A DNA stretch of 64,000 nt from positions 186,001 through 250,000 of the forward strand of contig MHAZ01000003.1 of NCBI GenBank assembly GCA_001803165.1. The letters are read 5' to 3'. A program made the position numbers and the translations under genes. Source of the DNA: Stygiobacter sp. RIFOXYC2_FULL_38_25. GTDB taxonomy: Bacteria; Bacteroidota; Ignavibacteria; Ignavibacteriales; Melioribacteraceae. The notes under the pieces are model-generated. The model saw only the letters and a list, made by a program, of their open reading frames with translations, made no database searches and had not been told where the DNA came from. Shown one piece after another: positions 1 to 64,000 of the stretch (position 1 is its first letter; the number at the start of each line of letters is the position of its first letter).

Positions 1-230
1 TCGTACTTTTCTTTTCTAAGCAGTAGCCAAATTCTTTCCAAATATGATTTGATCAATTCTAAATATGGAAAAGAAGTCTTTCCGTAGAGTGCGTTTATGT
101 AGTTATCGCCAAGTAAACAGTGAACTTCAATTTGCCAACAATTTTTCTTAAGCAGCGGTAAATACTGAAACATTCTATATCTACTGCTTGCACCCAGCCG
201 GCTGTAACGTGTTAAGACGAGGACTTTCAT
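1..230 (-). CDS. Glycosyltransferase, GT-B/group 1 type (partial, C-terminal part beyond left edge)
   Basis: Reading the minus strand from ATG at 230 gives about 76 residues starting MKVLVLTRYSRLGASSRYR with no stop before the edge. This opening, a beta-strand followed by an RLGASSRYR-type loop, is typical of group 1 (GT-B) sugar transferases of surface polysaccharide loci, which move an activated sugar onto a lipid-linked glycan at the inner face of the membrane. The ATG overlaps the TGA of the upstream glycosyltransferase in an ATGA junction, so the two are translationally coupled. The donor-binding C-terminal half is not in the window, so sugar specificity cannot be judged. Confidence 0.75.
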   Translation of the reverse strand, partial: MKVLVLTRYSRLGASSRYRMFQYLPLLKKNCWQIEVHCLLGDNYINALYGKTSFPYLELIKSYLERIWLLLRKEKY

Positions 231-1165
231 CTAGATTTTTTTGGGAAAATAAATTTAGAATAAAGTTGCTTGTAAGCAAGGAAAACTTCTTTTGTTTGAC
301 TTATCGAACTGCCAAATAGTGAATGGAGTACTCTAACTATTGGCTCAAAAACAAGTGTTGTTAATAAGATCAAATAAAAGGACAGCTTACCAAAATGCTT
401 TCGGGAATAAATCAGTTTACTATGTAAAATGTATGCAAGTCTTGCAGCTTTAACATTTTCTGAAGTACCGCCGCCTTTGTGATAGACTTGAGCATCTGCA
501 AGATAATAATTTTTGTAACCAAGTTTATATCCACGGTAAGCTAAATCCAGATCTTCGTAGTAAACAAAAAAGTCATCATCGTAACCTTTTAGTTTTTCAT
601 ACAAATCTCTTCTTAGAATGATGAACGAGCCCATAATTTGATCAACAATTCTACTGTCTTTATGATCCCATTCAACCATGAAGTGTGTCTTGAATACTTT
701 TGGGAATAATCTATCCAACCCAAATGATCTGTAAATTATACCAATTGGAGTTGGAAACCGTGCACAATTTCTGCTGATATTTCCATCTTCATCAATTATT
801 TGCACTCCAACCATTCCAATTTCTTTGTTCACCTCATTTAACAAGAACTGCATCACCGGGTCGATCGAATTGCTGAACAGTCTTGTATCTGGATTTAGAA
901 TCAAAATAAATTCTGAGTTGCATGACCAAACACCTTTATTGCATGCTTTGCCAAATCCAACATTAGAATCGTTCCGGATTACTTTCACTCGCGGATCTAT
1001 TTTTTCAATTGTATCTAATGAATTGTCACTTGAAGCATTATCAACAACAACTATGTTTTTTAACTCGAATGAATCCGTGAGCGCTTCTTTCATTGAACGG
1101 ATACAATCACGTAGATAGTCTCCGGCATTCCAATTTACAATTACTATATCGAGTTGTGGAATCAT
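227..1165 (-). CDS. Glycosyltransferase family 2 (rhamnosyltransferase-like)
   Basis: 312 residues. The N-terminus LDIVIVNWNAGDYLRDCI followed by VVVDNASSDNS is the GT-A nucleotide-sugar fold of family 2. NPDTRL supplies the metal/donor DxD-type site near residue 95, and FFVYYEDLDLAYRGYKLGYK near residue 200 is the acceptor-side ED motif seen in WbbL-like rhamnosyltransferases. A hydrophobic stretch near residues 260-280 could attach it to the membrane. It would add one sugar to the undecaprenyl-linked repeat unit in the cytoplasm. It is separated from the aminotransferase gene upstream by about 40 bases and overlaps the next glycosyltransferase by four. The fold is clear; the transferred sugar is not. 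Confidence 0.85.
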   Translation of the reverse strand: MIPQLDIVIVNWNAGDYLRDCIRSMKEALTDSFELKNIVVVDNASSDNSLDTIEKIDPRVKVIRNDSNVGFGKACNKGVWSCNSEFILILNPDTRLFSNSIDPVMQFLLNEVNKEIGMVGVQIIDEDGNISRNCARFPTPIGIIYRSFGLDRLFPKVFKTHFMVEWDHKDSRIVDQIMGSFIILRRDLYEKLKGYDDDFFVYYEDLDLAYRGYKLGYKNYYLADAQVYHKGGGTSENVKAARLAYILHSKLIYSRKHFGKLSFYLILLTTLVFEPIVRVLHSLFGSSISQTKEVFLAYKQLYSKFIFPKKSR

Positions 1166-1206
1166 TCTATCGGGCGAAATGTTTGAGAGGTATTATGAAA
1201 TTCATT

Positions 1207-2328
1207 CTAACTGAAAAACTTTTTAACATGATAGATTATTTTCTCTATTTCAGTATCGGTTAAATTTTGAGTAAGTGGAATATTGAGTGCCGTTTCGGAA
1301 ATATCTTCTGCATTCTCCAAAGTATTTTTTGAACCGTATAGTTTCACAAGATGCAGCGGATAATACCGGAACGTACAATAAACTCCATTATCTACTAAAT
1401 ACATTGCTAATTCATCGCGCTTACCGCTTGTAATCCTTAACCAATACAGATAGTAAGAACTTTCACTTCCATCCAATGGTTCTGGTGGAAGAATTAATGA
1501 AGATATTCCCACTAGTTCTTTCTGATAGATATTCCAAATTTCTTTTCTGCGTTGAATAAAAGAATCAAGCTTTTTCAGCTGAACAAGACCGATTGACGCT
1601 GTTATATCGTTCATCAAATATCGGTTTGAAATGGTAAGAAGCTCAAATTCCCACCAGCGATTCTTTTTAACTTTGAGTCTATCAACTCCTGTTGATTCCT
1701 TTAGATCAAACCCTAAATAGCGAAATGCAAAAGCACGATCCGCTGCTTCTTCAGATTTTAGTACTAACGCTCCGCCGTCACCGGTAGATAATATTTTCAT
1801 TGCGTCAAAACTGAAGAAACCGGCGTCACCTAGCGTTCCGCAATGTTTGCCTTTATATTTTGAAACTATCGAATTCGCGCTATCTTCAATTATGAAAAGT
1901 CCATTACACTCTTCATAAAGTTTATCCATATCGCAAGGATGACCTCCATAATGAAGAAGTATCACAGCTTTTGTTTTAGCATTTCTCAATCGCTTTATTT
2001 CACTTGGGAGAATGTTAAAATAAACTGAATCAACATCTGCAAAGACAGGGGTTGCCCCAACTTCCAGAACAGTGCTTGCGCTGGCAACAAAATTAATTGT
2101 GGAGACAATTACTTCATCGCCTGGACCAATGCCGAGTGCTTTCAAAGCAATTAAATTAGCGGCAGAACAACAATTTACCATCAAGCAATTGTTCGCGCCA
2201 ATTCTTTTCTTAAGCGCTTCCTCAAATTCTTTGGTCTTGGGGCCTAGTCCAATCCACTGCGATTTGAAAGTTTCTTCAACCGCTTTTAGTTCTTCATCGC
2301 CAAGAGAATTAGTAAATATTTTTATCAT
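1207..2328 (-). CDS. DegT/DnrJ/EryC1/StrS family sugar aminotransferase
   Basis: 373 residues, the normal length for PLP-dependent nucleotide-sugar aminotransferases. The entry WIGLGPKTKEFEEAL, the aspartate of IIEDSANS and the lysine of FDAMKILSTGDGGAL (K178, the predicted Schiff-base lysine) are all present. The enzyme would convert a 3- or 4-keto dTDP/UDP-sugar to the amino sugar used in the repeat unit. The dTDP-glucose 4,6-dehydratase further upstream in the same locus could supply a 4-keto-6-deoxy substrate. The start overlaps the stop of the polymerase gene (ATGA), which fixes the start codon. The exact sugar is unknown. Confidence 0.85.
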   Translation of the reverse strand: MIKIFTNSLGDEELKAVEETFKSQWIGLGPKTKEFEEALKKRIGANNCLMVNCCSAANLIALKALGIGPGDEVIVSTINFVASASTVLEVGATPVFADVDSVYFNILPSEIKRLRNAKTKAVILLHYGGHPCDMDKLYEECNGLFIIEDSANSIVSKYKGKHCGTLGDAGFFSFDAMKILSTGDGGALVLKSEEAADRAFAFRYLGFDLKESTGVDRLKVKKNRWWEFELLTISNRYLMNDITASIGLVQLKKLDSFIQRRKEIWNIYQKELVGISSLILPPEPLDGSESSYYLYWLRITSGKRDELAMYLVDNGVYCTFRYYPLHLVKLYGSKNTLENAEDISETALNIPLTQNLTDTEIEKIIYHVKKFFS

Positions 2329-3575
2329 GTTTTACTTGATGGTGTATTTATGTATTTAAATGCTAGAAATATTGCAGTTAAGTTATAAATGTACCAAAGA
2401 AAACCAAATGGACTGTTGAAAAAAGAAAATATTAGTCCGAACAAAAAGAACCCGTAAAAAGTAAGTTTCATTAGAGACGGCTGTGCTTTGAATGAATAAT
2501 AAAGCGAACCAATTGATAAACCGCCTAACAATGGTATAAAAAATATTCCAAGTAATCCAAAATCTCTGTAAAAAGTCATAAAAGCGGAATATGTGTTATA
2601 ATCACTGATTAGAAATGGAGTTTCTTCCAAAGCAAAGTAATCGATAAGCCAATGCTTAAGTCCTGAAATGGCAGAAAGAAAATCGAAAGTATAGAAGCCA
2701 TAAGTAAAATTCTCGAGCTTTTCGATTGTGCGAGCGTAATTCTCAAGATTCATTGCCACATACATGTATGGTTCGGTAAAGATTGCATACTGAGGAGAGA
2801 ATTTCATTTTCGAGAATTTATATAAAACAAATATTACAAGTTCACCAGCACGTACTGAAGATACAATTAGGAAGAATATTATTATTACAGATAAAACAAT
2901 AAATACTGTTCTAGTTTTGATGCGAAAGGTTGTGTAGTACAGTAGGATAAAAACCATAACAATTGTAAGGAACAGTTGATATCGCTGCAGGGTAACCGCA
3001 TATAATAAAAATGATGCAATTGCGTATCCAGCTAATATTCTTCTCTTTAATTTATTTTCCTTTTCATAGATGAAATAAATGAAAGTGAAAAATACTATTA
3101 GAACTACATTATGAATAAACAGTCCTATACCAAACATATTAAAGTTAGCGCGTACTTTACTTGGTTGAGAACTAAGAATGGGGATTGTTCCAGCTTTTAT
3201 AACAATTGCTATATATGCAAAAAGAAAAAGGAAGAATAAAACAGATATTGCCCTATACAATCGCTCATTATCAACTCCATAGATTTTTCGTTCTGAACGA
3301 AGCAAATTATTTGTCCATACTTCTCTATTAAGATTAAATGTATAAATTAGAGTGGTACCAATTATTAAGGCCAAAGGACCAATAATAATATGCATCCAAA
3401 CTTCTAGAGACCATTGATGTTGTAAACCGCTGAATTTGAAATCTGTAAGTCCGATAGCAAATGCCCAAACGAATGCAAAAACTTTTCCAGGTGAAAGTAA
3501 ATCGGTATTGCCTCTGAACCAAGAGATCAAGATTCCTAATGCAATTAAAAACGATATTCCAGAAACTAGGCTCAT
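2325..3575 (-). CDS. Wzy-like O-antigen/oligosaccharide repeat-unit polymerase (membrane)
   Basis: 416 residues with ten or more hydrophobic segments and one larger external loop around residues 250-330, the layout of Wzy-type polymerases, which link flipped repeat units on the periplasmic side. The sequence itself is poorly conserved, as is usual for the family, so the call rests on topology and on position between the flippase gene (overlap of four bases upstream) and the aminotransferase gene (overlap of four downstream). A ligase with a similar layout is the main alternative. Confidence 0.65.
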   Translation of the reverse strand: MSLVSGISFLIALGILISWFRGNTDLLSPGKVFAFVWAFAIGLTDFKFSGLQHQWSLEVWMHIIIGPLALIIGTTLIYTFNLNREVWTNNLLRSERKIYGVDNERLYRAISVLFFLFLFAYIAIVIKAGTIPILSSQPSKVRANFNMFGIGLFIHNVVLIVFFTFIYFIYEKENKLKRRILAGYAIASFLLYAVTLQRYQLFLTIVMVFILLYYTTFRIKTRTVFIVLSVIIIFFLIVSSVRAGELVIFVLYKFSKMKFSPQYAIFTEPYMYVAMNLENYARTIEKLENFTYGFYTFDFLSAISGLKHWLIDYFALEETPFLISDYNTYSAFMTFYRDFGLLGIFFIPLLGGLSIGSLYYSFKAQPSLMKLTFYGFFLFGLIFSFFNSPFGFLWYIYNLTAIFLAFKYINTPSSKT

Positions 3576-5002
3576 CGCGCTATCCGGGATTTATCTATTA
3601 GCGGAAGACTTGAGATAATTTCGTTCCGTTCCATTTTCGCAAAACCGATGAAATAGATAAAGATTGGAAACGACACGATGCTTAATACTAGTACTAAATA
3701 GCTAGATACTGTTATATACAACAGGACAGAGAGAAAAGAGGCATAACTAATTATTCCAATATTTCTATATTCAAACAACCATTTCAAAAAATATTTTGCG
3801 TTGAACATGATGTATGCTGCCCCAACAAATACATTCACTACCAAAGAAATATATGCAACAGCAAGCAATCCGTACTTAAGAATGAAAAGATAATTCAAAA
3901 CGAAGCTGAGGATAGTTGCTGACGCGACAATAAACATTCTAATTACTTGTCGGTTCGATGTAGTAAGCATCAAACCAAACGGTTCTACGACAAAGCGGAT
4001 TAGAAGAACGATTGAAAATATCCTTAGAATAGCTACTGCGTCGTAAGATTCAATTTTACCATAAATTATTGTAAGAATTAGCTGCGGATAAAAATATGTT
4101 ATCATGCAGACTGGCAAAGCAAGAATAAAAAGGAACTTATAGATGATACGGCTGAAATATTCCCATTTCGTTTTGTTATCAATAAATGCTCGGGAAAGCT
4201 TTGGTAGAGATGAACTAATCGCTATGTCTGGAATCATAAGCATCATAACCATAATGTAAAATGCTGAACGATAGATTCCGGCAGATACATCTCCAAGCCA
4301 AACTCCAATAAGCAACGTATCAAGTTGGAAAAATAAATTACCAAATAGAAAGCTCAGCCCAAAAACAAACACTTTCTTTATTAAAGGCGCTAACTCGCTC
4401 AAATCACTCTTAAATATTTTTCCTCCGGCTAGTCTGGATGAAACCGGGATTGATAGAAGGATTCCGATGAGTCTTACTGCTACAAACACAATCATTAAGA
4501 AAATGAGATTTAACTTTAGCACGCCGAACAATGCCAAAGACACTAACAAAACAAGATTAGTAACGAAGGAAATCCTAGTTTCGTATTCAAACTTTTCAAA
4601 ACCTCTAAAAAATGCGAAGAAAAAATTTGAAAGTGTGGTAAATACTATGTAAGCTACTAAAACAAGGATTAATGATTTGCTTGTTGAACTTAATGGTAGG
4701 AAAGCAAGAACAGATAACATTACGATTGAAGCGGCAGTAGCAAGGATTAGTTTTATTGAAAAGTATTTACGCGCAATTTCTCCTGCACGTTCTCGATTAT
4801 TCGCAATTTCGGTTGTGAGCAATACATCAAAGCCAAAATCGGCAATTATTAAGCACATGTTAGCAACATTAAAAGCAATTGAAAACTGCCCGAATGCTTC
4901 AATTCCGTAGAAACGAAAAACTCCAACACCAATTAAGAAATTGGTAATTGCTCTAATTGCCAGTGAAAGAAAAACAAAAAATGAGTTCTTCCATATCTGC
5001 AT
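3572..5002 (-). CDS. Wzx-like polysaccharide flippase (MATE/MOP superfamily)
   Basis: 476 residues with about 12-14 predicted membrane helices. The N-terminus (QIWKNSFFVFLSLAIRAITN) and the repeated FGQFSIAFNVANM and FVFGLSFLFGNLFFQLDTLL patterns are those of oligosaccharide flippases of the MOP exporter superfamily. It would move undecaprenyl-linked repeat units across the inner membrane. It follows the chain-length gene by 18 bases and overlaps the polymerase gene, so export and polymerisation genes form one unit. The family call is strong; the substrate is inferred from context. Confidence 0.8.
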   Translation of the reverse strand: MQIWKNSFFVFLSLAIRAITNFLIGVGVFRFYGIEAFGQFSIAFNVANMCLIIADFGFDVLLTTEIANNRERAGEIARKYFSIKLILATAASIVMLSVLAFLPLSSTSKSLILVLVAYIVFTTLSNFFFAFFRGFEKFEYETRISFVTNLVLLVSLALFGVLKLNLIFLMIVFVAVRLIGILLSIPVSSRLAGGKIFKSDLSELAPLIKKVFVFGLSFLFGNLFFQLDTLLIGVWLGDVSAGIYRSAFYIMVMMLMIPDIAISSSLPKLSRAFIDNKTKWEYFSRIIYKFLFILALPVCMITYFYPQLILTIIYGKIESYDAVAILRIFSIVLLIRFVVEPFGLMLTTSNRQVIRMFIVASATILSFVLNYLFILKYGLLAVAYISLVVNVFVGAAYIMFNAKYFLKWLFEYRNIGIISYASFLSVLLYITVSSYLVLVLSIVSFPIFIYFIGFAKMERNEIISSLPLIDKSRIAR

Positions 5003-5020
5003 CAGTTTCTCATGTGGTTT

Positions 5021-6262
5021 TTATTTCTTTCTTGAGAAACCAAATTTGCTCAAATCAGAACGTATTGTTCCAGCTACTTTTTCGAAACGCTCCGGATCAG
5101 AGAGTTTTAATCTGTGTACACCTTCCATTATTGTTACAATTAAGAGAGAAAACAGCATTGAAACGACAAAACCAAGCAGTAAGTAGAGTGAATACTTTGG
5201 TTTCGACTTTCTTTCTGCCGGACCAGCATAATCCAAAACTAAAACGCTCGGCGTGTTTCGCGCTTCTTCTACTTTAGCTTGTTCATATAAAGGTTGGATG
5301 AATTCTAATATTTTGTACTGAATTTCTAAGTTGCGATAAATTTTTAAGTATTCATTTCCGAGTGCAGGGGCTTCCTTAAATGGAATTAAAAGTTTTACAT
5401 CTTGCATAGAAGCATCTTTGCCGGAATTAAGCAGTTCAATTTTCTTCCTAAGCTCATTCATTTCAATCTTTGTATTAGAAACCATTGGATGTTCATCACC
5501 ATAAGTTTGCTTCACTACATTGTACTCAACTTCTTTCTTGTAAAGATCAACATAAATACTAGACATTGATTTGACTGTTGCTTCAATCTGCTCAGGAACA
5601 GCAATTACACCATGCTTTTGTTGGAAATTTTTCATTGCTGTTTCCAAACTTGTTATATCTTCTATACTCTGGTTATATCTTTTTTCTACAAACGTTCTGT
5701 TCGCTTTTGCGTTTGTAACACCCAGTCTCGTATTTACTTCATTCAACTTTGCCACAAGATAATTTGCCATATCAGCAGCTTTCTGCGGCTCTTTGCTATA
5801 TACAGTAATTGTTAGGTTTCCTTCCTCTTGCATTTCAATTTCAAGGTTCGACTCCCACTCTTTCAGCACTTTGTACATATAGTCATCTTCGTAATCATAT
5901 TCTTTGCGCAGATTGAATTTCTTAACGACATCAAGAGTTACGGTACCGCTTTTAAGAATCGCTTTGAACTTATCAGCCTCATCATTTCCGCCAGTTAAAG
6001 CCGCTAATCCTTTTGCCGCACCAACACCTTTTGCCAAACTTGATAAACCGGAAATAGCAGAAAGCACATCGGTCTTTTCAGCAATAAAAACTGATGCAGT
6101 AGAGCTATACCATTTGGGTGAAAGCAATGCATAAACAGTCGTTCCCACAGTTCCAAAGAAAACAAACCAAATAACAAACCATCTATACTTTACAAGTACG
6201 GAAATAAAGTCTAATAAGCTATTACCAACTGCTTCCTTCTTTGCGTTTTCTTTCAATTCCAT
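5021..6262 (-). CDS. Wzz-type polysaccharide chain-length determinant / co-polymerase
   Basis: 413 residues. A transmembrane helix near residues 30-50 (YRWFVIWFVFFGTVGTTVYALL) is followed by a long periplasmic, coiled-coil-rich region and a second helix near residues 360-385, preceded by the proline-rich PAERKSKPKY. This is the Wzz/PCP arrangement. No tyrosine-kinase domain with Walker motifs follows the second helix, so it is the kinase-free type. It probably sets polymer length together with the Wzy-like protein and hands the polymer to the SLBB protein encoded ten bases upstream. Confidence 0.82.
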   Translation of the reverse strand: MELKENAKKEAVGNSLLDFISVLVKYRWFVIWFVFFGTVGTTVYALLSPKWYSSTASVFIAEKTDVLSAISGLSSLAKGVGAAKGLAALTGGNDEADKFKAILKSGTVTLDVVKKFNLRKEYDYEDDYMYKVLKEWESNLEIEMQEEGNLTITVYSKEPQKAADMANYLVAKLNEVNTRLGVTNAKANRTFVEKRYNQSIEDITSLETAMKNFQQKHGVIAVPEQIEATVKSMSSIYVDLYKKEVEYNVVKQTYGDEHPMVSNTKIEMNELRKKIELLNSGKDASMQDVKLLIPFKEAPALGNEYLKIYRNLEIQYKILEFIQPLYEQAKVEEARNTPSVLVLDYAGPAERKSKPKYSLYLLLGFVVSMLFSLLIVTIMEGVHRLKLSDPERFEKVAGTIRSDLSKFGFSRKK

Positions 6263-6272
6263 AATTATACTT

Positions 6273-7724
6273 CTACTTTGTTGATTGAATAATGATGAAT
6301 GTTATTGTGACAATTGTTGAAACTATGCTGGAAATTGAACCAAGTTGCTGTATATAATATGCAAAGTCTCTCGGTAGTGCTTTTGGTACGTATATCATAT
6401 CACCCGATTCAATTTGATATTTACCACCTACTTCCAGCCACGAACGTGAATCACCCTTAATTACACGCACTTCATCTTCATCTTTTGCGCGCTCAGTGTA
6501 ACCACCAGCTTTGTTAATGTAGTATTTCCAGTCTTTGTTCTTTTCCAATTGATAAAAACCGGGATTAATTACTTGCCCAAAAACATAAACAGTATTTTGA
6601 AATATTGGAACTACAATTACGTCTCCCTCATGTACGGTTGTGTTACCCACCAATGATGAATCTGAAAAGATTTGGGCGAAGTCAATAATATCTTTTGTAT
6701 CACTCATCTTTAGGTATAGATCTGGTGCAAACGTAGCTTCAAATTCTTCTCTTGTTATGTTGCTCGCACGGGACATTCTGTTTTCTTCTGTCAGTATTTC
6801 TTCTATGCGAGATTGAATGACCGGCAAAGTTGTTCCGGTGGTATCTCTTTCGTAATGATCTCTTATTGCTTTCAACTTTAGAGTCTGAGAATTATCTGTC
6901 GCACGTATCAGCTCGGCTCTTTTTAAATCAGCTTGTTTTGTAAATCCACCGGCTTTAGCAATTGCTTCTTTAAGTGTAGAATTGTCCTTTAAGATATACA
7001 CATAACCCGGGCGTTCAACTTCACCCATCACCAAAATCTTGTACGACTTTTTATAATTCTCTTTATAAAGGATAGTGATTCTATCTCCACGTTTTAACAA
7101 GGGATTCTGACTTATAGCTATCTTAACAATCTCTTCTTTAGTTCCGCTTTCAGCTATTCTTGATATTTCAACTTCCGTAACATTATCAAACGCCGGATTT
7201 ATTCCTCCCGCAAACATAATTGCATCGGAAAGCTTATCTCCTTCAACAAACTGAAATTTGATTGGTTTGTTAACAGCACCGCTTATATCAATAAAGTTTC
7301 TTTCTTCATCACTCGCCGGAAAAATTATAACATCATCTTGCATTAGATAAGGATTATTTGAAAAATCTCCGGTTACACGGAATTTGAGCAAGTCAATTTT
7401 CAGCATATCGCCATTGGTTCTTTTCAATGTAATATCCCGCAAAGCATACTTTTCAAATTCCTTCATAACCAATTTTAATGTTTCCGGCTTGTTTAAGCCG
7501 CGCATAACATTTTCTTGCGCCTTAGCAAAAACAGAAGTAACAAAGTGATCCAGCCGCTGGTTTTTTGATGACGAGAATGAACCGGTAACGATGAAATTTC
7601 CACCAATTGTAACGGTTATGGGCTGCAATGCGGAAAATGACATTTGCTTGCTGCTGCTCTGTTCTTCTTGTGCAAATGCTAATTGAGCAACAAAAAGCAT
7701 AATAAAAACAAGTAGTTTTTTCAT
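6273..7724 (-). CDS. SLBB-domain polysaccharide export protein (Wza-like)
   Basis: 483 residues with a signal peptide (MKKLLVFIMLFVAQLAFAQ). An export-type region with NPYLMQDDVIIFPA is followed by several soluble-ligand-binding beta-grasp repeats (KILVMGEVERPGYVYI near residue 245, TVYVFGQVINPGFYQL near residue 395, each ahead of an AGG or AKAGGF turn). The last 25 residues form a C-terminal hydrophobic helix, like the amphipathic outer-membrane helix of Wza. No lipobox cysteine is visible, unlike E. coli Wza. The protein probably forms the periplasmic and outer-membrane channel for the polymer. Confidence 0.82.
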   Translation of the reverse strand: MKKLLVFIMLFVAQLAFAQEEQSSSKQMSFSALQPITVTIGGNFIVTGSFSSSKNQRLDHFVTSVFAKAQENVMRGLNKPETLKLVMKEFEKYALRDITLKRTNGDMLKIDLLKFRVTGDFSNNPYLMQDDVIIFPASDEERNFIDISGAVNKPIKFQFVEGDKLSDAIMFAGGINPAFDNVTEVEISRIAESGTKEEIVKIAISQNPLLKRGDRITILYKENYKKSYKILVMGEVERPGYVYILKDNSTLKEAIAKAGGFTKQADLKRAELIRATDNSQTLKLKAIRDHYERDTTGTTLPVIQSRIEEILTEENRMSRASNITREEFEATFAPDLYLKMSDTKDIIDFAQIFSDSSLVGNTTVHEGDVIVVPIFQNTVYVFGQVINPGFYQLEKNKDWKYYINKAGGYTERAKDEDEVRVIKGDSRSWLEVGGKYQIESGDMIYVPKALPRDFAYYIQQLGSISSIVSTIVTITFIIIQSTK

Positions 7725-7815
7725 AGTTATTCTAATTTGTTCTAAAATAAAAGCGTGTAAAACGAATGGTAAAAATGAGGCAGAGATATACTCCTATTTC
7801 ATTGACCGGTTAAAA

Positions 7816-8826
7816 TTAACGATTTCCATACTGAACTTCATAATATTTTTGATACTCGCCGGAAATAATACGCTCCCACCAGGTTTTGTTAGCCAAATAC
7901 CAGTCAATCGTATATTCCATCGCTTGCTCAAACTCGAAAGAAGGTTTCCAGCCAAGTTCTGTCTGAATCTTTGTTGAGTCAATTGCATAACGTCTGTCGT
8001 GTCCCGGTCTGTCTTTTACGTACTCTATCAAGTCCTCAGTCTTGCCAAGCTTGTTCAGAATAAGTTTTACAATCTGGATGTTTGCCATTTCGCGCGAAGC
8101 TCCGATGTTATAGACTTCGCCCACTCTTCCCTTTTCAAAGACTAACTCAACTGCCTTGTTGTGATCAATTACGTAGATCCAATCACGAACATTCATACCA
8201 TCACCATAAACTGGAAGTTTTTTGTCCTTAAGGCAATTTAGAATCATTAGCGGGATCAGCTTCTCTGGGAATTGCAGCTGACCATAATTGTTTGAGCAGC
8301 GAGTAATAACCACCGGCAAACCATATGTATGATGAAAAGCTTGCACCATCAAATCGGCAGCAGCTTTACTGGATGAGTATGGACTGTTTGTTGTAATTGG
8401 TGTTTGCTCTGTAAAAAGTCCGGTAGCGCCAAGGCTGCCGTAAACTTCATCGGTTGAGACTTGTAAAAACTTGTCTATGTTGTAGCGGCGCGAGGCTTCC
8501 AGCAAAACGTTTGTACCAATAACATTTGTGCGGTAAAAAACTTCCGAACCGAGAATGCTTCTGTCCACATGAGATTCTGCGGCAAAGTTTATAACATTTT
8601 TTATAGAATATTTTTTGAAGAGATAATCAACGAGTTCGTTGTTGGTAATATCGCCGCGAACAAACTGGTAATTTTTCTTTCCTTCACTTGGCTTCAGGTT
8701 TTCAAGATTTCCGGCATAAGTTAGTTTATCAAGATTAACGATGAACACATCGTCTCTTTCAGACAAAATATAATTGATGAAGTTGCTGCCGATAAATCCG
8801 GCACCGCCAGTGACTAGTATATTCAT
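7816..8826 (-). CDS. rfbB: dTDP-glucose 4,6-dehydratase
   Basis: 336 residues, an extended short-chain dehydrogenase. The NAD site GGAGFIGSNF is at residues 7-16, and STDEVYGSLG and YSSSKAAADL (YxxxK) carry the catalytic residues. VITRCSNNYGQLQFPEKLIP and IGASREMANIQIV are diagnostic of RfbB/RmlB. It makes dTDP-4-keto-6-deoxyglucose, the branch point to rhamnose and amino-deoxy sugars, in line with a rhamnosyltransferase-like protein and a sugar aminotransferase in the same locus. rmlA, rmlC and rmlD are not in the window. About 90 bases separate it from the export gene downstream. Confidence 0.92.
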   Translation of the reverse strand: MNILVTGGAGFIGSNFINYILSERDDVFIVNLDKLTYAGNLENLKPSEGKKNYQFVRGDITNNELVDYLFKKYSIKNVINFAAESHVDRSILGSEVFYRTNVIGTNVLLEASRRYNIDKFLQVSTDEVYGSLGATGLFTEQTPITTNSPYSSSKAAADLMVQAFHHTYGLPVVITRCSNNYGQLQFPEKLIPLMILNCLKDKKLPVYGDGMNVRDWIYVIDHNKAVELVFEKGRVGEVYNIGASREMANIQIVKLILNKLGKTEDLIEYVKDRPGHDRRYAIDSTKIQTELGWKPSFEFEQAMEYTIDWYLANKTWWERIISGEYQKYYEVQYGNR

Positions 8827-8894
8827 AATGATAAATTTAGAATTATAATGGATAAATTATTATTGATTAATGGAACTTAATTAACAAATTAAAA

Positions 8895-9245
8895 CTAATT
8901 ATTACGCTTTGAAGATTTTGAACTTATTGAACCTAAAATTTTCTTAAGCTCTAAAGATTCATTTAACAAATTTACTATTTCATCGTCTTCAGTGTTTATT
9001 TCTTTGAGTATTCGCAACCAGTAATTTGATTCCCGCATTTCTTTTAACGAAATATTTATTTTGTTGAAAAAATCCGGCTTTGAAATTGCACCTTGTGCTT
9101 CTTCGTAATTTGCACCGCTTGATGTAGATGATTTTATAAGTTGATTCGAAATTATTTGATACTCCTTACCACTTGGTAGCTTTCTACAAAACTTGATAAT
9201 GTTTACTGCAAAATCAAATAACCGTTTTCCTAAACCAGTATCCAT
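8895..9245 (-). CDS. Four-helix-bundle protein (S23/IVS family)
   Basis: 116 residues from ATG at 9245; a TTG three codons upstream is a weaker start. The sequence fits the S23 four-helix-bundle family: LFDFAVNIIKFCRKLP, IISNQLIKSSTSSGANYEEA, then SLKEMRESNYWLRIL. Relatives are encoded inside 23S rRNA intervening sequences and also stand alone in Bacteroidota genomes, often among polysaccharide genes; the retroelement accessory protein Avd shares the fold. No function is established for the stand-alone form. No reverse transcriptase or template repeat is nearby, so a retroelement role is not supported here. Confidence 0.8.
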   Translation of the reverse strand: MDTGLGKRLFDFAVNIIKFCRKLPSGKEYQIISNQLIKSSTSSGANYEEAQGAISKPDFFNKINISLKEMRESNYWLRILKEINTEDDEIVNLLNESLELKKILGSISSKSSKRNN

Positions 9246-9290
9246 TAGCAACAACCAAATTTATCATTTATAATTTATTATTTATAATTT

Positions 9291-10049
9291 TTAGAAAGCA
9301 AAGAACCCGAAATAGATTCCGGTTTGGATAAAAAATGATTTAGCGTTTAGATTGCTTGGAATATTATTAATTGTCTGATCGTTATTCATACTCCAACTTT
9401 CACTAATTGGCAGCACATAACCACCGCCAACACGAAGAGCAATAAATCTATTAATGGGAACATCTAAGTTTAAGGTTGGTGTTATTGATATAAAGTTATT
9501 TTTAATTTCTGAATGGACACCAGGATGACTTGACTTAGAACTATAAACCGGTTGCGGGAAGAGTTCAGTCCATTCGTAATTTCCAAAATTTTCATAAAGA
9601 TCAACCGACTGAGTTCCTAATCCTATAACTGCGCCAACAGAAACAGCAACTTTATTTATAAAAGGTAATGTGTACTCTACTGTAAGTCCGCCAAAACTGT
9701 AGCTATGTTTAACTTCAAAATCATAATTTGTAGACAAAAGACTTGAGCCAACTTTTCTGGAAGTACTTTGTGAACCGCTTAGTCCAATTCCGCCAAGACG
9801 AAGATTATCAACAATCATTATGTATGCGTAACCGCCAGCGCCATAAACAAACATTCCATTTGTTGAAAGCTGCGGTATGCCAATTTTCGCCAGCTCAACA
9901 TTAATTGGACCAACATTCGGGAAAACAAAAGCGGGAGCTAAACCAGCAGCAGCACCAAAACGAGCGACCCAACCAACATCTTCTCCTTCTTGTGCAAAAG
10001 ATTTTGCAGAGAAAATCAACACGAATAATAAACAAGCAAACTTTTTCAT
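9291..10049 (-). CDS. Predicted outer-membrane beta-barrel protein
   Basis: 252 residues with a signal peptide ending AKSFAQ near residue 20. The mature part alternates short amphipathic strands with glycine and aromatic residues (YAYIMIVDNLRLGGIGLSG, RVGGGYVLPISESW) and ends in FIQTGIYFGFFAF, a terminal aromatic as in outer-membrane barrels. I do not recognise a named family. It lies between the polysaccharide locus and the ftsZ terminator and has no obvious partner gene. Confidence 0.65.
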   Translation of the reverse strand: MKKFACLLFVLIFSAKSFAQEGEDVGWVARFGAAAGLAPAFVFPNVGPINVELAKIGIPQLSTNGMFVYGAGGYAYIMIVDNLRLGGIGLSGSQSTSRKVGSSLLSTNYDFEVKHSYSFGGLTVEYTLPFINKVAVSVGAVIGLGTQSVDLYENFGNYEWTELFPQPVYSSKSSHPGVHSEIKNNFISITPTLNLDVPINRFIALRVGGGYVLPISESWSMNNDQTINNIPSNLNAKSFFIQTGIYFGFFAF

Positions 10050-10145
10050 AACTGTTCAATTTCAATTTTGATGGGCAAAAAATAGCAAAACGATTAGGAA
10101 TACGGAAACTTCTGTTCAAAAAAGTGGAGTTAAAAGAGTGCAAAT

Positions 10146-10210
10146 AAAAAAGGCTGCATCGGCTTTCATTTACCACATCACCACAACAAGGTGAAAACCG
10201 TGCAGCCTTT
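10146..10210 (-). terminator. Long Rho-independent terminator after ftsZ
   Basis: On the minus strand AAAGGCTGCA (10201-10210) pairs with TGCAGCCTTT (10149-10158). The stem continues inward, past a one-base bulge, with CGGTTTTCA against TGAAAGCCG (one G-U pair). The outer arm runs into a T-rich tract (T6 then ATT). It lies about 130 bases beyond the ftsZ stop and probably ends the dcw transcript before the outer-membrane protein gene. Confidence 0.7.
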
Positions 10211-10289
10211 AAGGGCAACTACATTGGGGGGCAAACTTAATTGTCCTTACTGCTATCTATTAATATAGAATTCTCAGATCATTCATAAT

Positions 10290-10318
10290 ATCATTTCTCG
10301 ACTCCGCTCGAAATGACA
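10290..10318. repeat. REP-like short palindromic element
   Basis: The minus strand reads TCATTTCGAGCGGAGTCGAG followed by AAATGA, an imperfect palindrome with TCATTTC and GAAATGA ends around a CG-rich core. From memory, closely similar intergenic elements are dispersed in many Bacteroidota genomes. Only one copy is visible here, between the terminator and the ftsZ stop. Confidence 0.5.
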
Positions 10319-10338
10319 TTGTTCTTCCTTTACTTAAT

Positions 10339-11646
10339 TTAATCCATAATTTTTCTTAAGAACGATGAGCTATCTTCTTCGCCGTCATTGTAATAATCGT
10401 TTCTTTCCGGTTTTGGCTCGGTTGTTTTAAAGCCGCTTTCCAAATCAAAAAGATTGTTAAACAAATCCGGACTCTTCTTCATTCTTTTGATAGTTGGAAC
10501 ATCTAAATTTTCAGTATCGCTGAGTTCGAAACCTCGTTTTGCAGAGAAACCAATATTTACAGCCATTCTCTCTCTTTCGCGTTCTCTTTCTTTTGGCTTA
10601 GATGTTTCTTGCTTTTCTTTCTTCAAGTCACTAATTGGTTTGCTTAATGTTCTTGTATCAAAGCCGGTAGCAATAACTGTGTATGAAACATAATCTTGCA
10701 TTTCATCTTTAATTACAGCGCCGAAGATTACATTTGCTTCTTCACCGGCTGCTTCAAAGATTACGTTGTTGCCTTCTTCAATTTCTTGCATAGTCATATT
10801 TGCCGGACCGCTAACATTCAGCAGAATGTTCTTTGCACCTTTTATTGAAACTCCTTCAAGCAACGGAGAAGAAATTGCTTTTTGCGCAGCTTCAACAGAA
10901 CGGTTATCGCCGCTGGCAATTCCGCAGCCCATTAATGCTTGTCCGCTTTCTTTCATAACTGTGCGAACGTCTGCAAAGTCCACGTTGATAATTCCCTTGA
11001 TGGTAATGATATCTGAAATGCCGCGTGTTGCTTCGTAAAGAATTTCATTTGGTTTATCGAATGCAGCTTTTGCGACTGTAGCAGCTTCAATGATAGCCAG
11101 AATTCTGCTGTTGGGAACAATGATTAAGCTGTCAACATATTGTCTAAGTTCACTAATGCCTTCATCGGCATTTTTCATTCTGATTTTACCTTCCCAGGTA
11201 AAAGGCTTTGTTGCAATACCAATTACTAAAGCCCCAATGCTCTTAGCAATTGATGCAACAATAGGAGCCGCACCGGTTCCGGTTCCGCCGCCCATACCGG
11301 CAGTTACAAAAACCATGTCCGCACCGTCAAGAGCGCGGGTAATTTTATCCCGGTCTTCTTCGGCAGCTTTTCTTCCAACGTTGGGATCAGCACCGGCGCC
11401 AAGTCCGCGAGTTACATTTGTGCCAATCTGAATTTTTTGCGACGCGTAACTGTCTTCCAATACTTGCGCGTCCGTATTGATCGCGATGAACTCAACTCCG
11501 CGCAGTCCGCGGTTGATCATGCTGTCAATTGCATTGCAGCCGCCGCCGCCAACGCCAACTACTTTAATTTGTGCCGAAAGCGGTTTTGCTGTTTCGAGTT
11601 GAAAGAACCGAGGTTTTCTTTCCAGTTTTTCATAAGTGTCGGACAT
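10339..11646 (-). CDS. ftsZ: Cell division protein FtsZ
   Basis: 435 residues. The tubulin-like GTPase has GVGGGGCNAI near residues 31-40 and the signature GMGGGTGTG at about 117-125. After the core (to about residue 330) comes a charged linker with an Arg-Glu run (KPKERERERERM), then the C-terminal peptide SSSFLRKIMD, the FLRK-type tail that docks on FtsA. It forms the division ring. An excellent ribosome-binding site (AAGGAGGAG, five bases from the ATG) precedes it, and a 55-base gap separates it from ftsA, so ftsZ may be translated more strongly than the overlapped genes above it. It is the last gene of the dcw operon. Confidence 0.98.
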   Translation of the reverse strand: MSDTYEKLERKPRFFQLETAKPLSAQIKVVGVGGGGCNAIDSMINRGLRGVEFIAINTDAQVLEDSYASQKIQIGTNVTRGLGAGADPNVGRKAAEEDRDKITRALDGADMVFVTAGMGGGTGTGAAPIVASIAKSIGALVIGIATKPFTWEGKIRMKNADEGISELRQYVDSLIIVPNSRILAIIEAATVAKAAFDKPNEILYEATRGISDIITIKGIINVDFADVRTVMKESGQALMGCGIASGDNRSVEAAQKAISSPLLEGVSIKGAKNILLNVSGPANMTMQEIEEGNNVIFEAAGEEANVIFGAVIKDEMQDYVSYTVIATGFDTRTLSKPISDLKKEKQETSKPKERERERERMAVNIGFSAKRGFELSDTENLDVPTIKRMKKSPDLFNNLFDLESGFKTTEPKPERNDYYNDGEEDSSSFLRKIMD

Positions 11647-11701
11647 TACTCCTCCTTGTTGTGGTTTTTATAAAATATTTTTTCTTTCATAACTTTTTTC
11701 A

Positions 11702-12937
11702 TCACAAGTTCTCAAAGAAATCAGTTAGCTTTTTGAAAACATTGTTTACTTTGAACTTTCCTTCGCGGCTCGCACGTGTATAACTTTCTTGTGCTGTCAT
11801 ACCTGGAATTCCTCTTATTAATCCAGCAACTGTTGCAAACTCCGGACTCTCAACTTCCTTCGATAAACCGGAACCGAGATCAAGTGGAACGCCAATGCGC
11901 GCCGGCAACCCAAATATTTCTGATGCAAGCTCATCACAGCCCGTTAGTAATGAACCTCCTCCCGTTAATACAATTCCGGCTTTAACTTTGCTTTTCAAAC
12001 CGGAATTACGAAGATCATTATCAATCAGAGTAAAGAGTTCTTTCATTCTTACGCTAATAATTTGAGTAAGAAGAGAGACCGGAATTTTCACATTTCCTCT
12101 CGCTCCGACGCCCTTGATATAGATATCTTCGTCACGAACAATTGCGTGCTCAGTTGCATAACCATGCTCGCGTTTTAGTTTTTCTGCTTCTGTTGTTACA
12201 ATGCCCAAAGTTTCGCGGATATCATTAGTAACTTGATTGCCCGCGACACCAATTACTTTTGTATGTTTAATTGCTTTTCTATGAAAAACGGCTACATCAG
12301 TTGTCCCGCCGCCAATATCAATCAACACAACGCCAAGATCTTTTTCATTTTCTTCAAGAACGGAAAGGCTTGATGCGATTGGCTGAAGAACTAATTCTTT
12401 TGGAATATATCCGGCACGTTCAACAGATTTTTTAATGTTTTGAAGTGCAGGTATTGATGCAAGCACAACATGATTAACTGCTTCCAATCTCGAGCCGCAC
12501 ATTCCTATCGGATCGTCAATTCCACCGGTATGATCAACAAAATATTCTTCCGGAATTATGTGAAGAATTTCTCTATCTGATGGAATACGAATTGTATGAA
12601 CATCCAGTTTAAGACGGTCAAGATCCGATTGAGAAATTTCATGATCCGGATTATTTATAGTTACGTAATTTCTATGACGAAGACTTGTAATGTGTTCGCC
12701 GGCTACGCCAACATTCAATTCTTTTACAGTGAATCCGGCTCTGTTGCTTGCAATGTTCATTGCTTCTGTAATTGCTTCTGCCGTTTTTGCAATGTTAGCT
12801 ACCAAGCCTCTTGTTAATCCTTCCGATGGTGCAACTCCAAAGCCAAGTATGTTTATATTCGAATCCACATGCTCTGCAATAACCGCGCATACTTTAGTTG
12901 TGCCTAAATCTAATCCTGCTATAATATTTTTCTTCAT
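11702..12937 (-). CDS. ftsA: Cell division protein FtsA
   Basis: 411 residues of the actin fold. Phosphate 1 is GLDLGTTKVCAVIAEH (residues 8-23), phosphate 2 is IDIGGGTTDVAVF near residue 206, and the adenosine loop is VLTGGGSLLTG near residue 325. The C-terminus (NNVFKKLTDFFENL) is an amphipathic helix suited to hold FtsZ filaments on the membrane. The start codon overlaps the ftsQ stop by four bases. Confidence 0.97.
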   Translation of the reverse strand: MKKNIIAGLDLGTTKVCAVIAEHVDSNINILGFGVAPSEGLTRGLVANIAKTAEAITEAMNIASNRAGFTVKELNVGVAGEHITSLRHRNYVTINNPDHEISQSDLDRLKLDVHTIRIPSDREILHIIPEEYFVDHTGGIDDPIGMCGSRLEAVNHVVLASIPALQNIKKSVERAGYIPKELVLQPIASSLSVLEENEKDLGVVLIDIGGGTTDVAVFHRKAIKHTKVIGVAGNQVTNDIRETLGIVTTEAEKLKREHGYATEHAIVRDEDIYIKGVGARGNVKIPVSLLTQIISVRMKELFTLIDNDLRNSGLKSKVKAGIVLTGGGSLLTGCDELASEIFGLPARIGVPLDLGSGLSKEVESPEFATVAGLIRGIPGMTAQESYTRASREGKFKVNNVFKKLTDFFENL

Positions 12938-13719
12938 GATTTCTTATCCGTCTCTACTTGGTTTTGTTCAATGTGTTCTAAAAGTCCAAGGAAAATGTGT
13001 CCGCCAAATCTCAAATCAGCATATTCCATATAATTGTTCAACTCTTTTCCTTTTAAGTAATTCCAAAAACTGCTGAAATAAAGAACTTTTCTAAGTTCGT
13101 TTCCTCTGCCAAGCATTACCGGGTAATCAAACGTGGAGAAGTAAATATTAATCTCGCCGCCGTTCTGCATATTAATGGATGAAAGCGCATCATGCATTTC
13201 CGGATTTGCTAATTTCACCGCGCCGATAATTTTCGCCGCAGTCAGTACATCATAATTTTTTTTGATTGACGACAACATCTTTACAGATTTATCCATCTGA
13301 ACATTTGCAATAACCGGATAATCAATTTTTAACGAGTTTTCTAAAACCGGCAACACTTGAAGCTTATCTGTGATTAAGTATTGCTCTTCTCCATTAAACA
13401 TTAGTGATTCAAAATTCTTTTCTGTAATGCTAACCGATACTTTACCGTTTCCATCGTAACGAACATCGGCAGAAGCTACGTAAGGATGTTTTTCAATTCT
13501 ATCTTTTATGATTTGAACCGTAAGCGCTGCATAACCATTTCTGTTTGTCAGTTTAGCATATTCCAAATAGCTTTCTTTTAATAAATGAACATTGCCAGAA
13601 AGAGCAATGTATTTAACCTTGTAATTCGATTCTGTCTTAACGCCAATAGACATATAAGCAAGCGCTGCAATAGCAATCACAAAAAGTAAAGCGGCTATTA
13701 TGTTTTTTGGCAACTTCAT
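12934..13719 (-). CDS. ftsQ: Cell division protein FtsQ/DivIB
   Basis: 261 residues with one N-terminal membrane helix (about residues 6-24). A POTRA-like region follows (VKYIALSGNVHLLKESYLEY to VSITEKNFESLMFNGEEQYLI), then a beta domain. This is the bitopic divisome protein that bridges FtsA-side components to FtsW/FtsI through FtsL/FtsB. Sequence conservation is low, as usual, so the call also uses position: it shares one base with the murC stop (TAATG) and overlaps ftsA by four. There is no ddl between murC and ftsQ, unlike enterobacteria. Confidence 0.88.
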   Translation of the reverse strand: MKLPKNIIAALLFVIAIAALAYMSIGVKTESNYKVKYIALSGNVHLLKESYLEYAKLTNRNGYAALTVQIIKDRIEKHPYVASADVRYDGNGKVSVSITEKNFESLMFNGEEQYLITDKLQVLPVLENSLKIDYPVIANVQMDKSVKMLSSIKKNYDVLTAAKIIGAVKLANPEMHDALSSINMQNGGEINIYFSTFDYPVMLGRGNELRKVLYFSSFWNYLKGKELNNYMEYADLRFGGHIFLGLLEHIEQNQVETDKKS

Positions 13720-15101
13720 TATTTGTTTTCTGCTTTTAAGAATTCAACAAATTGATTTCCAAACTTCCAGATATCGCCTGCGCCGAGAGTTATGATTATA
13801 TCTCCTTTCTGGTAAATTGATTTCAACAACTCCGGAATTTTAGTTTTGTCCGGTTCATAGAAAACATTTTTGTGTCCAAACTTTTTAGCTGTCTCGCTAA
13901 TTAATTCACCGGTAATTCCTTCAACCGGTTTTTCGCGTGCCGGATAAACATCTGTACAAATGAAAATATCCGAGTTCAAGAACGATCTGCCGAACTCGAG
14001 ATAGAAATCTTTGGTGCGGCTGAACAAGTGAGGCTGAAAAATTGCAACCAATCTTCTGTTCCATCCTCGGCGGATTCCATCGAGCGTTACATTTATTTCT
14101 GTCGGGTGATGTCCGTAATCATCAATCACCATAACTTCTTTATCATACTTTGTTTCGAAGCGGCGGTAAACTCCGGCAAACTTTCCGAGCGAACTTTGGA
14201 TAGTCTCAAAATCAACACCCATTTCTTTTGCAATTGTTACCGCGACAAGTGAGTTCTTAATGTTGTGCAATCCCGGAATGTTCAATTTAATTCTACCCAG
14301 CTCCTCACCTTTATAAATTACCGTGTACTCCGAATGATTTTCCGAGTGAGTAATGTTTGTTGCGCGAACATCTGCTTGTGGTGATACACCGTAAGTAATA
14401 ATCTTTCTTGTTATCTGTGGAATAACATCTTGCAAAGCCGGTTCATCCAAACAAAGAGCTACAAAACCGAAGAAAGGAACTTTGTTGGCAAACTCGATAA
14501 ACGCCGCTTTGATGTCGTCCAAATCTTTGTAGGTATCTAAATGTTCTTTTTCAAGAGTTGTAATAGCAGCAATTGTTGGAGTTAGTTTCAAGAATGTTCT
14601 GTCAAACTCGTCTGCTTCAACAACAATAAACTCGCTGTTACCTAAACGGGCATTTGTACCACCAAGACTGCTAAGCTTTCCACCAACTATAATTGTAGGA
14701 TCAATATTCGCTTCAGTTAGAACCAATCCAACCATTGATGTAGTAGTTGTCTTTCCGTGTGTTCCGGCAATTCCAATTCCATATTTCATGCGCATACATT
14801 CAGCTAACATCTCAGCGCGTTTAATCACCGGGATTTTTCTTTCGATAGCCGCTTTCACTTCCGGGTTTTCCAAATTAACAGCAGAAGAAAAAACAACTAC
14901 ATCAGCTTCAACCAAATTTTCCGGTGAGTGTCCTTCGTAAACTTTTATTCCGAGACTTTCCAAACGTTCCGTCACTTCTGTCTTAGCAAGATCGGAGCCG
15001 GTAATTGTAAATCCTTGGCTTAATAAAATTTCAGCAATGCCGCTCATCCCAATTCCGCCGATGCCAACAAAGTGAATATTCTTTACAGTTTTCATCATCA
15101 T
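13719..15101 (-). CDS. murC: UDP-N-acetylmuramate--L-alanine ligase
   Basis: 460 residues. The Rossmann entry IHFVGIGGIGMSGIAEIL, the ATP loop GIAGTHGKTTTTSMVG near residue 113 and the central VVEADEFDRTFLKL place it with MurC among the Mur ligases. It adds L-alanine to UDP-MurNAc in the cytoplasm. Three in-frame ATGs lie at the start (MMMK); the first, at 15101, is seven bases after the stop of the small ORF upstream and no strong Shine-Dalgarno is seen, so translation may depend on coupling. Confidence 0.96.
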   Translation of the reverse strand: MMMKTVKNIHFVGIGGIGMSGIAEILLSQGFTITGSDLAKTEVTERLESLGIKVYEGHSPENLVEADVVVFSSAVNLENPEVKAAIERKIPVIKRAEMLAECMRMKYGIGIAGTHGKTTTTSMVGLVLTEANIDPTIIVGGKLSSLGGTNARLGNSEFIVVEADEFDRTFLKLTPTIAAITTLEKEHLDTYKDLDDIKAAFIEFANKVPFFGFVALCLDEPALQDVIPQITRKIITYGVSPQADVRATNITHSENHSEYTVIYKGEELGRIKLNIPGLHNIKNSLVAVTIAKEMGVDFETIQSSLGKFAGVYRRFETKYDKEVMVIDDYGHHPTEINVTLDGIRRGWNRRLVAIFQPHLFSRTKDFYLEFGRSFLNSDIFICTDVYPAREKPVEGITGELISETAKKFGHKNVFYEPDKTKIPELLKSIYQKGDIIITLGAGDIWKFGNQFVEFLKAENK

Positions 15102-15108
15102 AATTATA

Positions 15109-15264
15109 TCACCAACATTTTTCTAATTGTAAGATTGATACAGCCGAAAAACCTCCGAGCAAGTAGAGATAAATTTTAACAAGCCATCCGAGCGTAAAAA
15201 TTAATTCTCTTCTTCCGTTAATTGTAACTACTTCCATCATTATGCTTTTTGTATTTAACATCAT
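15109..15264 (-). CDS. Small membrane-type ORF between murG and murC
   Basis: 51 codons from ATG at 15264 to TGA at 15109. The ATG shares one base with the murG stop (TGATG), and the stop lies seven bases before murC, so the ORF exactly fills the one gap in this run of overlapping genes. The product starts with polar residues (MMLNTKSIMMEVVTINGRRE), continues with one hydrophobic segment (LIFTLGWLVKIYLYLLGGFS) and ends QLEKCW. I do not recognise it. It is a plausible single-pass membrane peptide, co-translated with murG. Overlap geometry is the main support; no homology is claimed. Confidence 0.55.
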   Translation of the reverse strand: MMLNTKSIMMEVVTINGRRELIFTLGWLVKIYLYLLGGFSAVSILQLEKCW

Positions 15265-16367
15265 CAAAGTGTCTCAGCTAATTCAATTGCACGTTTTGCT
15301 ATTTCGTAAGCGGCGTTTGGTTTAGCAAACGCAACTATATTTTTTCGTAAAGCATTTTTGCGTTCTTCATCAAACATCAATTTTGAAATTTTATCAAAGA
15401 GTTCGACTTCCACTTCTTTATCGGCAATTAGCTCAGCTGCGTTTGCATCTACTAAAGCTTTCGCATTTTTGAATTGATGATCTGCCGCAACATTTGCCGA
15501 TGGAACAAAAACTACCGGAAGACCTAGCATTGAAACTTCCGCAATAGTAGTTGCACCGGCACGGGCAAGAACTAAATCGCAAGCCGAGTAAGCCGCGCTC
15601 ATATCGCTAATATATTCCATCACTTTCACATCGTTCTCGTTGTAACGCCTAAATTCTTGATAATAAACTTTTCCCGTCTGCCATAAAACTTGTATTCCAA
15701 GCTCTTCAAATTTTTGTAAGTTTTTTGCAATCGCATGGTTCAAAGATTTAGCACCGCCGCTTCCGCCAATAACCAAGAGTGTTTTCTTTGATGGATGCAG
15801 TCCAAAAATGCTAAGCGCTTCAATTTTATCAGTCAATTTCAAACTAATTCTTATCGGGTTTCCGGTTACTTTTAGCTTTGCTTGTTCTCTGAAATACTTT
15901 TTTGATTCTTCAAATGTGATATGAATTTCTGTTGCTTTCTTTTCCAGCAATCTGTTTGTTAAGCCCGGATAACTGTTTTGTTCTAACAAAACTACTTTTG
16001 CTCCAATCAAATATGCAGCCCATACAACCGGACCGGAAACATAAGCACCACTTCCAATTGCTACACGGGGCTTAAATCCAAAATTTATTCCGAGTGATTG
16101 AAGCACCGACACAAGTATTTTTACCGGGAACAAAATGTTATTCAAATTAAACTTGCGCGCGAATCCGCTAATCCAAATTGTTCTGAAATTGAAATCGTGT
16201 TCCGGTACAACGCGGGCTTCAATTTTATTTTTTGTTCCTACAAACAAAATTTCAGCTTCCGGTTTCATTTCGCGAATTTGCTGCGCAACTGCAAGCGCGG
16301 GATAAAGATGCCCGCCTGTTCCGCCGCCGGCAAAAATGAAACGATATGGAGTTCTGTTCATTTTCAT
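15264..16367 (-). CDS. murG: UDP-GlcNAc--lipid I GlcNAc transferase MurG
   Basis: 367 residues, GT-B fold. The glycine-rich FAGGGTGGHLYPALAVAQ (about residues 12-29) is the lipid I site; VIGGSGGAKSLNHAIAKN and RAGATTIAEVSMLGLP hold the UDP-GlcNAc site in the C-terminal half. It converts lipid I to lipid II at the cytoplasmic face. The annotated start overlaps the ftsW stop by four bases; Met3 is a possible alternative. Confidence 0.97.
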   Translation of the reverse strand: MKMNRTPYRFIFAGGGTGGHLYPALAVAQQIREMKPEAEILFVGTKNKIEARVVPEHDFNFRTIWISGFARKFNLNNILFPVKILVSVLQSLGINFGFKPRVAIGSGAYVSGPVVWAAYLIGAKVVLLEQNSYPGLTNRLLEKKATEIHITFEESKKYFREQAKLKVTGNPIRISLKLTDKIEALSIFGLHPSKKTLLVIGGSGGAKSLNHAIAKNLQKFEELGIQVLWQTGKVYYQEFRRYNENDVKVMEYISDMSAAYSACDLVLARAGATTIAEVSMLGLPVVFVPSANVAADHQFKNAKALVDANAAELIADKEVEVELFDKISKLMFDEERKNALRKNIVAFAKPNAAYEIAKRAIELAETL

Positions 16368-17473
16368 ACTTGCTGAATTTTTAATTCACTGGTCCGAACT
16401 GTTTGCCTTCCTACATTGATTATAATTCCAACCGAGATCGCAAAAAGAATTATAGATGTACCGCCAAAGCTGATGAAGGGCAGCGTTATTCCGGTTGTTG
16501 GCAGTAGCCCGGTTACAACTGCCGCATTAATGAATGCGCTAATAATTATGTTGAAACCCAAACCAAGCACCATCAATTGCCCAAATCTGTCCTGAGATTT
16601 TTTTGCTATCACCATACAAACTAAAAACAACGCGAAGTAAAGAACTAAAATTATAACCGCTCCAAGGAAACCCCATTCTTCACCAAGAATTGAAAAAATA
16701 AAATCGCCGTAAGATTCCGGTAAAAACAAATCGCTCTGTCTGCTGTGTCCAGGACCAACACCAACCCAACCGCCGCTGCCAAGCGCAATCTTTGCTTGCT
16801 TAACTTGTATGTTGATGTCCCCGCCTTTCAGCAAGCTGTCTATAAATGTCATTATTCTTTCACGCGAGTGTTTTAGAATCATTGCAACGGAGCCAAGCGC
16901 GATTCCGGCACCGGCTAAAATGCCCACAACATGTTTCCATCTTGCGCCGGCAACAAACATCAAAGCAAATGATGTAACAACAATGATTACGCTTGTGCTT
17001 ACGTTTGGCTGCATTAATACAAGAAGACTAACTACGCCAACCCATATCAGCGGAAACATAAAACCGTTTTTGAAATCTTTAATTTTGTCTCCCATCTTTT
17101 CAAGCATTAGAGAGATATGCATAATCAAAATTACTTTTGCCGCTTCCGAAGGCTGGAATTGAATGAAGCCGAGATTAATCCAACGTTGTGCGCCTTTAAC
17201 TTTTGGCGCGAACAAAAAAGTAAAAATCAAAACAGCTATGATTGCAAAGAGAGCAATCTTTGAATACTTGCGGTAATTTTCATACTTAATTTTTGAGAAC
17301 GCATACATTCCAACTACAGCGGCTACAATCTTCCATAAATGAGATTGGAACAAATGGAAATTTGAGTTGAACTTCATCATGCTGTAGGTCCCGCTTGCAG
17401 TTAAAACCATTACAGCGCCAAGCGAAATCATAGCCACAACAAGTACGATTAATATTTTAACCCAGGTATTCAT
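16364..17473 (-). CDS. ftsW: Lipid II glycan polymerase FtsW (SEDS family)
   Basis: 369 residues with about ten membrane helices. SEDS hallmarks are present: QPSEAAKVILIM near residue 105, the polar loop GSGGWVGVGPGHSRQSDLFLPESYGD near residues 232-257, and PTTGITLPFISFGGTS near residue 325. It works with FtsI to polymerise septal peptidoglycan. The stop shares four bases with murG and the start shares one base with murD. Position between murD and murG identifies it as FtsW rather than RodA. Confidence 0.95.
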   Translation of the reverse strand: MNTWVKILIVLVVAMISLGAVMVLTASGTYSMMKFNSNFHLFQSHLWKIVAAVVGMYAFSKIKYENYRKYSKIALFAIIAVLIFTFLFAPKVKGAQRWINLGFIQFQPSEAAKVILIMHISLMLEKMGDKIKDFKNGFMFPLIWVGVVSLLVLMQPNVSTSVIIVVTSFALMFVAGARWKHVVGILAGAGIALGSVAMILKHSRERIMTFIDSLLKGGDINIQVKQAKIALGSGGWVGVGPGHSRQSDLFLPESYGDFIFSILGEEWGFLGAVIILVLYFALFLVCMVIAKKSQDRFGQLMVLGLGFNIIISAFINAAVVTGLLPTTGITLPFISFGGTSIILFAISVGIIINVGRQTVRTSELKIQQV

Positions 17474-18822
17474 CAGTTTAGATTTTCTACCGCTTGTTTG
17501 AAAACTTTTCCTCTGTGTTCGTAATTATCATACATGTCTAAACTTGCACATGCCGGTGAAAGCAAAAGGACTGACCCTGCTTCCGCTTCTTTACTGGCAG
17601 CTTCTACACAAGCTTCCATGCTTTCTTTTTTTTCAGTTGAAATAAATGAACCGAAATAATCTTCAACTTTTTGGGCTGATACTCCGATTGCATAAATTTT
17701 CTTTACGTGCTCTTTCACCAAATCCTTAATGTCGTCGTAATTATTTCCCTTATCCTTTCCGCCAAGAATTAAGTAGATCGGCTTAGAAAAACTTTTGAGA
17801 GCCACCACAACGGAATCTACATTTGTTGCTTTTGAATCGTTGTAATACTCAACTCCATTTAGCTCGCGCACAAATTCAATCCTATGTTCAACACCCTTAA
17901 AGGAAGCAAATGCTTCCCGAATTTTTTGATTTGGTACGCTGAGTAATTTTGCAATAGCCATAACCGGAAGTGCGTTCGCAATGTTGTGTTCACCTTTTAT
18001 GAACAAGTCACTTGATGAGCAAACTTTAGATACTTTACCAAACCAAGCAAAGTGCATTTCACCATTTTTATGATAAGCACCAACCGGAATTTCTTTTTTA
18101 ACCGAGAACCCAAGTTTTTGCACACGTGAGTTTTTCATCGTTTCAAATGTGTTTGCATCGTCCGCGTTATAGATAAAGAAATCTTCTTCGGTTTGATTTG
18201 CAACTACTTTCAGTTTAGAAGCAGCATATTTTCCAAAATCATTTTCATATCTATCCATATGATCCGGAGTGATATTTAATATCATTGAAAAGTGAGGTTT
18301 GAAGTTCTCTGTGAAATCAAGCTGAAAACTGGAAGTTTCAAGAGCAACAAACTCGCCTTGGTTTACGCCAAGTACTATCTCGGAAAATGGATTGCCAATA
18401 TTTCCAGCAGCGTAACATTTCAATCCGCATTCATTCAAAGTGTGATTCATCAAAGCTGTTGTTGTTGTTTTTCCATTCGTTCCGGTGATTGAGATAATCG
18501 AACCTTTACAAAACCATGAAGCAAATTCTACTTCGCTGTAAATTTTAATTCCTTTTTGAACTGCTTTAGACAACACTGGAGAATCTGTTGGGACTCCCGG
18601 ACTTGTAACAATAAAATCACAGTCGTAAACTTTATCAGAATGTGATTCAAACTCGTAAGCAATGTTTTCAGATTCAAAAACTTGTGAAGCTTTGCTGAGT
18701 TTATCTTTTGCACTGCTATCGCTTACAAAAGGAGCTGCGCCTAACTGCTTAGCAAGCTGTGCTGCTGCAATTCCGCTTCTTACAGCGCCAATGATTGATA
18801 TTTTTTTTCCGCTTATTTCCAT
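17473..18822 (-). CDS. murD: UDP-MurNAc-L-Ala--D-glutamate ligase
   Basis: 449 residues. The N-terminal Rossmann-like domain (ISIIGAVRSGIAAAQLA) binds the UDP part, and ATP is bound by ISITGTNGKTTTTALMN near residue 112. LNITPDHMDRYEN, YNDSKATNVDSV and LGGKDKGNNYDDI are typical of MurD. It adds D-glutamate. One-base overlaps on both sides (mraY upstream, ftsW downstream) fix start and stop. Confidence 0.96.
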   Translation of the reverse strand: MEISGKKISIIGAVRSGIAAAQLAKQLGAAPFVSDSSAKDKLSKASQVFESENIAYEFESHSDKVYDCDFIVTSPGVPTDSPVLSKAVQKGIKIYSEVEFASWFCKGSIISITGTNGKTTTTALMNHTLNECGLKCYAAGNIGNPFSEIVLGVNQGEFVALETSSFQLDFTENFKPHFSMILNITPDHMDRYENDFGKYAASKLKVVANQTEEDFFIYNADDANTFETMKNSRVQKLGFSVKKEIPVGAYHKNGEMHFAWFGKVSKVCSSSDLFIKGEHNIANALPVMAIAKLLSVPNQKIREAFASFKGVEHRIEFVRELNGVEYYNDSKATNVDSVVVALKSFSKPIYLILGGKDKGNNYDDIKDLVKEHVKKIYAIGVSAQKVEDYFGSFISTEKKESMEACVEAASKEAEAGSVLLLSPACASLDMYDNYEHRGKVFKQAVENLN

Positions 18823-19931
18823 TACCGTATCTTGAATGAAGTAAGACTAATTATTGCAAGAATTATTGTTACTATGTAAAATCTTATTACAATTTTCGGT
18901 TCATCCCAGCCAAGCTGTTCAAAGTGATGATGGATTGGCGCCATTTTGAATATGCGCTTTCCTTCACCATTTCTTTTCTTTGTGTATTTGAAATACAGCC
19001 GCTGAACTATTACCGAAATTGTTTCTATAAAAAATATTCCACCAAGAATTGGAATAAGTAAATCCTTCTTAATCACAATCATCATCACGCCGAAAGCGCC
19101 GCCGAGAGCAAGTGAGCCGGTGTCTCCCATAAAAACTTGTGCCGGATAAAAATTAAACCAGAGAAACCCAAGTCCCGCACCGATTAGGGCAGCAATAAAA
19201 ACTGTTAGCTCACCACTGCCGGGCATATAAATGATATTTAGATAATCAGAGTAAATCACGTTACCGGTTACATAAGAAATAATTGCAAGAGCAATCATCA
19301 CAATCAAAACTGTTCCTATTGCAAGTCCATCTAATCCATCTGTTAAGTTCACTGCGTTAGATGTTGCAGTAATAATGAATACAACCCAAGGAATAAAGAG
19401 AACACCAAAATCCCAATTCAAATTTTTGAAAAACGGCAAAGTTGTTTGAGTATTGTATTGAGAGAATTCCGGCAGGAAATAAACCGCGGCGCCAACAACA
19501 AGACCGACAAATATTTGTCCGAGCAATTTGTACCGCGCAATTAATCCTGTAGGAAGTTTCTTAACTACTTTTAAGTAATCATCGAGAAAGCCAACTATAC
19601 CAAGTACTATTGTGGCGAAGAGTACGAGTAGAATGAAAACACTTTTTATATCCGCCCATAGAAGCACCGGAACAATTACTGAGAAAAGAATAATCAAGCC
19701 GCCCATTGTTGGTGTACCGGCTTTTTTCTTATGAGTTTTTGGACCTTCATCGCGAATCGGCTGATCAACTTGCTTTTCTTTTAATCTTCCAATTATCTTG
19801 GGTCCAAGTATGAAGGAAAACAAAAGCGCAGTTATTGCAGCCAGAGCCGAACGAAAAGTTAAGAACCGGAATATGTCGAATCCCGGAGGGTTGAATGCTC
19901 TGTTGATATACTCAAATAGATAGTAGAACAT
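18822..19931 (-). CDS. mraY: Phospho-MurNAc-pentapeptide transferase MraY
   Basis: 369 residues, about ten membrane helices. The conserved acidic loops GFLDDYLKVVKK near residue 115 and LTDGLDGLAIG near residue 200, and the histidine loop MAPIHHHFEQLGWDEPKIV near residue 330, are diagnostic. It makes lipid I at the inner face of the membrane. One-base overlaps join it to murF and murD. Confidence 0.97.
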   Translation of the reverse strand: MFYYLFEYINRAFNPPGFDIFRFLTFRSALAAITALLFSFILGPKIIGRLKEKQVDQPIRDEGPKTHKKKAGTPTMGGLIILFSVIVPVLLWADIKSVFILLVLFATIVLGIVGFLDDYLKVVKKLPTGLIARYKLLGQIFVGLVVGAAVYFLPEFSQYNTQTTLPFFKNLNWDFGVLFIPWVVFIITATSNAVNLTDGLDGLAIGTVLIVMIALAIISYVTGNVIYSDYLNIIYMPGSGELTVFIAALIGAGLGFLWFNFYPAQVFMGDTGSLALGGAFGVMMIVIKKDLLIPILGGIFFIETISVIVQRLYFKYTKKRNGEGKRIFKMAPIHHHFEQLGWDEPKIVIRFYIVTIILAIISLTSFKIR

Positions 19932-21319
19932 TATTCAAACCTTTTTTCCAAAATGTTTACGAATTCTTCCATCTTCATTCCGCGCGAACCTTTAACGAGA
20001 ATCACAGCGTTTTCAATCTCCTCGTATTGCAGGTAAAGAGACAATGCTTCACGCAAGAAGAAATGGATTGATCTTATTTTTTTCTTTCGTAACTCTTTAA
20101 CTAAATGCTGCATCATTGTTCCGACAGTAAGCACCACCAAGTTTTTTGCCGGCTTAAATACCTTTTCTAATTCTTTATGAATTTTTACTGATTGATTGCC
20201 AAGCTCAAAAATGTCTCCGAGTACAACAATTTTGTTTTTGTAAGTCCTAATCTTGTTCATCGTTTCAACAGCCGATTTAACCGAAGCCGGACTTGCGTTA
20301 TATGTATCATCTATTACTACTGCATTCTTAAACTTCTTCACTTCTATTCTGCCATGTACCGGAGCGAATTTCTTTACGCCATTAAGAATTTGTTTTTTAG
20401 TCAAACCAAGTTTGAGCGCAACAGTTGCGGCAGCTAAAAAATTCTTTGCGTTTGCTTCGCCATAAACCGGAAGAGTTGCTTCAAACTGATTTTTACCGGA
20501 GGTTATTTGGACTTTTGTTCTTCCATCATCGGTGTAACCTAAAATTTTTCCGTTGACATCAGCTTTACCGCTAAAACCAAAACTCAATTTGTTTTTGAAA
20601 TTTTTTGCATTGCCGTTGATAATTGAATCATCCGCATTTACTAAAACTATTCCACCGTTTTTTTCAGTTTCAGTAAACAAAGCAGATTTTTCTTTGTAAA
20701 CACCTTCACGGTTTTTCAGAAATTCCAAATGCGAATCGCCAATGTTTGTCATCAACGCAAAATCGGGTTGAGATATTTTTGAAGAGTAAGCAATTTCTCC
20801 AAAATGATTTGTTCCCTGTTCCAGAACAATAACATCACATTTTTCATCAGCACTTAGAATTGTGAGCGGTACACCGATATGATTGTTGTTGTTCGCTAAG
20901 GTTTTCACAACGTTGTACTTCTCAGCGAGCAAAGTTGAAACCATTTCTTTTGTTGTAGTCTTGCCATTACTTCCGGTAATCGAGACAACTTTAGCTTTCA
21001 GTTTTTTACGCCAGATGTTTGCAATATCGCCGAATGCTGTTGTTGTATCGTCAACAGCAATAAGCGTTATATCAAGCGAATCAAATTTCTTCATCTTCTT
21101 TTTATTAACAACAACAGCTTGCGCGCCATTCTGTACTGCTGTTAATACAAAATCATGTCCGTCAAACTTTTCACCTTTAATTGCAACGAAGAGACATCCT
21201 TTTTTCACCTTGCGGGAATCAATCTCAACTTTGGAGATTGGCCTGAATCCATCGGGATTATAAATCACTGCCGATGGCAAGTTGAATAAATCTTCGAGTG
21301 TAATTTTTAGTTTGCCCAT
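19931..21319 (-). CDS. murF: UDP-MurNAc-tripeptide--D-Ala-D-Ala ligase
   Basis: 462 residues. FVAIKGEKFDGHDFVLTAVQ leads the N-terminal domain, the ATP loop is VSITGSNGKTTTKEMVSTLL near residue 110, and VIDDTYNASPASVKSAVE and LGDIFELGNQS follow in the C-terminal domain. It adds D-Ala-D-Ala. The gene overlaps the end of murE by 13 bases, the deepest overlap in the operon. Typical Bacteroidia clusters lack murF at this place while Chlorobi-type clusters keep it, which helps place the organism. The ddl gene that makes its substrate is not here. Confidence 0.96.
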   Translation of the reverse strand: MGKLKITLEDLFNLPSAVIYNPDGFRPISKVEIDSRKVKKGCLFVAIKGEKFDGHDFVLTAVQNGAQAVVVNKKKMKKFDSLDITLIAVDDTTTAFGDIANIWRKKLKAKVVSITGSNGKTTTKEMVSTLLAEKYNVVKTLANNNNHIGVPLTILSADEKCDVIVLEQGTNHFGEIAYSSKISQPDFALMTNIGDSHLEFLKNREGVYKEKSALFTETEKNGGIVLVNADDSIINGNAKNFKNKLSFGFSGKADVNGKILGYTDDGRTKVQITSGKNQFEATLPVYGEANAKNFLAAATVALKLGLTKKQILNGVKKFAPVHGRIEVKKFKNAVVIDDTYNASPASVKSAVETMNKIRTYKNKIVVLGDIFELGNQSVKIHKELEKVFKPAKNLVVLTVGTMMQHLVKELRKKKIRSIHFFLREALSLYLQYEEIENAVILVKGSRGMKMEEFVNILEKRFE

Positions 21320-22785
21320 TCGCTCAGATATTTTTCCGCTGTTTCTTTATCAGAAAAGTGCTTACGCACGCCATTTACTTCTTGATAATTTTCATGTCCT
21401 TTGCCGGCAACAAGTATTACAGCATCATCTTCACTTTCAAAAATCGCTGCTTTAATTGCATCTTCTCTATTCTCCATCACTCTATAGTTATTTGCTTTTA
21501 TACCTTTCAGAATTTCATCAATAATAAAAAATGGATCCTCTGTTCTTGGATTGTCCGACGTTACATAAACGCATTCACTCATCGAAGAAGCAATTTCTCC
21601 CATTACCGGGCGCTTTGTTCTATCCCTGTCACCGCCGCATCCAAAAACTGTGTAGACTTTTCGTTCGTTATTAACAATATGATTAACAGCCATTAGCGCT
21701 TGCTTCAATGAATCAGAAGTATGAGAGTAATCAATAATCACTTTTTTATTTTTCTTTCCAACAACTTCGAACCTGCCAGGAACTTGAGGTGTAGTTTTTA
21801 TTCCCTCGATTGCGGTTTCCGGTTTCATTCCATCGGCAACAGCCACAGCAAAAGCCGAAGCAGCATTTAATGCGTTAAAATGTCCAACCAAACTTGTTTC
21901 GACTTTATAAATTTTTCCTTGCCAATTCAAATCGAACTTTGTTCCATCAAGATTATACTCTACATTCTCAATTCTTAAATCCGAATTCCTTTTCGTTCCG
22001 TAAGAAACTTTTTTAGCAGCGGATTGCTTTACAATGTTCTTTCCGTTTTCATCATCAGCATTGTAAGCAATACTTCCTTCGGCAGAAATCATATCGAATA
22101 AGATTTTCTTTGAATCAAAATAGTGCTCGAATGTTTTGTGATAATCCATGTGGTCAGAAGTTATGTTAGTAAAAATCGCTGACGCAAAATTCATGTAATC
22201 AACTCTATTCAAACGCAAAGCGTGAGATGAAACTTCCATAACACAATGCGTACAACCTTCTTTAACCATTTCAGCAAGTAAGAAATTTATTTCATGAGAT
22301 TGTGGCGTAGTAAGCATTGTCTTTACTTCTCTATCGCCAATGTAATTTGCAATCGTTCCAATCAATCCGCATTTGAATCCTGCATTCTCAAAAATATTCT
22401 TCACATAAAACGCTGTTGTTGATTTTCCTTTTGTTCCGGTAATTCCAATCAGCTTTAGTTTTTTGGATGGCTCGCCGTAAAAAATATTTGAGAACTCGGC
22501 TAAAGCTTTTCTTGTATCTTCAACTACAATTTTGACACAACCGGCGTGCGCAAATATTTGATCCGGAACCGCGTTTGCATTTTGAACTACAACCGCATCA
22601 GCACCTTGATTTATTACATCTTGTACAAACTTGTGTCCATCAGTTTTGAAACCTTCGATTGCAAAGAAGATAGAATTCTTGCCTGCGTTTCTGGAATCAA
22701 TTGAAAAGCTTAGAATTTCCTTCTGCTCAGCGTTGCCAACCACTTGAACCACTTTTGCACTATTTAGAAGTTCGTTTAACTTCAT
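21307..22785 (-). CDS. murE: UDP-MurNAc-tripeptide synthetase (meso-DAP adding)
   Basis: 492 residues. FFAIEGFKTDGHKFVQDVI, then the ATP loop GITGTKGKSTTAFYVKNIF near residue 113, VMEVSSHALRLNRVDYM, and in the C-terminal domain YVTSDNPRTEDP. The DNPR motif is the signature of MurE enzymes that add meso-diaminopimelate rather than lysine, so the peptidoglycan is expected to be DAP type. It shares four bases with ftsI upstream. Confidence 0.96.
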   Translation of the reverse strand: MKLNELLNSAKVVQVVGNAEQKEILSFSIDSRNAGKNSIFFAIEGFKTDGHKFVQDVINQGADAVVVQNANAVPDQIFAHAGCVKIVVEDTRKALAEFSNIFYGEPSKKLKLIGITGTKGKSTTAFYVKNIFENAGFKCGLIGTIANYIGDREVKTMLTTPQSHEINFLLAEMVKEGCTHCVMEVSSHALRLNRVDYMNFASAIFTNITSDHMDYHKTFEHYFDSKKILFDMISAEGSIAYNADDENGKNIVKQSAAKKVSYGTKRNSDLRIENVEYNLDGTKFDLNWQGKIYKVETSLVGHFNALNAASAFAVAVADGMKPETAIEGIKTTPQVPGRFEVVGKKNKKVIIDYSHTSDSLKQALMAVNHIVNNERKVYTVFGCGGDRDRTKRPVMGEIASSMSECVYVTSDNPRTEDPFFIIDEILKGIKANNYRVMENREDAIKAAIFESEDDAVILVAGKGHENYQEVNGVRKHFSDKETAEKYLSEWAN

Positions 22786-24800
22786 TCTGCTGTACTCTGT
22801 TTAACTTTTTTGATTGCAGGCTCACACTTCAAAGTGCAAACTGTTCCGTGTGTTAACTGAGAACCCGGTTCAATACTCTGCCAAACAACTTTTCCAATTC
22901 CATTTACTTTCCACTGCATCTTCATTGTATTCAACTGAGCAATCGCATCACGCATAGATCGGTTTGTAAGGTTCGGCATTGTATCACTGCTGTAAAATTT
23001 TCTATTCGAAATTGTTTCTTTCTTTTCTGCGACATTTAGATATGAACGTTTGTTGTTCTTTGGTGCTGCCTTCAAATCTGAAATTAACTGATCCATCAAT
23101 TTGCTATCACGCTGAATCTTTTTCTTTTCCTTAACTAAATTCACATCCGATTCAATCATTCTTTTTGCTACATCATGAAATATTGGTGCCGCTACCAGAC
23201 CGCCATATTGTCCTCTGCTTGGCGCATTAACAAGTACATAAATAACAACGGCGGGATTATCTGCGGGAAAGAAACCTATGAAAGATGAATTATGACTTGA
23301 GCTTGAGTAACTATTATTAACAAGTCTTTGTGATGTTCCGGTTTTACCGCCAATTAAAACATCCGGAAGCATTGCTGCGGTACCAGAGCCATGCTCAACT
23401 ACACCAACCATCAAGTCTTTCATTTTGGCTGAAGTTGCCGGACTAATCACACTTCTAATTTTCTCCGGTTGCTTTTCTTCAATTACTTTTCCGCTATGGT
23501 CTGTAATTGATTTAGTTATGTATGGCTGATAAAGATTTCCGCCGTTTATAATTGCGCTATATGCCGCTATCATTTGAAGTGGTGTTACTGCCAATTCATA
23601 ACCGTAAGACATAAATGCTTTTGTGATTCCGGTAAAGTTCTTAGGCAGTTTGAGTAGTCCTTCTGCTTCGCTTGGTAGATCGAAAGACGTTTTATTGCTG
23701 AAACCAAAATCGCGAAGATACTTGTAGAAAATTTCTGCATCCAAACGCTCAGAAAGTTTTGCCATTCCAATGTTGCTTGATTGCTCTAAGACTCCACGGA
23801 CAGTAAGTATTCCGCTTTTGTGAGAGTCGTAAATAGTAACGCCTTTATATTTATAACTTCCTTCCTCTGTATCTACTGTTTCATCTTCTTCAACCAATTT
23901 TTGATCAAAGAGAATAGACATTGTAATGGATTTCATTGTTGAGCCGGGTTCATAAGTATCCGTAATGGCTCTGTTTCTTCTGCTGTTAGCTTCAGCCAGA
24001 TTATAATTAGCTGGGTCAAAATCCGGTAAGTTTGCTAAAGCCAAAATTGCACCGGTGTTTGGATTCATTATTATTCCGACAGCAGATTCACCGCCAAATT
24101 TTTGCAATCCATTAGTTAATTCTTCTTCAAGAATCCTTTGATACGTTTTATTAACAGTTAGATTAATAGTGTTGCCACCTATAGCAGCTGTTGACATATC
24201 TTCATTAACAGAAAGAATTCTTCCTAAAACATCTCTCTCATAAATAAAATAACCGTTTGTACCGGTGAGTTTATCATTGTAAATTTTTTCTATGCCTTCA
24301 ATTCCGGTTCCACTTTTTTTATCTACGTAACCGAGAATATGAGAGGCTGAATTTCCGTATGGATAAACACGTGAAAAATCTTCTTGATATGTTAGTCCGT
24401 CAATCACAAATTTCTTTAATCTGTTTGCCTGCTGCATCGGTACTTTACTTTCTATACAAACTGTTTTACCGGTTGATTTGATCAAGTTGACATAGAAACT
24501 TTTCGTTTTTCCCATTTCTTTAGAAAACACTTTAGCAATCGCATCTATCTTTTTATTATCCAACATTCTTCTATCAACAAAAAAGGAAACATTGCTAAAT
24601 GTGTAGCTTAGTACTTCTCCGTTTACGTCTTTAATCAATCCGCGCTCGGCTTTAACTGCTTGCGGTTTGTATTGCTGTGTTTCTGCAATTCTTGTATAGT
24701 ATTCGTGTTTGGAAACTTGAATTGTAAAGAGCTTGAGTACCAAGATGATTAGTACAATCAAAAGAATGCCAGTAATTACTAAAGCTCGTGAGTTAATCAT
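22782..24800 (-). CDS. ftsI: Septal peptidoglycan transpeptidase FtsI (PBP) with PASTA domain
   Basis: 672 residues. One N-terminal membrane helix (about 8-28), a dimerisation domain from KAERGLIKDVNGEVLSY, then the transpeptidase with all three active motifs: STMK (Ser287), SSN and KTGTSQ. A linker and one C-terminal PASTA domain follow (MPNLTNRSMRDAIAQLNTM to the end). PASTA on FtsI is common in Chlorobi/Bacteroidota. It cross-links septal peptidoglycan together with FtsW. It overlaps ftsL by eight bases. Confidence 0.96.
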   Translation of the reverse strand: MINSRALVITGILLIVLIILVLKLFTIQVSKHEYYTRIAETQQYKPQAVKAERGLIKDVNGEVLSYTFSNVSFFVDRRMLDNKKIDAIAKVFSKEMGKTKSFYVNLIKSTGKTVCIESKVPMQQANRLKKFVIDGLTYQEDFSRVYPYGNSASHILGYVDKKSGTGIEGIEKIYNDKLTGTNGYFIYERDVLGRILSVNEDMSTAAIGGNTINLTVNKTYQRILEEELTNGLQKFGGESAVGIIMNPNTGAILALANLPDFDPANYNLAEANSRRNRAITDTYEPGSTMKSITMSILFDQKLVEEDETVDTEEGSYKYKGVTIYDSHKSGILTVRGVLEQSSNIGMAKLSERLDAEIFYKYLRDFGFSNKTSFDLPSEAEGLLKLPKNFTGITKAFMSYGYELAVTPLQMIAAYSAIINGGNLYQPYITKSITDHSGKVIEEKQPEKIRSVISPATSAKMKDLMVGVVEHGSGTAAMLPDVLIGGKTGTSQRLVNNSYSSSSHNSSFIGFFPADNPAVVIYVLVNAPSRGQYGGLVAAPIFHDVAKRMIESDVNLVKEKKKIQRDSKLMDQLISDLKAAPKNNKRSYLNVAEKKETISNRKFYSSDTMPNLTNRSMRDAIAQLNTMKMQWKVNGIGKVVWQSIEPGSQLTHGTVCTLKCEPAIKKVKQSTAE

Positions 24801-25113
24801 ACTTTTCGTTTATCATTTTTAGTATTTGATTTACTTGCTCTTTTGAAATTGCTATTGTTTCAAGATTATCTGCCGGGCGCATGAACATGAGAGAATCTTG
24901 AGCAAATCTCACTATTCTATCTTCCGACATTAACTTTTGTACATCAACCATTTTCATCTCAACGCGATTAATTCTTTCATTCAATGCTTCTTGTTTAGTA
25001 ATCTTATCTCTATTCATTCTTTTTATTTCTGAAAGTAGAACCACGTAAGAAAACAAAATTAAGGCTGCTGCTATAACCAATATTATAAAACTTGTCAGCT
25101 TGCTAAAATTCAT
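24793..25113 (-). CDS. ftsL: FtsL-like cell division protein
   Basis: 106 residues from ATG at 25113, two bases after the rsmH stop and preceded by a GAAAGAG purine run; a TTG six codons upstream inside rsmH is less likely. One membrane helix (about residues 6-26, SFIILVIAAALILFSYVVLL) is followed by a coiled-coil heptad region (EALNERINRVEMKMVDVQKL) and the closing motif RIVRFAQDSLMFMRP, equivalent to the family's terminal A-x-LGM. It would form a complex with FtsQ and FtsB and activate FtsWI. The family is weakly conserved; topology and position carry the call. Confidence 0.85.
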   Translation of the reverse strand: MNFSKLTSFIILVIAAALILFSYVVLLSEIKRMNRDKITKQEALNERINRVEMKMVDVQKLMSEDRIVRFAQDSLMFMRPADNLETIAISKEQVNQILKMINEKYD

Positions 25114-25114
25114 A

Positions 25115-26032
25115 CTAAACTCTTTCTGCAACTCTTAATTTTGCGCTTCGCGCTCTTCTATTATTTTCGATTTCAATTTCTGATGGAACAACCGGCTTTG
25201 AGGTAATCAACTTCAACTTTTTCTGTTTGCCACAAATGCATATCGGTGTTCCGGGTGGACAAACACAACTCAGACTTTCATACTTAAATTTTTCTTTCAC
25301 TATTCTATCTTCTAAGGAGTGAAATGTTAAAACTGCTATTCTTCCGCTTTCGCTTAGTAATTCAACAGACTTATCCAAAAACTCTTTCAACTCGCCCAAT
25401 TCATCGTTCACATAAATTCTAAGAGCCTGAAAAACTCTTGCCAAACTTTTTGTTACAAATCTTTCCGGTGTAATTTCTTCTATTATTTTTCTTAACTGGA
25501 ATGTTCTTGCGATTTTTTCTTTGAGCCTTAACTCAACAATCTTTCTTGCAATCGCGCGGGAATTCTTTTCTTCCCCAAACTCAAATAAAACTTTTGCTAT
25601 TGCTTCTGCCGAGGAATCGTTTAAGAAATCCGAAGCAGTAAATCCGTCTTGTCTATTCATCCTCAGATCAAGGGAGGAATCCTCCCGGAACGTGAATCCC
25701 GCTTCAACATTATCTAGTTGAAACGAGGACACTCCCAAGTCTGCAAAGATGCCGTCAAATTTTTCAATGAACTCAATTTTGGAAATTGTATCGATGTTTT
25801 TAAAGGACGTATTGTAAATGCAATAACGTTTGTCATCAACAAACTTTTGTTTACAATAATCGAATGCAGACTGGTCTTTATCTGTTGCAATTAGTCGCCC
25901 TTTAGAACTAATTCTATAAAGTATTTCTGTAGAGTGCCCGCCAAAACCCGCCGTAGCATCGAAGTAAGTTCCGTCAACTTCTGTGGTGAGAAAATCAACG
26001 CATTCCTTCAACAATATCGGCGTATGTATCAT
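25115..26032 (-). CDS. rsmH: 16S rRNA (cytosine-1402-N4)-methyltransferase
   Basis: 305 residues. HTPILLKECVDFL opens the protein, the SAM site is DATAGFGGHSTEIL near residue 25, and DGIFADLGVSSFQLD, LDLRMNR, RVFQALRIYVNDEL and ILTFHSLEDR-type (VLTFHSLEDRIVKEKF) motifs are all present. A cysteine cluster (CVCPPGTPICICG) lies near residue 265, as in many family members. It methylates C1402 in the decoding centre and is the usual second gene of dcw clusters. It overlaps mraZ by four bases. Confidence 0.96.
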   Translation of the reverse strand: MIHTPILLKECVDFLTTEVDGTYFDATAGFGGHSTEILYRISSKGRLIATDKDQSAFDYCKQKFVDDKRYCIYNTSFKNIDTISKIEFIEKFDGIFADLGVSSFQLDNVEAGFTFREDSSLDLRMNRQDGFTASDFLNDSSAEAIAKVLFEFGEEKNSRAIARKIVELRLKEKIARTFQLRKIIEEITPERFVTKSLARVFQALRIYVNDELGELKEFLDKSVELLSESGRIAVLTFHSLEDRIVKEKFKYESLSCVCPPGTPICICGKQKKLKLITSKPVVPSEIEIENNRRARSAKLRVAERV

Positions 26033-26475
26033 TTTTGGCTATTCATTACTTGCTTTGCTAATTCCGCAAATGGTTTTGGAAATTCTCTCTTTTGTGTTTC
26101 GAAAATTTCCGGATTCCAAAACTCAATTTTATTATTCTGCCCGAGTATCAAAACTTCTTTATCTATGCCCGCGAACTCCAGCAAACTCTTTGGTAAGAAG
26201 AGACGCGATTGTTTATCCAATTCTTGATCCGAAGCAAGCTCGAATAAAAATCTTTTGAAAGCAGCTTCATCTATATTAAAATCATCCAGAGCATCAATAC
26301 GTGGTTTAATTTTTTCTTCCCAATAGTTGTAAGGATAGACATCAATACATTGAACTGTACTTCGTGTCATCACAAAAGTGTCTTTAGCTTCCGGCTTCAT
26401 CACCTTCTTAAATTTTGCCGGAATACTGATTCTTCCTTTGGCATCTACAGAGTATTTAAAGCTTCCTATAAACAT
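26029..26475 (-). CDS. mraZ: Transcriptional regulator MraZ
   Basis: 148 residues with the two tandem AbrB-like SpoVT halves of MraZ: GSFKYSVDAKGRISIPAKFKK at the N-terminus and FELASDQELDKQSRLFLPKSLLEFAG in the second half, each with the D-x-K/Q-x-R loop that contacts DNA. MraZ oligomers bind tandem 10-bp repeats ahead of their own gene. Three such repeats lie immediately upstream here, so autoregulation of the dcw operon is expected. Confidence 0.96.
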   Translation of the reverse strand: MFIGSFKYSVDAKGRISIPAKFKKVMKPEAKDTFVMTRSTVQCIDVYPYNYWEEKIKPRIDALDDFNIDEAAFKRFLFELASDQELDKQSRLFLPKSLLEFAGIDKEVLILGQNNKIEFWNPEIFETQKREFPKPFAELAKQVMNSQK

Positions 26476-26478
26476 TAT

Positions 26479-26508
26479 TACCCACTATCTTACACTATTA
26501 ACCACTAT
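26479..26508 (-). promoter_or_regulatory. MraZ operator: three direct 10-bp repeats
   Basis: On the minus strand the repeats are ATAGTGGTTA (26499-26508), ATAGTGTAAG (26489-26498) and ATAGTGGGTA (26479-26488), in exact 10-base phase with a shared ATAGTG. They end three bases before the mraZ ATG and begin three bases after the -7 element. Known MraZ boxes in E. coli and Mollicutes are GTGG/TGGG-type repeats with the same 10-bp spacing. Confidence 0.8.
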
Positions 26509-26511
26509 TTG

Positions 26512-26542
26512 CAAATTAATTGATTTTATAGGGAATTGTCAA
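26512..26542 (-). promoter_or_regulatory. Bacteroidota-type promoter of the dcw operon
   Basis: Minus strand: TTG of TTGACA (26537-26542) as the -33 element, 21 bases, then TAATTTG (26512-26518), matching the TAnnTTTG -7 consensus of Bacteroidota sigma-A. Transcription would start within the MraZ boxes, so bound MraZ would block initiation directly. Confidence 0.75.
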
Positions 26543-26622
26543 GCAAAATCTGCCCGGAAATTGAGAAAAGAATTAATTGTGATCTTGATTAGTGAGTTGT
26601 GAAGAGCAAAAGCGTCTGGCAG

Positions 26623-26656
26623 GGAAAAAGAAAAGCCCCTACTTAGTAAGGGCTTT
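26623..26656 (-). terminator. Rho-independent terminator of the T9SS-secreted protein gene
   Basis: Minus strand hairpin AAAGCCC-TTACTA...TAG-GGGCTTT (26632-26656), one mismatch in the stem, followed by a T-rich tract (TTTTCTTTTT). It lies just after the stop at 26667. Confidence 0.8.
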
Positions 26657-26666
26657 GATTGTGAGA

Positions 26667-29600
26667 TTATTTTATGAGCATCATCTTCCGGACAAGGTTT
26701 ACGTTGTTGCCGTAAAGTTTATAGAAATATACGCCGGAGGAAAGATTCTTAGCGTCAAAGGTAGATTTGAAAACGCCAGGGTTTAAGAAACCGTTTTGCA
26801 GCGATGCAACTTTCTCCCCAAGAATATTGAAAATGTCCAGATTGTAAAATCCTTCTACAGGAATACTAAAAGATAGTGTAGTAGTTGGGTTGAATGGATT
26901 AGGGAAATTTTGTTCCAACTTAAATTCTGTTGGAATTTCCTTTTGCTCGGCAACTCCGGTAATGTTTGATGTTGGAGTGAACTTCTCAATACTTGAATAA
27001 GCTGAAGCTTCTCCATTTTCATTTATCGAGCGAACTCTCCAATAATATGTCTTACCGTTTTCTAATCCGTTGATAAGTTTTCTATTCGAATTCATTTCTA
27101 GATTCGTTGCGTTTTGCATTTCAGAATTTTTCGAATACTGAAGTTCATACTTAGCCGCTTCTCCAGCTGTTGGTAGAAACCAAGAAAGCATTGCTGAAGA
27201 ACTTTCAATCGAAATTCCTTCGGCAGGACTTGCAGCAACGGGTACAACCAATAAGCTATTGCCTGCAAATGTTACAAAGCTTTCTGCCGCAGAAAATGCT
27301 GAGTACACAGTTCCATCGAATGAACGAACTTGCCAGTAATAAGTAGTGCCGGAGTTCAGACCGCTCAATGTAATTTGATTTGTTGCAAGATTCGAAATTG
27401 TTGTTGCGCCTGTCATGTTGGAATTTGTTGAGTACTTTAATTCAAAAGTAATTCCAACAGAAGATGAATTTAAGAACCACGATAGCATAGGTGAATTTGT
27501 ATAAACAGTCGCGCCGCCAATCGGCCAGGAAAGCACTGGAACTGTTACAGTCGCTGTTGTTCCAATTGTTTGGAAACTCTCTGTTGCTGACCAACAGGAA
27601 GTTGTAATTCCATTGGTCGAACGAACTCTCCAGAAATATGTTGTTGATGGAGTTAAAGCGTTGACTGTTGTATTCAAGGCTGATATACCAAGTATTGTAG
27701 GCGTACCATTCAACGAGCCGGTTCTCAATTCAACTTCATAAGTTAATCCATTACCAGAAGCACCGAGATACCAATTAAGCTGAACCGAATTAGAATAAAC
27801 GGTAGCGCCGCCAACAGGCCAAGAAGGAAATGGAATTACCGGCGCATTTGAAACAGATCCAATTATTGAGAATATAGCTGTTGTTGACCAAGCTGAATAA
27901 GTAGCGCCGTCGAAAGAACGGACGCGCCATTTGTAATTGCTGCCTGGAATTAAATTACTAAGATTAGTTGAAAGAGAATTAATATTTAGAATATTCGGAG
28001 TTCCGGTAAATGCTGTTACCAATCCTTCTACATATTCAACTTCAAAAACTAATCCGGTACCTGCGGTTCCTAAATACCAGTTTAGAGAAGGAGATGTTGT
28101 GTAAACAATTGCATTGCCAACCGGCCATGATGGAATTGGAACTACCGGTCCAGGTGTGGCAACTGTATTAAATGTTTCGGCATCAGACCAAGCAGAATAA
28201 TTTGAACCGGATTTTGATCTTACTTGCCATGAATATTGTGTTCCTTGCTGCAAGCCAGCAACAGTATAATATTGAGTGGAAATATTTGTAACAGTTGCTG
28301 TTCCGGTTAGTGCTGCCGGAGTTCCTTGTCTAATCTCAAGATCATAAGTTAAGCCGGTGCTTGCGTCATTAAGATACCAATATAATGTTGGCGAAAGAGT
28401 ATTTATCGTATCATCATTTATCGGTGAAGAGAGAACCGGAGTAAAAGCTTGCCCAAAAGAAATAAAACTTTCTTGATCAGAATAAGAAACTACAACTCCG
28501 CTCGAAGTCTTTAATCTGATTTTCCAGAAATAAGTAGTTCCAGGTAATAGTCCGTTCAAACTATATGGAACTGAATTGATGTTACTAATTACTGCTGGAG
28601 AGGTCATATTTACATCAGTAGAATATAGAAGATCATACTTCCATCCTGTTCCGCCGGAAGGGACATACCAAGAAAAAGAAGCTGGAGACATATAAATGCT
28701 TACCCCGCCAATTGGCCAAGAAAGTAATACTTGAGAATAAGCGATTGTTGTAAATGTGAATGGTGTTGAAAATCCGCTAGAAAGAATTTCTTGTTCTGCA
28801 CTAACTCTCCAATAATATGCTATACCATTGCTAAGATTAGTTAAATTGTAAGAGTTTGTTGCTAGATCAGTTGCATTAACAATAAGATTACTGAACGCAA
28901 TATCAGTAGCAACTTGTAAAGAATACGTTGCGCCGGAAACCGCAGACCAGTTGAGTTCTAATTCAATTGAAGTCCCTCCCGCATTATCAGCAGGAGAAAC
29001 TAAAGCAGGCATAGCTGGCGTTGTTAGCGGCTCAACAAGAATATCTCTGAAATAATTATTGTTGTTGAATGAAGAAGTTGGAAACACTCCCGGACTTCCA
29101 TAGACACCATTATTATTATCAGCCACTGTACTTAATATTCCGTTTGTAACTGATGACCCTAACGACTGAGCACCGCCGGCACCGTACTCGCTGTTTGAAT
29201 TTACAGTAACCACATAAGTATTTCCCGGAATGATATAAACGTTAGAAGATAATTCGGCATACTGCCAGTCTGATGTAGTTTCATTTACAAAAGCAGCAGA
29301 TGCTAATAAAGTTCCGGTTGAACTCCACAAGTTTCCAGTATGAGAACCGGTTTCACCAGCAGTTCTGTAATAACTGAACATTTTAACTTTGGCTGCTTGC
29401 GATGCGGTAAACTTCACACCCATTTCATACGGACCGTCATTAAACTGTCCGACTGGGAATTGAGTTGTGAAGATGCTATTGAGTTCATTTGCTACAACAT
29501 CAACAAAATAATTAGAGTTGTTGTATGACTGTGTAGGAAACAGTCCAACAGTTTCATTGAATACGCCACCGCCGGCAAGTGCTGTCAAAAATCCATTTGT

Positions 29601-30011
29601 TATTGGATTATCCAGCTGATGCTGTTCAATCGCATAAACGGAAGCAACATTTACAGAAACAACATAGGTCGTATTCGCTGAAATCAAAATTGGAGAAGCG
29701 AACGATGCATACTGCCAACCGGAAGCCGTTTCTCCAATAAATGAAGCTGTGGCAATAACAGCTCCACCACCTGTCCAGAGTGTGGCTGTATGGGAAGAGC
29801 TTTCACCGGGCATTTTATAAAACCTGACATGACTAATCCGGGCAGTTGTTGTAGAACTAAACTTAAGTCCAAGCTCATAGTCACTATCGTTGCCGGAATT
29901 TGCCGGTACTTGAGAAGTGAAAATTGACGTTTGTGAATACAGAATTGGGCTTAGCAATACAAAAAAGAGCGCCGCAAGAAGCATTTGCATCCTTAGATGT
30001 TCTTTTTTCAT
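26667..30011 (-). CDS. Secreted modular protein: two DUF4082, seven FN3-like repeats, T9SS tail
   Basis: 1114 residues. After a signal peptide (about residues 1-26) come two DUF4082-type beta-sandwich domains (about 28-170 and 172-325; YELGLKFSSTTTARISHVRF and YEMGVKFTASQAAKVKMFSY, each with a G-E-T-x-SHT-LW core). Seven fibronectin III-like repeats follow (about 330-1020), most opening with SWP-GG-x-VY or SP and closing TYYWRVRS. The last 80 residues carry a type A T9SS sorting domain (NPFNPTT to YGNNVNLVRKMMLIK). It should cross the outer membrane by T9SS and be held at the cell surface. Ligand unknown; adhesion or glycan binding is an inference. An AGGAGG site precedes the ATG. Confidence 0.85.
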   Translation of the reverse strand: MKKEHLRMQMLLAALFFVLLSPILYSQTSIFTSQVPANSGNDSDYELGLKFSSTTTARISHVRFYKMPGESSSHTATLWTGGGAVIATASFIGETASGWQYASFASPILISANTTYVVSVNVASVYAIEQHQLDNPITNGFLTALAGGGVFNETVGLFPTQSYNNSNYFVDVVANELNSIFTTQFPVGQFNDGPYEMGVKFTASQAAKVKMFSYYRTAGETGSHTGNLWSSTGTLLASAAFVNETTSDWQYAELSSNVYIIPGNTYVVTVNSNSEYGAGGAQSLGSSVTNGILSTVADNNNGVYGSPGVFPTSSFNNNNYFRDILVEPLTTPAMPALVSPADNAGGTSIELELNWSAVSGATYSLQVATDIAFSNLIVNATDLATNSYNLTNLSNGIAYYWRVSAEQEILSSGFSTPFTFTTIAYSQVLLSWPIGGVSIYMSPASFSWYVPSGGTGWKYDLLYSTDVNMTSPAVISNINSVPYSLNGLLPGTTYFWKIRLKTSSGVVVSYSDQESFISFGQAFTPVLSSPINDDTINTLSPTLYWYLNDASTGLTYDLEIRQGTPAALTGTATVTNISTQYYTVAGLQQGTQYSWQVRSKSGSNYSAWSDAETFNTVATPGPVVPIPSWPVGNAIVYTTSPSLNWYLGTAGTGLVFEVEYVEGLVTAFTGTPNILNINSLSTNLSNLIPGSNYKWRVRSFDGATYSAWSTTAIFSIIGSVSNAPVIPFPSWPVGGATVYSNSVQLNWYLGASGNGLTYEVELRTGSLNGTPTILGISALNTTVNALTPSTTYFWRVRSTNGITTSCWSATESFQTIGTTATVTVPVLSWPIGGATVYTNSPMLSWFLNSSSVGITFELKYSTNSNMTGATTISNLATNQITLSGLNSGTTYYWQVRSFDGTVYSAFSAAESFVTFAGNSLLVVPVAASPAEGISIESSSAMLSWFLPTAGEAAKYELQYSKNSEMQNATNLEMNSNRKLINGLENGKTYYWRVRSINENGEASAYSSIEKFTPTSNITGVAEQKEIPTEFKLEQNFPNPFNPTTTLSFSIPVEGFYNLDIFNILGEKVASLQNGFLNPGVFKSTFDAKNLSSGVYFYKLYGNNVNLVRKMMLIK

Positions 30012-30520
30012 CTAACCTCCTGTTTGTTATTAATAATTATTAACTCCATCACCAAAAGTTTTTGCACTCTGAGATACAAGCAATAATTCCATTTGAGTGG
30101 AAGCTTACCACAGTTACCTTCCCTTATAATTTGATATCTAAAAGGAAGAGGTGTTGACTATATTTTTAACTGATTTGATTTTACTGTGTAACCTCGAAAA
30201 TGATTTTTTGATAGACCTATGGGACAATATGAATGCCATTTCAAAACTTTGCTTTTGAACTAAACGGAGAACTTTTAAAATGAGAGCAAATCTCTTTTTG
30301 AGAAGAAGAATTAAAATGAGTCACTACTTCAGAATGAAACAGAGAGGAGTCTATTTAGATTAGATTTTGATGATGACTAAAACAGCTTTAGCGTACTTGA
30401 ATGAATTCTTCGAGAACTTCATCAATGTGCTAAATTAATCACTTCACGATTGAACTACTTTTTCAAACGGTGTGTTCTAAATATAACTGTTGTACAAAAA
30501 ATTTTAGGAATTTATTACGA
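30012..30520. other. Intergenic region, largely unassigned
   Basis: About 500 bases between divergent genes. The left part is the leader of the secreted-protein gene (AGGAGG before its ATG) with small imperfect hairpins. I recognise no riboswitch or known RNA. A 27-codon ORF with a good ribosome-binding site lies at 30280-30363 and is listed separately. Confidence 0.5.
30280..30363 (+). CDS. Possible 27-residue basic microprotein
   Basis: ATG at 30280 is preceded by GGAGA nine bases upstream (30266-30270) and runs to TAG at 30361. The peptide is strongly basic: MRANLFLRRRIKMSHYFRMK then QRGVYLD. I recognise no family, and an ORF of this length is common by chance; the ribosome-binding site and the composition are the only support. 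Confidence 0.25.
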   Translation: MRANLFLRRRIKMSHYFRMKQRGVYLD

Positions 30521-30724
30521 ATGGACTATCTTTTGCCTTTTAGCATTATACTTATAGTTACTACTTCAACAATCATTTTATTTTACTTTGGATTTACCCT
30601 GTGGTCTAAGAAACGAAAATTCATCAAGTCAATTGAAAAGCAAAGAGAATCCTTAAGATTTGAAAAAGAACATGATAAAGCTGAATTAATAAAGCGAGCA
30701 CTTGTTCTAATTAAGAATGAGTGA
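30521..30724 (+). CDS. Small membrane-anchored protein
   Basis: 67 residues from ATG at 30521, with AGGAA ten bases upstream; an in-frame ATG at 30470 would add 17 residues that spoil the N-terminal helix. One membrane helix (about 4-27, LLPFSIILIVTTSTIILFYF) is followed by a basic and then mixed-charge helical tail (WSKKRKFIKSIEKQRESL). It resembles in layout the two other small proteins at 32484 and 33064 (M-x-x-L-x-P at the start, helix, basic tail). No function recognised. Confidence 0.6.
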   Translation: MDYLLPFSIILIVTTSTIILFYFGFTLWSKKRKFIKSIEKQRESLRFEKEHDKAELIKRALVLIKNE

Positions 30725-30936
30725 TTAACAATTCACTCAAACTCACAATTACATTTTTCACGCATCCGAAACCTTTCTATAGCTAACTTGTTTGCAATAC
30801 GCTTCAAATTATTAAAAAGAAAATTATTATTGTGTTAGCATTTTGGTCATCAAAAAGGGATTACGATTTATTGTTATAGTGTATTTAATTTTGGTTGGGT
30901 AAAGGGAGAGTAATTGGGGCAACTATTTTAGGGGCT

Positions 30937-31037
30937 TTAATACTTTCTGAGCCACCTATAGGACTCGAACCTACGACCCGCTCATTACGAATGAGCTGCT
31001 CTACCAGCTGAGCTAAGGTGGCTTCTTAAAGTATTAA
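30937..31037 (-). repeat. 10-bp inverted repeat enclosing tRNA-Thr
   Basis: Minus strand TTAATACTTT (31028-31037) lies five bases before the tRNA 5' end, and AAAGTATTAA (30937-30946) begins three bases after the discriminator. In the precursor they can pair and stack a second helix under the acceptor stem, separated by a small internal loop. Confidence 0.7.
30950..31022 (-). tRNA. tRNA-Thr (anticodon CGT)
   Basis: A 73-base cloverleaf on the minus strand. Acceptor GCCACCT pairs with AGGTGGC; the D arm is AGCTCAGCTGGTAGAGC; the anticodon arm GCTCA-TTCGTAA-TGAGC presents CGT; the T arm holds GGTTCGAGTCC. Discriminator T, no encoded CCA. It reads ACG codons. It lies 28 bases beyond the small ribosomal-type gene and is flanked by a perfect 10-bp inverted repeat. 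Confidence 0.95.
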
Positions 31038-31050
31038 TGAGATTGAAAAA

Positions 31051-31146
31051 CTATCTCAATTTCTTTTTATGACGATTTTTTCTCAAGCGTTTCTTGCGCT
31101 TGTGAGTTGCCATTTTATGGCGTTTTCTTTTTCTTCCGCAAGGCAT
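31051..31146 (-). CDS. COX24/AURKAIP1-type small ribosomal protein (bS22/mS38-like), 31 residues
   Basis: 31 codons, ATG at 31146, TAG at 31051. The product MPCGRKRKRHKMATHKRKKR then LRKNRHKKKLR is almost wholly basic and fits the AURKAIP1/COX24 domain family: bacterial members include mycobacterial bS22, and mitochondrial mS38 sits by helix 44 of the small subunit. A strong GGAGG site lies seven bases before the ATG. It follows the TPR protein gene by 14 bases and precedes tRNA-Thr, so HU, TPR protein, this gene and the tRNA may share a transcript. It is short enough to be missed by most gene callers. Confidence 0.88.
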   Translation of the reverse strand: MPCGRKRKRHKMATHKRKKRLRKNRHKKKLR

Positions 31147-31160
31147 TACGGAACCTCCGT

Positions 31161-31925
31161 TTAATGTTGATTAATTAATTCTTGTGCTCTCTTACCAATT
31201 TCCGAAGCGGGATTTATTTCTACCGCTTTCTTCCACCAGCTTAGAGCTTTTTCTTTGTTACCGGATGATAGATTTACTATTCCAAGATTTAAATGTGCAA
31301 TTTGATGTTTTGGTTCTATTGTGAGAGCCTTTTCCATTTTAGAAATAGCCTCAGAATTTTTTCCCAATTCAAAATAACAAACACCCATATCTACCCATAC
31401 ATCAGCGGCTTTCGGGTTCTGTTTCAAATATTGTTCGTAACGTTCAACAGCCTTATCCTTGAAGCCGGAATCGTTAAGTAAGTGCGCGAGATTTAATAGA
31501 GCGTCAAGATTGCTCGGATTACTATCAACTGTTTTTTGAAGTTCTGTAATCTGCTCAAGTTGATTCAAATCCACACCAGCATGAGGATTATTTGTGTTTG
31601 TGTTCGTAGCATCTGCTGTGGCTTGCACTGGAACGGACGAATCAAAGATTCCTGACGAGACTAATATTACTGAAGCAATTAACAATAAGAACAACCCAAA
31701 ATAAATTAGCTTTGAAGTTGAAATTGACTTGGGTCTATTAACTGTGTCTTCATGCTTTTTATGCTTAGCTTTCTTTGATACATTTTGTTTTGCAGATACA
31801 CCTTTTGAATTCGGTTTTTGTTCGGCAGAAACATGTTTTTCATTTTTGGAACCGCAACTTGGGCAGTAAGCAAAATCACGAGAAAACTCTTCACCACATC
31901 TAACGCAAAAAACACTATTATCCAT
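31161..31925 (-). CDS. Zinc-ribbon, membrane-anchored TPR protein
   Basis: 254 residues in three parts: an N-terminal zinc ribbon (CVRC near residue 7 and CPSC near residue 21), a basic linker and one membrane helix (about 73-95, LIYFGLFLLLIASVILVSSG), then about three tetratricopeptide repeats (about 130-245, e.g. ADVWVDMGVCYFELGKNSEA). The ribbon would face the cytoplasm and the TPRs the periplasm. Role unknown; TPRs suggest a scaffold. The gene begins two bases after the HU stop and the 31-residue gene follows closely. Confidence 0.75.
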   Translation of the reverse strand: MDNSVFCVRCGEEFSRDFAYCPSCGSKNEKHVSAEQKPNSKGVSAKQNVSKKAKHKKHEDTVNRPKSISTSKLIYFGLFLLLIASVILVSSGIFDSSVPVQATADATNTNTNNPHAGVDLNQLEQITELQKTVDSNPSNLDALLNLAHLLNDSGFKDKAVERYEQYLKQNPKAADVWVDMGVCYFELGKNSEAISKMEKALTIEPKHQIAHLNLGIVNLSSGNKEKALSWWKKAVEINPASEIGKRAQELINQH

Positions 31926-31927
31926 TC

Positions 31928-32230
31928 TTATTCAACATCCTTCTGGGTTTTCATTCCTAAATCCACGGCACCTTTAAAATCCTTCGAAAATTTGAAAGCG
32001 GGAACAAAATGCTCTCCAACAAAAACTTTTTCTCCGGTACGCGGATTGCGAGCGTTTCGAGGGTTTTTCTTTTTAACACGGAAACTGCCGAATCCTCTAA
32101 TCTCTATACCATTACCGGATGCAAGAGCATCAATAATTGTCTTAAAAAAACCATCGACTACTGCTTCAGTATCAATCTTTGTGAGACCGGTTCCATTGGC
32201 AATTCTGTCGATAATATCAGCCTTAGTCAT
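31928..32230 (-). CDS. HU/IHF-family DNA-binding protein
   Basis: 100 residues from ATG at 32230, with GAGG six bases upstream; a TTG four codons earlier is rejected. MTKADIIDRIANGTGLTK, IEIRGFGSFRVKKKNPRNAR and RNPRTGEKVFVGEHFVPAFK are the standard HU helices and the DNA-clasping beta-arm with its intercalating NP-R. The C-terminus has a short tail (DLGMKTQKDVE) beyond the usual 90 residues. It bends and packs DNA; whether it is HU or an IHF-like paralogue cannot be told. Confidence 0.95.
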   Translation of the reverse strand: MTKADIIDRIANGTGLTKIDTEAVVDGFFKTIIDALASGNGIEIRGFGSFRVKKKNPRNARNPRTGEKVFVGEHFVPAFKFSKDFKGAVDLGMKTQKDVE

Positions 32231-32483
32231 CCCTAACCTCAAATTTTTAGCGAAGTTACAAGCAAAAACGGGTCAAAAGTTATCAAAAAGTATGGTAAAA
32301 ACAAACTGATTAACAGCCCACAGCCAAAATACTTAGCTTTTATCAATTGGAGATATCTGTTTCATTATAAAACAGATAGAGTAACAAGCGCAGATAAGAA
32401 AGCGCGTTTTTAGGTCATTAATGAAGATTTTCTTTTGGTACACGTTTTGTCTTATTCTAAGTGTAAAGTTAAGGAATAAAACC

Positions 32484-32987
32484 ATGACATTAGTACCAAT
32501 AATATATACGAGCTTGCTCATCTTCTCGTCTATTTTGCTTTTTGTAATTCTTTTTTCATATATCTCATTTAAGGCAAAAAGCAATTTGAGAAAAGCCAGT
32601 GAGTTAAAAGTTCACGTCGGAAATCAGAATGTGCAAATTAGACCGGTTGCTATTCCAGTTCAACATGCACCAATAATAATTAAAAAGGGAAACCCTGGAT
32701 TAGTTCGTCAGAATCCTGTGAGAGGAGAATATTCTCATTCTCGGTCTGCAAATCCGGTCAGCATAGATGATTATAGACAAAACCAAACAAGAAATTCTAT
32801 AACCAGACCTACAAGATTAACAAGAGAAGATAGAATTGTGATAATGAATGACACAACTAAATTGCATACTGCTAAGACAGTACCCAGCCAAGCGGAACAA
32901 AGAACATATCAGAGACTGCCCGATTTGAACTTGCTTAACTACTATTCAGATCGGACGGATTCTGAGTTTATTACTCTTACAGCATAA
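32484..32987 (+). CDS. Small membrane-anchored protein with basic linker (paralogue of 33064 gene)
   Basis: 167 residues from ATG at 32484, with AAGGA ten bases upstream; 21 codons of open frame further upstream are rejected. The N-terminus MTLVPIIYTSLLIFSSILLF is a membrane helix ending SYISFKAKS; then comes a long basic, low-complexity region (about 35-140); the C-terminus is LNLLNYYSDRTDSEFITLTA. The next gene encodes a protein of the same length with the same ends (MELVPII...SYIAFK; LNKYADNENQSLFTL). No known family. Few-pass membrane attachment with a basic cytoplasmic arm suggests binding to nucleic acid or to acidic phospholipid, as inference only. Confidence 0.7.
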   Translation: MTLVPIIYTSLLIFSSILLFVILFSYISFKAKSNLRKASELKVHVGNQNVQIRPVAIPVQHAPIIIKKGNPGLVRQNPVRGEYSHSRSANPVSIDDYRQNQTRNSITRPTRLTREDRIVIMNDTTKLHTAKTVPSQAEQRTYQRLPDLNLLNYYSDRTDSEFITLTA

Positions 32988-32990
32988 TTA

Positions 32991-33020
32991 AAGAAGGGCT
33001 TTTGCCCTTCTTCTTTTTCT
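32991..33020 (+). terminator. Rho-independent terminator
   Basis: Perfect 9-bp stem AAGAAGGGC / GCCCTTCTT (32991-32999 and 33004-33012), TTTT loop, then CTTTTTCT. It starts four bases after the stop of the gene at 32484. Confidence 0.9.
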
Positions 33021-33027
33021 AATCTCA

Positions 33028-33059
33028 TTTGTCACAGTAAATACTATTCGTTATTTTTA
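33028..33059 (+). promoter_or_regulatory. Possible Bacteroidota-type promoter, leaderless start
   Basis: TTTG (33028-33031), 20 bases, then TATTTTTA (33052-33059), close to TAnnTTTG. The expected transcription start falls on or within a few bases of the ATG at 33064, and no Shine-Dalgarno is present, so the mRNA may be leaderless. Confidence 0.4.
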
Positions 33060-33063
33060 ATCC

Positions 33064-33567
33064 ATGGAACTTGTCCCGATTATACAGCGCGTTTTAACTA
33101 TTGTAGCAATCCTTGCAGTTGCCACTTTACTTATTTCCTACATTGCTTTCAAGATACGTCAAAAGCGAACACCTGAACAAGTTTACACAAAGGATACCTC
33201 AGGTCACTTAGAGCCAAGCTTTGTAGGTAAAAGTATAAGACGCATTACAAGAATTACTAAAGAAATACTCCCTTTAACTCCACCTGTTCAGCCAAAGGCA
33301 CAACAACATCATTCACCCAAACGCCCGCAGCCTGTTGCTGCAAAAAAAGTCGAGCCGAAGCCGCAATATCAGAAGCCAAAAAGAATTGAGGTTGTTAATA
33401 ATCTTTCCGAACAAAATCTGGAGCGACCAAAATCCTCTCCGGTTAAAAAGAATATTGAGAATGCCGAGTTAAATACTCTTGGTGACGATATTCTGAACAA
33501 GTATGCAGACAATGAAAACCAAAGCCTCTTTACTCTAAAGACTAACAAAAAAAACACGAAAGAATAA
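33064..33567 (+). CDS. Small membrane-anchored protein with basic linker (paralogue of 32484 gene)
   Basis: 167 residues. MELVPIIQRVLTIVAILAVA forms a membrane helix to SYIAFKIRQKR; residues about 35-130 are rich in Pro, Lys, Arg and Gln (VQPKAQQHHSPKRPQPVAAK); the end is LGDDILNKYADNENQSLFTL followed by a lysine tail. N- and C-termini match the preceding protein, the linker does not. It lies between a terminator and copZ and seems to have its own promoter. Function unknown. Confidence 0.7.
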   Translation: MELVPIIQRVLTIVAILAVATLLISYIAFKIRQKRTPEQVYTKDTSGHLEPSFVGKSIRRITRITKEILPLTPPVQPKAQQHHSPKRPQPVAAKKVEPKPQYQKPKRIEVVNNLSEQNLERPKSSPVKKNIENAELNTLGDDILNKYADNENQSLFTLKTNKKNTKE

Positions 33568-33626
33568 CTCTTTGTGAATCGGTTTCATCTTTTTGTAATC
33601 TTATTTAATACGAAAAAGGAATTAAC

Positions 33627-33827
33627 ATGATTGAAAAGTCTATCAAAATAAATGGTATGAATTGCAACCATTGTGTGATGGCTGTGAAAAAAGAATTATC
33701 AAAGCTTACTCTTGAATCTGCCGAGGTTACAATTGGCAGCGCCAAAGTAGTTTTTGATGAGACGAAAGTAAATGAAACTCAGATTGAAGCGGCAATTGTA
33801 GAAGCCGGATTCGAAGTAGCAAAATGA
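33627..33827 (+). CDS. copZ: Copper chaperone, heavy-metal-associated domain
   Basis: 66 residues, one complete ferredoxin-like HMA domain. The metal site is GMNCNHC (Cys13, Cys16), and the fold runs to IEAAIVEAGFEV. It would carry Cu(I) to the ATPase whose ATG overlaps its stop by four bases. AAGGA lies six bases before the ATG. No CopY or CueR gene is adjacent and I see no clear operator in the short upstream gap. Confidence 0.9.
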   Translation: MIEKSIKINGMNCNHCVMAVKKELSKLTLESAEVTIGSAKVVFDETKVNETQIEAAIVEAGFEVAK

Positions 33828-36046
33828 AATCCTACACTTTTCCGGTCGAGGGAATGACATGCGCAAGCTGTGTAACCCGTGTGGAAAAAATCATAGGTAA
33901 GTTCGATGGAGTACAAAATGTATCTGTAAATCTTGCCAGCGAAAACGTAACTTTCCAGACAGAAACCGATGCAGACATTAATTCTATAGCCGCTGCTGTT
34001 GAGGAATATGGTTACAAACTCAAAATAGTTACTCCAAACAAAACCACACAAATAGAAACCCTTTCTACTCAGACCGAAAAAGATACTTATTACGAAATTT
34101 TGAAGCGGGATTTTTATCTTGCACTTTTTTTGACATTGCCGGTTTTTCTAATCAGCATGCTCATGGATTACGAATTCTTCCATCACAACTGGCCTTTCTC
34201 CGACGATTACACTCACAAAATTCTTTTAATATTCACAACACCAATAATTTTTATCTCCGGGAAAAGATTCTACACTGTCTTCGCTAAAAATATTCGCCAC
34301 TTATCATTCGAGATGAACTCACTTGTTGCTATTGGCACTGCCGCCGCTTATGGATACAGCGTACTCGCAACACTCTTCCCTTTCGAATTTTCGCTTGATG
34401 GAAAAATTCCCCACGTTTACTTTGAAACTGCCGGAGTTATAATCACTTTGATATTGATGGGGAAATTGCTTGAGCACCGGGCAAAAAGAAAAACTAATGA
34501 AGCTGTTAAGAAACTGATGGAGCTTCAGCCTAAAACAGCAAGGGTTTTAGTTAATGGTATTGAGAAGGAAGTTTTATTAGAAACTCTTGCCAAAGATGAT
34601 ACTGTGGTCATACGTCCGGGAGAGAAAATTCCGGCAGACGGAATAATAATTTTAGGAAGTTCTTCAATTGACGAATCAATGTTGACTGGTGAAAGTATGC
34701 CGGTTGAAAAAACTATTAGCTCCAAAGTGATTGGCGGGACAATAAACAAAAGCGGTTCATTTAATTTTAGAGTTGTAGATATTGGCGATAATACAATCCT
34801 TGCACAAATTATTCGTTTAGTTGAACAAGCACAGGCATCAAAACCTCCAATCCAAAAATTGGTTGATAAAGTTGCGGCTGTTTTTGTTCCGGTTGTAATT
34901 GTAATTGCAGTTCTAACTTTTGCAGGCTGGATAATTTTCGGCAGCGAAAATAATTTTATAACAGCACTTGTAAATTTTGTAGCAGTGTTAATTGTAGCTT
35001 GTCCTTGCGCGCTTGGTTTAGCAACTCCAACAGCAATTATTGTTGGAACCGGAATGGGAGCTTCAAACGGCATTTTAATTCGCGATGGCGAAAGTTTAGA
35101 ATCAGCACAAAAAATTTCTACTATAGTCTTCGATAAAACCGGTACGCTTACTGAAGGCAAACCGGCTGTTAGCAAAATTGTTTGCTACGGAATAGAAGAG
35201 ACAGAACTGATACATCTTGTGGCTTCGTTGGAAGCTAAATCAGAACATCCGCTTGCAAAAGCAATTACCGACAAGGCAAAATTAAGTAACATAAATCTAT
35301 TCGAACCGGAGAGTTTTCAAAGTGTAACCGGTTTTGGTGTAACCGGCATTGTAAACGGTAAAGCAATTATTATTGGGACAAAGAAATTACTGCAAGATTA
35401 TTCGGTTAAATTTGCTTCGGAAGCGACAAATGAAATTCAGCTTTCCGACGAAGGCAAGACTATTATTTATGCTGCGATTGAAGGTGAGTTAAAAGGATTA
35501 ATTGTTCTCGAAGATCAACTGAAGCCATCATCTATGGAAGCTGTTGAAAAGTTGAAAAAGATGAAAATAAAAACAGTAATGGTAACCGGAGATAATGCCA
35601 ACACTGCAAAAGCAATTGCAGCCAAAGTTAATCTCGATGAATTTCACGCAGAAGTTCTTCCAAACCAGAAAGCAGAGATTGTTAAACAGCTTCAGAGCAA
35701 ATCCGAATTTGTAGCAATGGTTGGTGATGGAATTAACGACGCGCCTGCGCTTGCTCAGGCAAATGTTGGAATTGCAATTGGAACGGGAACTGATGTTGCA
35801 ATCGAGACCGCACAAATTACATTGATAAAGGGTGATTTGAGAAATGTTGCCAAAGCAATAAATCTTTCGAAGCAAACACTCAAAACAATTAAGCAAAATC
35901 TGTTTTGGGCTTTCTTCTACAATTTAATTTTAATTCCTTTAGCCGCTGCTGGTTTATTAAATCCGATGATTGCAGCACTCGCAATGTCATTAAGTTCAGT
36001 TTCGGTAGTTACAAATTCGCTTCGATTGAAGCGAACCAAAATTTAG
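33824..36046 (+). CDS. copA: Cu(I)-exporting P1B-type ATPase
   Basis: 740 residues. One N-terminal HMA domain (GMTCASC, Cys13/Cys16), eight expected membrane helices, the actuator motif TGESMPVEK, the intramembrane copper site CPC (Cys393, Cys395), the phosphorylated Asp437 in DKTGTLTEG, the nucleotide-domain SEHPLA and the hinge GDGINDAP. The C-terminal helices contain YNLILIPLAAAG and MSLSSVSVVTNSLRL, typical of copper rather than zinc pumps. It exports copper from the cytoplasm. Stop-start coupling to copZ supports a chaperone-pump pair. Confidence 0.96.
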   Translation: MKSYTFPVEGMTCASCVTRVEKIIGKFDGVQNVSVNLASENVTFQTETDADINSIAAAVEEYGYKLKIVTPNKTTQIETLSTQTEKDTYYEILKRDFYLALFLTLPVFLISMLMDYEFFHHNWPFSDDYTHKILLIFTTPIIFISGKRFYTVFAKNIRHLSFEMNSLVAIGTAAAYGYSVLATLFPFEFSLDGKIPHVYFETAGVIITLILMGKLLEHRAKRKTNEAVKKLMELQPKTARVLVNGIEKEVLLETLAKDDTVVIRPGEKIPADGIIILGSSSIDESMLTGESMPVEKTISSKVIGGTINKSGSFNFRVVDIGDNTILAQIIRLVEQAQASKPPIQKLVDKVAAVFVPVVIVIAVLTFAGWIIFGSENNFITALVNFVAVLIVACPCALGLATPTAIIVGTGMGASNGILIRDGESLESAQKISTIVFDKTGTLTEGKPAVSKIVCYGIEETELIHLVASLEAKSEHPLAKAITDKAKLSNINLFEPESFQSVTGFGVTGIVNGKAIIIGTKKLLQDYSVKFASEATNEIQLSDEGKTIIYAAIEGELKGLIVLEDQLKPSSMEAVEKLKKMKIKTVMVTGDNANTAKAIAAKVNLDEFHAEVLPNQKAEIVKQLQSKSEFVAMVGDGINDAPALAQANVGIAIGTGTDVAIETAQITLIKGDLRNVAKAINLSKQTLKTIKQNLFWAFFYNLILIPLAAAGLLNPMIAALAMSLSSVSVVTNSLRLKRTKI

Positions 36047-36062
36047 TTATAAACCCTTTCTC

Positions 36063-37079
36063 TTATTTCTTTGGTAGTCTTTCCAAATAACTGCTTGTAC
36101 TTAACAGTGCAAAGCGGTCTTTGTGCCGAAGCTCTTCTATTGATTCACAATTCAAATAGCTCATCGAACTTTTCAACCCGTCGGAAATTGCGTTGATAAC
36201 ATTTCCCACCGGTCCTTTGTAAGGAACCATCGTTTCCTCACCTTCGATGAATTCGCTTTTCATTTTAACACCAAACGATGCCGAACCTCTATATTTTTTC
36301 CATAGCTGGTCATTGTATTTAATCACTTCGCCGGGAGTTTCCTTTGTGCCGGCTAACATTCTGCCGAGCATTACCACATCTGCGCCGGCAGAAATTGCTT
36401 TTGCAACATCGCCGGGAGATTTTATTCCTCCATCAGCAATCAACGCTATATTTAACTTTTGTTCTTCGCGAGTAAAGTAAACATCGAGCAAAGATGAAAC
36501 TTGCCCAATTCCAATTCCCGTTTGAATTGAAGTTGTGCACATACTTCCGCCTCCAATTCCAATTCTAACAGCATCTGCGCCGGCATCAACAAGATTCTTA
36601 AGAGTTGTTCCTCCGGCTACATTTCCTAAAATAACTTTCACGTTGTACTTCTTTTTAATTTCTTCGCATTTGCGAAGTACATGAGCGTTATTCGCGTTAG
36701 CAGTATCAACACAAACCAACATTTTCTTCTCTGCAATTTTTTCCAGCAATTCATCTTCAGCAGTTAAACTAACAGAAACAGCCTGTATTCCGTTGCTCGA
36801 ATTATCATCCTTAAATAATTCTTTGAGAGAAGAGTCGAATCTATTAACAATTCCAATGCAGCCAAGCGAGTTTAATTCACGAGCCATATCAATTCCGCAA
36901 ACGGAATCCATCGGACTTGCTAAAACCGGGACAGCTAACTCAGAACCGAGAAATGTAGATTTTATATTTACCTCAGTCCGGCTTTTAACGCGCGAGATTT
37001 CCGTTGGTATTAGACTAATGTCATCGTATGTGAGAGAAAGTGAATAATTGTTCAGATCACTTTTAGAATAGATTTTCAT
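36063..37079 (-). CDS. IMP dehydrogenase / GMP reductase family enzyme without CBS domains
   Basis: 338 residues of a TIM barrel: [19 protein letters not shown] at the N-terminus, [14 protein letters not shown], the phosphate loop [20 protein letters not shown] and the catalytic loop [15 protein letters not shown] with Cys181. No CBS pair interrupts the barrel, and the length suits GMP reductase (about 345). The catalytic loop lacks the usual Arg/Lys after CTT, and the mobile flap is short ([11 protein letters not shown] then [11 protein letters not shown]) with no Arg-Tyr pair as in IMPDH. It acts on guanine nucleotides; the reaction direction is uncertain. It converges with copA 16 bases away, and AAGGA precedes the ATG. 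Confidence 0.8.
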
Positions 37080-37161
37080 AATATTTCCTTAAGGATGATT
37101 TTCCGGAGTGGAAGTTAGTTGATGCCGCTCTCTACTTCAATTATTGGTAAAAATTTATTGA

Positions 37162-37192
37162 TTTGACGGGTGGACTCTTTTTTCTAACTTTG
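37162..37192 (+). promoter_or_regulatory. Bacteroidota-type promoter of the POT transporter gene
   Basis: TTTG (37162-37165), 19 bases, then TAACTTTG (37185-37192), a full match to TAnnTTTG at the standard spacing. The ATG lies 27 bases beyond, leaving room for a short leader. Confidence 0.8.
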
Positions 37193-37218
37193 GCGAAATT
37201 TTTTCAAGAAGAGGACTA

Positions 37219-38565
37219 ATGCCGCAAACAGAAAAGACAAAATCTATCAGTTGGAAATTTCCAAAAGATTTTTGGATTGCCAACGTAATGGAGCTCTTTG
37301 AACGAGCTGCTTATTACAGTTTTTTTATTGTTCTTACTTTATACTTAACGAACATAGTCGAATTTAGCGATAAAGAAACCGGTGTGATTGCCGGAGTATT
37401 TTATGCCGGAATATTTTTCTTAACCCCGTTTATGGGAGCCGCGGCAGATAAAATTGGCTTCCGAAATGGAATGCTTGCAACTTTTATTCTTCTCACAATT
37501 GGTTATTTAGCTCTGGCTTTGTTTCACTCTAAACTTGTTGTACTTTTTTTTCTACTAATTGTAATGGTCGGCGCTTCATTTATCAAACCGCTTATAACCG
37601 GAACGGTTGCAAAGACTACAACCGCAGATAACCGCGCACGAGGATATTCCCTTTTCTATTGGATTGTAAATATTGGCGCCTTTAGCGGAAAAACTTTTGT
37701 CCCTTACATACGGCAAGGACTTGGTTTAGAAAATGTTTATTTCTTTTCATCAGCCATGGCATTGTTTGCACTTTTGTTTGCTTACTTTTTTTACAATCCC
37801 CAAAATTTTGCCGGCGAAAAGAAAACTGTTAAACAGATTTCGGAAACTCTCGTAAAAGTTATCAAGAGACCACGTTTAGTTTTCTTGATATTAATTGTTT
37901 CCGGTTTTTGGATTACACAAGGTCAGCTTTACGCTTCTATGCCAAAGTATGTAATCCGCTTGCTTGGCGAAAGTGCTAAACCGGAATGGCTAGCAAATGT
38001 AAATCCGTTAATTGTTGTGTTACTTGTTGTAGCAATCACTCAATTGATGAGAAACTGGAAAGCGGTTAATTCGATTTTGATTGGAATGATAATTATGCCT
38101 TTCTCCGCTTTCGCAATGTCGCTCGGACAAAGTTTTGAAGGCGCTTCCGGCGAACTTGTTTCAGTATTCGGATTGGTCTCGCTTCACCCGCTAACATTGA
38201 TGATGATTATAGGAATTGGAATTCAAGGCTTAGCTGAATGTTTTATTTCTCCACGATACTTAGAATATTTTTCTTTGCAAGCACCAAAAGGTGAAGAAGG
38301 TATTTATCTCGGCTTCAGCCATCTATATAATTTTGTTTCCGCACTTGCCGGATTTATTCTAAGCGGATTCTTACTCGATGCCTACTGTCCCGATCCTAAA
38401 ACTTTACCTGCCGGATTAACGGAAGTTCAGCGCGCTGTTTATTACCAAGATGCGCACATGATTTGGTATTACTTTTTAGCAATCGGTTTAGTCGCCATAG
38501 CAGCTCTAATAACTTTCAAAATTGTTACTGAAAGAATTGATAAGGCTAAAGCTGCAAACAATTAA
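37219..38565 (+). CDS. POT/PTR-family major facilitator transporter
   Basis: 448 residues, about 12 membrane helices. Helix 1 carries the POT signature ExxERxxYY (VMELFERAAYYSFFIVLTLY), and DKIGFRNGMLAT is the MFS loop 2-3 motif. POT carriers bring in di- and tripeptides with protons; other substrates occur in the family. Its stop codon overlaps the stop of the convergent amidase gene (TTAA), so no terminator separates them. Confidence 0.85.
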   Translation: MPQTEKTKSISWKFPKDFWIANVMELFERAAYYSFFIVLTLYLTNIVEFSDKETGVIAGVFYAGIFFLTPFMGAAADKIGFRNGMLATFILLTIGYLALALFHSKLVVLFFLLIVMVGASFIKPLITGTVAKTTTADNRARGYSLFYWIVNIGAFSGKTFVPYIRQGLGLENVYFFSSAMALFALLFAYFFYNPQNFAGEKKTVKQISETLVKVIKRPRLVFLILIVSGFWITQGQLYASMPKYVIRLLGESAKPEWLANVNPLIVVLLVVAITQLMRNWKAVNSILIGMIIMPFSAFAMSLGQSFEGASGELVSVFGLVSLHPLTLMMIIGIGIQGLAECFISPRYLEYFSLQAPKGEEGIYLGFSHLYNFVSALAGFILSGFLLDAYCPDPKTLPAGLTEVQRAVYYQDAHMIWYYFLAIGLVAIAALITFKIVTERIDKAKAANN

Positions 38566-39632
38566 TCACGAATTTCTACACAGGCATCGTTGGTAACAAC
38601 GATGCTCTTATGATACGGCAAAGCATGGTTGCCATTCTTATTTGCACAAATAATTCTAACCGGATACTCGCCTTCAACCAGATTCTCAACCTCAATTGTT
38701 AAAATATTTTTGTCCCTATCAAATTGAAAATCAACTTCCCTCTTTTCTAAATAGACACTGATTGATTTGTGGTTTATTCCGCTTGTATCATTAAGCGAAA
38801 AAGAAAGTGAAAGTTTTTGTGATTCATATTTAGTGCTGTCGGCGATTGGTGAGATAGTTGGAATTCCGGCACGGAAGTATTTGCCCAATCCTCTAAAAAT
38901 TCCCCAAGCTTGTATCTGATTAAAGTCATCAATGTTTAATCGCATTTCCTCAAGTCTGCTTGTATGAAAACCGCCTTCAATTAAAACTGCCGGAATTTTA
39001 GTTTTACGAAGGACAGAAAAACCTTCGCCGGGATAAATATTATAATCGGAGTAAGTTCCATCAAACGAACCAAGCCCAACCGGATTTCCCATAACATAAG
39101 AAAGATCGCGTTCTATGTAACGCGCCATATCTTGATTGCACGGTTCATATTCATAATTAAAATCTTTCGCGTGATAATAAACCGAAGTATAGTTAGTGTA
39201 ATCGTCTTCTGTTTTTCCCGGCGCATTATGATGAACGCTAATAAATAAATCTGCGCCACTGTTGTTAGCCAGTTTAGAACGGTACCCTAATTGCACTGTT
39301 GCGTCCTTGTCGCGAGATATGAAAACAATAGCTCCGGCTTGTTCAAGATATTTTTTCAGATATAAAGCAACGCGTAAATTTACATCAGCTTCTATAACAT
39401 CACCTTTTTTGTTTGTGTTGCGTCTATCTTCACCGCCGTGCCCCGGATCTAAAAATATTTTTTTGCCGGATAAGTATTGAGAGTAGTCGGAAATAGTTTT
39501 TGTTCTCGCGTCATTGTCCTTCCAATCTACAGGATACTCGAAAAGTGGAAAGTTACTCGATGATGAGCAACCGGCAAGAATTAGCAACAACATAAATTGT
39601 GCTGATATTTTAATTAGATTGTTTTTACGCAT
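38562..39632 (-). CDS. N-acetylmuramoyl-L-alanine amidase (lipoprotein)
   Basis: 356 residues from ATG at 39632, which has a strong AAGGAG site; an open frame 12 codons upstream lies inside the helicase gene. A lipobox LAGC places Cys22 as the lipid anchor. The Amidase_3 fold has the zinc ligands in LDPGHGGEDR, EADVNLRVALYL and SVHHNA, and the catalytic Glu in VLIEGGFHTS. It cleaves the bond between MurNAc and the stem peptide. A C-terminal beta region of about 95 residues may bind the wall. It overlaps the end of the helicase gene by 19 bases. Confidence 0.92.
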   Translation of the reverse strand: MRKNNLIKISAQFMLLLILAGCSSSSNFPLFEYPVDWKDNDARTKTISDYSQYLSGKKIFLDPGHGGEDRRNTNKKGDVIEADVNLRVALYLKKYLEQAGAIVFISRDKDATVQLGYRSKLANNSGADLFISVHHNAPGKTEDDYTNYTSVYYHAKDFNYEYEPCNQDMARYIERDLSYVMGNPVGLGSFDGTYSDYNIYPGEGFSVLRKTKIPAVLIEGGFHTSRLEEMRLNIDDFNQIQAWGIFRGLGKYFRAGIPTISPIADSTKYESQKLSLSFSLNDTSGINHKSISVYLEKREVDFQFDRDKNILTIEVENLVEGEYPVRIICANKNGNHALPYHKSIVVTNDACVEIRD

Positions 39633-42600
39633 ATGTCTCCTTCCAGAGCAAACTGGCAATGTTTGCAATGTTCTAAATTTGGAACAAAATTGAATGAGTG
39701 TATATTTTTAATAGCTGACCGAATCACACTTCCATATTCTTCAACTTGAGATTTGGTCAATTTCATATTTATAAGTTCATCCGGATGCTTAATAAACACA
39801 AGGCGCAGCTCAAAGTCGGCTATATCTCTAAATATTTTACTTAGAACATAAGAATAAAACTTTAATTGGGGAAAATAATTCTCCGCGCGGTTATTCAGCT
39901 TTTCCTTTTCTATAGAATCTGTTTTGTAATCAACAACTATCAGCTTTCCATTTTCAACTATCAGCTTATCAATAATACCGTATAAGTAAAACTCCCCTTC
40001 TTGGCAATAAACTTCATACTCATTTTGAATGTTTTGGTAAGAGCTAAGTTCATAATAAGTTTTTGATTTGTAATAATTCAGAACATCACTTTTTATTGAT
40101 TTGGAAAGTTTTATTGTGTCTGTGTTTACTTCCGCAAGCAGAAGGTTATTAACAAAGTCATTTAATTTTTCAGAATCAATATTCTCACTCAGGCATTTGT
40201 GAATTATACTTCCGCGCAATTGCCCAAATTGTTTTATGTTGTCGGCTTCTTCATTGGGCTGAAATTCATAAACACTTTCTTGGCGCTTAATCAGATTCAA
40301 GACCGGCAAAAAACCAATGTCGTAAGTCAACTCATACTTAACCGGGCATTGAGTGTACATGGATATTTTAGTAGCAGAGATAATTTCATGCTTGGGTGAA
40401 TCACCGATACTTTGATTTCTCAGCTTCTTTTGAGCTGTATCTTTAGCCTTTGCTTTGTCAAGCTGTTCAATTTTTGCCAATTCTTTTTCGATAGAAACAT
40501 GCAACTCGATGTGTTTCTTTTCATTCACAAACGTATTTTCCTTTTGAACCATGAACTCCACATCTGCTGCTAAGTAAATATTTTCAGATTGAAAATCGTT
40601 TCTTAATCCCGCACACAACAAATCATAAAATGATCCGGCAACCGGATTATAATCTTTATGTCTGGCAGAGATGTACAAATACTTTATGGCACGGGTTACA
40701 GCTACATAGAGCAATCTTTTAAGCTCGGCTATATTCTTTCTTTTCACTTTATAATTATGAAAAGCCGCAATAGGAGGAATAGCATACTTAGAAAAGTATT
40801 TTTTATCAAGCGGAACCTTTGTTAACAATCCAAATTCCTTACTTATGCTAATTGTTCTCGCTTTAACATTATCTTCTTGGGCTTTCGAGTTGGTGCCATA
40901 GATAAACACAGCTTTAAACTCCAGCCCCTTCGATTGATGAATAGTCATCAGCTTAACCGCATTTTGATCTTGTGCTACCTGGGCTTGACCTTCATCTTCA
41001 AAACCTTCGATAAATTCTTTAAGCGCAACAGTAAAATCATAGAGATTCTTGAATCCTTTGTTGGAATACTCACGCGATAACGCTAAAAGTTTTTCAACAT
41101 TAGCAATTTCTTGTTCTGAGTTTTTCTTTGTTGCAAGCACCGCCCAATAACCGGATTCGTTCAAAATCTTTCTTATAAGAGAATATGGCTCTGAGCTTAC
41201 TAACCATTTTATATTTTCTTCAATACCAGTAACAATCTGCTTTATCCTATCATCAGTTCTTGAAAGTGTAATCAACTTTTCATAAAAAGATTCACCGGCT
41301 TCCAAAGAAAGTTTAAGAAGTTTTGAATCGGATAGACTAAAAAACGGAGAGCGTAACACTCCGATTAATGCTTGGTCATCTTTGGGATTGATAAGAAATG
41401 ATATGTAATTATAAATATCGTAAATGGTTTGGCGCTGATAAAATCCTTTGCCGCCCATAATTACAAAAGGCACCCCATACTTAACAAGAGAAGTTTCCAG
41501 TTCACCAAAGGATTTTCTTTTACGGCAAAGTATAGCAACATCGCCAAAGTTTAGCGTTTCATCATTCTTTATAAGCTCTACAATTTTAGCAGTAACTATT
41601 TCACTTTCTTCAATGTCGTTCAGAGAATCAGCTAACAGGATTCCTACATTGCCAATTTCATCAGAGGATTTAGTACAAACTAAATCGCTATGCAGCACTT
41701 CGTTAAATTCTTTTTGAGGACTAGCAAACAGATTTTTGAAAACCATGTTTGTAAATAAAACCAGCTGCGGATACATTCGGAAACTGTGTGGCAAACTCAA
41801 ATTAGCGCCGGGTGCGGCTGTCTTTACAATTTCTTGCTTTGTCTTGTTAAATACTTCTAACTCTGCATCACGAAACATGTAGATGCTTTGTTTTTCATCG
41901 CCAACCACAAATAGATTTCCGAGTTGCAAATGATCAAGAATCGGCATAAAAATATCGTACTGCAGTTCATTAGTATCTTGATATTCATCTATCATTATGT
42001 ACTTGTACTTTTCATGCAAATACGTTTGTACTGTCGGAAGAGAAATGATTTTATGAGTTAGCAAGAGAATGTCTTCAAAATCCAAATAGCTCCGGAGCTT
42101 CTTCTTATTAGTATAATTCTCTAACGCACGGTTATAAATTTTTAGAAACAACTTACCGAATTCCGCCAGTTCGATTTCCGATTTGCCGCTGGAATCAATA
42201 TCAGCGAATGCTGTAATCTGTTCATATAGATTTTCGATACATTCTATCTCGCCCGAAAACTCTACACGGTTTTTGTTCAAGTAACTTATTTTTCTAACGG
42301 AATTTTCTGTAGAAGTAATTAGTTCTTTTTTAATCAGCGATAAGTGTAAAAGCTTTCCGGCAATCGGCAGATCGTTTAATTCATCAAGATATTCTGCAAT
42401 AGGGCGGGCATATTTATTTGCTCTGTCATTCTTCAAAACGTAATTGTTAATTTTTCTTATGGCGTTTATTCCTATCGCAATCAAATGAGAGAGTGTCGTT
42501 TCAATTGCAGTGTCAAACTTCGTTTTGAATTCTTCGGCAATCTCCACAATAGATTTTGAATATATAGTATCGGCAAGCAAATCCACATTTCTGCGCTGAT

Positions 42601-43135
42601 GAATAGAATCTTTAACTGCAGATTGTAGAAAATTCTTTGAACCAAGAACGCGCACCAATGACATAAAGTCAATTGATAGCTCAGTATCTCTAATTAAGTT
42701 CAGAAATGTTTCTTCGATTGAAAGTTCGATTAACTCTTCCGAGAGAAGCTGGTCTATTGGAGAAAAACTCGCATCTATGCCGGCTTCAGGTGCAAATTCC
42801 TTGAGAATGTTTATGCAAAACGAGTGTATTGTTGAAATATTCGCAAGAACAAGTTCTCTGCGCAGTTTTTCCAATCTTTTTTTTACTAAGGTATTTTTCT
42901 CATTTGATATTTGCTCTTCAGTTTCGTCAGCAATTTTTCTATTAAGCTCGCCTGCGGCTTTGTCTGTAAAAGTTATTGCTACTATCGCGTTAAGATCAAT
43001 CTCTTCATTTTTATATATTTCTACGAATCGCTTTGAAAGGACAAACGTCTTGCCGGAACCGGCATTTGCTACAAGCGAAATGTGCTGCTTGTAATTAAGA
43101 GCTGCGTTTTGATGTGGTGTCAGCTGTTTTGTCAT
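39614..43135 (-). CDS. UvrD-family helicase-nuclease, AddA/RecB-like, with Fe-S cysteines
   Basis: 1173 residues. Helicase motifs: Walker A ANAGSGKTFVLSKRF (about 23-37), IDEYQDTNELQ (motif II), VGDEKQSIYMFR (III), KLMTIHQSKGLEFKAVFIYG (V) and LLYVAVTRA (VI). A C-terminal PD-(D/E)xK nuclease has GIIDKL and VVDYKTD. Cys930 (QCPVKYEL) with Cys1157, Cys1160 and Cys1169 at the end form the spaced cysteine set of nuclease iron-sulfur staples. It would resect double-strand breaks. No addB or recC/recD gene is adjacent; the partner may be elsewhere or absent. It overlaps the histidine kinase gene by four bases. Confidence 0.85.
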   Translation of the reverse strand: MTKQLTPHQNAALNYKQHISLVANAGSGKTFVLSKRFVEIYKNEEIDLNAIVAITFTDKAAGELNRKIADETEEQISNEKNTLVKKRLEKLRRELVLANISTIHSFCINILKEFAPEAGIDASFSPIDQLLSEELIELSIEETFLNLIRDTELSIDFMSLVRVLGSKNFLQSAVKDSIHQRRNVDLLADTIYSKSIVEIAEEFKTKFDTAIETTLSHLIAIGINAIRKINNYVLKNDRANKYARPIAEYLDELNDLPIAGKLLHLSLIKKELITSTENSVRKISYLNKNRVEFSGEIECIENLYEQITAFADIDSSGKSEIELAEFGKLFLKIYNRALENYTNKKKLRSYLDFEDILLLTHKIISLPTVQTYLHEKYKYIMIDEYQDTNELQYDIFMPILDHLQLGNLFVVGDEKQSIYMFRDAELEVFNKTKQEIVKTAAPGANLSLPHSFRMYPQLVLFTNMVFKNLFASPQKEFNEVLHSDLVCTKSSDEIGNVGILLADSLNDIEESEIVTAKIVELIKNDETLNFGDVAILCRKRKSFGELETSLVKYGVPFVIMGGKGFYQRQTIYDIYNYISFLINPKDDQALIGVLRSPFFSLSDSKLLKLSLEAGESFYEKLITLSRTDDRIKQIVTGIEENIKWLVSSEPYSLIRKILNESGYWAVLATKKNSEQEIANVEKLLALSREYSNKGFKNLYDFTVALKEFIEGFEDEGQAQVAQDQNAVKLMTIHQSKGLEFKAVFIYGTNSKAQEDNVKARTISISKEFGLLTKVPLDKKYFSKYAIPPIAAFHNYKVKRKNIAELKRLLYVAVTRAIKYLYISARHKDYNPVAGSFYDLLCAGLRNDFQSENIYLAADVEFMVQKENTFVNEKKHIELHVSIEKELAKIEQLDKAKAKDTAQKKLRNQSIGDSPKHEIISATKISMYTQCPVKYELTYDIGFLPVLNLIKRQESVYEFQPNEEADNIKQFGQLRGSIIHKCLSENIDSEKLNDFVNNLLLAEVNTDTIKLSKSIKSDVLNYYKSKTYYELSSYQNIQNEYEVYCQEGEFYLYGIIDKLIVENGKLIVVDYKTDSIEKEKLNNRAENYFPQLKFYSYVLSKIFRDIADFELRLVFIKHPDELINMKLTKSQVEEYGSVIRSAIKNIHSFNFVPNLEHCKHCQFALEGDICVKTI

Positions 43136-46100
43136 TGCGCCAGAGGAATTGAAATTAGAAAAGTAGTACCGCTGGAATCTGTTTTTTCAACCACAATTTT
43201 TCCGTTGATGCTTTCTATATATTTTTTTGCCATGCTTAAACCTAAACCCATTCCCGTTATTTTAGTAGTATAATTTTCTTCAAATATTTTAGGCAGATTC
43301 TCCCTATCAATTCCCTTCCCATCGTCAGTAACACGTATAGAGCAAAATCCAACTGAACTTATAACTCTAATTTCAATTTTGGCTGCACCGGCTTGCCAAG
43401 CGTTTCTTATTAAGTTAACCAAAGTTCGCTTTAAGTGATCACTATCGGCAACAACAACAATTTCTTTCTCTCTACATACAAATTCCAAACTGCTTTTCTG
43501 TTCAGAATAAAGATTTATCACTTCGGTTATTACAGGAACAATGTTGAGCTTAACAAGATTAGCACTTGGCATTCTTGCAAAGTTGGAAAATTCCGAAGCG
43601 ATATTTTTTAGAGTTTCTATTTGCGAAATAATTGTCGCGGTAACCTTTTCGAAAATAGAATTAAACTTCGGCGACTTATCTTCGTAAGCAGTGATCAATT
43701 GCTGGACTGAAAGTTTCATTGGTGTAAGCGGGTTTTTAATTTCGTGAGCCACTTGTTTAGCCATTTCGCGCCAGGCTTCTTCTCTTTCAAACTGAGCAAT
43801 ATCAATTTGGTTTTGTCTAATCTTTTGCACCATCATATTAAAGCCGCTTGCCAGTTCCCCTAATTCTCCCTTACTGTTTATAGAAACTCCAGCACTCAAA
43901 TCGCCGTTAGATACAGCCCGCGTTGCAGCGGTAAGCTTTTTAATTGGATAAGATATTTGTCCCGATAGAATAGTACTTATAACAATGATGATAATTAAAG
44001 CAAAAGAAAATACTCCAAACAAAAACACATCCAATTCAAACTCGGAAAGAGGCAGCGATGATTTGTTTAACATATCATTTACTTCAACCACAAGAACTAC
44101 ATTGGCGGCATGGATCACCCCGAAAGCAGAATTTATTTTTTCTCCTTGAACTTCTTCTTTGCCTAAATAAAAGTTGTTCTTATTGGAAATCAAATTCATA
44201 TAAGCTTCCGAATTTAATTTCTCGCCAAATAATCCGGCTTCATAAAGCGATGGATTACTGCTAAACACTTCTCCATTAATTGAATAAACCGAGAACTTTT
44301 TATTTAATTCTCGGGAAGCTTTTTCGAAAATTAGCTTTTGGTTAACATCACTACTTATTAGATATGGTTCAACATAATTTTTAATCTGATTTATATTTTC
44401 AATCATCAGTTTAGCTAAAGTTTGGCTATTTTTTTCTTCTGTTAGGTTGCGGATGTAAGCAGCTATTAAAAAAAGCGGGACAACCGAAATAATTAAAAAA
44501 GCCGTGATCAGCTTAGCCCGAAACGAAATACTATATGTTATGCGCTTCTGTAAATTAACCAGCCATAAGAACAGTGAAATAATGAATATCACAACTGTGT
44601 GGATGAAAAATATTTTAAAGAAATCAGAAAGATTCCATGTAAAGTTTTTGTTTTCTCTAGCGATTGCTAGGATTTTTTCTCCTTGAACAGTTGTATTTTT
44701 TATCAGAAACAAAAGATTCATTTCACTGTTAATCTCCAATTCAAGCCAAGTTTCTCCAAAATGGTCAAATGGCGCCCCCAAAATCCGTCTCACATTTTCA
44801 TCATTTAATTCACTGCCTTTTGATGAGCGGACAAGTTCCTTGTTCATCAATTCATAAATTTTGAGATTGTCGTAATCAACCGCCGATAAAATGCCTACTC
44901 GTTCCGGTATTAAAATTTTCGGCAATGATTCTTGTCTAAAATGATTTGAATTAATAATTGCAGTGATTGATAGATAGCCGAGAATTTTATCAGCGTCTCT
45001 TATTGTCAAAACTCCAGCTACTTTTTTCCCAACAGAAAATGTTGATTGCTGCGGAATGATCTGGATATCCTTATTAGTATCTAAATGCACTGAACTATTT
45101 TCTAAATCACTTTCGTCTGAAGATGAGAAACTTCCGAGAATATTTTTTTGCACATCATACAAAGTAATAGTAGCGTTTATTCCTTCACGGTACAATAAGC
45201 TCTTCATCCATATAGAAAAAGCTGTGGAAGAATAATCACCGCCGGTTTTTAAATCTTCATGCAATGCTGAGTTGTTTTTCGCCTCTATCAATGTTTGATA
45301 CAAAATAAACTGAACTTGTTCTTCATTCACGCGAACCAAATCGTAGGCAGAGTTCTTTAGCGATTCTTTTTCTAACTGTGAGTTATAGTAAGTGAGAAGC
45401 GAAACCGCAATAATTGAAGAAGCCAGCGAATAGAGAAAATATCTAAAAAGGATTTCCTTATTTCCGGCAATTAGGAAATATAGAATCGCAAATGAGAAAG
45501 TAAAAAAGAAAACTCTTATTAAATCTGTGCCCTGGGGTTGTGCCTGAGTTCTATCAAATACATAACCGAGAATTTGAACGACGAAGAATAATGCGACTAA
45601 GTACTTCCACTCATTTGTACCAATTCTTTTTAATAAGATTCTATGCATAAAAACAAGAAGAGCTAACGAACTAAGAAATATTGTAAAGCCAAGAATTAAA
45701 ATGTTAACGCACATTAGAAAAACTGCAGGAGATGGGATTAAGGCGAATTCCTTGAAATAGCGGATAGTTGAATCAAATATTACGCTGCGAATTGAAGCAC
45801 CGAACCCCCGCCAAAGCAGTAAGTACAGAAATACTGCTATAACCACACCCGCACTATCTGCAAGTAAGCTGGTTTTTCCATTTCCTCTTTGCGATTTATA
45901 GTAATCTATTATTTGGCGGTAGCCATATAGCGAAATAATCAAAAATGAAACTGCTGTAACAAAAAACTCAAGCGGAGAGCGAACCATTCCACTTCCAAAA
46001 CGAGATGAGAAATTAGATGCATCCGATAAGCTGTTACTTATCAAACCGGATGGAATCTCAAGAAAAAATAATAATACTCTGTTACTTAAAATGACCATAG

Positions 46101-46956
46101 AGAGTAAAGTAAATTTCAGCAACCGGGAATTTGATCTTCTTATAGTTATTACTATCTCATGTGAAAGAAGCCAAGAAAAAAGTAAGAGAAGTATGTTTTG
46201 AAGCTGTTGCAGCCATGCTTTCAGACTGGCTACTTGCAAATCAAGCGCCGGTTTTAAAAATGAAACAACACCAATTTTGTTTTTGAAGTTATTTAGAATC
46301 GGCACCGAGTATAATCTGCCATCTTGTTTGGCTTTTGAATTCGAACCCAAAAGAAGGTCTATATCAGTGCTTAGTGCCTGGCGTAAAGAATCTAAAAAAG
46401 AAATCCGCTCGAGATTAACCTTTGTTGGTAATGCTAATTCGCTAATCGGGCAACTTACTACAATCCAAAACGATTGGTTTTGCAGCTCAAGAAAATCAAT
46501 TAGAGATAAATATTGCTTCAGTTTTTTCTTTACAAAGAAAGTCTGTCCCTTTAAGCCTTTATTCCGATATAAATAAATACTATCAGCAACCGGATCTGAA
46601 TTCCATGCGATGAGTTTTAATTGAGAATTGTTTATCTGTATCGAGTACCGAGAGAATTCTTTCTTCAGAATTTCTTCAAAAATATTCTTCTGAGTCAATC
46701 GTTTCTCTTCATTAAGCATTCTTAGACTGCTCTTAATTTTCCGAATTCGAGAAATCAAGTTGGATGACTTTACATCAAACGCGTCCTGAATTTTTTGCGA
46801 TTGCCTAAAAGCAAGTTCTTTAGAGGTCTCTCCCCAACTTTCTTTTTTATTGTTTACGAGGATTGGTTCGATTAGAGCGGATGCAATAAATACAATGACC
46901 AGTACGGTCAGAATTGTAAGCTTAATTTTCTTGTGTTTAAGCGTTGCAATCTGCAT
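43132..46956 (-). CDS. Very large NtrY-like membrane sensor histidine kinase
   Basis: 1274 residues. The N-terminal 800 or so hold an extracytoplasmic segment after helix 1 (about 50-230), a multi-helix block (about 240-540) and a second extracytoplasmic segment (to about 790). Another helix pair brackets a third sensor region (to about 960), then HAMP (ISYPIKKLTAATRAVSNGDL), HisKA with His1071 in VAHEIKNPLTPMKLS, and HATPase with NLIRNAWQAG, DDGKGI and GMGLGLSMAKKY. KNPLTPMKLS is NtrY-type. No receiver gene is in the window, so the output is unknown. Confidence 0.85.
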   Translation of the reverse strand: MQIATLKHKKIKLTILTVLVIVFIASALIEPILVNNKKESWGETSKELAFRQSQKIQDAFDVKSSNLISRIRKIKSSLRMLNEEKRLTQKNIFEEILKKEFSRYSIQINNSQLKLIAWNSDPVADSIYLYRNKGLKGQTFFVKKKLKQYLSLIDFLELQNQSFWIVVSCPISELALPTKVNLERISFLDSLRQALSTDIDLLLGSNSKAKQDGRLYSVPILNNFKNKIGVVSFLKPALDLQVASLKAWLQQLQNILLLLFSWLLSHEIVITIRRSNSRLLKFTLLSMVILSNRVLLFFLEIPSGLISNSLSDASNFSSRFGSGMVRSPLEFFVTAVSFLIISLYGYRQIIDYYKSQRGNGKTSLLADSAGVVIAVFLYLLLWRGFGASIRSVIFDSTIRYFKEFALIPSPAVFLMCVNILILGFTIFLSSLALLVFMHRILLKRIGTNEWKYLVALFFVVQILGYVFDRTQAQPQGTDLIRVFFFTFSFAILYFLIAGNKEILFRYFLYSLASSIIAVSLLTYYNSQLEKESLKNSAYDLVRVNEEQVQFILYQTLIEAKNNSALHEDLKTGGDYSSTAFSIWMKSLLYREGINATITLYDVQKNILGSFSSSDESDLENSSVHLDTNKDIQIIPQQSTFSVGKKVAGVLTIRDADKILGYLSITAIINSNHFRQESLPKILIPERVGILSAVDYDNLKIYELMNKELVRSSKGSELNDENVRRILGAPFDHFGETWLELEINSEMNLLFLIKNTTVQGEKILAIARENKNFTWNLSDFFKIFFIHTVVIFIISLFLWLVNLQKRITYSISFRAKLITAFLIISVVPLFLIAAYIRNLTEEKNSQTLAKLMIENINQIKNYVEPYLISSDVNQKLIFEKASRELNKKFSVYSINGEVFSSNPSLYEAGLFGEKLNSEAYMNLISNKNNFYLGKEEVQGEKINSAFGVIHAANVVLVVEVNDMLNKSSLPLSEFELDVFLFGVFSFALIIIIVISTILSGQISYPIKKLTAATRAVSNGDLSAGVSINSKGELGELASGFNMMVQKIRQNQIDIAQFEREEAWREMAKQVAHEIKNPLTPMKLSVQQLITAYEDKSPKFNSIFEKVTATIISQIETLKNIASEFSNFARMPSANLVKLNIVPVITEVINLYSEQKSSLEFVCREKEIVVVADSDHLKRTLVNLIRNAWQAGAAKIEIRVISSVGFCSIRVTDDGKGIDRENLPKIFEENYTTKITGMGLGLSMAKKYIESINGKIVVEKTDSSGTTFLISIPLAQ

Positions 46957-46957
46957 G

Positions 46958-47386
46958 CTAATTTATTGTGATCTGAGAAATTCTCCACTGATTATCAATC
47001 AACTGGAGCGAAATAAAAACCGTTGCGGTTGTTCTAATTCCCTTTGATATATATTTAAGCGTACCGGCTGCAAATGGTGTGGCGGTTTCCGTAACCATAT
47101 TCGTTATCTTAAAAGAAATTGGCTGATTTACACTTAAAAAATCCTTTATTACATAATAAGACTGGTTTGCGCTGTAATAACCCGCAGCACCGTTTGTAAA
47201 ACTTAGATAATTCCGTTGCGAAAAATAATTCGAAAATTTATCCACCGAACCAGAACCAATTCCATCTTCGATCTTAACAAATAACTTTACCGCTTCCTTG
47301 GGCTTCATGTCTTGCGCGCCAATAGAGGCTGCCCAAATGAGAAGTGAAAGTTGTAATAGAATGTTCCGAGTTAAGATTGTTTTCAT
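46958..47386 (-). CDS. Exported DUF4783-like protein (NTF2-like fold)
   Basis: 142 residues with a signal peptide to about residue 25 (IWAASIGAQ). The mature part (KLFVKIEDGIGSGSVDKFSN, then SANQSYYVIKDFLSVNQPIS) resembles the DUF4783 family of Bacteroidota, small periplasmic proteins with an NTF2-like cone. Role unknown. It is encoded one base upstream of the histidine kinase gene and probably shares its mRNA; a sensing partner is possible but unsupported. Confidence 0.65.
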   Translation of the reverse strand: MKTILTRNILLQLSLLIWAASIGAQDMKPKEAVKLFVKIEDGIGSGSVDKFSNYFSQRNYLSFTNGAAGYYSANQSYYVIKDFLSVNQPISFKITNMVTETATPFAAGTLKYISKGIRTTATVFISLQLIDNQWRISQITIN

Positions 47387-47431
47387 TGCCCGATTTTTGC
47401 TTTTTAGTACAAACCAAAATAGTTAAAAGAA

Positions 47432-47461
47432 ACAAAAAAGCATACCGCTAAGGGTATGCTT
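47432..47461 (-). terminator. Rho-independent terminator after the FN3 lipoprotein gene
   Basis: Perfect 9-bp stem AAGCATACC / GGTATGCTT (47439-47447 and 47453-47461), six-base loop, with TTTTTTGTTT following on the minus strand. Confidence 0.85.
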
Positions 47462-47489
47462 CTTTGAGGAGTTTGTATGCAGTGAATGC

Positions 47490-48320
47490 TTAATAATTTC
47501 TTTTTGCATTTGCCGGTAAAGGTTTTCTTTCATCTGGTACACTTCTTTTAAGCTCGCGGTTCCCTTCAACTAATTGATAAGCCCAATCAAAAACTAATCT
47601 GTCGCCGCTGATGCTCTTTACTCTTACTTTTGCGTAGTGATTATCCCATGTCCAAATAACGTATGTGTGTCCCGGTATTGCTTCTACATATTTAATGTTT
47701 TCGCCTTGTTTCATTGCAACCCAGCCGGTTTGCGGCGCGTAGCTAATATCCCAAATATCTTTTGTAGCACCCATATCTTGAACATCGGAATCTTCCCAAA
47801 CATTGATGTAGTTTAAGCCGTTATACTTTTCGAAAAAGAAATCCGCCGCTTTATCATCATAAGGTAGAACAAGATACTGACTGAAATCATATCCGGAATT
47901 ATTTGGTGATCGGTTATAATCGAATACTGCTTGGTTAAAACCTTCCGGCCTTGGTGTATCGTAAACAACATCATCGCTCAATTCACTTTCGTTGCCGTCA
48001 TAATCGTAAGCGGTTACTGCGTAGTAATAGGTATCACCGTTTTTGCCGCCTTCATCAATAAAGTAAGTTGATTCTGTGCTGCCGATTAGTTCGTACTTTC
48101 CATCGTATGAATAGGAATAATAAACATTGTATCCGGCAACATCGTGCTCGCGGTTTTCATCCCAATAAATATCAACGCGCTGATCACCGGTTATAGTACG
48201 AATGTTTCTTGGCGCTGCCGGCGGGGTGTCATCATAATAATGATCTAATTCATCGCATCCGCTTAAAATGAAAGCCGCCCCAAATAAAATTGCGAGGTAA
48301 ATTCTTTTTAAGTTTTTCAT
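47490..48320 (-). CDS. Lipoprotein with one fibronectin III domain
   Basis: 276 residues. The signal peptide ends in LSGC with Cys22 as lipid anchor. A single FN3 domain (about 33-122: PPAAPRNIRTITGDQRVDIY to YYYAVTAYDYDGNESELSDD) is followed by an acidic, tyrosine-rich domain of about 150 residues that I do not recognise (DISYAPQTGWVAMKQGENIK). It stands alone between terminators. Surface or periplasmic location is expected; function unknown. Confidence 0.75.
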   Translation of the reverse strand: MKNLKRIYLAILFGAAFILSGCDELDHYYDDTPPAAPRNIRTITGDQRVDIYWDENREHDVAGYNVYYSYSYDGKYELIGSTESTYFIDEGGKNGDTYYYAVTAYDYDGNESELSDDVVYDTPRPEGFNQAVFDYNRSPNNSGYDFSQYLVLPYDDKAADFFFEKYNGLNYINVWEDSDVQDMGATKDIWDISYAPQTGWVAMKQGENIKYVEAIPGHTYVIWTWDNHYAKVRVKSISGDRLVFDWAYQLVEGNRELKRSVPDERKPLPANAKRNY

Positions 48321-48460
48321 CTCATTCTCCGTTATAGTTCTGGTAGCATATACTCAATCAATATGCCAACGATTTTCAGTTGGGATTGGCGAAAAAATCA
48401 AGGATTTAGTTCTTTTTAGAAGGGATTACTGGCTTGAGGGAGATTGTTTAATAAAATCTA

Positions 48461-48494
48461 TACAGAGCTGTATCTTTAATTGAACAGCTCTGTA
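48461..48494 (-). terminator. Terminator-like hairpin after pyrC
   Basis: Perfect 11-bp inverted repeat TACAGAGCTGT / ACAGCTCTGTA around a 12-base loop, ten bases beyond the pyrC stop. The tract after it on the minus strand (TAGATTTTATT) is only partly T-rich, so termination may be weak. Confidence 0.6.
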
Positions 48495-48504
48495 TTAGGC
48501 AATT

Positions 48505-49794
48505 TTATATTTCTATCATCTTATCATCAATAAACATTTTCCTTTTATTGATAACTGCAACGGCTTTTCCGGTGAGCAAACGTTTATCGTAAGGTGCATT
48601 TTTAGCTTTGGATTTGAATTTCGTGATGTCCACAGTCCAAATTTGTTCCGGGTCGAAAATTGTAAAGTTAGCCATTTCACCAACTTTAATTGCTGGAACC
48701 GGCAAATTCAGAATCTTCCTTGGATTGATCGCAAACTTCTCAACTAACTGATCGAGAGTTAAGTGTTTCTTCTTTACGAGTTCAGAAATTGCCAATCCAA
48801 TCTGAGTTTCCAAACCAAGAATTCCATTTGGCGCGTAGATGAATTCCATTTCTTTCTCTTCAATTGAATGCGGCGCGTGATCGCTTGCAATGCAATCAAT
48901 TGTTCCATCTTTCAATCCTTCAATCATAGCATCAACATCTTCGCGGGTTCTAAGCGGCGGATTCATTTTATAATTTGTGTCAAAGGTTTTCAATAAATCA
49001 TCCGTTAACGCAAAATGATGCGGTGCTACTTCCGCAGTAACTTTAATTCCCTTTTTCTTCGCTTGGCGAACAAGATCAACAGCATTTTTAGAACTGATAT
49101 GAGCAATGTGAACTCTTCCACCGGTAAACTCAGCCATCATTATATCTCGAATTACAATTAAATCTTCCGCTACGTTAGGTATTCCTTGTAATCCAAGTAA
49201 AGTTGAAGTGAAGCTCTCATTCATCGCGCCGCCGGCTAAAGATTCATCTTCACAATGTTCAATTACGGGTGCGTCAATCATCCTAGAATATTCCAAAACG
49301 TTTCTGAGAATTCCAGCGGATTTAATTGCAACACCATCGTCGCTAAAGCCAACAGCCCCGGCTTCATGAAGTTCAAGCATTGGGGAAATTGCTTCCCCTT
49401 TTCTTGCTAATGTTGCCGCCGCAACCGGAAATACATCAACCAAATGCTTTGCAGCTTTTTCTTTGATGAAACGAACCACTTCTGCAGAATCAATATCCGG
49501 ATTAGTGTTTGGCATACAAGCTACGCCTGTGAATCCGCCAACAGCAGCTGCATTGCAGCCGGTCTCAACCGTTTCTTCATCTTCTCTACCCGGTTCGCGC
49601 AAGTGAACATGCATATCAAAAAATCCCGGCGAGCAAAACTTGCCGTTCATTTCATAAACTTTAGCTTCCTTAAATTCAGCTTCAGAAATTCCGCCAATCT
49701 TTTTTATTACTCCATCTTCAATCAGCAAGTCGTTTTTTTCATTTAGCTTTTGTTCCGGGTGTAACAGATTTACTTGTTTCAAAATTATTTTCAT
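48505..49794 (-). CDS. pyrC: Dihydroorotase
   Basis: 429 residues, the long (class I) dihydroorotase. Zinc ligands appear in DMHVHLREPGREDEE near residue 60, further histidines in VIEHCEDESL and VHIAHISSKNAV, and the catalytic Asp in IASDHAPHSIEEKE near residue 305. NPRKILNLP follows, as in the family. It closes carbamoyl-aspartate to dihydroorotate. It lies 11 bases after pyrB in the pyrRBC operon. Confidence 0.95.
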   Translation of the reverse strand: MKIILKQVNLLHPEQKLNEKNDLLIEDGVIKKIGGISEAEFKEAKVYEMNGKFCSPGFFDMHVHLREPGREDEETVETGCNAAAVGGFTGVACMPNTNPDIDSAEVVRFIKEKAAKHLVDVFPVAAATLARKGEAISPMLELHEAGAVGFSDDGVAIKSAGILRNVLEYSRMIDAPVIEHCEDESLAGGAMNESFTSTLLGLQGIPNVAEDLIVIRDIMMAEFTGGRVHIAHISSKNAVDLVRQAKKKGIKVTAEVAPHHFALTDDLLKTFDTNYKMNPPLRTREDVDAMIEGLKDGTIDCIASDHAPHSIEEKEMEFIYAPNGILGLETQIGLAISELVKKKHLTLDQLVEKFAINPRKILNLPVPAIKVGEMANFTIFDPEQIWTVDITKFKSKAKNAPYDKRLLTGKAVAVINKRKMFIDDKMIEI

Positions 49795-49805
49795 TTTTCA
49801 CCTTC

Positions 49806-50729
49806 CTATGAATGCATTGTGCCGAGCAGATAGAGGACAGCCATTCTAACTGCAACGCCATTTGTAACTTGATCGAGAATAACTTGATATGGACCATCGG
49901 CAACCTCCGAAGAAAGTTCAACGCCGCGGTTTATTGGTCCGGGATGAAGAATAACAATATCCTTGTTGAATTTTTCGATCCGCTCAGTTGTAACACCAAA
50001 GTAATTATGATATTCGCGCAGTGAAGGAATTCTCCTTCCGGCATCGCGTTCCAGCTGAATTCGGATTACATTTAGAACATCATTTTCTTTTAACGCTTCT
50101 TCAATTTTGTGATAAACTTTTATTCCCAGAGCTTCAATTCCAAATGGAATCATTGTTGAAGGACCACAGACAGAAACTTGCGCACCCATTGTTTTCAATC
50201 CGTAAATGTTAGAGAGCGCAACGCGGCTGTGTGCAACATCGCCAACGATGCATACTTTTAATCCTTCCAATCTTCCTAAACGTTCGTTGATAGAATACAT
50301 ATCAAGCAATCCTTGAGTTGGATGCTCGTGCAAACCATCACCGGCATTGATGATATTAGCTTTGCTGATTTTAGTTAAGTACTGCGGCACTCCGGCTGAT
50401 TTATGACGAACAACAATCATATCAACTTTCATTGCTTCAATATTCCGGACAGTATCTTTAAATGTTTCCCCCTTCTTAACGCTACTGGTTGAGGTGGAAA
50501 AATTTATTGTATCTGCCGAAAGTCTTTTCTGAGCAAGTTCAAAAGAAATTCTTGTTCTTGTAGAATCTTCGTAAAACAGATTAACTACTGTTTTTCCTTG
50601 TAATGTAGGGACTTTCTTAATTGGTCTTTCCAATACTTCGCGGAAAGTCCTTGCCGTATCAAGAATAAGCTGTAGGTCCTCTTTAGGAACACCGCTTAGC
50701 CCAAGTAAGTGTCTGTTTGATAGTGACAT
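49806..50729 (-). CDS. pyrB: Aspartate carbamoyltransferase catalytic subunit
   Basis: 307 residues. The carbamoyl-phosphate site is NLFYEDSTRTRISFELAQKR near residue 50; STSSVKKGETFKDT is the 80s loop with its lysine; HPTQGLLDMYSI is near residue 135 and HPGPINRGVELSSEV near residue 265. It makes carbamoyl-aspartate. There is no pyrI regulatory subunit nearby, which fits RNA-level control by PyrR. It lies 11 bases after pyrR. Confidence 0.97.
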   Translation of the reverse strand: MSLSNRHLLGLSGVPKEDLQLILDTARTFREVLERPIKKVPTLQGKTVVNLFYEDSTRTRISFELAQKRLSADTINFSTSTSSVKKGETFKDTVRNIEAMKVDMIVVRHKSAGVPQYLTKISKANIINAGDGLHEHPTQGLLDMYSINERLGRLEGLKVCIVGDVAHSRVALSNIYGLKTMGAQVSVCGPSTMIPFGIEALGIKVYHKIEEALKENDVLNVIRIQLERDAGRRIPSLREYHNYFGVTTERIEKFNKDIVILHPGPINRGVELSSEVADGPYQVILDQVTNGVAVRMAVLYLLGTMHS

Positions 50730-50740
50730 ATATTTTCTCT

Positions 50741-51289
50741 CTAATTTTTGCTTGGAGCGTTTACTAAATAGATTGCGTCTTCGCCATCGGTTTCTTTAAT
50801 TCTTACTCTCACTTCTTCATTAATCGAGGTTGGAATATTCTTGCCGACAAAATCTGCTTTGATTGGCAATTCGCGGTGTCCTCTATCAACCATCACGCAA
50901 AGTTGAATTGTGGTTGGTCTTCCGAGATCCATTAATGCATCCAGCGCCGCTCGCACTGTTCTTCCGGTGTAGAGAACATCATCAATTAGGATTACGTGTT
51001 TATCATTGATATCGAAAGTAATGTTAGTAACACCAATCTCAGGCTGTTTAAGCCGTGTGCGGAAATCATCTCTGTAAAGTGTAACGTCAAGAACTCCAAA
51101 ATCCGGTTCGGATTTATCAATCTCTTTAATCTTTTGGAATATTCTCGAACCGATAAATTCGCCCCGGGTTCTCATTCCAACCAGCACTAAATTCTTAGAA
51201 CCTTTATTCCGTTCAAGAATTTCGTGCGCAAGCCGGGTCAGAGTTCTGTTGAACCCCTCTTCGTCGAAAAGTTTTGCTTTGATATCCAT
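50741..51289 (-). CDS. pyrR: Pyrimidine operon attenuation regulator / uracil phosphoribosyltransferase PyrR
   Basis: 182 residues. The PRPP loop VILIDDVLYTGRTVRAALDA is near residue 100; VGMRTRGEFIGSRI and LCVMVDRGHRELPIKADFVG are PyrR-specific. With UMP or UTP bound, PyrR holds an RNA hairpin in the leader, allowing the terminator to form. The leader directly upstream has both a PyrR-type loop and a terminator, so the regulatory role is likely kept as well as weak UPRTase activity. Confidence 0.96.
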   Translation of the reverse strand: MDIKAKLFDEEGFNRTLTRLAHEILERNKGSKNLVLVGMRTRGEFIGSRIFQKIKEIDKSEPDFGVLDVTLYRDDFRTRLKQPEIGVTNITFDINDKHVILIDDVLYTGRTVRAALDALMDLGRPTTIQLCVMVDRGHRELPIKADFVGKNIPTSINEEVRVRIKETDGEDAIYLVNAPSKN

Positions 51290-51309
51290 TTAATTATGCC
51301 TTGGCTGAT

Positions 51310-51342
51310 AAAAAAAATCCCCGAGAGGCAACGCCTTCGAGG
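51310..51342 (-). terminator. Attenuator terminator of the pyr leader
   Basis: Minus strand CCTCGAAGGC / GCCTCTCGGGG with a GTT loop and one bulge, followed by A and eight T residues, all 20 bases or so before the pyrR ATG. A terminator inside the leader of the operon it precedes is the mark of attenuation. Confidence 0.85.
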
Positions 51343-51378
51343 TTTCGGTTTTGTCTTGATATGTAATTCTCTTTTTCA

Positions 51379-51399
51379 ATCCTTCTTATCTCTCTGGAT
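51379..51399 (-). promoter_or_regulatory. PyrR-binding RNA loop (anti-antiterminator)
   Basis: Minus strand ATCCAGAGAGATAAGAA closed by GGAT. It matches the Firmicutes PyrR site (UCCAGAGAGG-loop-AAGGAU). Its TCCAGAGAG can also pair with CTCTCGGGG in the terminator 3' arm (one mismatch), giving a mutually exclusive antiterminator. Confidence 0.75.
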
Positions 51400-51426
51400 A
51401 AATGTTAAAGGACAAATTTCGTTGAA

Positions 51427-51457
51427 CTAATTTAACAGAATAATCTGTACTGACAAA
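51427..51457 (-). promoter_or_regulatory. Promoter of the pyrRBC operon
   Basis: Minus strand TTTG (51454-51457), 19 bases, TAAATTAG (51427-51434), seven of eight with TAnnTTTG scoring n as free. Predicted start is about 20 bases before the PyrR loop. Confidence 0.6.
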
Positions 51458-51478
51458 ATTGTTTTGGTTTTATGTTAC

Positions 51479-51510
51479 TGTCGGGGTGGGGAGATTCGAA
51501 CTCCCGACCT
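51479..51510. repeat. 32-bp direct repeat, left copy (tRNA-Pro 3' end)
   Basis: Identical to 51786-51817. It covers the tRNA 3' end, acceptor strand and T arm plus two bases beyond the discriminator, and together the copies bracket the GIY-YIG frame. Confidence 0.85.
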
Positions 51511-51537
51511 TGGCGCCAAAGCGCCACGCGCTAACCG
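51481..51537 (-). pseudogene. 5'-truncated, decayed tRNA-Pro
   Basis: The 3' 57 bases of a tRNA-Pro: D-loop remnant CGGTTAGCGCG, an anticodon arm, variable loop, T arm and acceptor 3' strand. The last 31 bases, from the T arm on, are identical to the intact tRNA-Pro at 51788. The acceptor 5' strand and D arm are missing, and the anticodon arm has become TGGCG-CTTTGG-CGCCA (a six-base loop) instead of a seven-base loop. It looks like a relic of the UGG isoacceptor. Confidence 0.8.
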
Positions 51538-51782
51538 TTTTTCTCATTATCAGAAAGAAATCTACTTGCTCCTCTATTCTTAATGTTAATTTCAAAACGA
51601 TATGCTTCTGATTTCGAATCGGACTCCTTCGCATAAACTAATTCCCAAGGAGAGCCAATCTTTGTAGATTTATTTTGACCGGAATTATGTTCAGTTAATC
51701 TACGAGAAATATTGTTTGTGTGACCGACATAATATTTATTCTTTTTGACACTAAACAGAATATTTGTTGTGTAACAATTCAT
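51531..51782 (-). CDS. GIY-YIG nuclease-fold protein between two tRNA-Pro sequences
   Basis: 83 residues. The single-domain GIY-YIG family (UPF0213/Slx1-like) is seen in KYYVGHTNNISRRLTEHNSG, then SPWELVYAKESDSKSEAYRF and IKNRGASRFL. YVG, the Arg of SRRL, the His of EHN and the Glu of AYRFE are kept, but the first motif reads TNIL where Tyr is expected (usually YIL), one base from a Tyr codon. ATG begins five bases after the 3' end of tRNA-Pro and the TAG stop lies inside the D-loop remnant of the decayed tRNA-Pro. No ribosome-binding site other than tRNA sequence is available. A homing or mobile origin is inferred; activity is doubtful. Confidence 0.75.
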   Translation of the reverse strand: MNCYTTNILFSVKKNKYYVGHTNNISRRLTEHNSGQNKSTKIGSPWELVYAKESDSKSEAYRFEINIKNRGASRFLSDNEKNG

Positions 51783-51785
51783 AAT

Positions 51786-51817
51786 TGTCGGGGTGGGGAG
51801 ATTCGAACTCCCGACCT
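51786..51817. repeat. 32-bp direct repeat, right copy (within tRNA-Pro)
   Basis: Identical to 51479-51510; the part inside the intact tRNA gene spans T arm and acceptor 3' strand. Confidence 0.85.
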
Positions 51818-51862
51818 CTTCGTCCCGAACGAAGCGCGCTAACCGGGCTGCGCTACACCCCG
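51788..51862 (-). tRNA. tRNA-Pro (anticodon CGG)
   Basis: A 75-base cloverleaf on the minus strand. Acceptor CGGGGTG / CACCCCG, D arm GCGC-AGCCCGGTTA-GCGC, anticodon arm CTTCG-TTCGGGA-CGAAG, T arm GGGAG-TTCGAAT-CTCCC, discriminator A, no encoded CCA. It reads CCG. The GIY-YIG frame starts in its 3' trailer. Confidence 0.96.
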
Positions 51863-51952
51863 AAAATGACGTCGAAAAATAATGGTTTTTAGCTATCTAA
51901 AAAAATTTTTGTTAAAAAAACGGATTGGTGACAGAATATTTTTCCATAAAGA

Positions 51953-51983
51953 ACAAAAAAAAGACCACTTACTCAGTGGTCTT
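51953..51983 (-). terminator. Rho-independent terminator of ompA
   Basis: Perfect 9-bp stem AAGACCACT / AGTGGTCTT (51961-51969 and 51975-51983) with a run of T residues after it on the minus strand, about 25 bases after the ompA-like stop. Confidence 0.9.
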
Positions 51984-52006
51984 TCTTTATTCAATTTCAG
52001 GAACTA

Positions 52007-53107
52007 CTATTGAACTTTGAATTCGATTCTACGATTCATTGCTCTTCCATCGGCAGTAGCGTTATCAGCAACCGGGTTGCTTTCGCCTTTTCCGGAAACT
52101 GTAATTCTGCCGGCATCAACGCCCTTAGAAGTTAAATAGTTTTTAACTGTGTTAGCTCTTCTTTCAGAAAGTCCTTTATTGTAAGATTCTGAACCAACAT
52201 TATCTGTATAGCCTTCAATACCAATTTTCATATCCGGATTCTTTAGTAATGCTTTGGCTGCATCATAAAGCATAGGATAAGATTCCGCTGTTAATTGAGA
52301 GCTGTTAAATTCGAAGTTATTACCAACAAGAACCCATTTTTCCGAAACAGCTGTAGCTTTTGGAGCTCTTTCAACAACAATTTCCTTTGTTACTTCTTTA
52401 GGAATATGAGCTTTGATCATATCTTCGATCTTGTTGTAATCTGTAAGATCTTTTTGCTCTTGTGTAATACCGGTATAAAGCTGGCAGTACTTAGATGGTT
52501 CGCCTTTGTCTAAGAAATAAAGAAGTCCGAGATTTAAACCGATATAAGAATCTGAACCACTTTGTTCACCAGCTATTACAGCACCATCAAAAGTTGAGTT
52601 ACCTGTTTGATGATAACCGAATTCTGTTATAAGCTTCCAATCTTCATCTAAACACCATTCTAAACCAGCACCAACGTTAAACTGCATTACAAATGCATTT
52701 TCATCTACTGTGGTTGAATAATAATTAGTGAGCATTCTGTAATTACCGCCAAGTCCGCCAAATACATATGGTGAAATTGGTTCGCATGGAACAAGATAAT
52801 ACAAGAAATCTAAATCGCCTGTAATAGCGTTGGTTTCTTCTAATTGAGTTCCAACACCGCTTACCCAATTTGATTCCAAATGTGAGTATCCGGCTTTAAG
52901 TCTCAAAGCAATATGTTCTGAAAAGTTTCTTTGTATAGAAAGAAAACCTCCGTAATTCGAATTCAATGCCTCGGTATTAACGCTAAGCATTCTTGGATAT
53001 CTGAAACCGAAACCAAGAGACCAGCTGTCTTTGGCAAGCTGAGCATTAGTAACCTCAGCAAGACCAACCAAAAGTATAATTGTTACTATTGTTAAAAGTT
53101 TTTTCAT
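52007..53107 (-). CDS. OmpA-family outer-membrane protein
   Basis: 366 residues. Signal peptide to about residue 22 (LAEVTNAQ), an eight-stranded barrel-like region (about 25-200, e.g. WSLGFGFRYPRM, SYIGLNLGLLYFL), a hinge, then an OmpA C-terminal peptidoglycan-binding domain (about 255-366) with IEGYTDNVGSESYNKGLSER and GRAMNRRIEFKV, which carry the Asp and Arg that hold DAP. This agrees with the DAP-type MurE in the window. A perfect AAGGAGG site and an unusual set of palindromes precede it. Confidence 0.93.
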   Translation of the reverse strand: MKKLLTIVTIILLVGLAEVTNAQLAKDSWSLGFGFRYPRMLSVNTEALNSNYGGFLSIQRNFSEHIALRLKAGYSHLESNWVSGVGTQLEETNAITGDLDFLYYLVPCEPISPYVFGGLGGNYRMLTNYYSTTVDENAFVMQFNVGAGLEWCLDEDWKLITEFGYHQTGNSTFDGAVIAGEQSGSDSYIGLNLGLLYFLDKGEPSKYCQLYTGITQEQKDLTDYNKIEDMIKAHIPKEVTKEIVVERAPKATAVSEKWVLVGNNFEFNSSQLTAESYPMLYDAAKALLKNPDMKIGIEGYTDNVGSESYNKGLSERRANTVKNYLTSKGVDAGRITVSGKGESNPVADNATADGRAMNRRIEFKVQ

Positions 53108-53161
53108 AGAACCTCCTTAAATGAGGAATGATTTTCAATTTATTTTTCTTCTGCAATAAGT

Positions 53162-53229
53162 TACTTTATTAAAGTACTTAGTACTTCTCAATCAAGTAGA
53201 GAGTTAATCTATATCAAACAGATTAACTC
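53162..53229. promoter_or_regulatory. Three palindromes upstream of the ompA-like gene
   Basis: TACTTTA-T-TAAAGTA (53162-53176) overlaps AAGTACT-T-AGTACTT (53172-53186), and GAGTTAATCT pairs with AGATTAACTC (53201-53210, 53220-53229). The first two are odd-length perfect dyads of operator size. The third could be the 3' hairpin of the lipoprotein gene, but no T tract follows. Confidence 0.5.
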
Positions 53230-53253
53230 ATCTCTCGACTCAATTCAAATCTA

Positions 53254-54639
53254 TTAAAATGGTCCTACGCCAACACCACCTTGATTATGCTGTCTCCAGT
53301 ACCATTCATAAATGAAATTATGTCTATATCTCATGAAGTTAGCATCTTGAATGAAAACACCAGTTTGAGAGACTCTAAATACATCGTTGATGCTCAATTC
53401 TTCTATTCTTATTCTGTAGATCCAATCACCAGATTCAGTTTCATGCCCGGCAGGACCCTGAACTAAGCCAGCAGAATTAACTGTAGGAGAACCGCCTAAC
53501 ATAGCTGGCAAATTATAAGTAAAATAATATCTTGCTCGTTGACCAGTTTGATTTGATCTACCAAAACGAGCTTGAATTAATCCATAAGTAAAAGGTTGAG
53601 TTGGTTGATTGTTAGCATCACCACTAACTACGGTAATATATGGCGGTGTGGGATCAGAACCATCATAAACTGAAGTTTTGTTATTAGGACCAAGTTCAAT
53701 AATCAATTCTTTTGTTCCTAAAACTTTTTCCATCTTAGTAATAGAAATTCCTTCACCCTGAACATATTTGCCTGTAACAGTTTGAGATACAGATACATTT
53801 CCTAATAATGCATACTGACCTGGCTTGGTAACTTGAACAGAAGCTGTTAAACCACCCGCAGCTACGACCGCGTTTGAACCGGTATTTTCCCATTTATTTG
53901 TTGCTGTATTAAATAACAATAGTGGGATTTGTGTACCAGCAGGCAATGGAAATGGTAAATTAAAAGTCATTGTAACCGGTTGAGCAAAAGTTGTTACACC
54001 TGGAGCAGATAAGTTGTTAGATGCAACAATGTTTTGTGTTGCAGCAGTCGTTGATGGAGGAGGCGTACTAACAACTGGAACTGACGCAACTGTAACTTGT
54101 GTATTTGCCGGAACTGCATTTGCCGGAACTGTTACTGTTACCGGGGTAGATGTTTTTGCGTCTGATGTTGGAGGTACTGTAGCAGTTCCACCGGATGTGC
54201 CGATAGTTGTTGTTGTAACATTTGTAATTTTTGTTAGTACTAATGGAACTACACTTGCGACGCCGTTAGCTTTGTCGTAAGTAGCTGTTCTAAAACCATA
54301 ACCAAAACCAGCAACATTAGTAGAAATATTAAAAGTGGATTCAGTTACATTTAACGCTGTAAGATTAAATTGATACATACCACTTCCATTAGTAGCAGCT
54401 GTGGTTACTACAGTTCCGTCTAGCTTCACTAAACTTACCGTAGCATTAGCAATACCATTTCCTGTGGTATTGTCCAAAACATAACCACTTAGTACAACAG
54501 CTTGCGGCGTTGGAGCCGGCGGGTTTGGTCTTGGAGCTTCGGGTCCAACTCTGGAGGTCTCACAACCTGAGAAAACCAAAGAACCCGCAAGCACTACTAA
54601 AAACGAAAAAACAACAAGAAAGTTTTTCTTTTTATTCAT
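53254..54639 (-). CDS. Lipoprotein with carboxypeptidase-regulatory-like and ZU5-like domains
   Basis: 461 residues. Lipobox FSGC puts the anchor at Cys26, followed by a proline-rich linker. Residues about 47-130 form a carboxypeptidase-D regulatory-like beta domain (LSGYVLDNTTGNGIANATVS). Next, GGTATVPPTSDAKTSTPVTV to ANAVPANTQVTVASV resembles a ZU5-type module, and PGQYALLG closes it. The C-terminal 190 residues (LIQARFGRSNQTGQRARYYF) are unrecognised. It is encoded just downstream of the YjbH-like gene (24 bases) and may share its transcript. Function unknown. Confidence 0.65.
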   Translation of the reverse strand: MNKKKNFLVVFSFLVVLAGSLVFSGCETSRVGPEAPRPNPPAPTPQAVVLSGYVLDNTTGNGIANATVSLVKLDGTVVTTAATNGSGMYQFNLTALNVTESTFNISTNVAGFGYGFRTATYDKANGVASVVPLVLTKITNVTTTTIGTSGGTATVPPTSDAKTSTPVTVTVPANAVPANTQVTVASVPVVSTPPPSTTAATQNIVASNNLSAPGVTTFAQPVTMTFNLPFPLPAGTQIPLLLFNTATNKWENTGSNAVVAAGGLTASVQVTKPGQYALLGNVSVSQTVTGKYVQGEGISITKMEKVLGTKELIIELGPNNKTSVYDGSDPTPPYITVVSGDANNQPTQPFTYGLIQARFGRSNQTGQRARYYFTYNLPAMLGGSPTVNSAGLVQGPAGHETESGDWIYRIRIEELSINDVFRVSQTGVFIQDANFMRYRHNFIYEWYWRQHNQGGVGVGPF

Positions 54640-54663
54640 CTTTCACCTCTTGAATATAATGAG

Positions 54664-55983
54664 TTAATTAATTTTTCTAAATGTATTTTTTACAAAGCTT
54701 GGATTCAGTTTTTCAAAAAATGTATTTATTCTACTACCGGTATTGTAACGCTGCCCAATTAAATCGTTCGTGTTACTTTTAACAACATAACTCCAAGAAT
54801 AATTCTCAGCAACTTTTAAACGCACTAAACTTGGGTTCCAATATTTGGAAGGAAACAATGGGATTGTCAATGTAAACCCTCCGTTTGTGACACCCTCGAA
54901 TGACCGTATGGCAAAAAAACCGATTTCAATTTCACTAAATTCCCTGTTAATATCAAATCTAATACTATTATCTTTTTGTAAATATCTACCAATGCTGGCA
55001 CCTAAAGTAAGGTCGTATGTTTCAATCCTAAGCTCTGCGCTTAAAGAACCGGTAACTAAAAACTGATTGGAATAAAGTATTCTAGTCATCCCGGAGAAAT
55101 CTATATAACTTGTAACTCCAAAATTTGCACCAAGGCTAAAATTTCCGTCACCAAAATATTTCTTCGCTTCAAAATCAAATCCGTATCTGTTTCCAGAGAA
55201 AATGCCGGCGGTGGTTGATATAAAGAACGCTTTAGGCAAACGAAATGTTTGATTAATTGTAACCATTCCGGTTCTTATTGAATCGCCTCGGGAACCCAAT
55301 TCATTCCAAAGTGGAAAAATTGTTTCGTAACTCAATCTCATTCCTTTCCAAAAACCCGTTCTAATATCCGGTGCTAAATTAATTTGAGCTAATATCGGAT
55401 CTGAATAGGGACCGAATTCAAAACTCATTGTTGGTTTTATCACCAAATCAAATCTCAAATTAGAAGAATTAAATTCGGATTCATCAAGCAAAAGATTGTA
55501 TTCTCTATCAACATCAAGTTTGATATCGGAATCATCTATAAACTGCTGAGCATTGATTTTATTACCTAAAAACGCCTTACAGTTTTCAATACTTGATAAG
55601 AATTTGATAATTGGAATTTTTCTGTTTAGAGGGATTAAGATTAATTCCTCTCGGTCATCAATTAAAGGAACAACAATTTTAATAACTTCGTTTAGGGCTT
55701 CAACTTCAAACCTATAGACACGATTTTCATAGGCAATCAAAATTCTCGCGTTTTCAATTTTTATCCGAATATTTTCGAAGCCGTTTTCTACCAACTGAGC
55801 TGTGATGACTTTTTTATCAGTAGAAAAAACATTAGTTACAAGAAACAAAATCAAAAAAGAGCTAATTAATCTTATCTTATTATATATATAGCTAACCGAC
55901 TTCACAAATTGTGATTTCTCGCGCATAGATAATTTTTGTTGCCCTCTGAATATGGGTAGGTAGTCATTTGACCGAACTTTCAT
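54664..55983 (-). CDS. YjbH/GfcD-like outer-membrane beta-barrel protein
   Basis: 439 residues from ATG at 55983; ATG at 55926 gives 420 residues, a cleaner signal peptide (IRLISSFLILFLVTNVFS) and is the better biological start. The second half is a string of amphipathic strands with turn motifs (LSYETIFPLWNELGSRGDSI, GYGLDF-type FDFEAKKYFGDGNFSLGA, EIGFFAIRSFEGVTNGGFTL, IPLFPSKYWNP) as in YjbH-type exopolysaccharide proteins. It could serve polysaccharide export, but the polysaccharide locus is 46 kb away. A weak promoter (TTTG-N19-TATATTCA) ends near 55990. Confidence 0.6.
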   Translation of the reverse strand: MKVRSNDYLPIFRGQQKLSMREKSQFVKSVSYIYNKIRLISSFLILFLVTNVFSTDKKVITAQLVENGFENIRIKIENARILIAYENRVYRFEVEALNEVIKIVVPLIDDREELILIPLNRKIPIIKFLSSIENCKAFLGNKINAQQFIDDSDIKLDVDREYNLLLDESEFNSSNLRFDLVIKPTMSFEFGPYSDPILAQINLAPDIRTGFWKGMRLSYETIFPLWNELGSRGDSIRTGMVTINQTFRLPKAFFISTTAGIFSGNRYGFDFEAKKYFGDGNFSLGANFGVTSYIDFSGMTRILYSNQFLVTGSLSAELRIETYDLTLGASIGRYLQKDNSIRFDINREFSEIEIGFFAIRSFEGVTNGGFTLTIPLFPSKYWNPSLVRLKVAENYSWSYVVKSNTNDLIGQRYNTGSRINTFFEKLNPSFVKNTFRKIN

Positions 55984-56112
55984 AAATCACGATTGAATAT
56001 ATTAATTCACTGTTAAAGTTCAAATAGTTTCATAAAGATTAATACTTTTGTGTGATCTGCTGCAAAATAACTTCTTAATTGTTTAGATTTGTCGCAAAAA
56101 TTTAGGAGGACT

Positions 56113-56610
56113 ATGGCAACCAATCATTCTTTAGATATCGTTTCAGAAATTGACTTTCAGGAAGTTGATAACGCTCTCAATCAGGCAATAAAGGAAATTC
56201 AGCAACGATATGATCTCAAGGACTCCAATACAGAACTTCTGCTCAACAAGAAAGACAAACAAATTTCGATTAATACCAAAGATGATTATTCACGCAAACA
56301 ATCAATTGATATTCTTCAAACTAAATTCTTAAAACGTGGAATCTCTATAAAGGCATTGAAATTTAAGGAGCCGGAAACCGCTGCTGCCGGAAGAATGAAG
56401 CAGATCATTGATTTGCAAAGCGGCATTTCGAAAGAGAACGCCAAGCTTGTTACAAAAATGATTAAAGACAGCAAGCTAAAAGTAAACGCGCAAATACAAG
56501 ATGAACAAGTTAGAGTTACTGCGCCAAAGATTGATGACTTACAAGCAATAATGAAAATGTTAAAAGAAGCTGATCTTGAATTTCCGGTTCAGTTCACAAA
56601 TTTCAAGTAA
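56113..56610 (+). CDS. yajQ: YajQ-family nucleotide-binding protein
   Basis: 165 residues from ATG at 56113, which has an AGGAGG site four bases upstream; an in-frame TTG eight codons earlier is rejected. SLDIVSEIDFQEVDNALNQA, YDLKDSNTELLLNKKDKQIS and VKVNAQIQDEQVRVT-type (LKVNAQIQDEQVRVTAPKID) motifs cover the two ferredoxin-like halves. Family members bind RNA or cyclic di-GMP; the physiological role here is open. It is divergent from the YjbH-like gene. Confidence 0.93.
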   Translation: MATNHSLDIVSEIDFQEVDNALNQAIKEIQQRYDLKDSNTELLLNKKDKQISINTKDDYSRKQSIDILQTKFLKRGISIKALKFKEPETAAAGRMKQIIDLQSGISKENAKLVTKMIKDSKLKVNAQIQDEQVRVTAPKIDDLQAIMKMLKEADLEFPVQFTNFK

Positions 56611-56634
56611 AATTTTTAATTCCATATTTAAAAC

Positions 56635-56660
56635 AAAAAACCCGCCGAAGCGGGTTTTTT
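56635..56660. terminator. Bidirectional terminator between yajQ and the TonB receptor gene
   Basis: Perfect 11-bp stem AAAAAACCCGC / GCGGGTTTTTT with a CGAA loop. Its A and T flanks give a T tract on both strands, serving the two convergent genes. Confidence 0.92.
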
Positions 56661-56680
56661 GTTTTCACTACAACTAAGAA

Positions 56681-59600
56681 TTATAAAGTGTATCTAACAC
56701 CAAACTGCATAGCCCAACGTGAAGAAATATCACTAATAGAATATGGAGAGTTATTGTTTGGTTTTGTAAAGCTATAAACCGGAGTATTTGCTCTACCGTT
56801 ATGAGTAATTCTTCCCTGCAATCTAACAGCAGCGTAATCGAAAGTAGTAAGTTCAACCTTACCCCAATCCTTGTTGAGTAAGTTGGCAACGTTCAAAATA
56901 TCCAAAGAAATTTGGAAAGCACCCATACCCATAAAATCCGGTATGTCTTGAGTAACTTTAAGATCTATATACTCTGACCATGGATTGCGAGCACTATTTC
57001 TTTCGAAAATCTTGCCACGGCTTTCATTTAGAAATTCATTGTTTTTAATGAACGCATCTAAATCCGCGTATGTTGTATTGGCTTTTGTAGCCGGAACATA
57101 TTTCCCGCTAGAAATTGTACCGATAAGAATTTCAGTTTCATTTCTAGGAACGTAGAATAAATCATTTTGATCAAAACCATCATTATTCAAATCGCCTAGA
57201 ACAATGAATGAATATGGTCTTCCGCTTTGACCGTTATAGAATAATGAGATTGTAGTAGGAGCGTTTCTAAAGAATTCGTGAGAATAAGAAAGAGAAATGA
57301 ACGCTCTGTGTCTAATTTCAAAATTCGAAGTTGTTAATGCCGGTGCATTAGCATCCATCGAAATTGGATTAAATCTCATTTGAGAAACAGCCTGAGATGA
57401 AGTTACACTATTTTTATCTTTTGCAACTCCGTAAGTATAAGCAGTATTAATTGATAATCCTCTTGAAACACTTCTTTGCAATTGGAAAGACAAGTTAGAT
57501 TGATAACCGCTGCTTGTATTATAGATTTCCAAAATATCAAAGAAATTACCACCGCCACTGTTTGTTCCACCGTAAACAGGTCTGCCGTCAACACCGGAAC
57601 CTAAACTAGCAATGGTTCCAATTTGAGAAGCTATGTTTACCTTGCGGTACAACATATCGTTCACAGTACTTGAATACAATAATTCAACAGTGCCTACAAA
57701 GCCTAATGGTAATTCTTGATCAACGCCCAAGTTAAATCTTAATACTTGCGGCATCTTCAAGTCCGGATCAGCAATGTTAATTTCTGATTGAACTCTTGGA
57801 TCGCCCAATGCACCGGCAGCGCGTGGATCACCGGCAAAATATTGATTATACGGATTAGCAATAAATGGTAATACTCCGCCGGTAGTTTTGTTACGAACTT
57901 CTGCGAGAAGTGTACCGGAATTTCCATAATTATTAGAAATCCAAACGTAAGGAACGCGACCGGTAAATAAGCCTAAACCACCTCTAAATTGAGTTGATCT
58001 ATCGCCGTTAACATCCCAGTTAAAACCAACACGAGGAGATAAAAGTATGTTTCCGCTTGGAGCTGCATCAGTTTGATATCCAGGGAAGTATTGCGGAAGT
58101 AACGGATTAGCTTCCGGTGCTTCAGGGAATGTTGGGATATCTACACGAATACCATAAGTAAGTTTGAAAGTTGGAATAATTGTCCATTCGTCCTGAACAT
58201 AAAATCCAAGTTGAGCAACACTAAACTCTGCCGCTGGAGCAACTGAAGGATCTTTCTTTCCGTAAACTCTTTGATAGAAAGCAACTTTGTTAGCTGTAAA
58301 ATCTGCTAAACTATTATACTGATAGTATCCAAAGAATGAACGTACGAACATATTTCTGAATGAGAAAAATTCGTTATGTGTACCGACTGTAAAAATATGG
58401 TTGCCAACGTAGTAGGAGAAGTTATCTGTAATTTCCAAAACATCTTGGTCAAGTTCGTTAGCAGAAGAAAAACGATCCGGACCGGCAAACATATTGAAAC
58501 CGCCGTCACGAACTTCAACTTCAGGACTTGCAGCGGCTGTGCCGGATCTTCTATCACGAATAGTTGTAAAGCCAACAATAAGTTCGTTAGAAAAACTATT
58601 GCCTAAACGGCTGTTTAATTGAAGTACGGTAGAGTTGGTTTTATTTCTAATTCTATAATTATAAGTATCAAAGCTCATTTGGTTTGATCCGCTACGAGCA
58701 TTCATATTATCTACATAGGCATCAACAAAGTTGTGACGCAATGTTAGTTGATGTTCTTGAGATAAGTTGTAATCGAATCTTAAGAACAATTTTGTACTTG
58801 GCTGCTCACGAATAAATTCTTCATAAGAACCGGCATCCATTCCCTTTGCCTTTAATGCATTTGCATAAGGAAGAACTTTATCACTAATTAATTGTGCACC
58901 TGTCTTTCCACCAAAACCATCAAGGAGAGAAAGGTTTCTTACAGGTCTATCATTAGTTGTAATTTCTCCGTTAACAAAGAAAAACAATTTATCCTGCATG
59001 ATAGGACCGCCGGCGCGGAATCCATATTGGTAATCGGAGAATTCAGCAATGTCCGGTCTGCCGTCAAGTTTTCCCATAAACTTTTCATTTCTACCAAAAC
59101 CGTAAATTGAGCCACCATACTTGTTGGTTCCGGCGCGTGTTACAGCATTAATACCACCACCGGTAAAGCTGCCTTGTCTAACATCATAAGGAGCTACAAC
59201 AACTTGAAATTCGCGGATAGCGTCCAACGAAATTGGATTTGTACCGGTTTGTCCGCCAGGTGTTCCACTGCTTCCTAAACCAAACAAATCATTATACTGT
59301 GTTCCGTCAATCTGAACGTTGTTATAACGATTGCTGCGTCCGGCAGCTTGAACATCTGTACCTGAGAACAATGGAGATAGTTTTGCAAAAGATTGAAAAC
59401 TTCTGCTTACAGTCGGAAGTTCTTCAATTTGTTTTATACCTACGTTTTGAGCTGATCCGGTGCGTGATTGCGACATAACAGCATTTTTTTCTGCTGTAAC
59501 TGTAACACCAGACATCATTACTGCTTGCTCAGGTAATGTGAAGTTAATTTTTAAGTTTTGTCCTAAAGCCAGATCAAAACCTTCTTCTACCTGAGGTGTG

Positions 59601-59866
59601 TAGCCAACAATGGAAACGGTTACTTTATAAGGTCCGCCAACTCTCAAACCGAGAACGTTATAACGTCCGTCGTCACGAGTGTTAGTACCGTATTGTGTTC
59701 CAGATGGTACATGCACTACAATAACGTTAGCACCTGGCAATGCGCCGCCGTTTTGGTCAACAACTGTTCCGTTAATGGATGCCGTTGTTGTTTGAGCGAA
59801 CATTGACTGGAAGCTAAACATTATAACTAAAGCGAAGAAGGAGAATAGTTGTTTAACTTTACTCAT
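56681..59866 (-). CDS. Oar-like TonB-dependent receptor
   Basis: 1061 residues. Signal peptide to about residue 25 (QSMFAQ), a carboxypeptidase-regulatory-like domain (about 29-115: SINGTVVDQNGGALPGANVI), a plug with LPTVSRSFQSFAKLSPLF and GGINAVTRAGTNKYGGSIYG, and a long barrel ending QFGVRYTL. This is the Oar-type architecture of Bacteroidota. It should take up a ligand across the outer membrane with TonB energy; no SusD partner is present. AGGAG lies seven bases from the ATG. It is a paralogue of the next gene. Confidence 0.92.
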   Translation of the reverse strand: MSKVKQLFSFFALVIMFSFQSMFAQTTTASINGTVVDQNGGALPGANVIVVHVPSGTQYGTNTRDDGRYNVLGLRVGGPYKVTVSIVGYTPQVEEGFDLALGQNLKINFTLPEQAVMMSGVTVTAEKNAVMSQSRTGSAQNVGIKQIEELPTVSRSFQSFAKLSPLFSGTDVQAAGRSNRYNNVQIDGTQYNDLFGLGSSGTPGGQTGTNPISLDAIREFQVVVAPYDVRQGSFTGGGINAVTRAGTNKYGGSIYGFGRNEKFMGKLDGRPDIAEFSDYQYGFRAGGPIMQDKLFFFVNGEITTNDRPVRNLSLLDGFGGKTGAQLISDKVLPYANALKAKGMDAGSYEEFIREQPSTKLFLRFDYNLSQEHQLTLRHNFVDAYVDNMNARSGSNQMSFDTYNYRIRNKTNSTVLQLNSRLGNSFSNELIVGFTTIRDRRSGTAAASPEVEVRDGGFNMFAGPDRFSSANELDQDVLEITDNFSYYVGNHIFTVGTHNEFFSFRNMFVRSFFGYYQYNSLADFTANKVAFYQRVYGKKDPSVAPAAEFSVAQLGFYVQDEWTIIPTFKLTYGIRVDIPTFPEAPEANPLLPQYFPGYQTDAAPSGNILLSPRVGFNWDVNGDRSTQFRGGLGLFTGRVPYVWISNNYGNSGTLLAEVRNKTTGGVLPFIANPYNQYFAGDPRAAGALGDPRVQSEINIADPDLKMPQVLRFNLGVDQELPLGFVGTVELLYSSTVNDMLYRKVNIASQIGTIASLGSGVDGRPVYGGTNSGGGNFFDILEIYNTSSGYQSNLSFQLQRSVSRGLSINTAYTYGVAKDKNSVTSSQAVSQMRFNPISMDANAPALTTSNFEIRHRAFISLSYSHEFFRNAPTTISLFYNGQSGRPYSFIVLGDLNNDGFDQNDLFYVPRNETEILIGTISSGKYVPATKANTTYADLDAFIKNNEFLNESRGKIFERNSARNPWSEYIDLKVTQDIPDFMGMGAFQISLDILNVANLLNKDWGKVELTTFDYAAVRLQGRITHNGRANTPVYSFTKPNNNSPYSISDISSRWAMQFGVRYTL

Positions 59867-60230
59867 ACATTACTCCTATTATGGGTTAATGAATCATTGG
59901 TTAGTGATAAATTTTTACCTAAGTGGGCGGTAGAAAATATACCGGTAAATATGAAATAAGCTTCTTTTCGAAATGTTTTGCCGCTTAATAAACTCACTGT
60001 ATCTCTTGCTCGTTAGAAAGGAGATTATTTTTTGCACTTGGAAGATATGAAAATAGCCCAAATGTCAAAAGGATTTAACCATTTTTTAATAAACAAAACT
60101 TAAGGCTTGATTAGTCTTAAATTTTTCCGGACAAAAAGTAAATTCCATTTTCTACCGAGTTATTAATCCCCATAAAAAAAGAGCTAAGTGTTAGAACTTA
60201 GCTCTTCCATAACTTAACTACTACTTATTT
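59867..60230. other. Intergenic region between the two TonB receptor genes
   Basis: About 360 bases. It holds the leader of the 56681-59866 gene (left end) and the terminator of the upstream paralogue at 60173-60206. I see no other gene or recognised RNA. Confidence 0.6.
60173..60206 (-). terminator. Rho-independent terminator of the second TonB receptor gene
   Basis: Perfect 11-bp stem AAGAGCTAAGT / ACTTAGCTCTT (60179-60189, 60196-60206) followed on the minus strand by a run of T residues. Confidence 0.92.
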
Positions 60231-63200
60231 TTAGTTGAACATATATCTTACTGATAATTGAATTCTATAAACGTCTGAAAGTAAAAGTGACTGTGCAATA
60301 GAATTGTTAATCAGTTTGCCGCTTGTATTCTGCATACGGTAGAGAGCTCTGCCTTGTGAATCAGCACCACGGCTTACTAAAGGTTGACTGGTAGAAATTC
60401 TATCAGAAACGCCCCAGTTCTTATTCAGCAAATTCGTGAAGTTCAAAATGTCCAATCTAAATTGGAGAGTGTTACGTTTTTCCAAAAGATTTGTAAATAC
60501 ATCTTGAGTTATACTTAAGTCAGCTCTAAATACCATAGGTAAAAGAACAGCATTACGTTCGGCATATTTACCTCTGTTCGAACTTAAGTAGTCATCACTA
60601 TTTATGAAAGCTTCCCAGGCGTTAATTTGATCTTGAACTGTGAAGCTATAAGCTTTACCGGAAATAGTAGTTGTATAAGCTTCAAAATTCATTTCCGAAG
60701 CATCTTTTGGAATGTAAACCAAATCATTATTTGTTGAACCATCGCCATTCAAATCACCGCTGAATGTATAGCTGGTAGCTCCTGTGTTAAATCCATCAAA
60801 AAAGATGGAGACCGCAGTCGCACCAAAATCAAAATATTCTTTTCTATATGTTACTACTGCAAATACTCTGTGACCTGGATAAGTTGCTGCATATCCTACA
60901 CCTGGATTATTTGGATTTCCAGACATTGCATTTCCAGTCCAAGAACCTGAAGCAATTGAACCCGGGTCAATAGTATTTTTTGCAACGCCATAGTTGTAAG
61001 CAGCTTTTGCATACCAACCATCGCTAAACTGTTTTTCTAATGATCCAGATATACTATAGTTATAACCAACATCTTGATTCTTTAGAACGTATGCACCGGC
61101 AACTTTAGAATTTATTCTATTACCAGCTGTCCAACGTGGACGGTTATCTACACCTTTAAAGTTAGTTGATGGTTTAGAGAGATTTGCATTAATGTAATAC
61201 ATACCATTAATATCTTCACCGTACAATCCTTCCAAAGTACCAACTAAACCAAATGGTAATTTTTGATCAATAGCTAAATTAGTTCTCCAAAGCTGAGGGA
61301 ATTTGAAGTTAGCATCTGTAAAGTTTAGTTCGTAACTGCTGGCTGGTTTTCCGGTTACGGTAGTTGGTTTATATTTATTTGGATCCGGATTGAATGGTCT
61401 CAACTTAGTATTATCCAACTGTTCAAATCCGGTTAACACACCGTTATTACCAATTTGATTTGAAATCCAAACGTATGCCGGTTTACCTGTAAAGACACCG
61501 GTACCACCACGTACTTGAGTTGTACGGTCACCAAATACATCCCAGTTAAAACCAACACGTGGAGAAAACATTACATCTCCGCCAGGCAATCTTTTTGTGG
61601 AATATCTTCTTGGATTTCCGTTCTCATCCATGAATGACATATTATCCGCTTCGGGATTAGCAAATGCATTGTCATCATCAAAAACAGGACGGTCTAAACG
61701 TAAGCCCATTGTAACTTTCAAATCTTTGTTTACTTGCCATTCATCCTGAGCGTAAACACCTAAGTAGTAAACATCAAGAGGTTGCAGCGGCTTATCTAGA
61801 CCAGGAATGTTCATGTAGCGTACTTGGAAACGGCGAAGTGTTACGTTAGACTGTGTTCCAGCTAAATATGCATTAGCATCTTTATAGAAATCATCTAATG
61901 AGCTATAAACATATACGCTCTGAGAGCCCGGATAGAAAATATTTTCCGATCTATACTTTTCTGCACTAAGACCAAATGTTAAGGTATGGTCAGCATTATA
62001 GATTGTAAAATTATTTTGTAATTGATAAGTGCTGTAACGTAATTCGTTATTTGGTGTGAATGGCTCAAAACCAAATGATGTATAAGTAGCACCATCTTTA
62101 AGAATATCTACAAACGGGAACATATTGCCTCTGGAATCGCGGCTTTCATCGCTGTAGGAATAACCAATGATTAAACTGTTGGACATGTTTGCGCTGATAT
62201 TTGAGTTCCATTCCAAAACTGTTGAACGAATATTTTCTTTAATCTGGTAGTTTGAATTTTGGAAGTTAAGAGCTGAGTTGCTGGTTCTTCTATTTCCAAA
62301 TCCTAAAGAAGAAGAATTGGAAGCGAGCACATCTGTTTTGGAATCAAGGTGAGTATAACGCAAACTAATTTTATTGTTATCGTCTAAGTTGTAATCAAAC
62401 TTGGCAAGGAATCTTGTTGCCGGTGTTTCATGGTCGTAACCTTGATAAGCACCGGTTCCATAACCAAATTTACTTTGCAGAAAAGAACTAAGAGCATCTA
62501 ATTCTGATGCAAGAACGCGCGTTGTAACACCGGTTGCCGGCTGTCCGCCGGTATTAGCTAGGAAAGTTGTTCCGGGTTCTGCATACTTATCATTTTCAAA
62601 ACTAAAGAAGAAAAATAATTTGTCTTTCATGATTGGACCGCCTAAGCGTAATCCAATTTGGCTATAGTTAAAATTGCCTGGTTTAAATTCTAGATCTTTA
62701 GCTTTTGTACCAACAAGATCTTGATTTCTGAATTGGTAATAAGCGGAGCCGGAAAATTCGTTTGTACCGCTTTTTGTAACTGTGTTAACACCCGCGCCAA
62801 CAAAATTTCCTTGGCGAACATCGTAAGGGGCAATGTTAACTTGAACTTGTTCAACAGCATCTAATGAGATTGGAGAAACACCGGTTCTATCACCAGGCTG
62901 ACCTTGCAAACCGAATGAGTTGTTAAAGTAAGAACCATCAACAGTAATATTGTTGAAGCGGTTATCCAATCCGGCAAAGGAAGAACCTTTTGCCTGAGGT
63001 GTTAAACGGGTGAAATCTTCAAGTCTTCTTGTGATGGAAGGAAGTGCTTGAAGTGCTTCGATGTTTATAGATGTAGCAGCGCCGGTTCTCTCGGAGCTGA
63101 ATACTGCATCTCTTTGAGCAGTTACGGTAACTTCACTAACTTCAATTTTTCCTTCTTGCATCTTGAAGTTTAGATCGGTTGCCACACCCAAAGTGAGAAA

Positions 63201-63494
63201 AATATTTTCTTTCACTTGTGAATCAAATCCAACAAAAGTAGTGGTAACTTTATAAGGACCGCCTACTCTCATACCTGGAATATAAAATCTTCCATCGGCT
63301 CTGGAAATACCGCCATACTTTGTACCGGACGGGACGTGGATTGCAATTACAGTAGCTCCGGGTAATACTTCGCCATTTTGGTCGCTTACTGTTCCGGTCA
63401 TGCCCGATGTTGTAACACCTTGTGCAAAAGCAGTAGAGCCGCTTAATATCACAAATAGTGCAATTATTGAAAATAATTGTTTAGTTTTAATCAT
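60231..63494 (-). CDS. Oar-like TonB-dependent receptor (paralogue)
   Basis: 1087 residues with the same order as its neighbour: signal peptide (STAFAQ), regulatory-like domain (MTGTVSDQNGEVLPGATVIA), plug (LPSITRRLEDFTRLTPQAKG, GVNTVTKSGTNEFSGSAYYQ) and barrel to IQLSVRYMFN. The two proteins match along their whole length (RVGGPYKVT, RVGFNWDV-GDR-TQ-RGG, LRFRLDILN-type ends), so a tandem duplication followed by divergence is likely. Differences concentrate in extracellular loops, pointing to different ligands. AGGAG precedes the ATG in the same context as the neighbour. Confidence 0.92.
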   Translation of the reverse strand: MIKTKQLFSIIALFVILSGSTAFAQGVTTSGMTGTVSDQNGEVLPGATVIAIHVPSGTKYGGISRADGRFYIPGMRVGGPYKVTTTFVGFDSQVKENIFLTLGVATDLNFKMQEGKIEVSEVTVTAQRDAVFSSERTGAATSINIEALQALPSITRRLEDFTRLTPQAKGSSFAGLDNRFNNITVDGSYFNNSFGLQGQPGDRTGVSPISLDAVEQVQVNIAPYDVRQGNFVGAGVNTVTKSGTNEFSGSAYYQFRNQDLVGTKAKDLEFKPGNFNYSQIGLRLGGPIMKDKLFFFFSFENDKYAEPGTTFLANTGGQPATGVTTRVLASELDALSSFLQSKFGYGTGAYQGYDHETPATRFLAKFDYNLDDNNKISLRYTHLDSKTDVLASNSSSLGFGNRRTSNSALNFQNSNYQIKENIRSTVLEWNSNISANMSNSLIIGYSYSDESRDSRGNMFPFVDILKDGATYTSFGFEPFTPNNELRYSTYQLQNNFTIYNADHTLTFGLSAEKYRSENIFYPGSQSVYVYSSLDDFYKDANAYLAGTQSNVTLRRFQVRYMNIPGLDKPLQPLDVYYLGVYAQDEWQVNKDLKVTMGLRLDRPVFDDDNAFANPEADNMSFMDENGNPRRYSTKRLPGGDVMFSPRVGFNWDVFGDRTTQVRGGTGVFTGKPAYVWISNQIGNNGVLTGFEQLDNTKLRPFNPDPNKYKPTTVTGKPASSYELNFTDANFKFPQLWRTNLAIDQKLPFGLVGTLEGLYGEDINGMYYINANLSKPSTNFKGVDNRPRWTAGNRINSKVAGAYVLKNQDVGYNYSISGSLEKQFSDGWYAKAAYNYGVAKNTIDPGSIASGSWTGNAMSGNPNNPGVGYAATYPGHRVFAVVTYRKEYFDFGATAVSIFFDGFNTGATSYTFSGDLNGDGSTNNDLVYIPKDASEMNFEAYTTTISGKAYSFTVQDQINAWEAFINSDDYLSSNRGKYAERNAVLLPMVFRADLSITQDVFTNLLEKRNTLQFRLDILNFTNLLNKNWGVSDRISTSQPLVSRGADSQGRALYRMQNTSGKLINNSIAQSLLLSDVYRIQLSVRYMFN

Positions 63495-63789
63495 ACATCA
63501 CTCCTATGGTTAATGAAAATAGTAACTCACTTCAATTCAGTTTTAAAATCAAATAATAATTATGAAAAATTCTTAACTCTCGAAGAATCATTTCTCAATT
63601 ATTTCAATTGGCAGGGTAAAATTTTTTACACCATAACATAGGAAATCGGCGCTAATATGGAAAGTGGTTAACAAAAATTTAATTAGAAAAAACTTTATTC
63701 GATTCTCAATTTCTTATTGTCTATTCCATGAATATGGCATATCTTTTCTCCCCAATTTCATTTCAAAATTTTCGAAAACAAGTATTTAT
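63495..63789. other. Divergent intergenic region
   Basis: About 295 AT-rich bases between the receptor gene and the divergent phosphodiesterase gene. I find no convincing promoter match to TTTG-N19-21-TAnnTTTG and no RNA gene. Confidence 0.5.
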
Positions 63790-64000
63790 ATGAAAAAAAC
63801 AAAGCTTTTTTTATTAATTTTTATCGTTAGTGCACTTAATTTTTCCGCTCAAACAAAACCCTATGTTTTGCTGGTTTCATTTGATGGTTTCCGCTGGGAT
63901 TATCTGAACCGCGGAATTACGCCAAATCTGGAAAAGGTCAGATCAGAAGGCGCGTCTGCAATGTCGTTTAGACCTTCCTTCCCTTCCAAAACTTTCCCTA
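63790..64000 (+). CDS. ENPP-type nucleotide pyrophosphatase/phosphodiesterase (partial, right edge)
   Basis: 70 codons from ATG at 63790 to the window end. A signal peptide (MKKTKLFLLIFIVSALNFSA) is followed by YVLLVSFDGFRWDYLNRGIT and PSFPSKTFP. FDGFR carries the first metal-binding Asp and SKTFP the nucleophilic Thr of type I phosphodiesterases in the alkaline phosphatase superfamily. The secreted enzyme would cleave nucleotide or phosphodiester substrates in the periplasm. The rest lies outside the window. Confidence 0.85.
   Translation, partial: MKKTKLFLLIFIVSALNFSAQTKPYVLLVSFDGFRWDYLNRGITPNLEKVRSEGASAMSFRPSFPSKTFP

Follow-up and report, generated by a model that had tools for sequence, protein, structure and literature searches.

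A small GIY-YIG nuclease gene lying between an intact tRNA-Pro gene and a truncated copy of it is probably part of a mobile selfish element, a cassette of about 300 bp that would combine one such gene with a piece of its target tRNA gene and would rebuild that tRNA gene. Related loci occur in both mirror-image forms, with the ORF following or preceding the tRNA; their ORF lineages keep to particular tRNA isotypes, filled and empty alleles both exist, units are repeated in arrays, the ORF is mostly under strong purifying selection and the stems of the associated hairpins have changed on both sides. These observations point to a widespread, apparently undescribed selfish element that is present in several bacterial phyla beside many kinds of tRNA.

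Architecture of the locus

The locus lies in a 64-kb stretch of DNA (hereafter the window) and reads, on the minus strand, as tRNA-Pro(CGG), GIY-YIG ORF and truncated tRNA copy (dtRNA). Its parts are as follows:

51787..51862, minus strand: intact tRNA-Pro(CGG), read here as the rebuilt target gene (ARAGORN; Rfam RF00005, 66.2 bits)
51531..51782, minus strand: ORF for a predicted GIY-YIG nuclease of 83 aa (PF01541, E=1.9e-16)
51480..51537, minus strand: 5'-truncated tRNA-Pro copy (dtRNA) with tRNA positions 18-28 and 46-76 (chain matching)
51511..51526, minus strand: hairpin TGGCGC-TTTG-GCGCCA replacing the anticodon arm (chain matching; 6-bp hairpin on ssDNA folding)
51786..51817, no strand assigned: 32-bp direct repeat, copy in the intact tRNA (sequence comparison)
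51479..51510, no strand assigned: 32-bp direct repeat, copy in the truncated tRNA (sequence comparison)

The original prediction had placed the start of the frame five bases after the 3' end of the tRNA, derived its stop codon from the D loop of the truncated tRNA and bracketed it with a 32-bp repeat. All three are borne out: the tRNA ends at 51787 and the ORF begins at 51782, the D-loop sequence of the dtRNA (CGGTTAGCGCG) contains the stop TAG (51533-51531), and the two copies of the repeat match perfectly. The second tRNA is indeed truncated at its 5' end as had been proposed, but simple decay does not describe it, since a hairpin occupies the place of the anticodon arm. Chain matching at this locus shows that the 17-nt anticodon arm has been exchanged for a 16-nt perfect hairpin (51526-51511), and the pattern TGGCGC-N2to6-GCGCCA occurs once in the window against an expectation of 0.01. 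Thus, the architecture first described stands, while the anticodon-arm hairpin, the mirror form with the ORF ahead of the tRNA and the breadth of the family had been overlooked. We also considered whether the dtRNA had arisen by decay of a tRNA-Pro(TGG) isoacceptor, and dropped this reading because hairpins recur at the place of the anticodon arm in the relatives. The ORF scores 60.6 bits against PF01541 (cut-off 22.6). No group I intron RNA was detected around it, Rfam at gathering scores returning only tRNAs in the window, and the same search recovered no intron RNA in 15 other loci.

Nine PF01541 matches are present in the source genome. Five small ones adjoin an intact tRNA, namely Asn (L001), Ser-CGA (L002), Pro (L003, the window locus), Ser-GGA (L005) and Ser-GCT (L006), and a sixth (L009) is flanked on both sides by truncated copies of tRNA-Asp. 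Two others, L007 and L008, are long frames, and these and L004 have no tRNA within the 3.2 kb fetched. L005 and L006 are mirror images of the window locus, with a 5' tRNA fragment followed by the ORF and then the intact tRNA. The genome has 44 tRNA matches in 4.4 Mb, and therefore, by our arithmetic, a random position would fall within 220 nt of a tRNA in about 0.4% of cases. The tRNA-Asn cassette is followed by a 104-bp repeat (99%; positions 1438-1541 and 1780-1883 of L001) of the tRNA end, terminator and ORF start, which is a partial second unit. The tRNA-Ser(CGA) and tRNA-Ser(GGA) cassettes, on opposite strands (G000:C7, about 159000-161100), have their 3' tails swapped, as if an inversion had run through the element repeats. 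The idea that palindromes of this type are confined to the element was rejected: TCCCGA-N4-TCGGGA is found at 7 places in the source genome, against 0 for the reversed control.

Association with tRNA genes across bacteria

We assembled 170 distinct loci from protein searches (185 minus 15 duplicates), a set made up mostly of top-scoring matches, with 60 loci and 16 stretches hand-picked from the matches (two 200-base stretches among the latter being unused), and hence not a random sample. It excludes the loci from tRNA-directed DNA searches (L010-L038, L174-L193 and L239-L268) and the long frames L007 and L008. A tRNA gene lies within 300 nt of the ORF in 147 of these loci and is on the same strand as the ORF in all 147, while the density of 44 tRNAs in 4.4 Mb predicts about one adjacent locus by chance. 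The enrichment of GIY-YIG frames beside tRNAs that had been anticipated from the window is thus present. The order is tRNA-ORF in 111 and ORF-tRNA in 36 of the adjacent loci; they involve 15 isotypes, in a tally that counts as Ser one locus (L136) called as a Ser-GGA tRNA and really a hairpin-bearing pseudo-tRNA-Pro, and the median gap is 28 nt. An earlier tally of 96 loci had given 81 adjacent to a tRNA, with 81 on the same strand.

Inspection by eye of the 23 non-adjacent loci revealed truncated tRNA copies or tails in 16 (L009, L040, L046, L050, L056, L074, L085, L086, L116, L120, L129, L143, L152, L157, L171 and L210) and ORFs in protein genes in five (L112, L113, L117, L118 and L236). The other two are L004, which resembles a different GIY-YIG protein, and L207, which fits neither group.

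Related ORFs are found in 54 of 57 genomes of the family that were searched. Among loci in named genomes recovered by the protein pattern alone, 40 of 45 (7 of which repeat family loci) are tRNA-adjacent, all on the same strand. By record titles, the hosts include Ignavibacteria, Melioribacter and Bacteroidetes (Aquimarina, Salinimicrobium, Winogradskyella, Pedobacter and Paludibacter), as well as Patescibacteria groups, Acidobacteria, Methylomirabilota, Armatimonadetes and Phycisphaerales/Sedimentisphaerales. Across a sample of phyla, a match at 1e-10 was present in 188 of 296 genomes, and 25 of the 28 loci fetched from this sample (4 duplicating earlier ones) were tRNA-adjacent, again always on the same strand.

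The nuclease and its fidelity to tRNA isotypes

An alignment of 28 sequences revealed that Y18, G20, R28, H32 and E64 are invariant and that Y7 is retained in at least 90%; the conserved tyrosine, glycine, arginine and glutamate are residues of the GIY-YIG active site. From the domain match and these residues the ORF is predicted to belong to the GIY-YIG nuclease superfamily. The protein comprises little more than the catalytic domain, and by sequence profile its nearest solved structures are UPF0213 proteins and SLX1 (PDB: 1zg2, 1ywl and 7cq2 among them; 2.3e-14, 3.1e-13 and 2.8e-7). The ORF is under mostly strong purifying selection: dN/dS is 0.18 between the window and the G002 copy and mostly 0.05-0.3 where defined, with values of 0.5-1 in a few near-identical array copies and saturation in many distant pairs.

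Mapping tRNA isotype onto a tree of 89 ORFs (one per locus) required 17 changes, against 52-61 in 200 label shuffles, whereas genus required 66 against 64-73, which is no signal; the tree rests on 86 alignment columns, has many weak forks and includes one ORF (L032, the twin of L136) labelled Ser and placed among the Pro ORFs. Therefore, each ORF lineage is tied to one tRNA, which shows target fidelity. Such fidelity is by itself no proof of transfer because a cassette inherited vertically at its locus since long ago would give a similar picture.

The truncated copy and its hairpins

In 78 of 90 loci and in 32 of the 40 named tRNA-adjacent loci, part of the adjoining tRNA (score of at least 15) is repeated beyond the other end of the ORF, so that the nuclease ORF there sits between the putatively rebuilt gene and a displaced end copy; the 90 loci include some from tRNA-directed searches but not L005. 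Matching against a tRNA of another isotype instead gave such a copy in 6 of the 90, and a convincing copy was absent in 12. The positions of the hairpins in the dtRNA are recurrent and mostly isotype-specific:

Pro, Val, Lys, Gly: anticodon arm
Asp: T arm (anticodon arm in the Methylomirabilota locus L154)
Asn: T loop or anticodon region
Cys: anticodon loop to T loop
5'-type Ser, Arg: D loop
Glu: T loop
3'-type Ser: T loop and anticodon loop

The T-loop hairpins of Glu and 3'-type Ser often consist of two 11-nt mini-hairpins. The unique inserts of 10-60 nt number 107; folding reaches z < -2 relative to single-base shuffles in 80 of them, and 59 fold no worse than any of 100 shuffles. We then compared the two arms of the stems directly. 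The Pro hairpins (n=12) display two-sided changes at 3 of 6 pairs, with Watson-Crick pairing in 71 of 72 cells, and hairpins from other tRNAs (n=10) at 6 of 6 pairs, with 60 of 60 cells Watson-Crick. Two-sided changes were also seen in Cys (3/6 pairs), Asp (1/6), Asn (1/7) and the mini-hairpins (3/4). When the arms were slid by one position as a control, 21-60% of cells paired. As the hairpins were chosen by hand as hairpins, the share of paired cells partly reflects that selection, and the two-sided changes are the informative part.

An RNA-level hairpin was considered and set aside because G-U pairs are not in excess. A set of 34 single hairpins (15-21 nt), pre-filtered for at least 70% Watson-Crick pairs, contains 223 Watson-Crick, 0 G-U, 3 A-C and 4 other cells. 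A looser set of 47 hairpins, which includes 22-mers, has 303 Watson-Crick, 13 G-U, 11 A-C and 15 other cells. The lack of G-U cells in the 34 points to DNA palindromes rather than RNA stems, a pattern that recent formation of the hairpins could also give. The twin loci L032 and L136 in G014 show a full-length tRNA-Pro shape with a hairpin as its anticodon arm, followed by the ORF and by a dtRNA bearing the identical hairpin; no intact tRNA-Pro is present in the stretch fetched for them.

Arrays and filled and empty alleles

Several genomes display tandem units. After tRNA-Asp in G048 there are five 315-bp units, three of them identical, each comprising a hairpin, a 17-nt tRNA tail, a terminator and the ORF, whose stop is inside the hairpin TCCCGACTAGTCGGGA. 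In G381, tRNA-Pro(TGG) is followed by five units of 350 bp, of which three are identical and a fourth deviates at one base, and G035 has three 317-bp units before tRNA-Pro. In L086 (G019), tandem units of dtRNA and terminator lacking the ORF follow tRNA-Ser beside one ORF-bearing unit; these are possibly non-autonomous.

Within one genus, 30 tRNA-Pro(TGG) loci were fetched, and of the 23 with the tRNA, 8 are filled and the other 15 empty. The filled locus of G142 and the empty one of G453 form the closest pair; their flanks are 87-90% identical and they differ by about 358 bp, corresponding to the ORF, the dtRNA and one terminator; the tRNA segment of the empty locus is also inverted. Likewise, 6 of 18 tRNA-Pro(CGG) loci from the window's relatives are filled and 12 empty, two further fetched loci being without such a tRNA. 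At a Gly-Cys cluster of another genus, an empty (G072) and a filled (G088) locus have a common upstream spacer, and by eye the terminator in filled G071 and G074 stands after the dtRNA rather than after the tRNA. At pyrR, pairs with an empty site from the genus of the window are rearranged and give no clean boundary. The filled/empty polymorphism could in part reflect loss; a locus in G396 (L241) has a tRNA-Pro followed by a repeat of the tRNA tail and terminator with no ORF, possibly an excision or deletion scar.

We considered two rival readings. The original prediction had itself offered a decayed tandem tRNA pair as an alternative, which is not supported; two intact tandem tRNA-Pro genes occur in 0 of the 18 tRNA-Pro(CGG) loci. 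A wider version, in which vertically inherited tandem tRNA duplications trapped a GIY-YIG gene and are now decaying, would draw on the resemblance of the truncated copies to tRNA remnants and on the ability of slippage to produce direct repeats; it is strongly disfavoured, with only a sliver of probability left to it, by the same-strand placement at 147 of 147 loci, the recurrent hairpin positions and two-sided stem changes, the low dN/dS, the two mirror forms and the empty sister alleles. Alternatively, the unit might serve the host, as a nuclease cotranscribed with the tRNA and acting in defence or tRNA quality control, with the dtRNA as a regulatory RNA or decoy. Strict co-orientation at a median gap of 28 nt and an ORF mostly under purifying selection would suit such a module, but its patchy presence within one genus, its spread over 15 isotypes and in arrays, the 0 G-U pairs in 34 hairpins and the related ORFs that interrupt protein genes or duplicate their ends make it improbable. 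The minimal cassette bracketed by tRNA copies, as first proposed for the window, is by comparison strongly supported as a class by enrichment beside tRNAs, empty and filled alleles, recurrent boundaries and arrays.

How the cassette might move

Under the proposed mobile cassette, the unit would enter a tRNA gene and the piece that it carries would restore the gene on one side of the ORF, while the displaced original piece would remain across the ORF with a hairpin in, or in place of, one of its loops. Every form that we observed can be derived by placing, where the hairpin lies, a unit that makes the tRNA whole again on one side. We infer that the unit moves by way of nuclease-made breaks that start homologous recombination, which would insert or copy it into cognate tRNA genes and build the arrays. 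A specific insertion site is evident in the isotype-following lineages and the recurrent hairpin positions. The recombination between attL/attR-like repeats suggested by the original prediction finds no support, as the unit has no integrase. Its further idea, that the tRNA promoter and trailer might serve the frame as its mRNA, is likewise unsupported. A tblastn search of a phage collection with the window ORF gave no match, plasmids gave two weak partial matches and viral contigs one 17-residue match; as the phage records contain no close relative and the plasmid and viral-contig matches are weak or very short, no known vehicle emerges.

In classical homing, the nuclease would cut an empty tRNA gene at the loop in which the dtRNA bears its hairpin, gap repair from a filled chromosome would copy the cassette, and the hairpin would make the displaced copy uncuttable. 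ORF lineages that track isotype and hairpin positions that are mostly isotype-specific would agree with this, as would the fungal mobile ORFs and SegB discussed below, which are reported to cut DNA and use homologous recombination. We searched one genus for a protective change in the rebuilt tRNA and found none: for 8 of 8 filled tRNA-Pro(TGG) loci, the identical tRNA sequence is present among the 15 empty loci. The cassette therefore does not protect the rebuilt tRNA, which would remain a target, and this weighs against simple target-destroying homing; if the recognition site lies within the tRNA gene, insertion does not remove it from the carrier, and self-cutting would need another brake. 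The protein, moreover, scarcely exceeds its catalytic domain. Homing at the tRNA, as originally envisaged, is thus unsupported by the unchanged tRNA of filled loci, and we regard the classical scheme as rather unlikely, if the main rival to what follows.

The hairpins and the UPF0213/SLX1-like nuclease together suggest that the hairpin itself may be the substrate, as branched DNA, and hence the cut site, a proposal we hold tentatively and at somewhat less than even odds. The nuclease would open hairpin-bearing DNA and the tRNA homology would guide recombination. Since the rebuilt tRNA is unprotected and the nuclease is minimal and SLX1-like, this hairpin opening is weakly favoured over classical homing.

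Related ORFs in protein genes

One clade of ORFs (A4; SH-aLRT 99) is inserted in protein genes and bracketed by inverted repeats, which have exact arms of 9-14 nt in four copies and, by eye, only imperfect ones in L118. The L118 insert interrupts a PF05635 gene precisely where profile position 47 meets position 48. The gene hosting L117 matches SLFN_AlbA_2 before the insert and HATPase_c_4 after it; the host genes of L112 and L113 have no Pfam match and presumably resemble RAYT transposases, judging by motif. L236 (G295), assigned to A4 by eye, repeats the rebuilding design seen at tRNAs: 14 codons from the 5' end of a sugar-nucleotide dehydratase gene (rmlB-like) come first, then a hairpin at the junction, the ORF and finally the complete gene.

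With more reserve still, we suggest a new class of mobile element built on a single small nuclease, which would be structure-specific and would attack a DNA hairpin maintained by the element; tRNA homology would guide entry and the displaced piece would become a hairpin-bearing pseudo-tRNA, with related units acting likewise in conserved protein genes. If the cassette is what it appears to be, many small GIY-YIG genes of Bacteroidota, Ignavibacteria and several other phyla belong to chromosomal mobile elements of very small size, which inhabit genes that are among the most conserved in the cell and yet leave them intact. This would help to explain why tRNAs occur in truncated form, why tandem repeats accompany tRNAs and why contigs break at these repeats, and would offer a testable pairing of nuclease and DNA hairpin kept together across phyla.

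Comparison with known systems

The open-access literature, which leaves most subscription papers outside its scope, yielded no description of a bacterial tRNA-rebuilding cassette. Integrase-bearing elements with attachment sites in tRNA genes rebuild the tRNA end and leave a displaced copy on the far side. The present unit differs from such islands in that its 315-350 bp hold a GIY-YIG ORF only, with no integrase, and in that its displaced copy bears a hairpin. SLX1, a structure-specific nuclease by its PDB name, is longer than the cassette ORF, and we know of neither UPF0213 nor SLX1 as part of a mobile element. Double-hairpin elements of fungal mitochondrial DNA place two adjacent hairpins in loops of RNA genes; the likeness lies in these hairpins in RNA-gene loops, and the term was not found in the open-access literature searched.

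In T-even phages, SegB is a free-standing GIY-YIG nuclease encoded beside tRNA genes, and nuclease-dependent tandem amplification of the tRNA and nuclease genes proceeds through homologous recombination (PMC13096335). The cassette resembles it in the tRNA-linked GIY-YIG gene and the tandem arrays; SegB is, however, phage-borne, and a rebuilt tRNA end with a hairpin-bearing truncated copy was not found in the available part of its description (PMC13096335). Fungal mitochondrial mobile-ORF (mORF) elements reside in atp6, atp9, cox2 and nad3 and mostly encode LAGLIDADG nucleases, the atp9 case being GIY-YIG; the endonuclease ORF enters a conserved gene and supplies a copy of its end that restores it, and the native end is displaced downstream (PMC3630166). 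The word 'hairpin' is absent from that paper. In both systems, a nuclease ORF lies between a rebuilt gene and its displaced end (PMC3630166); mORFs occupy mitochondrial protein genes, whereas the bacterial cassettes occupy tRNA genes as units of about 300 bp, in both mirror forms and with a displaced copy remodelled by a hairpin.
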